From: a virus
Reading direction: 5' to 3' (one strand)
DNA length: 22,760 bases
IMG/VR virus record: IMGVR_UViG_3300031857_001486
Coordinates: 1 to 22,760 of that record
Numbering within the stretch: position 1 is the first letter of the stretch; each line of letters opens with the position of its first letter. Shown in pieces: positions 1 through 22,760 of the stretch. The position numbers and the translations under genes are program-made. The notes beneath the pieces are model-generated. The model worked only from the letters and a program-made list of their open reading frames with translations, had not been told where the DNA came from and ran no database searches.

Positions 1-83
1 GTACCTTTTGTAATTCTTTGACCGGTATTTGTTACCTGGTAAACTTTCCATTTATCAGAATTTTTTACAACCCAAATCGGCAT
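1..83 (-). CDS. Hypothetical protein, 3' part cut off by the window edge
   Basis: Reading leftward from an ATG at 83-81, the frame is open to the window edge and gives about 27 residues beginning MPIWVVKNSDKWKVY. The start is basic and aromatic, like many small phage proteins, but too little is visible for a family call. It lies 48 bases downstream of the 65-aa gene and appears to be the last visible gene of the leftward operon. A half-operator (GTCAACTAA on the plus strand, 114-122) lies just upstream, so it may have its own control point. No clear ribosome binding site is visible. Confidence 0.5.
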   Translation of the reverse strand, partial: MPIWVVKNSDKWKVYQVTNTGQRITKG

Positions 84-113
84 AAATATACGTTAACGAT
101 TGTATACCTTTTT

Positions 114-122
114 GTCAACTAA
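114..122 (-). promoter_or_regulatory. Half-operator-like site upstream of the left-edge gene
   Basis: On the minus strand this reads TTAGTTGAC. The same 9-mer occurs at the leftward early promoter (3029-3037, minus strand) and in the switch region (3926-3934, plus strand). The second half of the dyad is not preserved here. The TTGACA it contains could be a -35 element, but the matching -10 is poor. Being intergenic supports a regulatory reading; chance occurrence in AT-rich DNA is possible. Confidence 0.35.
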
Positions 123-131
123 ATATAGTTA

Positions 132-329
132 TTAGTCTATCTTGGCTAATTCTAGGTTTTCGCCTTTGATTTTTGATCTAACTAATCTTAGAGTCTTTTC
201 TTTAACTCTAATCTCAGCTTCTTTTGGTGGCATTTGTAAGTTAATTAAATAATTTAAATCATCAGATTTGACTGAGGCTACGAAGGTACACTCCATTCTA
301 AACTCTTTGATAAAGACCGGCTTATTCAT
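132..329 (-). CDS. Hypothetical protein, 65 aa
   Basis: A small protein of unrecognised family. It is rich in charged residues, with a KEAEIRVKEKTLRLVRSKIKGE stretch towards the C-terminus that looks helical, and has no signal peptide or membrane segment. Its start overlaps the end of the upstream MazG-like gene by 8 bases, so translational coupling within the leftward early operon is likely. No function can be assigned. Its reality rests on the tight packing with neighbours and codon usage like theirs. Confidence 0.65.
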   Translation of the reverse strand: MNKPVFIKEFRMECTFVASVKSDDLNYLINLQMPPKEAEIRVKEKTLRLVRSKIKGENLELAKID

Positions 330-600
330 CTTCTATAATCGTTTCTAAGGGTATTGTTTTAGTTTGTATTTCTTTTGGTATATAATCTTCTAATTCAATT
401 TGATGGTTCTTAATTCTATTGGCTGCTTCAACTAAGTATCTAAGCAAATCAATGTTTTCTTCTATTGCTTCTTCAATGAATTGAAGAGGGGTTTTTTTAA
501 GATCACGCATTTTAATGCCAAATCTTTCCATTCCTTGTTGATCTCTAACAAGTATTCTGCTTATTAATTCCTGTGTATTTGGGTCATCACTAAGGCTCAT
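322..600 (-). CDS. Putative MazG-like all-alpha protein
   Basis: A 92-aa helical protein. Residues 20-56 have the layout common in phage relatives of the all-alpha NTP pyrophosphohydrolases: a DQQGMERFGIKM segment, then a helix with E43, E44, E47, E48 and D51 (ExxEExxD) leading into LLRYL. In MazG-type enzymes such acidic residues bind Mg2+ and cleave (d)NTPs to monophosphates, which in a phage could adjust the nucleotide pool. The second metal-binding helix is not obvious, so activity is uncertain. The start overlaps the upstream LexA-like gene by 4 bases (ATGA), and an AAAGG ribosome binding site precedes it. It could equally be a non-enzymatic helical protein. Confidence 0.45.
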   Translation of the reverse strand: MSLSDDPNTQELISRILVRDQQGMERFGIKMRDLKKTPLQFIEEAIEENIDLLRYLVEAANRIKNHQIELEDYIPKEIQTKTIPLETIIEDE

Positions 601-812
601 TTTAATACCTTTATACTTCTTGCAGTACCTGGGATGCTAATAACCCATTTACGCTGCTCTAATTGCTTTATAACCTTATGTATATGGCTTCTAGCCTTGC
701 AGTTATTTGCCACCGCTATTTCTGCATACGATGGCGAATAACCATGCTTCCTAATATAAAGCTTAATAAACTTAAATATTTCTAATTGTCGTTTAGTTAA
801 GCCGTATTCCAT
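597..812 (-). CDS. LexA-type winged-helix DNA-binding protein without a peptidase domain
   Basis: The 71 residues match the N-terminal DNA-binding domain of LexA closely in layout: LTKRQLEIFKFIKLYIRKHG, then YSPSYAEIA, a recognition helix region around RSHIHKVIKQLEQR, and the wing residues PGTARSIKVL. The chain stops there, so the S24 autocleavage and dimerisation domain of LexA is absent. It could bind DNA as a constitutive regulator, or compete with host LexA at SOS boxes; both are inference. It sits inside the leftward early operon, two bases after the 100-aa gene ends and overlapping the MazG-like gene by four, so it should be made together with the recombination proteins. Confidence 0.88.
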   Translation of the reverse strand: MEYGLTKRQLEIFKFIKLYIRKHGYSPSYAEIAVANNCKARSHIHKVIKQLEQRKWVISIPGTARSIKVLK

Positions 813-813
813 A

Positions 814-1116
814 TTATCTTCTCATAAAAGCATCTGCTCCGCTGAATACCTTTTTAGGTCCAGCAGACGAGTTAGCCGCTTTCATTTCATTTTTTTTAAC
901 TGTTATACCAATGCTGCCATCCTCTTGGATGTAAGCATAAGCATCACACCACACACCATTAACAGTAAAGTTTTTCTTCCATTCTTTACCGCCAGGCGCA
1001 TCAGCGTTCATAGGTAATACAAAGTCTGGGTGCTTATCTTCAGTCTTTTTAGAATTTTTAACTAAAGAAAATTTACACACAAAGTTTGGGTCTTGCTTGT
1101 ATTGTTTGTCAGCCAT
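814..1116 (-). CDS. Hypothetical protein next to the annealing protein
   Basis: A 100-aa polar, lysine-rich protein without a family I can name. The middle (about residues 25-75) alternates hydrophobic and polar residues and looks like a small beta-rich fold (PDFVLPM, WKKNFTVNGVWCDAYAYI, SIGITVKK). The tail is basic and ends in MRR. It overlaps the annealing-protein gene by 8 bases, and an AAAGGAG ribosome binding site precedes its ATG. Phage recombination operons often carry a single-stranded-DNA-binding protein at this place, and size and basic character would fit. This is context only; no SSB motif is identifiable. Confidence 0.7.
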   Translation of the reverse strand: MADKQYKQDPNFVCKFSLVKNSKKTEDKHPDFVLPMNADAPGGKEWKKNFTVNGVWCDAYAYIQEDGSIGITVKKNEMKAANSSAGPKKVFSGADAFMRR

Positions 1117-1726
1117 TCAAGTTTACTCCTTTATCAAGTTGACGTTGTTTGTTTTGAATTACAGTCGCAATTTCTTGCGCTGTTTTTTTATCTTGCTTCG
1201 CCAAGCCTTCTAAATAATCTTTATATTCAGATAAGACATTGTTGAAGTTCCCAATATGGCTAGCTGAATTAAGTTTCTGTTTTAAAACTTCAACTTCATC
1301 CAGGCTAACACCACTATTAGAAAACGTTTGCTGCTCGTGCATTTCTTCTTGTGAAAAATAATCTCCATGTAAATTTAAAATCTTTAAAACAGCTCTATCT
1401 ACAGCTCTCTTTTCAGCAACAGCTACAAAGAAAGGGAAGTCATTATTAACCGGATGACTTTCGCCAGTTGTTGTAATTGTTAATCCATCTTTTTTAGCTA
1501 CAGCTTTAATGATGCAAGATTTTTCTTTTAGATCGGCTGCCATAACCACTACATCAATACTTACATCAAACATTGCAGCTAAACGCTCAACACTTTTATG
1601 AAGTAAAACATTAATAGTTTTCTTTTTGCCGTTAATAATATTTTCTCTTATATATCCGCCGCCATCTTGTAATAAGTTTAAGGCTGCTTGTTCTGGGGTT
1701 TGTTTTAATCCAATTACATTTTTCAT
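1109..1726 (-). CDS. Probable single-strand annealing recombinase (Rad52/Erf-like)
   Basis: A 205-aa protein in the usual place for the partner of a phage exonuclease. Residues 56-116 carry the pattern seen in Rad52/Erf/Redbeta-like annealing proteins: a beta strand pair (CIIKAVAKKDGLTITTTGESHP) followed by a helix rich in AEKRAVDRAVLKI. The C-terminal third is helical and charged. Such proteins coat resected single strands and anneal them, driving phage recombination and concatemer formation. The gene starts three bases after the membrane-protein gene ends and overlaps the 100-aa gene by 8. The assignment rests on layout and context, not on an unmistakable motif; another DNA-binding role is possible. 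Confidence 0.55.
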   Translation of the reverse strand: MKNVIGLKQTPEQAALNLLQDGGGYIRENIINGKKKTINVLLHKSVERLAAMFDVSIDVVVMAADLKEKSCIIKAVAKKDGLTITTTGESHPVNNDFPFFVAVAEKRAVDRAVLKILNLHGDYFSQEEMHEQQTFSNSGVSLDEVEVLKQKLNSASHIGNFNNVLSEYKDYLEGLAKQDKKTAQEIATVIQNKQRQLDKGVNLNG

Positions 1727-1729
1727 AAT

Positions 1730-2008
1730 TTAATTTGAGTTAGTTAAGGAAGGTAGATTTGTTAAGGTAGAAATCGCGTTAAACCTTACTGCGTCATTAC
1801 TGATCGCAGCTACCTTCCTATTCTTAAAATATCCTGTATCAACAAGGGTAAGGGAGATAAGTAGTAATATTAAACCTAATATAACTACATAATGAGCCAG
1901 GTTTATTTTAGGAATTTTGTTACGAGAAAACTTATATCTCTTCTCTAAAATCGCATGCTGTATTGGTGGTATTCTATCGCACATTTTAATTATAAATTTT
2001 TTAGCCAT
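1730..2008 (-). CDS. Single-span membrane protein in the recombination operon
   Basis: A 92-aa protein with a basic N-terminal region of about 37 residues (many K and R), one strong transmembrane helix at about residues 38-60 (YVVILGLILLLISLTL inside it), and a polar C-terminal tail of about 30 residues. The positive-inside rule suggests the N-terminus stays in the cytoplasm. An AAAGGAA ribosome binding site precedes the ATG. Its start lies inside the last 19 bases of the exonuclease gene and it ends three bases before the annealing-protein gene. A membrane protein between these two is unusual. No family recognised; superinfection exclusion or anchoring of replication are guesses. Confidence 0.7.
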   Translation of the reverse strand: MAKKFIIKMCDRIPPIQHAILEKRYKFSRNKIPKINLAHYVVILGLILLLISLTLVDTGYFKNRKVAAISNDAVRFNAISTLTNLPSLTNSN

Positions 2009-2967
2009 AATTCCTTTGCTGCAGTTCTATGTTCCTCTGCTATAGACCAGTAAAATGGATGCTCCATGTTCAAAGAAATATCTTGTGTCCAGGTATGTTT
2101 GCCGTCATGTCTTGCCATTAATCGTTCGCGTCTTATTGCAATCAATCTCATCTTATCTTCAAAGACTTCTCTATAATGGGGTCTCATTTGTTCGCAGTTA
2201 TCTTCATTAAATATTTTGTAACCATCTTCTTGAACGATAACTAAGTTCATTCTTTTGCCAGTTGCTATATTGTAAAACCAACATTGTAATAAATGTTCTT
2301 GCGTAGGAGTTTCGCTTATTTTGTAGATTGAATGAGCGTAAGAACCATCATCTCTTGGCTTTCCGGTTCTTCTTCTCCATTTGGTTTTTAACTCTATACA
2401 AGCATCTTTAGATTCAAAATCTATGCGTCCAATAGTTGGAAGTTGACAGCCTTTTAAAAAAGAATGAACTGTACGCTCACAAGAAATTTCTCCTTTAAGA
2501 TTAACTTCTTTAAATGCTTTAACTAAATTTTCAAAAGTTTGAGCAAATCCTTTTTTATTCCAATCAAACTGCTGAGCATCTTTTTCGTCCGTTGGTTTAT
2601 AGTCTGTTGAGTATTTAACGAACTCAGATTGTAAATGTTTTTTAATATATAATTTATCGTTCTTGCTTTCTTGAATAGTATTTTTATTTTGTGCGTCATA
2701 AATATGATCTGCAAAAACATTTTGCGCAACATTTCCAATAGCAACTCCAGCCATCATCTTGCTGTTTGTTTCAAATTCTCTTCTTTGTTTTTGTGTTAAA
2801 AATAAATATTCAAAACTCCAGCGATCATCTGGTTTATTAAATTGTGAAGGGGAATGATGATTAAAATTATAAGCGTAAACCCATGAAGGAACTTTTTTAA
2901 TAGAGTTTAAAATATCATCTATTAAATTTAACTCTTGAGAATTTTTTAAGTTCTTTTCTTGCTGCAT
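1990..2967 (-). CDS. PD-(D/E)XK exonuclease (RecB/Cas4-like nuclease domain)
   Basis: A 325-aa nuclease. The catalytic core is visible as GRID (D183), then IELKTKW (E192-x-K194), and a downstream helix with Q228 (EHLLQCWFY), which is the motif series of PD-(D/E)XK RecB-family exonucleases. The N-terminal 80 residues are aromatic-rich and may bind DNA. In phages such enzymes resect double-strand ends to give the single strands used by the annealing protein, encoded two genes downstream. It is the first gene of the leftward operon, directly behind a promoter with an overlapping dyad. The start ATG at 2967 is the first in frame after that promoter. Family confident; substrate inferred. Confidence 0.82.
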   Translation of the reverse strand: MQQEKNLKNSQELNLIDDILNSIKKVPSWVYAYNFNHHSPSQFNKPDDRWSFEYLFLTQKQRREFETNSKMMAGVAIGNVAQNVFADHIYDAQNKNTIQESKNDKLYIKKHLQSEFVKYSTDYKPTDEKDAQQFDWNKKGFAQTFENLVKAFKEVNLKGEISCERTVHSFLKGCQLPTIGRIDFESKDACIELKTKWRRRTGKPRDDGSYAHSIYKISETPTQEHLLQCWFYNIATGKRMNLVIVQEDGYKIFNEDNCEQMRPHYREVFEDKMRLIAIRRERLMARHDGKHTWTQDISLNMEHPFYWSIAEEHRTAAKELWLKNL

Positions 2968-2994
2968 GGTACTAAAAACAAATCACTAATGTTT

Positions 2995-3024
2995 ATAGTA
3001 CAAATCAGTAACGAAAGTTGACAA
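2995..3024 (-). promoter_or_regulatory. Candidate leftward early promoter
   Basis: On the minus strand, TTGTCA (3024-3019) and TACTAT (3000-2995) are separated by 18 bases, about 28 bases before the exonuclease ATG. The -35 lies inside the palindrome at 3016-3035, so a bound repressor would occlude it. Matches to the sigma-70 consensus are moderate (5/6 and 4/6). Confidence 0.5.
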
Positions 3025-3039
3025 TTACGTCAACTAATT
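3016..3039. promoter_or_regulatory. Operator candidate (perfect dyad)
   Basis: AGTTGAC (3016-3022) and GTCAACT (3029-3035) are perfect inverted repeats with a 6-base spacer, sitting between the repressor gene's stop and the recombination operon. Read on the minus strand, ATTAGTTGACG plus nearby TTGTC recurs almost unchanged in the switch region at 3925-3943, which argues for one shared regulator. A terminator is unlikely because the dyad is not followed by a strong T run on the transcribed strand. Confidence 0.6.
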
Positions 3040-3040
3040 T

Positions 3041-3742
3041 TTATTTATGATTTAAATAAGTTCCATCAAACATACAACTAATAGGTTCGCAGTATGTCAT
3101 ATCTTTTATATCCAATTTAATATTTTCAAATATAGTAAATGATTTTAAAACCCATGGCTGTAATATTTTAAATTCTCCATTTGGATATACAAAAGGAATA
3201 CCTAAAATTTTTGCTTTAATTTTTTTAGAATTAATTGTTATTTTGCAAATTTTATTAAATCCCATTGAACTAACTCTTGGAATTGCAACATTATGCGGTA
3301 AGGTATGCTTACCATCCCAAATTAATATAAAATTATGAAAAGCAATAGAAGGGTCATCTACCTGAATTGTTTTAATATCTTTTCTCCAAAATTCTCTTGG
3401 TATGTAAACTTGTTTTTTTTCTTTTCTAACGTCAGTTAAAATAAAGTTTTTATCGGTTTTATAATAAATTACAGATTTTCTTTTTTCATATAATAAATCT
3501 AAAGCATCAACGCCTAAAAACTCAGATACTTTTTCTGCATCATCTACAGATATATCTCTAATATTATTAACCCAACGATTAACTGTAACTTTATCTTTAT
3601 CAATACCGCGAGCAAGTTCGGCTTGGCTTATGCCTTCTTTTTCTAAAAAATCTTTTAATACGCTATTAACCATATTGTTATTTTTAGTTTCTTTAAAATC
3701 TACTATGTTAGTTGATTCGTCTATTATCATTTTTTTTATCAT
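3041..3742 (-). CDS. CI-like XRE-family repressor, no visible S24 protease
   Basis: A 233-aa protein with an XRE helix-turn-helix at about residues 26-85 (ISQAELARGIDKDKVTVNRW, followed by DAEKVSEFLGV). The C-terminal 140 residues are beta-rich but lack the S24 serine motif (G/DSM) and the later lysine, so RecA-stimulated self-cleavage is not expected. It is divergent from the Cro-like gene, the classic layout of a lysis/lysogeny switch. Several ATGs occur near the 5' end (residues 1, 5 and 24); none has a good ribosome binding site, and residue 24 is a plausible true start because the HTH domain begins right after it. Role as maintenance repressor is inferred from fold and position. Confidence 0.8.
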   Translation of the reverse strand: MIKKMIIDESTNIVDFKETKNNNMVNSVLKDFLEKEGISQAELARGIDKDKVTVNRWVNNIRDISVDDAEKVSEFLGVDALDLLYEKRKSVIYYKTDKNFILTDVRKEKKQVYIPREFWRKDIKTIQVDDPSIAFHNFILIWDGKHTLPHNVAIPRVSSMGFNKICKITINSKKIKAKILGIPFVYPNGEFKILQPWVLKSFTIFENIKLDIKDMTYCEPISCMFDGTYLNHK

Positions 3743-3766
3743 AATTTATTAAATTGCCAAATTGAC

Positions 3767-3796
3767 AATATAGCCTACAACATAGGCTATATTCAA
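3767..3796 (-). promoter_or_regulatory. Repressor promoter overlapped by an 11-bp-arm inverted repeat
   Basis: AATATAGCCTA (3767-3777) and TAGGCTATATT (3783-3793) are perfect inverted repeats around a CAACA spacer. On the minus strand, TTGAAT (3796-3791) and TATATT (3772-3767) are 18 bases apart and form a fair -35/-10 pair for the repressor gene, whose start lies 25 bases downstream. The dyad covers the whole core promoter, as an autoregulatory or Cro operator would. Its sequence differs from the GTTGAC-type sites, so a different protein may read it. Confidence 0.55.
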
Positions 3797-3811
3797 AAAA
3801 TATATAAGTCT

Positions 3812-3857
3812 AAAGATTAGATATAAAGATTAAACATAATTATGCCAAAAAAGCATA
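3812..3857. repeat. Short direct and inverted repeats in the switch region
   Basis: AAAGATTA occurs at 3812-3819 and 3825-3832, thirteen bases apart, within near-matching surroundings. TATGC (3841-3845) and GCATA (3853-3857) form a small dyad around a run of A. These lie in the 214-bp gap between the divergent regulators. They may be protein-binding sites, but the DNA is very AT-rich and short repeats are expected by chance. Confidence 0.3.
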
Positions 3858-3900
3858 TTAAATGCGGTCTTTTGTAAACAGCTTAAAACAGTCTGCAACT

Positions 3901-3945
3901 AATTGACGTAGACAAATACTATTGATTAGTTGACGAATTTGTCTA
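3901..3945. promoter_or_regulatory. Rightward operator region in front of the Cro-like gene
   Basis: TAGACAAAT (3909-3917) and ATTTGTCTA (3937-3945) are perfect 9-bp inverted repeats 19 bases apart. Inside, ATTAGTTGACG (3925-3935) matches the leftward operator, and AGTTGAC with GTCTATT (3928-3934, 3941-3947) keeps the same 6-base spacing as the perfect dyad at 3016-3035. TTGACG at 3903-3908 could serve as a -35, but no good -10 follows at 16-18 bases, so I do not place the promoter exactly. The block ends 11 bases before the Cro-like ATG. Confidence 0.55.
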
Positions 3946-3956
3946 TTTAGGTTTCC

Positions 3957-4160
3957 ATGAACCTAGAAAGCTTTAGAAAAAAAGAAAAACTTACCTACCG
4001 AGACTTAGCAAAATTATTACAGATTGAAGGCGTATCAATTGCAACGACAGCTCTACGATGGTGCAAAGGAGAGAGAATACCTAGAGCCGAGCAAATGAAA
4101 AAAATTTACAGACTAACTAAAGGAAAGGTTACTCCTGGAGATTTCTATGAAGGAAAATAA
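3957..4160 (+). CDS. Cro-like XRE transcriptional regulator
   Basis: A 67-aa single-domain helix-turn-helix protein. The HTH spans about residues 12-45 (TYRDLAKLL, a short loop, TTALRWCKGERIPRAEQMKKIY) and the chain ends with TKGKVTPGDFYEGK, an ending very common in phage Cro/CI-like regulators of Gram-negative hosts. It is the first gene of the rightward operon and is transcribed away from the repressor gene. Expected role: bind the same operators and shut off repressor synthesis on entry into the lytic path. Only AGG at 3949-3951 resembles a ribosome binding site, so translation may be weak. Confidence 0.82.
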   Translation: MNLESFRKKEKLTYRDLAKLLQIEGVSIATTALRWCKGERIPRAEQMKKIYRLTKGKVTPGDFYEGK

Positions 4161-4422
4161 TTATCCTTATAGAATAATTTATAGAGTTGATTGGATTGAT
4201 ATAGTCTCTTGTAGTGAGTGGGTACCTTATGATGATGCCAAAGACGAAGAGCCTGTTGCTTGCGTCTCTTTTGGTTTCATTGCTTACAAAGATAAAAACA
4301 AATTAGTTATTTCAAGTGAATATTCTTTAAAAGAAAAATCTTTTGAAATTGGAAATAAGACGACAATTCCAATTGATAACATTCTTAGTATTAAAAAAAT
4401 TTGGGAAGATAAAATTGGCTAG
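4147..4422 (+). CDS. Conserved-type phage hypothetical protein
   Basis: A 91-aa protein with the layout of a widespread but unnamed phage family: YRVDWIDIVSCSEWV near the start, a conserved-looking CVSFGFIAYKD core, and a TTIPIDNILSIKKI end. This suggests a compact beta-rich fold. Function unknown. Its ATG lies 14 bases inside the end of the Cro-like gene and follows a GGAG at 4137-4140, so translation is probably coupled. Part of the rightward early operon. Confidence 0.75.
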   Translation: MKENNYPYRIIYRVDWIDIVSCSEWVPYDDAKDEEPVACVSFGFIAYKDKNKLVISSEYSLKEKSFEIGNKTTIPIDNILSIKKIWEDKIG

Positions 4423-4801
4423 AGACAATTATTTTAATAAAGGAGACGCTTTTAGCGAGTTCCACAGGTCCAGAAAAGAAAAGATTGCATCCATTGATAT
4501 TGATATGCCGACTCCGGTATGCAAAAATTGTTATGAACCATTGGCTCTTTTTGAAACTGTATTTGATAAAGGTCAAACCTATAAGAATACTACATTCATA
4601 CAGAAGCTTGCAAGAAAAAGTCAGCTGCCTGCTTTTTTAATTTATTACAAAGTTAAAACAGACAATCAAACAATAGATTATTTTAGAATTACCCAGCTGC
4701 AGCCAGATCAGACTGATGAGCATTTATTAACACCTGAAGTTTTTACTAAATTTTTAGTTCTGCTGCAGGAAGAACATAGAAAAAATTGTGAGAAGGAATG
4801 A
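4415..4801 (+). CDS. Possible PD-(D/E)XK-fold nuclease with an internal CxxC
   Basis: I place the start at TTG 4415 (128 aa): GGGAAG at 4403-4408 is a good ribosome binding site and the usual short overlap with the upstream gene results. Residue order resembles phage PD-(D/E)XK resolvase-type proteins: FHRS (16-19), SIDID (D28, D30), C36-x2-C39, LFETV with E47, then K57 and a KLARKSQLPAFLIYYKV helix-strand, followed by FRITQLQP. The classic E-x-K has V at the Lys position, and K57 could substitute, as is known for lysine-migrated members of the superfamily. Role could be Holliday-junction or nick processing. Fold assignment is tentative; it may be inactive. Confidence 0.5.
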   Translation: MARDNYFNKGDAFSEFHRSRKEKIASIDIDMPTPVCKNCYEPLALFETVFDKGQTYKNTTFIQKLARKSQLPAFLIYYKVKTDNQTIDYFRITQLQPDQTDEHLLTPEVFTKFLVLLQEEHRKNCEKE

Positions 4802-4989
4802 ACACAACAATTTTAATTATTTGGTTAGTTACTGGTTCCGCAGTTACTATTAAAAAGCTGCCAGGCGTGGGATGTCATGAAGCTTTTGACAGATTAACTT
4901 ATTCTAAGAGCTTTAAAAATCAACGAGGAGAAAAGCGCATTGGTACTTTTTATTATGGTACCGAAGTTTTGGCTTATCGCTGCCTATGA
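4798..4989 (+). CDS. Small hypothetical protein with hydrophobic N-terminus
   Basis: A 63-aa protein beginning with a hydrophobic stretch (TILIIWLVTGSAVTI) that could be a signal or membrane anchor, followed by a basic, glycine- and tyrosine-containing tail with two cysteines. No family recognised. It overlaps its upstream neighbour by ATGA (4798-4801). AGAAGGA lies almost directly against the ATG, which is closer than usual, so initiation may depend on reinitiation after the upstream stop. Confidence 0.6.
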   Translation: MNTTILIIWLVTGSAVTIKKLPGVGCHEAFDRLTYSKSFKNQRGEKRIGTFYYGTEVLAYRCL

Positions 4990-5081
4990 TTGAACTTATT
5001 AAAAGTATGAGCGGATTAGATTTTGCAATGATTGTTGCTGTAGCGCTAACTATTTGGTTTGCGATGGGGATTTTAAAATGA
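4986..5081 (+). CDS. 31-aa membrane peptide
   Basis: A short frame from ATG 4986 to TGA 5081, starting MIELIKSMSGLDF and continuing with a clear transmembrane helix (MIVAVALTIWFAMGIL). It overlaps the genes on both sides through ATGA junctions (4986-4989 and 5078-5081). That is strong evidence for translation by coupling, although no separate ribosome binding site is visible. Function unknown. The rest of this operon uses the same junctions. Confidence 0.6.
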   Translation: MIELIKSMSGLDFAMIVAVALTIWFAMGILK

Positions 5082-5671
5082 GCTTCTTTATTGGCGACAT
5101 AGATATTTTAGAGGATGAACGATTAACTCCTAACGATAAGTTGGTTTATTTTGCTTTAGCTTGTTACATGAATAGAGCCACCGGAACTTGTTTTCCGCGT
5201 ATGGCTACAATCGCAAAGCGTGTAGGGATTTCCAGATGCGCAGTAAGTCGTGCAATTACCCACCTGCAAAGCCTAAAAATCATTAGTAAAAAACGCCTAG
5301 CCTCTACAAATGAATATTCTCTGGAGCGTCAAAATTTACTATTAAAATCAAATAGAATTAGAGAGATGTCGCTAAAAGCTACAACTGATGTAGCTAATAG
5401 CTCCATATTAATAAAACCAAATATATATAATCAAAATAGCGGGTATAAAAAATATAACAATTACAAAGACGCTAATTATTCAAATAGGGGGGGTCTGATA
5501 GACTCTGTAAATATAACTATCAAATATAATAACAAAGATTTGAAGTTAATTGGTACAGAAGGTTTAGAAGAATTTTACAAAGACAAGGAAGGCAAGCGCT
5601 ACCGAAAAAATAAGCTTAATAATAACATAGTTGAGATCACAGAGCATAGAAGGAAAAAAGATGCGATTTGA
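5078..5671 (+). CDS. HTH replication-initiator-like protein
   Basis: I start at ATG 5078 (197 aa), which gives the ATGA overlap and has GGGG about 8 bases upstream; a further-upstream TTG at 5054 is less likely. Residues 14-72 form a winged helix-turn-helix of the HTH_36 type seen at the N-terminus of phage replication initiators: LTPNDKLVYFALACY, CFPRMATIAKRVG, SRCAVSRAITHLQSLKII. The second half is rich in N, K and Y, looks flexible, and ends in charged residues. In lambdoid phages the gene at this position (O) binds an origin inside its own coding sequence; that analogy is inference. A transcriptional role is the alternative. Confidence 0.68.
   Translation: MSFFIGDIDILEDERLTPNDKLVYFALACYMNRATGTCFPRMATIAKRVGISRCAVSRAITHLQSLKIISKKRLASTNEYSLERQNLLLKSNRIREMSLKATTDVANSSILIKPNIYNQNSGYKKYNNYKDANYSNRGGLIDSVNITIKYNNKDLKLIGTEGLEEFYKDKEGKRYRKNKLNNNIVEITEHRRKKDAI
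5450..5533. repeat. AT-rich near-repeats inside the replication-type gene
   Basis: AAATATAAC occurs at 5450-5458 and 5509-5517, and AAATATAATAAC at 5522-5533, within the low-complexity N/K-rich half of the HTH protein gene. A run of seven G lies between them (5487-5493). The layout resembles an AT-rich unwinding region inside an initiator gene, but the repeats are short and codons for N, K, Y and I would create them anyway. Confidence 0.25.
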
Positions 5672-6080
5672 TTTTGATTATACCTGGAAGCTGATTAATA
5701 TATTTGAGTTTGCTGCACGCGCTGATCGTTTGATGCCTGGACCAAAAAAACCCTCTTCTCCTTCAATGTATAAAATTTTGGATGTCATACACGATAAAAG
5801 CGATCATGGACTCTATAGACCAGGCGTTATTCGTTTAAAGGCTAGTGGTAAAATGATTGAGTGTTTTGAATTAGCCATAGATTTACTGTTAATGCTTACA
5901 ACTGAACAGCGACAAATAATATGGTCAAGAGCCAATAACTTTTCTTATGCTGAGATTGGAAAAATGCTTGGTATTGAGAGGCGAAAAGTTAAAAGGCTTT
6001 ATTTGGATGCTCTGTTTGATTGTGAGGGTAAAATTAAGAAGGATAAAGATTTGCTTGCCAAAGTTGACAAAATTCACTAG
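5661..6080 (+). CDS. DUF6362-like HTH protein
   Basis: The start is taken at ATG 5661 (139 aa) because AGAAGGA lies 7 bases upstream, rather than at an earlier TTG (5631). The layout matches the DUF6362 family of alphaproteobacterial phages: a LYRPGVIRLKASG segment mid-protein, a helix ending LTTEQRQIIWSRAN, then NFSYAEIGKMLGIERRKVKRLYLDAL, a sigma-region-4-like helix-turn-helix. The protein should bind DNA; its target is unknown, and late-gene activation is possible given its place before the packaging genes. It overlaps the end of the previous gene by 11 bases. Confidence 0.72.
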   Translation: MRFDFDYTWKLINIFEFAARADRLMPGPKKPSSPSMYKILDVIHDKSDHGLYRPGVIRLKASGKMIECFELAIDLLLMLTTEQRQIIWSRANNFSYAEIGKMLGIERRKVKRLYLDALFDCEGKIKKDKDLLAKVDKIH

Positions 6081-6107
6081 GCAAATCAAATATAATTGTT
6101 TTGTAGT

Positions 6108-6356
6108 ATGCCTGGACATAATAAACAGTTACAACAATGCGAGAGCATAGCACGAAGCACCAAAGTAAGATGTAGAGCCAAAGGCTGGCTTAAAAAAAAT
6201 TCAAATAAATATAGATGCAAAAATCATGGTGGACTTTGTAAAGGTCAAGTTACTTTGCAAGGTAAGATTAAAGCATTAAAAAATTTAGTTAACTTTAGAA
6301 ATAAAACAGACTTAGAAATTGAAAATTATGTTAGACAAAGAATTGGAAATAATTGA
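6108..6356 (+). CDS. HGGxSTG-like small Cys/His protein
   Basis: An 82-aa basic protein. It has QCESIARSTKVRCRAKGW, then YRCKNHGGLCKG, matching the C...C...C-x2-HGGxxxG layout of the small phage proteins known as HGGxSTG domain proteins (here HGGLCKG). The cysteines and histidine suggest a zinc site. These proteins often sit directly before the small terminase, as here. Function in the family is unknown. ATG 6108 is preferred over an upstream TTG (6096), though neither has a good ribosome binding site. The end overlaps the small terminase by 29 bases. Confidence 0.72.
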   Translation: MPGHNKQLQQCESIARSTKVRCRAKGWLKKNSNKYRCKNHGGLCKGQVTLQGKIKALKNLVNFRNKTDLEIENYVRQRIGNN

Positions 6357-6741
6357 AAAGTTAGAGAACGGGGAAACATTAACTAGAATAGCAAAAGAAA
6401 AAGGTTTCCCATCGCTCTCACAAATTTATAAATGTATGCGTTCTGATGACGCTTTACATAGAAGAATTACAAAGGCTAGAGAAGTAGGCAGCTATTCGCA
6501 TCTTGATAAAATACAAGATATGTTATCAGAGCCACAGGACCCTAAATATTTTCAACAACAGAGAGAAGCCGCTCATCATGCAAGATGGTTAGCGTCTAAA
6601 TTATTAAGCAATACTTTTGGCGATAAAGTTAAATCAGAAATTAAACAAGATCAAAAAATAACTATTTCTTGGAAGTCTAATAAGAAGCCAGAGATAGAAG
6701 ATAAAGCTGTAGAAACCTCATTATTGGCTGAGTCAAAATAG
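6328..6741 (+). CDS. terS: Terminase small subunit (Sf6 gp1-like)
   Basis: A 137-aa protein with the features of Sf6-type small terminases. An N-terminal HTH-like part reads LENGETLTRIAKEKGFPSLSQIYKCM, followed by HRRITKAREVGSYSHLDKI. A C-terminal oligomerisation part has REAAHHARWLASKLLSNTFGDKVKSEI, equivalent to the widespread WLasKl...yGDk motif. It recognises the packaging start on phage DNA and regulates the large subunit. ATG 6328 is chosen over TTG 6319. It is separated from the large subunit by about 1.6 kb of small genes, where adjacency is usual. Confidence 0.9.
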   Translation: MLDKELEIIEKLENGETLTRIAKEKGFPSLSQIYKCMRSDDALHRRITKAREVGSYSHLDKIQDMLSEPQDPKYFQQQREAAHHARWLASKLLSNTFGDKVKSEIKQDQKITISWKSNKKPEIEDKAVETSLLAESK

Positions 6742-6755
6742 CGCATTAACATTCT

Positions 6756-6797
6756 TGTCAATACATGTTGACAGATTGGCATACGCTATGTTATTAA
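6756..6797 (+). promoter_or_regulatory. Cassette promoter with overlapping dyad
   Basis: TTGACA at 6768-6773 is a perfect -35; TATTAA at 6792-6797 follows after 18 bases as a moderate -10. TGTCAA (6756-6761) and TTGACA (6768-6773) form a perfect 6-bp inverted repeat with a 6-base spacer, so the -35 is half of the dyad. The half-site resembles those at the leftward operator but points the other way. The promoter lies just after the small terminase gene and about 30 bases before the DUF2958 gene. Confidence 0.6.
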
Positions 6798-6828
6798 TAA
6801 TTATCAACTTAACAAAGGAGATAATTAA

Positions 6829-7137
6829 ATGAAACTACTAACAAAACAACACTACGATCAGTTAGTTAAAAATAATAAAGAACAAGACGGCTCAAAAGAT
6901 TTTAAAGCTGTAGTTAAAATTTTTAACCCAACAGGTATTGGTACTTGGTATTTATCAGAACTAAATCCAGAAACAAATATTGCTTTTGGATTAGCTAAAT
7001 TACACGAAGAAGAATTTGGCTATACTTCACTTGATGAACTAAAAGAATTTAAAGGAACTTTTGGATTAGGTGTTGAAAGAGATACTTCTTTTCCAATAAA
7101 CAAATATTCTTTGGAAGAATGTAAGGAGTTAAGATAA
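6829..7137 (+). CDS. DUF2958 family protein
   Basis: A 102-aa protein that fits DUF2958 along its length: MKLLTKQHYDQLVKN at the start, DFKAVVKIFNPTGIGTWYLSEL, FGLAKLHEEEFGYTSLDEL and a final GTFGLGVERDTSF. The family is common on plasmids and phages; its function is not established. An excellent ribosome binding site (AAAGGAG) lies 8 bases before ATG. It is the first gene of a cassette with its own promoter placed between the two terminase genes, the usual mark of an accessory insertion. Confidence 0.88.
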   Translation: MKLLTKQHYDQLVKNNKEQDGSKDFKAVVKIFNPTGIGTWYLSELNPETNIAFGLAKLHEEEFGYTSLDELKEFKGTFGLGVERDTSFPINKYSLEECKELR

Positions 7138-7140
7138 TGA
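7118..7140 (+). repeat. 23-base exact repeat, copy 1 (ribosome binding site block)
   Basis: These 23 bases, running from AATGTAAGGAGTT to the ATGA of the next gene, recur exactly at 7477-7499. In this copy the sequence encodes the end of the DUF2958 protein; in the other it is read in a different frame across a stop. Each copy supplies AAGGAG and an overlapping TAATGA restart for the following gene. Confidence 0.85.
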
Positions 7141-7304
7141 AAAACAAAAAAACAAAAACTTTTTCATCATTACCTGTAAAGAAAAATATAATAGATATTC
7201 CAATACTTGAAAAAATTGGTTTCAAAAAAATACCAAGTGATGATGGTTTTGTTATGTATGAATTAACTCCATCAAGACTTAGTCAACCAAAGGAAAAAGC
7301 ATGA
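7137..7304 (+). CDS. Hypothetical protein, 55 aa
   Basis: A short lysine-rich protein (MKNKKTKTFSSLPVKK, then a mixed segment ending PSRLSQPKEKA). Its ATG shares one base with the stop of the DUF2958 gene and has AAGGAG ten bases upstream. It ends in an ATGA overlap with the next gene at 7301. Those junctions are the main support. No family recognised. Confidence 0.6.
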   Translation: MKNKKTKTFSSLPVKKNIIDIPILEKIGFKKIPSDDGFVMYELTPSRLSQPKEKA

Positions 7305-7483
7305 TTAAACAAATTACAGAAAAGTTTAAATGTACTGGAGCTATAGAAGCAGGTTATTCTGTAAAGGTGCAAGTCAGCAGAACCGGAGCAACTAAAGAAG
7401 AAGCATTAAAAAATCTTTTAGCTGTGTTCCCAAAAGCACAACCAGTTTTTCCTTCAAAAGATTTTCATTATTCGGAAATGTAA
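7301..7483 (+). CDS. Hypothetical protein, 60 aa
   Basis: A small protein of unknown family, with a likely strand-helix-strand layout (AGYSVKVQVSRTGATKEEALKNLLAVF). AAGGAAAAAGC upstream supplies a ribosome binding site. The first 16 bases of the gene are repeated exactly at the start of the 28-aa peptide gene (7496-7511), part of a local duplication. It overlaps the previous gene by ATGA. Confidence 0.6.
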   Translation: MIKQITEKFKCTGAIEAGYSVKVQVSRTGATKEEALKNLLAVFPKAQPVFPSKDFHYSEM

Positions 7484-7499
7484 GGAGTTAAGATAATGA
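7477..7499 (+). repeat. 23-base exact repeat, copy 2
   Basis: An exact copy of 7118-7140, 359 bases downstream. Here it spans the stop of the 60-aa gene and the start of the 28-aa peptide gene. The two copies are read in different frames upstream of the restart, so shared protein sequence cannot explain the identity; recent duplication of the DNA can. Confidence 0.85.
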
Positions 7500-7582
7500 T
7501 TAAACAAATTATAGAAGGTTTAGCTTTCTCTTTTACTTTAATTGCAGGCATAACATTAATATTAATCCTGGGGGTGCTATGA
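7496..7582 (+). CDS. 28-aa membrane peptide
   Basis: MIKQIIEGLA followed by a hydrophobic helix (FSFTLIAGITLILILGVL) to the stop. AAGGAG precedes the ATG, whose A is shared with an in-frame TAA. The start region duplicates that of the 60-aa gene while the rest is unrelated, so it looks like a chimera made by duplication. It ends in an ATGA overlap with the next gene. Function unknown. Confidence 0.55.
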   Translation: MIKQIIEGLAFSFTLIAGITLILILGVL

Positions 7583-7734
7583 ATAACGACAAGAATAATA
7601 CTAAAAGCTTTGGAAGGCATCTTGAGCCTTTAAAGCCAGAGACCAAAACGTTTGAGCAAGAAGTTCAAGAATATTTAGAAGAGCAGCTTGGTCAAGAAAT
7701 TGAAAACCTAAAAGTTTATAAAAGCTATAACTAA
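7579..7734 (+). CDS. Hypothetical protein, 51 aa
   Basis: A short acidic, helical protein (KTFEQEVQEYLEEQLGQEIENLKVYK). A GGGGG just upstream is the likely ribosome binding site, and the ATGA overlap with the membrane peptide supports translation. No family recognised. The DNA after the stop continues with a lysine-rich reading in the +1 frame that has no start codon of its own. Confidence 0.5.
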   Translation: MNNDKNNTKSFGRHLEPLKPETKTFEQEVQEYLEEQLGQEIENLKVYKSYN

Positions 7735-7775
7735 GAAAACCAAAGACAAAAAGAAAAAGATTACTAAAAAGAAAA

Positions 7776-7964
7776 ATGCCAGATTGTTTTAAATACGCTG
7801 AATATTATCACGAACCTTTGCTAAAAGAATTTGGTTTACCTTCTGAACAGACTAGAAAAGTTGCATGTAATTCATTGAACGTGCAGAGTTCCGCGCGCGT
7901 GTCATGGGTTTCGGCTTCATTTAATTTCTTTAAACACACAACAAACACACAATACATTAAATAA
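7776..7964 (+). CDS. Doubtful small ORF, 62 aa
   Basis: The first 35 or so codons (MPDCFKYAEYYHEPLLKEFG) look like normal protein and codon use, but the second half crosses the GC-rich block and a CA-repeat and becomes serine-, asparagine- and threonine-rich without pattern. There is no ribosome binding site and no overlap with neighbours. It may be a truncated gene whose 3' part was replaced, or a chance frame. Confidence 0.3.
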   Translation: MPDCFKYAEYYHEPLLKEFGLPSEQTRKVACNSLNVQSSARVSWVSASFNFFKHTTNTQYIK

Positions 7965-8056
7965 ACGCTGCTATTATTATCATGCCTATAGGTTTCCTAC
8001 CTGCGAGTATGAATTAGAGCTGCCTTTTTGATTTTGCCTGGCTGTTTTTAAGAAAA

Positions 8057-8077
8057 TTTTGGGGGGTATACCCAAAA
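8057..8077. promoter_or_regulatory. G/C palindrome of unknown role before terL
   Basis: GGGTATACCC (8064-8073) is a perfect 10-bp palindrome, and an alternative pairing uses TTTTGGG (8057-8063) with CCCAAAA (8071-8077). It is preceded by AAAA and followed by AAAAAA, so it does not look like a rho-independent terminator in the forward direction. It could be a binding or cutting site for the packaging enzyme. Confidence 0.35.
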
Positions 8078-8142
8078 AACAACGCGCAACTTCTACTACA
8101 TATATATTGGGACTACCACCCACACAGACACACACAGACATT

Positions 8143-8346
8143 ATGAAAGACAAAATAATAGAAGTTGAAAATAAATTACAGTCGCTGGTCTTTATAGACG
8201 AAGAGACTAACGCAATAGTAATTCATGTATATGGATTTAGTGAGAGAGAGATCGCATTAGATTTTGCAGCTAAAATGTTAAAGAAGGCTGGAGTTAATTA
8301 TACCCCGCTACAAGATTTATTTAATTTACCACAGACCCTTAACTAA
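8143..8346 (+). CDS. Hypothetical protein directly before terL
   Basis: A 67-aa protein from ATG 8143; a TTG at 8059 would add a meaningless N-terminal part translated from the palindrome and CA-repeat. It has a likely helix-strand-strand-helix layout (NAIVIHVYGFSEREIALDFAAKMLKKAG). The stop shares one base with the start of terL (TAATG), so coupling is likely. No family recognised and no clear ribosome binding site. Confidence 0.6.
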   Translation: MKDKIIEVENKLQSLVFIDEETNAIVIHVYGFSEREIALDFAAKMLKKAGVNYTPLQDLFNLPQTLN

Positions 8347-9656
8347 TGTTTAATATAGAGCCGGTAAAAAATACCACTATAGAACTAGATTATGACCCAA
8401 GACCGCAACAGGAATTGTTGCATAACAAATTAGAAAAGCACAGATTTGCGGTTCTAAATTGCCACCGCAGATTTGGTAAAACAGTTGCAATCTTAAATCA
8501 TCTTATAAGAGCTGCACTAAACCACCCGCTGCCAAACCCAAGATTTGCGTATATAGCGCCAACTTATAAGCAAGCTAAGAACGTAGCCTGGGATTATATT
8601 AAACAATTTACCGCTTCAATTCCTGGAGTTAAATATAACGAAACGGAATTAAGATGTGATCTACCGAATGGTTCAAGAATAACTCTGTTATCTTCGGAGA
8701 ACCCCGATAGTTTACGAGGAATATTTTTAGATGGTGTTTGTATAGATGAGGCAGCTCAAATAGCTCCTAAGCTATGGAATGAGATTATAAGACCCGCTTT
8801 ATCAGACAGAAAAGGATTTTGTTATTTTATCGGTACTCCTGCCGGTATGAATAATTTTTTTTACGATATTTACCAATACGCTTTAAAAGACCCCGAGTGG
8901 TTAACATTTACAGCTCCAGTTAGCGAAACAAAGCTAATTGATGAAAAAGAATTGCAAGCTGCTAAAGACCAAATGGGAGAGGCAAAGTATAAGCAAGAAT
9001 TTGAATGTGATTGGATTGCAAATATAGAAGGTTCTATTTATGGAAACTTAATTGCAGATTCAGAAAAGAATAATAGATTAACCAAGATTGAATATGACCC
9101 AGCACTCCCAGTAGATACCGCATGGGATTTGGGACATGCTGATAGTACCGCTATTATATTTTTTCAAAAGCTTGGCAATACAATTAGAATTATAGATTAC
9201 TACGAAAACAATCGTGAAGGCTTACCGCACTACATTAGTCTTTTAAATAAAAAAGATTATGTTTACGGAAAACATTATGCGCCACACGATATAGAGGTTA
9301 CAGAATTTTCTACAGGTAAGACAAGAAGGGAAGTAGCATATCAACTTGGTGTAAATTTTAAAATTTTACCAAAGCTACCTATTGAAGATGGAATACACGC
9401 CGCGAAAATGTTACTGCCGCGTTGTTATTTCAGTTTAGATAATACTAGACCATTAATAGACGCTCTTCGTCATTATCATAGAAGATACAATGAGAAGATG
9501 AAAATGTATCATGAGAAACCAATTCATGATTGGAGTTCACACGCTTGTGATGCTTTTCGTTACTTAGCGATTGCAATTGAAGAGTTGCCATCAAATACAA
9601 ACTTAAACAAATTATTCCCGAAAACAGATTCGGAATATTCAATACATGGAAGATAA
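8346..9656 (+). CDS. terL: Terminase large subunit
   Basis: The packaging motor and headful or cos nuclease, 436 aa. ATPase part: Walker A CHRRFGKT at residues 39-46, the aromatic-rich YIAPTYKQAK at 69-78, Walker B VCIDEA at 131-136 with the catalytic E135, and the coupling motif GTPAG at 163-167. Nuclease part: RNase-H-like acidic residues at AWDLGHADS (D261), PHD (D315) and HACDAF (D402). All essential motifs are present, so the protein should be active. Its start overlaps the previous stop by one base. It begins the virion-building part of the genome and is followed 3 bases later by the small paralogue pair. Confidence 0.96.
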   Translation: MFNIEPVKNTTIELDYDPRPQQELLHNKLEKHRFAVLNCHRRFGKTVAILNHLIRAALNHPLPNPRFAYIAPTYKQAKNVAWDYIKQFTASIPGVKYNETELRCDLPNGSRITLLSSENPDSLRGIFLDGVCIDEAAQIAPKLWNEIIRPALSDRKGFCYFIGTPAGMNNFFYDIYQYALKDPEWLTFTAPVSETKLIDEKELQAAKDQMGEAKYKQEFECDWIANIEGSIYGNLIADSEKNNRLTKIEYDPALPVDTAWDLGHADSTAIIFFQKLGNTIRIIDYYENNREGLPHYISLLNKKDYVYGKHYAPHDIEVTEFSTGKTRREVAYQLGVNFKILPKLPIEDGIHAAKMLLPRCYFSLDNTRPLIDALRHYHRRYNEKMKMYHEKPIHDWSSHACDAFRYLAIAIEELPSNTNLNKLFPKTDSEYSIHGR

Positions 9657-9659
9657 ATT

Positions 9660-9881
9660 ATGGGTTTCTTAATGCCAAAAATGCCAGCGATGCCGGCACC
9701 ACCAATAGCTCCTGCTGAGCCACCTGCATATAACGATGCGGAAAAGGCTGCAGAAGTTAAAAGAAAACTGGATGCAATTGAACGAAACAGAATGGGAAGA
9801 GAAAGTACAATATTAACTACTTACCAGGGGTTAGATAATCAAGATTTAACTACTGATAAGAAAACTTTGTTAGGAGCATAA
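9660..9881 (+). CDS. Small head-module protein, paralogue 1
   Basis: A 73-aa protein with a Met/Pro/Ala-rich N-terminal half (MPKMPAMPAPPIAPAEPPAY), a charged helix, and a C-terminal end containing GRESTILTTYQG and DKKTLLGA. The next gene shares that ending. Small proteins with this G-R-x-STILT...KTLLG tail are common between large terminase and portal in podophages, and their function is not established. The end could be a docking peptide for portal or capsid; this is inference. Confidence 0.7.
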   Translation: MGFLMPKMPAMPAPPIAPAEPPAYNDAEKAAEVKRKLDAIERNRMGRESTILTTYQGLDNQDLTTDKKTLLGA

Positions 9882-9882
9882 T

Positions 9883-10125
9883 ATGGGTGGAGTTATATCT
9901 GCGCCAATAAGAGCAGTTACGTCAGCGTTTAGTAAACCAACTACAGCACCAGCGCCAATAATTACGCCTACAAAAGCAGAAGTATCACAATCGCAAGCCG
10001 CAGCTGCTTCCGCTTTAGATGCTAAAAGACTTGTTAACGAACAGGGTAGAAGTTCAACAATACTTACAGGCTCACTTGGAGCAACAGATACTGTTGATAT
10101 TAAAAAAACATTACTAGGAAGTTAA
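9883..10125 (+). CDS. Small head-module protein, paralogue 2
   Basis: An 80-aa protein, alanine- and proline-rich at the start, ending GRSSTILTGSLG ... IKKTLLGS. The C-terminal 30 residues are clearly related to those of the preceding gene (STILT, K-K-TLLG) while the N-terminal parts differ. The start follows AGGAG and lies one base after the preceding stop; the portal begins one base after its own stop. A tandem duplication followed by divergence is the simplest origin. Confidence 0.7.
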   Translation: MGGVISAPIRAVTSAFSKPTTAPAPIITPTKAEVSQSQAAAASALDAKRLVNEQGRSSTILTGSLGATDTVDIKKTLLGS

Positions 10126-10126
10126 A

Positions 10127-11719
10127 ATGCCAATAAACAAAAAAGCAAAAGATATTTTAGATAGATATAGTTCTTTAAGAACTCAAAGACAAACTTGGGA
10201 GTCGCATTGGCAAGAAGTTGCAGATTATATGCTTCCTAGAAAAGCAGATATTACTAAATCAAGAAGTCAGGGAGATAAGAGAACAGAATTAATTTTTGAT
10301 GGTACAGCAACTCATTCTTTAGAATTGTTAGCAGCATCACTTCATGGAATGTTAACCTCAACTTCATCGCCATGGTTTTATTTAAAATTTAAAGATGACG
10401 AAGTTAATAGCGATGATGATGCAGTACAATGGTTAGAAAAATGTACTAGCTCAATGTATCAAGCTTTTAACCGATCAAATTTTCAACAAGAAATATTTGA
10501 ATTATATCACGATCTAATTGCTTTTGGTACAGCAGCATTATTTATATCTGAAGATAACGAAAACGATTTAAGATTTAAAAATATTCATATTTCAGAAATA
10601 TTTATTACTGAAAGCGAAACTGGAATTGTTGACAGCTTAACTAGAAAATTTAAATTAAAAGCAAGAAACATAACAAACATGTTTCCTAAAGCACAGCTTC
10701 CTAATGAATTAAAAAAATTAATTGAAAATTCTCCACAAGATGATGTTTCAATTATTCATAGTGTTTATCCTAATACAGAATATGCAGAACCAGGTTCATC
10801 TAAAAGATTTATTTCTTGTTATGTTCATGAAGCTTCAGGAGCATTGTTATCTGAAAAAGGATTTGCAGAATTTCCTTATGCAGTTCCAAGATATTTAAAA
10901 TCTTCAAACGAAATTTACGGAAGAAGTCCAGCAATGAACGCATTGCCAGATGTTAAAATGTTAAACACAATGTGTAAGACTTCTATTCGTGCAGCTCAAA
11001 AACAAATAGACCCACCTTTAATGGTTCCAGATGATGGTTTCTTAATGCCTATTAGAACTGTTCCAGGCGGTTTAAATTATTATAGATCAGGAACAAGAGA
11101 CAGAATTGAACCTTTAAACATTGGAGCTAACAATCCAGTTGGTAACCAAATGGAAGAACAAAGAAGAAAACAAGTTAGAGAAAACTTTTTTGTAGATCAG
11201 TTAATTACTTCTCAGGGTCAAACAATGACTGCAACAGAAGTGGTGCAGCGTAATGAAGAAAAAATGAGAATACTTGGTCCAGTTCTTGGCAGATTACAGT
11301 CTGAATTATTACAGCCACTTATTACTCGTTGTTTTAATATTTTAATGAGAAATAAAAAATTTCCAGAAATGCCTGCAATGTTAGGTAATACAAATATTGA
11401 AATTGAATATGTATCTCCATTAGCTAAAGCTCAAAAAACTGGAGAGCTGCAAGCATTAATGAGAGGCTTTGAGATATTTGGAAGTTTACAAAACGTTGCT
11501 CCTGTATTTGATTATTTAGATACAGATGCTGTAGTTACTTACATTAAAGACGTTTTAGGTTTCCCTGCAAAAATTTTGAAAACGAAGTCGCAAGTAGGAG
11601 CAATAAGAAAACAAAGACAAGCTGAACAGCAACAACAGATGCAATTACAACAAATGCAACAAGTTGCTCAAGCAGCTGGTCAAGCCGCTCCCGCTGCAAA
11701 AGTTTTAATGAATGAATAA
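10127..11719 (+). CDS. Portal / head-to-tail connector (T7 gp8-like)
   Basis: A 530-aa portal of the Head-tail_con family. Hallmarks are the N-terminal RYSSLRTQRQTWESHWQEVADYMLP, then FDGTATHSLELLAASLHGMLTS with SSPWFYLKF, and central GRSPAMNALPDVKMLN and KQIDPPLMVPDDG. TMTATEVVQR and LGRLQSELLQPLI come later. The last 45 residues are a glutamine-rich coiled-coil-like tail. A 12-mer of this protein forms the DNA channel at one capsid vertex and anchors the tail. Length matches the family. The 3' end overlaps the next gene by 8 bases. Confidence 0.95.
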   Translation: MPINKKAKDILDRYSSLRTQRQTWESHWQEVADYMLPRKADITKSRSQGDKRTELIFDGTATHSLELLAASLHGMLTSTSSPWFYLKFKDDEVNSDDDAVQWLEKCTSSMYQAFNRSNFQQEIFELYHDLIAFGTAALFISEDNENDLRFKNIHISEIFITESETGIVDSLTRKFKLKARNITNMFPKAQLPNELKKLIENSPQDDVSIIHSVYPNTEYAEPGSSKRFISCYVHEASGALLSEKGFAEFPYAVPRYLKSSNEIYGRSPAMNALPDVKMLNTMCKTSIRAAQKQIDPPLMVPDDGFLMPIRTVPGGLNYYRSGTRDRIEPLNIGANNPVGNQMEEQRRKQVRENFFVDQLITSQGQTMTATEVVQRNEEKMRILGPVLGRLQSELLQPLITRCFNILMRNKKFPEMPAMLGNTNIEIEYVSPLAKAQKTGELQALMRGFEIFGSLQNVAPVFDYLDTDAVVTYIKDVLGFPAKILKTKSQVGAIRKQRQAEQQQQMQLQQMQQVAQAAGQAAPAAKVLMNE

Positions 11720-11921
11720 AGAAATAAACGACAATATAAAAATATTTCAACGAGTTTTTAAATCCCCAGACGGCGAAAAAGTTTTGGAAGATTTAGAAAA
11801 GAGATGCAATGTTTTCACGACTTCTTTTAGTAACGACAGTCATGAAACTGCATTTAGAGAGGGACAACGTAGTGTTGTTCTTTTCATTAAATCAACACTC
11901 AAAAAACAACCAAAGGAGTAA
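11712..11921 (+). CDS. Bbp19-like phage protein
   Basis: A 69-aa protein with the layout of small proteins related to Bordetella phage Bbp19: FQRVFKSPDGEKVLEDLEKRC, then a loop, then ETAFREGQRSVVLFIKSTL. They lie between portal and scaffold in many podophages, exactly as here. Function unknown. The start overlaps the portal gene by 8 bases. Confidence 0.75.
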   Translation: MNKEINDNIKIFQRVFKSPDGEKVLEDLEKRCNVFTTSFSNDSHETAFREGQRSVVLFIKSTLKKQPKE

Positions 11922-11925
11922 ATAA

Positions 11926-12783
11926 ATGAGTAGTGAAATACAGGCAACACAAACGGAACAGCAAACGATTGTGTCTGAAGTACCTACAACTAATGCTGCG
12001 ACAACAACACCAACTTCAGTAGACTGGAGATCAAGTTTACCAGAAGAATTAAAATCAGAAAAATCTTTATCTAGTATTACAGATATTGCTGGTTTAGCAA
12101 AAAGTTATGTGCATGCACAAAAATTAATTGGCGCTGATAAAATTCCAGTTCCAAATAAACATGCAACTGAAGATGACTGGAACGCAGTATATGAAAAACT
12201 TGGTAGACCAAAATCAGCCGAAGAATATAAATTAAATGTTCCTGATAATATTAAGTCAGATGAAACAGGTATTAAAAACTTTTCATCTACAGCTCATAAA
12301 TTAGGATTACTTCCTAGACAGGCAGAAGGTATTTTAAAATACTATTCAGATTTATCTGCAGCCGCTATGAATGATGCCAACTCAAAAGCAATGACTGGTA
12401 GAAAAAGCGCAGAAGAAAACCTTAAACAAGAATGGGGTGCTGCATATAATCAAAAATTAGAAGCTGCTGGCAAAGTATTTAAAGAATACGTTGGTGCAGA
12501 TTATCAAAATCTAATTTTACAAGATGGAACAAAACTTGGAGATAACCCAGCAATTGCTAAAGCGTTTGCTAAAATAGCCGAGTCTTTAGGAGAAGATAAG
12601 TTAGTGTCTAATACTGGACCAAATTATATGACTCCAAATGAAATTCAAAAACAACTTAATGAAATAACAGCTCCAGGAACTGCTTATCATAATAAGTATC
12701 ATCCAAATCATGATGCTGCTGTTCAAGAGGCTTTTCAATTAAGAGAGATGCTACATCCTAATAAAATAAAGGCTAAAGCATAA
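11926..12783 (+). CDS. Capsid assembly scaffold
   Basis: A 285-aa protein. The first 30 residues are Thr/Gln-rich and disordered. Next come WRSSLPEELKSEKSLSSITDIAGLAKSYVHAQKLIG and the scaffold-type segment YEKLGRPKSAEEYKLNVPD. A long helical middle follows, and a basic C-terminal tail (HPNKIKAKA) of the kind that binds the coat protein. It directs procapsid assembly and leaves before DNA fills the head. The position before the coat gene and a strong AAAGGAG site support the call. It is separated from the capsid gene by a structured non-coding stretch. Confidence 0.88.
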   Translation: MSSEIQATQTEQQTIVSEVPTTNAATTTPTSVDWRSSLPEELKSEKSLSSITDIAGLAKSYVHAQKLIGADKIPVPNKHATEDDWNAVYEKLGRPKSAEEYKLNVPDNIKSDETGIKNFSSTAHKLGLLPRQAEGILKYYSDLSAAAMNDANSKAMTGRKSAEENLKQEWGAAYNQKLEAAGKVFKEYVGADYQNLILQDGTKLGDNPAIAKAFAKIAESLGEDKLVSNTGPNYMTPNEIQKQLNEITAPGTAYHNKYHPNHDAAVQEAFQLREMLHPNKIKAKA

Positions 12784-12794
12784 TAAAGAATTTA

Positions 12795-12923
12795 CTTGAT
12801 AAAGTTTAATAACTTTATTAAGCGAATAAAATTCGGATAATCGTAAGACCCGATTGGCGCTTTGGAAAGACAAAGCAACGAGAGTTGTAAAATCAAGGAT
12901 TGCGACCCTTACAGGATAATCGT
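12795..12923 (+). ncRNA. Structured leader upstream of the capsid gene
   Basis: Four hairpins can be drawn in this intergenic RNA. The first is CTTGATAAAGTT with AACTTTATTAAG (12795-12806/12811-12822), 12 bp with one G-T and a TAAT loop. Then AATCG with CGATT (12839-12843/12851-12855), GCTTTG with CAAAGC (12859-12864/12871-12876), and CAAC with GTTG (12876-12879/12884-12887), capped by a GAGA tetraloop. GGATAATCGT occurs at both ends (12835-12844, 12914-12923). GC content is above that of the surroundings. No T run follows the first stem, so it is not a standard terminator. A processing, stability or translation-control element for the coat mRNA is plausible. Confidence 0.5.
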
Positions 12924-12970
12924 TCCGCATATTTCATAAAAATAAACAAACAACTAATGGAGACAAATAA

Positions 12971-13843
12971 ATGTCAACTCAAATAACTACAGCTTTCGTT
13001 GAGCAGTATTCTGCCAACGTAACTATGTTAGCACAACAAATGGGTTCCGTACTTCGTTCAGCTGTTGATGTGGAAACAATTAAAGGTAAAAATGCTTTTT
13101 TTGACCAAATCGGTAGCGTAACAGCGCAAGTAAGAAGCTCACGACACGGATCGACACCACAATTGGACACGCCTCACTCGCGTAGACGAGTTAGCTTAGC
13201 CGATTATGAATGGGCTGATCTTATAGATGACCTAGATAAAGTAAGAATGTTAATTGACCCAACTTCTGCCTATGCAAAAGCTGCTGCTGCTGCAATGGGA
13301 AGAGCTATGGACGATGTTATCATTACTGCTTTAGGTGGTTCAGCAGACACAGGCGTTGCCGGTGGTACAGCTGTTGCACTTCCTTCAACTCAAAAAGTAT
13401 CTACTTCTGCTCAAGCAGATGGTTCTGGTTTAACAATTGCTAAATTAAGATCTGCAAAATATATCTTAGATAGCAACGATGTTGACCCATCAACACCTAG
13501 ATACATTGTAGTTAGTCCAAAACAAATTCAAGATTTGTTAGCGACTACAGAAGTAACTTCAAGCGACTTCAACACAGTTAGAGCTTTAGCAACTGGTACT
13601 TTAGATTCTTTCTTAGGATTTAAATTCTTAGTTTCTAACAGATTAGCATTAGCTAATACTGATGACAGACTTGTGTACGCTTTTACTGCTGATGCTATTA
13701 AATTAGCAATCGGTAAAGATGTTACAGCGAGAATAGATGAGAGAGCAGACAAATCGTATGCTACTCAAGTTTACTACTCTATGGCAATCGGAGCTACAAG
13801 AATGGAAGAAAAAAAGGTAGTTGAAATACCTTGCGACGAATAA
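12971..13843 (+). CDS. Major capsid protein
   Basis: A 290-aa coat protein, resembling the Phage_capsid_2-type coats of short-tailed phages, presumably HK97-fold. Visible features include the N-terminal TAFVEQYSANVTMLAQQMGS helix, an RRRVSLADYEWADLIDDLDKVRMLIDP segment, a helix rich in alanine (YAKAAAAAMGRAMDD), a central TPRYIVVSPKQIQDLL, and the C-terminal ATRMEEKKVVEI. Position after scaffold and before the tail genes, a GGAG ribosome binding site, and the strong terminator just downstream all suit the most abundant virion protein. Arg codons and GC content rise near the 5' end (codons 50-75), consistent with high expression but not proof. Confidence 0.92.
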   Translation: MSTQITTAFVEQYSANVTMLAQQMGSVLRSAVDVETIKGKNAFFDQIGSVTAQVRSSRHGSTPQLDTPHSRRRVSLADYEWADLIDDLDKVRMLIDPTSAYAKAAAAAMGRAMDDVIITALGGSADTGVAGGTAVALPSTQKVSTSAQADGSGLTIAKLRSAKYILDSNDVDPSTPRYIVVSPKQIQDLLATTEVTSSDFNTVRALATGTLDSFLGFKFLVSNRLALANTDDRLVYAFTADAIKLAIGKDVTARIDERADKSYATQVYYSMAIGATRMEEKKVVEIPCDE

Positions 13844-13865
13844 TCATTCGTTAATTCTTTAGGGG

Positions 13866-13889
13866 TGGGGGAGCAATCCCCCATCTTTT
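13866..13889 (+). terminator. Rho-independent terminator after the capsid gene
   Basis: TGGGGGA (13866-13872) pairs with TCCCCCA (13877-13883) across a GCAA tetraloop and is followed by TCTTTT. It is the only clear intrinsic terminator in the window, 23 bases after the capsid stop. It should lower transcription into the tail genes and, as a 3' stem, stabilise the capsid message. Confidence 0.88.
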
Positions 13890-13892
13890 AAA

Positions 13893-14099
13893 ATGAAAAC
13901 AATAAAAGAAATTGAGTCTGTAATACATTTTCAAAAAGGAGATTATATTTACAGATACATATTAGTAGACAGATTTAAACATACACAAAACGCTCATCAT
14001 GGTTTTGATAAAAAACTAGAAATGACTGAAGCAGAAATTTTTGAAAACTTAAAACCAAGAACTTTAAAAAGAAAATATATTTATAAACCGGAGAAATAA
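13893..14099 (+). CDS. Hypothetical protein, 68 aa
   Basis: A small basic protein (HFQKGDYIYRYILVDRFKHTQNAHH...) with a KPRTLKRKYIYKP ending. No family recognised. The start ATG comes four bases after the terminator T run, without a ribosome binding site, so its translation start is uncertain. It lies three bases before the tail tubular A gene. Genes between coat and adaptor in podophages are often small head-completion or decoration proteins; nothing in the sequence decides this. Confidence 0.6.
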   Translation: MKTIKEIESVIHFQKGDYIYRYILVDRFKHTQNAHHGFDKKLEMTEAEIFENLKPRTLKRKYIYKPEK

Positions 14100-14102
14100 C
14101 TA

Positions 14103-14684
14103 ATGGCATCAATAGTAGAAATTTGTAACTCAGCTTTAAACCAATTAGGAGCTAGTACAATTTTATCTTTAACTGAAAATTCTAAAAACGGAAGAATTTG
14201 TAATTCAAGATATGATACAGTAAAAGACGCTGTATTAAGATCTCATCCATGGAATTGCGCAACTAAAAGACAAATCTTAGCTCAAGACACAAATACTCCA
14301 GCATGGGGATTTGTTTATCAATACACTTTACCTTCAGACTGTTTAAGAGTTTTAGCAATTGAAAATTATGACAGCGATTACAAAATAGAAGGAAGAAAAA
14401 TTTTATCTAACGATTCTGAAATTAGTTTAATTTATATTTCAGCAATCTCCGACCCAAATGAAATGGATGTTTTATTAAGAGAAGTTATTGGTTCAGCTTT
14501 AGCTGCTGATATTGCTTATGCAGTTACAGCTAACGCATCAATTTCACGTCAGATGGAAGAACGTTATTTACTTAAATTAAAAGACGCAAGACACGCAGAT
14601 GCTAGCGAAGGTTATAATACAGACCCTACACTAGGAAACGTAGATCAAATTCTTGCAGAAGATTACTTAAACAGTAGGTTTTAA
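14103..14684 (+). CDS. Tail tubular protein A (T7 gp11-like adaptor)
   Basis: A 193-aa protein with the typical gp11-family start, VEICNSALNQLGASTILSLTE, followed by SRYDTVKDAVLRSHPWNCATKR, a TLPSDCLRVLAIE strand region, and a long helix near the end (SRQMEERYLLKLKDARHADA). The protein forms a dodecameric ring under the portal and joins it to the nozzle. The start lies 3 bases after the previous stop and the stop touches the start of the nozzle gene. Length matches the family. Confidence 0.93.
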   Translation: MASIVEICNSALNQLGASTILSLTENSKNGRICNSRYDTVKDAVLRSHPWNCATKRQILAQDTNTPAWGFVYQYTLPSDCLRVLAIENYDSDYKIEGRKILSNDSEISLIYISAISDPNEMDVLLREVIGSALAADIAYAVTANASISRQMEERYLLKLKDARHADASEGYNTDPTLGNVDQILAEDYLNSRF

Positions 14685-16667
14685 ATGGCTAAAGCATTAT
14701 TAGCTGTTCCTAGCTTTACTGCTGGAGAACTATCTCCACGCATGGAAGGTAGAACAGACTTTCAAAAATATTATTCCGCAGGAACAATTATTGAAAATTT
14801 TGTTGTTCAGCCTCATGGTCCAGTAACTAGACGACCAGGAACATATTTTGTTAAAGAAGTAAAAGACAGTACAAAAAAAACTAGATTAATACCTTTTGCT
14901 TTTTCTACAACACAAACTTACATTTTAGAATTTGGCAATCAGTATATTCGTTTTTATAAAGATAAGGGTCAAATTCAATCTGGCGGTTCTGCATACGAAA
15001 TTGCAACTCCATATTTAGAAGCAGAATTATTTGATATTAAATTCGCTCAATCAGCAGACGTTATGTACGTTTGTCATAAAAATTATCCTGTAAAAAAATT
15101 ATCAAGAACCGGTCATACAGCTTGGACTTTAACAGATGTTAATTTCACTAAAGGTCCCTACATGGCTGAGAATTTAACAACGACTACAATTGCAGCTTCT
15201 GGAACAACTGGCAGCATAACATTAACTTCAAGCGCAGCTATATTTGCAAGCACAGATGTTAATAGATTAATTAAGTTAAATGGTGGTCATGCAAAAATTA
15301 CAAATTTTACAAATACAACAACTGTAACTGCCACAACAACTGTTGATCTTACAGCAACTACAGCAACAACTGCTTGGTCTTTAGGATATTTTACAAGTGT
15401 AAATGGTTATCCATCTACAGTTTCATTTTTTGAACAACGTTTAGTATTTGGCGGTTCTACTTCATATCCACAAACACTTTGGTTTTCTAAATCAGGAGAT
15501 TATGAAAATTTTGAAAGTGGGACTGATGATGACGACGCAATGACTTATACAATTGCATCAAATCAAGTTAATGCAATTACTTCTTTAAAAGCAACACGAA
15601 CATTAATTGTAACTACAACAGGTGGAGAATTTACAGTAACTTCTGGAGCTACCCAAGATGCAGTAACTCCAACAAATTTAAATATTCGTAAACAATCAAA
15701 TTATGGAGCTGCTTATGTTGATGCTCTATCAATTGGTAACCAAACTTTATTTTTACAAAGAGCAAAAAGAAAAATTAGAGAACTTGCATATAATTTTGAT
15801 TCTGATGGTTACTTAGCGCCGGACTTATGTATTTTATCTGAGCATATTACTGATAGTGGTATTGTTGCTATGGATTACCAACAAGAACCTTTCAGCATTG
15901 TTTGGTGCGTAAGAACAGACGGAGTTTTAGTTGGAATGACTTACAACAGAACTCAAGACGTTGTTGCTTGGCATAGACAAATATTTGGTGGTTCATTTAA
16001 TGGTGGTAATGCAGTTTGTGAAAGTGTTTCAGTAATTGATGGAGTAGCAGGAGAAGATGAAGTTTGGTTAATTATTAAACGTACAATTAACGGAACTACA
16101 AAAAGATATATAGAATATTTAACTGATTACGATTTTAATAGTAGCTTAACGCAGTTTCATTTTCTTGATAGCGGTCTTTCTTATTCAGGCGCAGCAACAA
16201 GTACATTAACAGGTTTAGATCATTTAGAAGGTCAAACTGTTTCATTAATTGTAAATGGAGCAACTCATCCAACAAGAACTGTAACAAGTGGCTCTATTTC
16301 ATTAGAGAGAGAAGCTACAACTGCAAAAGTTGGTTTAAATTATGTTTCAACACTTCAAACAATGAGATTGGATGAAGGATATAAGGGAACAGATCAAACT
16401 AAAACAAAAAGAATTTTTGACGTTACTGTAAGATTTTACGAAACAGTAGGAGCTAAGATTGGTCCAAACGCCAATACATTAGATGAAATACCATTTAGAG
16501 ATAGTTCCGCTCCAATGAGTAGTCCGGTTCCATTATTTACAGGAGATAAAGAATTAGAATTTCCTGCTGATTATGGCTCTGATGGATTTGTAATGGTTAA
16601 ACAAGAACAGCCTTTGCCAATGACTATTCTTGCAATTTATCCAAGATTAGAAACGTGGAATGATTAA
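14685..16667 (+). CDS. Tail nozzle (tail tubular protein B-like)
   Basis: A 660-aa protein whose start is characteristic of the podophage nozzle: PSFTAGELSPRMEGRTDFQKY, then ENFVVQPHGPVTRRPGTYFV. It continues with beta-propeller-type segments such as SFFEQRLVFGGS and FLQRAKRKIRELAYNFDSDGY. A later part reads GLDHLEGQTVSLIVNG and VGLNYVSTLQTMRLDEG, as in many relatives. An extremely Thr/Ala-rich block at about residues 160-230 looks like an added beta domain. It forms the distal tube through which DNA leaves. The end overlaps the gp13-like gene by 8 bases. Confidence 0.92.
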   Translation: MAKALLAVPSFTAGELSPRMEGRTDFQKYYSAGTIIENFVVQPHGPVTRRPGTYFVKEVKDSTKKTRLIPFAFSTTQTYILEFGNQYIRFYKDKGQIQSGGSAYEIATPYLEAELFDIKFAQSADVMYVCHKNYPVKKLSRTGHTAWTLTDVNFTKGPYMAENLTTTTIAASGTTGSITLTSSAAIFASTDVNRLIKLNGGHAKITNFTNTTTVTATTTVDLTATTATTAWSLGYFTSVNGYPSTVSFFEQRLVFGGSTSYPQTLWFSKSGDYENFESGTDDDDAMTYTIASNQVNAITSLKATRTLIVTTTGGEFTVTSGATQDAVTPTNLNIRKQSNYGAAYVDALSIGNQTLFLQRAKRKIRELAYNFDSDGYLAPDLCILSEHITDSGIVAMDYQQEPFSIVWCVRTDGVLVGMTYNRTQDVVAWHRQIFGGSFNGGNAVCESVSVIDGVAGEDEVWLIIKRTINGTTKRYIEYLTDYDFNSSLTQFHFLDSGLSYSGAATSTLTGLDHLEGQTVSLIVNGATHPTRTVTSGSISLEREATTAKVGLNYVSTLQTMRLDEGYKGTDQTKTKRIFDVTVRFYETVGAKIGPNANTLDEIPFRDSSAPMSSPVPLFTGDKELEFPADYGSDGFVMVKQEQPLPMTILAIYPRLETWND

Positions 16668-17106
16668 TATTATTCCTTTTAAATCAGCTCATGCTGAATA
16701 CATTTTATCACAAGAGTTAAACGATAAAAAATTAGAGTTAGCGCCACAACATAAAAAATACGCAATGTATTTAGAATATGAAAATGCTTCCTTTACAGCA
16801 ATTGTAAATGGCAAGCCAATTGCTGCAGGCGGAATATTTATTCTTTGGGACAATGTTGCCGAAGGATGGGTTTTAGCAACAAGTGAAATTTGGAATTACA
16901 AATTAACAATGGCTAAAATTTTTAAAAAAAGAACAGACGTATTAGTAAAAGAAAATAAAATTAAAAGACTGCAAACAGCAGTTAAAGCAGATTTTGAACT
17001 GGGTCATAAATTTGCACAATTTTTAGGATTAGAAAAAGAGGGATTAATGAAACATTATGGTCCCGATGGTTCTGATTACATTAGATATGCGAGGATAATC
17101 AAATGA
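16660..17106 (+). CDS. gp13-like protein with GNAT-type fold
   Basis: A 148-aa protein resembling T7 gp13 and the related GNAT-like phage proteins. It has FTAIVNGKPIAAGGIFILWDNVAEGWVLAT, a strand-turn-strand core as in acetyltransferases, then a helix TDVLVKENKIKRLQTAVKADFELGHKFAQFLG and the GLMKHYGPDGSDYIRYARI ending. In T7, gp13 is needed for building the internal core although it is not retained in the mature head. Whether any acetyl transfer occurs is unknown. The order nozzle, gp13, gp14, gp15, gp16 is preserved here. Confidence 0.82.
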   Translation: MINIIPFKSAHAEYILSQELNDKKLELAPQHKKYAMYLEYENASFTAIVNGKPIAAGGIFILWDNVAEGWVLATSEIWNYKLTMAKIFKKRTDVLVKENKIKRLQTAVKADFELGHKFAQFLGLEKEGLMKHYGPDGSDYIRYARIIK

Positions 17107-17558
17107 GTTTTGTAGGAGATTTATTAGGCGGACAAGCAGCGCGTAAAGCAGCAGATTATAATGCTAGTTTAATAGAACGTGATGCAAAGTTAAAAGAACA
17201 AGAAGGCGATCAAGCTTGGAAGGTTTATGAGCAATTTGATTTGCCAAGATTTAACGATTCAGCAGAAGCAGCAACTGGTGCTGCAAGAGCTAGTACAGCA
17301 GCAAGAGGCGTTGATGTAGGTTCTGGTTCAGCTTACGAAATTGTATTAGAGAATGAAATTAACATGGAACGCGACAGAACCATGATGAAGTTTAATGCTC
17401 AAAACGCAAAAGATAGAAAATACAATGAAGCAACAAACGCAAGAGCAGAAGCTGCAATTCAAAGATACAAAGGTCAAGTAGCACAAACAGCAAGTTATTT
17501 TAATGCTGCTAGTAGTTTGCTTGGAAATTACAACTCTTGGCAAAAGGCAAAAGGATAA
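17103..17558 (+). CDS. Internal virion protein, gp14-like
   Basis: A 151-aa protein with the alanine/glutamate-rich helical character of T7 gp14-type ejection proteins: NASLIERDAKLKEQEGDQAW, RASTAARGVDVGSGSAYEI and ATNARAEAAIQRYKGQVAQTAS. It begins with a short hydrophobic FVGDLLGG. In T7, gp14 is ejected first and forms the outer-membrane part of the DNA conduit. The start overlaps the gp13-like gene by ATGA, and the next gene follows after three bases. Confidence 0.82.
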   Translation: MSFVGDLLGGQAARKAADYNASLIERDAKLKEQEGDQAWKVYEQFDLPRFNDSAEAATGAARASTAARGVDVGSGSAYEIVLENEINMERDRTMMKFNAQNAKDRKYNEATNARAEAAIQRYKGQVAQTASYFNAASSLLGNYNSWQKAKG

Positions 17559-17561
17559 TTC

Positions 17562-19700
17562 ATGGCTATTAAAATATATCAATCACAAATAAGACCAACT
17601 GAACAAATCTCAGAAGTAGCTTCTACTCCTGGAATGAGAATTGACCAAGAGACAGCTCAAACAATTGGTAAATCAGTTAGCAGGTTTGGAGATACTGCAT
17701 TTAATACTTATGTAGATATTGAAAAAAGAAAATCAGAAAACGAAGCTCTACAAGAGAGAGAAAAATATTTAGTAGGAGATAAAGAAAAAGGCGTTAAAGG
17801 ATTAACTGAAATACGAGAAGAAGCTTCTTTGTATGCTGAGCCAACTGAGGCAAAAAAATTCTATAATGAACAGTTTGAATTATTAAAAAATAGCGTTGGC
17901 GGAGATTATAAATATTCTTTTACAAAGGATAAATTAAATAACTATTTAGATAAACAAAAAATAGAAGATTTAAACCACGTTGGTATTCTTGCTACACGAA
18001 ATTTTATTTCTAATACACAAGAGACAGAAAAAAAATATTTAGAAAATTTAAACAAAAAAGTTGTTTATGGAGAAACTCAAGAAGAAGTAGATATGGCTAA
18101 ATCTACCTTTGAAGCTAGAGTTAACTCAGATGAATTTAAAAACATATTTGGAAAAAATACTCAAAAGGTACTTGATGGTTATTATACTGATAGAGATTTT
18201 TATACTGCCAAAAGAATGGAAGATAAGGAATTTGGTTCTGGTTTAGAGTTTGCAAAGAATAGTAAATATTTAGGAGTAGATAGATACGAACAAATTAATG
18301 CTTACAATAAAACGCAGATGGCAATTGTTAAAGCTCAAAATGAGCAAACAGTTTCTACACTTGGTAATGAAGCGGACAATTATATTATACCAAATAGAGA
18401 AGCTTTAAAAAAAGCTGAGGAAACAGCAGTTAAAACTAAAGATGCTACTTTATTAACTAAGATAAATGAAATTAAAGATAAGACTGCTTTTCTTACTGAG
18501 TTTAAAAATAAACCTAGAGAAGATTTAAATAAATTTTTAGACGAGGGTCAAAAGATTTTACAAGCACAACAAAGTGTTACTAAAGATGATAAAGGAAATA
18601 TTATTTCTGTAGCACAAGGTGCAGACCCAGCCTTATATAAAAAAGTAAAATTTGCTCAAGATTATTTAAATAAATTAAATACTGATTTAGAAAAAGATTC
18701 TTTAACTACAGCTAATAAAATTGGTATTCACAACATACCCTCACTTAATACTGCAACGTTTTTAGCAAATCCTGGCGATACAGAAAACCAAGCTATCTTT
18801 GCTGCACAAGTTAGAAATAGAACTGCACAAGCTCAGTCGGTTGCTCAATGGTATGGAGTTAAACCTCAGTATTTTACTCAACAAGAAAAAACAGCTTTAA
18901 CTGATTGGTTAAACAATACTACAAATCCAATTTTAGTTAAAAATGTAACTGCAACTTTAGTTGCAGGTTTTGGAAATAAAGCTGATGAAGCATTTAAAGA
19001 AATATCTAAAGACAATAAAATCTTAGGTCATCTTGGTGGATTGCTTTTAGTTAGTAACAACGAAAAAGCTGCAGATGATCTTTTAAAAGGTAGAAAATTA
19101 ATTAAAGATGGTCAAATAAAAGTATTTTCGGACGATGATGTTTCATTTCAATCGTGGAAAAGAAATAACAATAAAATATTTTATAACAATCCAGATACTT
19201 ATAATAGTTCTTTAGAGGCTGCTAAAGCAATTTATATTTCAAGAAAATACGACAAAAGCAAAGACACAAGTGTTTTTAATTCTTCAGATTTTAAAGAAGC
19301 TTTTGAAGAAGCAGTTGGAAGAAACGGCAAAAATGGCGGAGTAGATAATTCATTAGGGTCAGACAATCCTTTGGTTATTCCAGCCTGGATGAAGAACGGA
19401 GATTTTTCTAAAGTTGTTAGCAAATTAAAATCAGACCCAGCTTTATTAAGCAAAGCTACAGGGGGAGATTTGCCAATTACTTCAGATATGAAACCTGCAA
19501 AATTATTTGAAAGCGGAAACCCTACTTTTATTAATGTTGGTTATGGAAAATATATTGTTGCAAAAAATGGTCATCCTTCACAAACTGGAAACCCAGGATA
19601 TTTATTATCAAATAAATTTGATAGCGCAAAAGCAGGAAGTCAACAATATTTTGTTATAGATTTAAATAAAATTCAATCAGAAATTCTTGGGAGTAAATAA
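17562..19700 (+). CDS. Internal virion protein, gp15-like
   Basis: A 712-aa, very charged, mostly helical protein with no signal peptide or membrane helix. Position between the gp14-like and the giant last gene, and a length close to T7 gp15 (747 aa), support the call. Sequence similarity to gp15 itself is not evident by eye. In T7, gp15 and gp16 form the periplasmic tube and motor-like complex that pulls DNA into the cell. The final part is less charged and has GYGKYIVAKNGHPSQTGNPGYL, possibly a small beta module. The stop codon shares a base with the start of the next gene (TAATG). Confidence 0.75.
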   Translation: MAIKIYQSQIRPTEQISEVASTPGMRIDQETAQTIGKSVSRFGDTAFNTYVDIEKRKSENEALQEREKYLVGDKEKGVKGLTEIREEASLYAEPTEAKKFYNEQFELLKNSVGGDYKYSFTKDKLNNYLDKQKIEDLNHVGILATRNFISNTQETEKKYLENLNKKVVYGETQEEVDMAKSTFEARVNSDEFKNIFGKNTQKVLDGYYTDRDFYTAKRMEDKEFGSGLEFAKNSKYLGVDRYEQINAYNKTQMAIVKAQNEQTVSTLGNEADNYIIPNREALKKAEETAVKTKDATLLTKINEIKDKTAFLTEFKNKPREDLNKFLDEGQKILQAQQSVTKDDKGNIISVAQGADPALYKKVKFAQDYLNKLNTDLEKDSLTTANKIGIHNIPSLNTATFLANPGDTENQAIFAAQVRNRTAQAQSVAQWYGVKPQYFTQQEKTALTDWLNNTTNPILVKNVTATLVAGFGNKADEAFKEISKDNKILGHLGGLLLVSNNEKAADDLLKGRKLIKDGQIKVFSDDDVSFQSWKRNNNKIFYNNPDTYNSSLEAAKAIYISRKYDKSKDTSVFNSSDFKEAFEEAVGRNGKNGGVDNSLGSDNPLVIPAWMKNGDFSKVVSKLKSDPALLSKATGGDLPITSDMKPAKLFESGNPTFINVGYGKYIVAKNGHPSQTGNPGYLLSNKFDSAKAGSQQYFVIDLNKIQSEILGSK

Positions 19701-22700
19701 TGTCGTTTTACCAGGACGAAGATCAATCGTTAGCAACAGTTAATGATACATCAAAGTTAGCTCAAAGTGTTCCAGGAGCCGGAGAAGTTTTTAAAGCTGC
19801 ATGGGTTGCCTCAGGCAAATCAATGTCAACAGCTTCTGAGTATTGGAATGAAACAGAGCAATATGGAAACATAAAAGAAATTGCAAAAAAATATAATTTT
19901 GATTTATTAAATCCTCATTTAATTGCTGAACCTGTATCTTTAGATGAAACAAATTATAATGTTGATGAAAATAGTTTTCCAGGAACGCATACTAAAGAAC
20001 AAAAGATTACAGAATTTCATAAACAATTAGATGAATATAAATTTCAAAACCCACAGTTTGCTGATGAGCTTAAACAAAAAGGATTAGACAGTAGAGAGTC
20101 ATTATTAAATACTATTAAAGTTGACGCTCAACAATCTTGGAATAATGCAGAAGAGCTTTATAGAAAAACTAATAAATGGGGAGCTGTAGGTTATTATGGA
20201 GCGTTGGCTGCAAGGGTAACAGTTGGAGACCCAGTATTTGCACCATTGCTTCCTTTAACTGTAGTTGCGCCATATTCAACAAGTGGTCTTTCATTTCTTC
20301 AGGCAGCTGCACGAGTTGCAAAAATTGAAGCCGTAATTGGTGCTACACAAAACGGCGCTCTTGAGGCAATGACAATAAACTATCAGCAAGAATTAGGATT
20401 AAAAGAACCTGGATTTGCAAACGCTGTAAAAGATGTTGCTTTTGCAACAGGGGTTGGTGCTGTTGCAGGGGGTACTTTGGGACCAGTAATTTACGGAGCT
20501 GGCGTTGGAATTACAAAAGGTATTACTAAAATTCCTAAAGCTTATGAAATTAGTAAAGAAGGATTAGATTATTTAGGAGCAAGATTACAAAGATTAGAGA
20601 ATGGTAAGTTAGATGAAATTTATACTTATGTAACAGACAAGTTTCCAAATTTTAAATCTTATGAAGCAGATACATTGTCAAATTCTGCAAGATTTAATGT
20701 TGATGACAATACTTTAGTTGATACTCCACAAGCAGTTCGTGAACATGAGTCAAGAACAACAGCTGCCTTAAATAGTGTTGTTAATGATGCTCCACTTAAT
20801 ATACCTGAAACAAGTGTTAATCCTGTATCGCCAGTAAAATTTCAAGAACAAGTATTTAGTCATTCAAGCGTTAAATTATTAAAGCCAAACGAAATAGATT
20901 TTGATGCAAAAGCTTTTCAATACAAAGGAGAAGTAGATGCTTCAGGAGTATCATCAAAACTAAAAGACGTAAAAGACTGGAACGATTACGCTGCAGGAGC
21001 GTTAATGGTTTATCAAAACAAAGAAGGTAAATATTTTGTTATTGATGGACACCAAAGACTTGGATTGTCTAAAAGATTAACCAGTCAAGGAAAAGACATT
21101 AATTTAGTTACTAAAGTTATAAGAGAAGCAGACGGCGTTACAAAAGAAGAAGCAATGTTTAGTGGAGTTGTTGCAAACATTATTAATGGAACAGGAACTT
21201 CTTTTGATGCAGCTAAAGTATTAAGAACATTTCCTCAATATAATATTGATACGTTGAAGAGAAGTTTCCCTATGGGACAAAGGATGGCAAAAAATACTGC
21301 CGGACTTGTAAAACTTTCTGATGATGCTTGGGGACTTTTTGTAAGTAAGAATGTTAATGAAGATTTAGCAGCAAGAGTTGGAGAAGCATTTACTAAAGAA
21401 GCTCAAGTTGGAGTTTTATCTGGTTTAAGAAATAGAAAATTTGCTACACTAGCAGAGATGGATAGTACCATTGCATCTATTAAGGGTATGCAATTAAGAG
21501 TTACAGAACAAACTGATTTATTTGGTACACAGTTTATTAAAGATTATGCAATTATTGAAAAGGCAAAATTAATACAATACGTTTCTCAAAACGCTAAAAG
21601 ATTAAAATTAGGATTTGAAAGTGCAATAAAAAATGATAAAGAATTAACAGCGGCTGGTAATGTATTAGATCAAACGCAAAACTTAAAAGCAGCAATAGAC
21701 AATGAAAAAATCACAGAATTTATTAACACAGTCGGAAATAGAGTTGGACAATACGCAGATGAACTCAACGCAGCAGCTCTCAAATTCAGAACCGATCAAG
21801 CAGGAGCAAGACTTGATGCAGTCAACGCAACAAGAGCAGCACTTACAAGAGGGGATTTTGAAAGCACAAAAGTTAGCAGAGGAAATGACTTTGCTGAATT
21901 TAAAGATACGACACCTAGGTTACCTGAAAAACCAGCAGAAGTTATAGACCGCAAATTTGCAGACGTAGAAAATAATATAAAAGTTGTAACAGACGCTAAT
22001 AAGAAATTAGACGATCAAATTTTTGGAGATGCTGGAACTACTCCTGTTAAAACAGATGAAACTGTTAATGCTGTAGACAATGCTGCAATAGATGCAATAG
22101 AACGTAAAAAATTAGATTTAACACCAGAACAAAAAACAGTAGTTAATAAGATTGACGAAATTGTTAATGGTGGAAAAATAACTGAGCAAGACGTTTTAGA
22201 TATAAGAAATTCTGCCGAGGTTCAAAAGGCAATAAATGAACGAGCAGATTATTATAGTAAAAACCATACAGACGTTGCACCAAATTTTGTTAATGGAAAA
22301 TTTACAGACGAATATTTAAATAATAAGACTTATACTTTTAACGGCAAAGAATATAAAGGCGTTGATAATATAGTTAATGCTATTTATGGAACAGGCTCAA
22401 AAAGTAAAGAGCGTATAGCAATTGTTATTACTGGTTTGCCTGCTTCAGGAAAATCAAGATTATCTTCTCAGTATAAACAAAAAATTAATGGAACAATTGT
22501 TGATACAGACTTCTATAGAGAAGTAATACCAGAATATAATAATGGCATAGGCTCAGCTGCAGTACATTCAGAAGCTAAAGTTATATTTAAAAAAATGTTT
22601 GTTAAAACATTAACAAATGGAGATAATATAATATTGCCAACACTTGGTAGAAATGAAACTCCATTTATTAATATTTTAGAGTCTTTAAAAGAAGCTAATT

Positions 22701-22760
22701 ATAAAACTGCAGTAATTAGATTAGATGCAGATTTAAATGTGGCTAAATTAAGAAATTTTA
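19700..22760 (+). CDS. Giant gp16-position virion protein with ParB/DdrB-like and Zeta-toxin-like kinase domains (3' end outside window)
   Basis: Open without a stop from ATG 19700 (MSFYQDEDQS) to the window edge, 1,020 codons. Residues 160-271 hold a Gly/Ala-rich hydrophobic region (FAPLLPLTVVAPY and GVGAVAGGTLGPVIYGAGVGI). Residues 391-490 match the ParB/DdrB-like fold: KLLKPNEIDFDAKAFQYKG, then VIDGHQRLGLSKRL (DGHQR at 449-453). A helical, low-complexity linker follows. From 906 on there is a P-loop kinase of Zeta-toxin type: Walker A GLPASGKS (912-919), VDTDFY with D937, IPEYN, VHSEA with E958, LPTLGR with R984, then the start of a strand and R-rich helix. Zeta enzymes phosphorylate UDP-N-acetylglucosamine. 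Position predicts a gp16-like ejected core protein; no transglycosylase motif is seen. Such fusions are known as polyvalent proteins. Confidence 0.82.
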   Translation, partial: MSFYQDEDQSLATVNDTSKLAQSVPGAGEVFKAAWVASGKSMSTASEYWNETEQYGNIKEIAKKYNFDLLNPHLIAEPVSLDETNYNVDENSFPGTHTKEQKITEFHKQLDEYKFQNPQFADELKQKGLDSRESLLNTIKVDAQQSWNNAEELYRKTNKWGAVGYYGALAARVTVGDPVFAPLLPLTVVAPYSTSGLSFLQAAARVAKIEAVIGATQNGALEAMTINYQQELGLKEPGFANAVKDVAFATGVGAVAGGTLGPVIYGAGVGITKGITKIPKAYEISKEGLDYLGARLQRLENGKLDEIYTYVTDKFPNFKSYEADTLSNSARFNVDDNTLVDTPQAVREHESRTTAALNSVVNDAPLNIPETSVNPVSPVKFQEQVFSHSSVKLLKPNEIDFDAKAFQYKGEVDASGVSSKLKDVKDWNDYAAGALMVYQNKEGKYFVIDGHQRLGLSKRLTSQGKDINLVTKVIREADGVTKEEAMFSGVVANIINGTGTSFDAAKVLRTFPQYNIDTLKRSFPMGQRMAKNTAGLVKLSDDAWGLFVSKNVNEDLAARVGEAFTKEAQVGVLSGLRNRKFATLAEMDSTIASIKGMQLRVTEQTDLFGTQFIKDYAIIEKAKLIQYVSQNAKRLKLGFESAIKNDKELTAAGNVLDQTQNLKAAIDNEKITEFINTVGNRVGQYADELNAAALKFRTDQAGARLDAVNATRAALTRGDFESTKVSRGNDFAEFKDTTPRLPEKPAEVIDRKFADVENNIKVVTDANKKLDDQIFGDAGTTPVKTDETVNAVDNAAIDAIERKKLDLTPEQKTVVNKIDEIVNGGKITEQDVLDIRNSAEVQKAINERADYYSKNHTDVAPNFVNGKFTDEYLNNKTYTFNGKEYKGVDNIVNAIYGTGSKSKERIAIVITGLPASGKSRLSSQYKQKINGTIVDTDFYREVIPEYNNGIGSAAVHSEAKVIFKKMFVKTLTNGDNIILPTLGRNETPFINILESLKEANYKTAVIRLDADLNVAKLRNF

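What the first reader, a model, noticed from the sequence alone, without database searches (positions are those of the whole stretch)
19700..22760. Ejected-type virion protein carrying a Zeta-toxin-like kinase and a ParB/DdrB-like domain
Seen: one uninterrupted frame with DGHQR (449-453) in a ParB-type setting, and GLPASGKS (912-919), D937, E958 and R984 in the order of Zeta-toxin kinases. It directly follows gp13-, gp14- and gp15-like genes, the slot of T7 gp16. Known: T7 gp16 enters the cell with the DNA; Zeta toxins phosphorylate UDP-GlcNAc and block wall synthesis; very large phage proteins joining ParB-like, Zeta-like and other effector domains have been described as polyvalent proteins. 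Inference: the phage packages an enzyme that acts at once on entry, perhaps on wall precursors, host nucleotide-linked signals or competing elements, with no antitoxin needed because it is delivered to another cell. No Epsilon-type antitoxin gene is seen in the window.
Basis: partly seen in the sequence, partly recalled or inferred. Interest (0 to 1): 0.85.

Follow-up and report, generated by a model that had tools for sequence, protein, structure and literature searches.

The report
Phage injection protein with swappable toxins
A short-tailed aquatic phage related to viruses of SAR11 bacteria builds a toxin-like enzyme into a protein that it probably injects with its DNA, and close relatives replace that enzyme cleanly with other enzymes at the same spot, which suggests an exchangeable payload for disarming the newly infected cell.

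Summary
Window 19700-22759 is one open frame, cut by the contig end; 85-99% identical contigs give the whole gene, 1163 aa. It has (i) an N-terminal core homologous to podovirus gp16-type ejection proteins, (ii) a ParB/Noc-fold domain with DGHQR, (iii) a Zeta-type P-loop kinase (Pfam E 2e-15; closest folds PezT and Zeta), (iv) a short conserved C-terminal tail. The Zeta residues K46, D67, R158 and R171 are kept. E116, essential in streptococcal Zeta, is proline in 61 of 64 relatives, so UDP-GlcNAc as substrate is unsupported.

The main new result lies beyond the finding. In a large family of podoviruses and prophages the kinase sits in a cassette slot between the ParB domain and the tail. Relatives carry instead a Tas1-like (p)ppApp synthetase, a PBECR RNase, a GNAT or nothing; none carries both kinase and synthetase. 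Relatives 82-92% identical in flanking DNA differ by a clean cassette swap; a tree needs at least 21 changes. No antitoxin gene fits before the next virion gene. This is a new variant of phage polyvalent or polymorphic effector proteins, most likely an injected cargo acting on nucleotide metabolism early in infection. Packaging, activity and substrate are untested.

The parts
19700..22760 (+). Gene of the ejection-type multidomain protein; 1020 of 1163 residues lie in the window, the rest is seen in L003:10001-13492
19700..20719 (+). N-terminal ejection-protein core (about residues 1-340), homologous to phiV10/VP5/SI2 slot proteins and to T7 gp16 after its transglycosylase domain
   Evidence: hhalign 97-99.6%; phrog_342 E 0.018 here, 3e-8 in relative L043
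20864..21886 (+). ParB/Noc-fold domain with HTH part (residues 389-729), DdrB-like
   Evidence: phrog_1033 ParB-like E 3e-6; AF2 pLDDT 82, Foldseek hits with E <= 0.001 all ParB/Noc; invariant Q, K, DGHQR, N
21044..21058 (+). DGHQR motif (449-453), nucleotide-site motif of ParB/sulfiredoxin superfamily
22301..22759 (+). Zeta-type P-loop kinase cassette (from residue about 868; ends at about 1071 beyond the window)
   Evidence: PF06414 E 3.5e-11 in the window, 2.1e-15 complete; Foldseek top PezT/Zeta
22433..22456 (+). Walker A GLPASGKS (912-919), K918 = Zeta K46
22508..22510 (+). D937 = catalytic D67 of Zeta
17562..19700 (+). gp15-like gene (712 aa), by position and size only
   Evidence: no family match
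17103..17558 (+). gp14-like internal virion protein
   Evidence: phrog_418 E 4e-15
16660..17106 (+). gp13-like internal virion protein / acetyltransferase-like
   Evidence: phrog_308 E 1.7e-8
14685..16667 (+). tail tubular protein B-like
   Evidence: phrog_376 E 1e-230
10127..11719 (+). portal, 60-62% identical to HTVC010P-type pelagiphages

Best explanation
The gene encodes the gp16-type ejection (pilot) protein of an HTVC010P/epsilon15-related podovirus, carrying two added modules. The N-terminal core most likely joins the envelope-spanning conduit made by the ejected proteins. The ParB/Noc-fold domain most likely sits on the cytoplasmic side and binds or clamps the entering DNA. The kinase lies in an exchange slot between the ParB domain and a conserved tail and reaches the cytoplasm on the same chain. 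There it transfers ATP phosphate to a nucleotide-like substrate, slowing or reprogramming the new host or blunting its defences before any phage gene is expressed. Close relatives use a Tas1-like (p)ppApp synthetase or an RNase at the same place, which points to selection for varied, ATP- or RNA-directed effectors. Shown here: architecture, homologies, conserved catalytic core, cassette swaps, purifying selection, no adjacent antitoxin. Inferred: packaging, ejection, activity, timing and benefit.
For: Full frame and neighbours. Zeta profile and fold: Pfam 2e-15, PDB Zeta 2e-13 and PezT 3e-9, Foldseek top 8 all PezT/Zeta. K, D and two Arg kept in 62-64 of 64 (100) against the mutagenesis of PMC6356619. 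ParB/Noc fold. N-terminal core homologous to phiV10-group, VP5 and SI2 slot proteins and to the T7 gp16 profile; T7 gp16 spans to the cytoplasm and binds DNA (PMC8954989, 73). Alternative cassettes: Tas1 E 1.4e-19, PBECR1/PBECR3, GNAT (47). Clean swaps with 82-92% identical DNA flanks. At least 21 changes on the phrog_684 tree. Kinase and synthetase never together, 0 of 67. dN/dS 0.06-0.54. No gap for an antitoxin in 36/36 (119).
Against: No virion proteomics for any member. E116 of Zeta is replaced by proline in most (100), so activity on the known substrate is doubtful and activity itself is unproven. Virion-bound enzymes could act only in assembly. P-SSP7 and Syn5, well-studied marine podoviruses, lack the ParB domain in their slot proteins (114), so neither it nor the cargo is needed for ejection as such. 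The N-terminal core matches no solved structure by sequence (121).
Confidence: 0.6

Rival explanations
1. A Zeta toxin in the strict sense: the injected kinase phosphorylates UDP-GlcNAc and blocks wall synthesis.
For: Zeta/PezT are the best sequence and fold matches; K46, D67, R158, R171 kept. Iyer et al. 2017 propose wall weakening for zeta-like kinases fused to MuF.
Against: E116, essential in Zeta, is P in 61/64 and the T118/R120 positions vary. Zeta-like kinases of this kind occur in tailed viruses of haloarchaea, which have no murein (lack of murein is general knowledge). Alternative cassettes have nothing to do with walls.
Confidence: 0.12
2. A counter-defence or repair kinase: like polynucleotide kinases it mends RNA or DNA ends, or it modifies a nucleotide signal of host immunity.
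For: Bacterial polynucleotide kinase is the next fold group after Zeta/PezT; Pnkp1 E 2e-8 by profile; phrog_505 polynucleotide kinase 2e-7. Delivery at entry suits counter-defence, and swapping of cassettes suits an arms race.
Against: Zeta/PezT score better in both searches; the swapped alternatives are predicted toxins (Tas1-like, PBECR), not repair enzymes.
Confidence: 0.2
3. A weapon against rivals: the cargo acts on superinfecting phages, resident prophages or neighbouring non-host cells, as proposed for polymorphic toxins of temperate phages.
For: A near-identical contig carries an integrase domain and the window has CI/Cro-like genes; MuF toxins of temperate phages carry (p)ppApp synthetases; cassette polymorphism between close relatives.
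Against: Polymorphic toxins have immunity genes next to the toxin; here the next gene is a conserved virion gene in 36/36 Zeta cases.
Confidence: 0.15
4. No enzymatic role: the kinase fold is a structural or packaging part of the ejection core.
For: Members with no cassette exist and presumably infect (774-832 aa).
Against: Catalytic residues invariant and dN/dS mostly 0.06-0.2; exchange with unrelated enzymes is not expected of a structural part.
Confidence: 0.07

Closest known systems
Polyvalent proteins of phages (Iyer et al. 2017, PMC5512222)
   Same: Large multidomain proteins encoded beside virion genes, with DdrB-like ParB, RelA/SpoT-like, PBECR and GNAT domains, predicted to be injected; mosaic domain exchange described for Helicobacter prophages.
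   Different: There zeta-like kinases are reported in conjugative elements and MuF fusions; here the kinase sits on a gp16-type podovirus ejection core with ParB, no metallopeptidase was found, and one defined slot is swapped between close relatives.
MuF polymorphic toxins / Apk2 (PMC12226406)
   Same: Phage head-associated carrier with exchangeable toxin domains, including (p)ppApp synthetase.
   Different: Other carrier (ejection protein plus ParB, not MuF), cassette internal and not at the C-terminus, no immunity gene beside it.
Epsilon-Zeta / PezAT toxin kinases
   Same: Fold, Walker A lysine, catalytic Asp, two essential Arg.
   Different: E116 is proline, no antitoxin gene, part of a virion-type protein.
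T7 gp16 / epsilon15-type ejection proteins
   Same: Gene order and homologous N-terminal core segment.
   Different: No lytic transglycosylase found; ParB and effector cassette added; the C-terminal conduit function is probably shared with the next gene (phrog_684).
Halovirus HCTV-5 gp114 (annotated 'zeta toxin and ParB nuclease domain protein')
   Same: Zeta-type kinase and ParB motif in one viral protein.
   Different: Reverse order (Zeta first), near a MuF-type gene, archaeal host, no phrog_684 gene annotated in the stretch seen.

Membership tests
Zeta toxin family (PF06414) | Profile match above curated cut-off | tested here: met
   57.2 bits against 22.3
Zeta toxin family (PF06414) | Zeta/PezT fold | tested here: met
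   AF2 pLDDT 87, Foldseek top 8 PezT/Zeta, E 1.5e-9
Zeta toxin family (PF06414) | Essential K46, D67, R158, R171 | tested here: met
   K918, D937, R1022, R1028; 64, 64, 63, 62 of 64
UDP-GlcNAc-kinase Zeta toxins | Essential E116 | tested here: not met
   P980; P in 61/64, D in 3/64; role from PMC6356619
Epsilon-Zeta toxin-antitoxin system | Antitoxin gene next to the toxin | tested here: not met
   Next virion gene within 60 nt in 36/36; an antitoxin elsewhere in the genome was not excluded
UDP-GlcNAc-kinase Zeta toxins | Phosphorylates UDP-GlcNAc | not testable with these tools
   needs purified enzyme
ParB/Srx superfamily, DdrB-like ParB | ParB fold | tested here: met
   Foldseek hits with E <= 0.001 all ParB/Noc
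ParB/Srx superfamily, DdrB-like ParB | Active-site Arg and Asp/Asn at end of strand 2 | tested here: met
   DGHQR invariant in 40 relatives, NGHNR in cyanophage and S31-C1 versions
ParB/Srx superfamily, DdrB-like ParB | Lineage-specific helix with conserved Tyr; nuclease or NTPase activity | not tested
   not examined; activity needs experiment
Polyvalent protein | Several effector-type domains in one late-gene protein | tested here: met
   ParB plus kinase beside virion genes
Polyvalent protein | Metallopeptidase processing domain (common, not obligatory) | tested here: not met
   no Pfam peptidase match
Polyvalent protein | Packaged and injected | not testable with these tools
   needs virion proteomics
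T7 gp16-type ejection protein | Position after gp14/gp15-like genes, before the tail fibre | tested here: met
T7 gp16-type ejection protein | Sequence homology of the core | tested here: met
   weak in the window type itself (phrog_342 E 0.018), 3e-8 in relative L043; hhalign 97.3% to VP5 gp17, which hits phrog_342 at 2e-10
T7 gp16-type ejection protein | Lytic transglycosylase domain (phage-specific) | tested here: not met
   no match
MuF polymorphic toxin | MuF domain and neighbouring immunity gene | tested here: not met
   no MuF match; no gene in the gap

The most novel reading that the evidence does not exclude
A large group of aquatic podoviruses and related prophages uses its DNA-ejection protein as a delivery platform. 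A ParB/Noc-like NTP-dependent clamp grips the entering genome while a slot next to it carries interchangeable enzymes (Zeta-type kinase, (p)ppApp synthetase, RNase) that hit the host's nucleotide and RNA economy before any phage gene is read. No antitoxin is needed because the enzyme becomes active only on refolding after ejection.
Probability: 0.3. Interest if true: 0.85.

Novelty: new variant of a known kind. Interest (0 to 1): 0.66.

Why it matters
Phages related to SAR11 viruses and to many alphaproteobacterial and flavobacterial prophages would enter with a ready-made enzyme that takes hold before gene expression. The exchange slot gives a simple test system: close relatives that differ chiefly in the cargo at one place. 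It also offers a natural catalogue of injected anti-bacterial enzymes without linked immunity genes, and a candidate for how podoviruses hold DNA during entry (ParB-type clamp).

Tried and rejected
Single-protein scans gave only near copies, so the neighbour gene family (phrog_684) was used to reach the wider group. A collection scan with the RelA/SpoT-like module alone was not possible because no stretch was conserved enough. Pfam alone missed the RelA/SpoT-like module; the profile search against PDB sequences found it. Direct sequence search of the ParB domain against PDB was not significant (E 0.46); the fold search settled it. PADLOC and NCBIfam gave nothing above weak P-loop matches. P-SSP7 gp16 and Syn5 gp45 were tested as possible better-studied carriers of the ParB domain and lack it. 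The N-terminal core has no PDB sequence match. A plasmid search with a RelA-type member gave one weak hit. No tRNA or Rfam family in the window. A programmed frameshift or split gene at the end of the frame was considered and rejected: three contigs end the gene at 1162-1163 aa with an ATGA overlap. UDP-GlcNAc specificity was considered and not supported.

Full report
WHAT IS THERE. The window is an IMG/VR virus record of 22,760 bases. ORF 19700-22759 is open to the last base. Five contigs in IMG/VR encode relatives 85-99% identical. In L003, L002 and L004 the gene ends at 1163, 1163 and 1162 aa; in L003 it overlaps the next gene by ATGA. That next gene, 848 aa, is phrog_684 'virion structural protein' (E 5e-149) and is followed by a tail fibre gene.

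The upstream order is terminase, portal, capsid, tail tubular A and B, gp13-like, gp14-like, and a 712-aa gene in the gp15 place. The portal is 60-62% identical to HTVC010P-type pelagiphages. HTVC203P has the same order, with a 490-aa 'internal virion protein D' in the slot.

THE N-TERMINAL CORE. Residues 1 to about 340 are homologous by profile comparison to a set that includes phiV10 p19 (99.6%, 306 columns), to SI2 (98.9%) and to VP5 gp17 (97.3%); the comparison with phiV10 p19 alone was not significant. phiV10 p19 is annotated as similar to epsilon15 gp16. VP5 gp17 and HTVC203P gp46 match the T7 gp16 profile phrog_342 after its transglycosylase part. The N-terminal parts of this family do so too: E 0.018 for the L022 copy of the window protein, 3e-8 for relative L043. 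So the gp16 slot rests on sequence as well as position, but no transglycosylase domain was found. In T7, gp16 spans the periplasm and inner membrane, and its C-terminal part binds DNA in the cytoplasm (PMC8954989).

THE ParB DOMAIN. Residues 389-729 carry DGHQR. PHROGs give ParB-like partition protein at 3e-6. In 40 relatives Q19, K21, G62, H63, Q64, R65 and N105 of the domain are invariant. By alignment to Caulobacter ParB (a weak hit, E 0.46) the GHQR and N positions fall on the GERR and ENxQR motifs. The AlphaFold model (pLDDT 82) matches ParB and Noc chains as all hits at E <= 0.001, with KorB and Spo0J next, and the match includes the DNA-binding part. The D/N before GH fits the DdrB-like ParB family of Iyer et al. 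2017 (PMC5512222). A DNA clamp on the entering genome is my inference.

THE KINASE. The complete domain scores 57 bits with Pfam Zeta_toxin. A profile of 32 relatives matches Zeta at 2.4e-13, PezT at 3.3e-9 and the Pnkp1 kinase at 2.2e-8. The model (pLDDT 87) has PezT and Zeta as its eight best folds, then polynucleotide kinase. In streptococcal Zeta, K46, D67, E116, R158 and R171 are essential and E100 is partly dispensable (PMC6356619). Among 64 distinct cassette copies with ParB the equivalents are K 64, D 64, R 63 and R 62, but the E116 position is P in 61 and D in 3. The phosphotransfer core is thus intact while the known substrate site is not. Pairs of relatives show dN/dS of 0.06 to 0.54, highest in the window's own pair. 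The domain is therefore under purifying selection, but UDP-GlcNAc as substrate is not supported.

THE EXCHANGE SLOT. A scan with the phrog_684 family returned 80 loci. In 67 of them the gene next to phrog_684 has ParB or Zeta: 34 ParB+Zeta, 21 ParB+a second module, 11 ParB alone, 1 Zeta alone. The second module is not found by Pfam but its profile matches Tas1, a (p)ppApp synthetase, at 1.4e-19, then SAS and RelA enzymes. Kinase and synthetase never occur together; under independence that has probability about 1e-9, not corrected for relatedness.

Bacterial genomes hold the same architecture. Synthetase types are in Bradyrhizobium, Methylobacterium, a Methylophaga MAG and others; a Zeta type is in a Polaribacter MAG. 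RNase domains PBECR1 and PBECR3 sit at the same place in Aureimonas and Phenylobacterium, and a GNAT in L080.

On a tree of the phrog_684 proteins the cargo label needs 21 changes where two would be the least (quick tree, long branches flagged). The close pairs do not depend on that tree. L036 (kinase) and L043 (synthetase) are 83-89% identical in DNA on both sides and 90% identical in protein up to residue 718. The DNA similarity stops there and returns for the last 140 bases of the gene. L033/L050, L047/L055 and L047/L056 behave the same way, with flanks 82-92% identical.

In all 36 kinase-bearing genes and 26 of 28 synthetase-bearing genes the next virion gene begins within 60 nt, so there is no room for an antitoxin or immunity gene there. 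One elsewhere is not excluded.

COMPARISON WITH THE KNOWN. Polyvalent proteins already include DdrB-like ParB, RelA/SpoT and PBECR domains in phages; their zeta-like kinases were reported in conjugative elements and MuF fusions. MuF polymorphic toxins with (p)ppApp synthetase are linked to temperate phages and have immunity genes beside them (PMC12226406). Halovirus HCTV-5 has a protein annotated as zeta toxin plus ParB, in reverse order and near a MuF-type gene. An internal virion protein lies in a variable island of HTVC010P-like phages (PMC6487183). I found no paper in the held library describing exchangeable effector cassettes on a gp16-type ejection protein; that is no proof of absence.

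MECHANISM. Most likely the chain leaves the virion with the DNA, the core helps to build the conduit, the ParB domain meets the DNA inside the cell, and the cassette acts at once on nucleotides or RNA. Delivery, activity and benefit are not shown. Self-protection by staying inactive inside the core until ejection is a guess. Host: related to SAR11 phages by portal; CI/Cro-like genes and an integrase match on a near-identical contig suggest a temperate virus.

VERDICT. This is a new variant of a known kind; its strongest part is the clean cassette exchange between close relatives.

Noticed in passing
window 3041-3742 (-), 3957-4160 (+), 597-812 (-); L214 (integrase match, G001:C1:32297-32620): Divergent CI-like and Cro-like genes, a LexA DNA-binding-domain-only ORF, and an integrase match (27.3 bits) on the contig of the 99% identical relative L003: probably temperate although its nearest cultured relatives by portal are the HTVC010P-type pelagiphages.
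   Followed up: partly
L107, L128, L133 (bacterial genomes): PBECR1 and PBECR3 RNase domains sit in the same cassette slot after the ParB domain in Aureimonas and Phenylobacterium prophage-like loci.
   Followed up: partly
L079, L088, L098: A second Zeta subtype (GGGGASGKG, Asp at the E116 position) in the same slot; L079 and L115 (Methylophaga MAG) are neighbours on the tree with different cargo.
   Followed up: partly
L124 residues about 507-587: An M15 peptidase domain N-terminal to the ParB domain, perhaps replacing the missing transglycosylase for wall passage.
   Followed up: no
L112: Core, ParB and phrog_684 fused in one 2812-aa frame in an alphaproteobacterial MAG.
   Followed up: no
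L007 (Ruegeria phage 45A6), L009 (P-SCSP1f), L010 (S31-C1); PHROGs phrog_21 and phrog_10691: The same ParB domain lies in giant proteins of 1484-3912 aa in other marine phages; phrog_21 is labelled 'portal protein' although the part matched here is this ParB domain, a likely fusion or mislabel.
   Followed up: partly
L086: One member has the kinase cassette on a 714-aa protein without the ParB domain, so the two added modules are separable.
   Followed up: no
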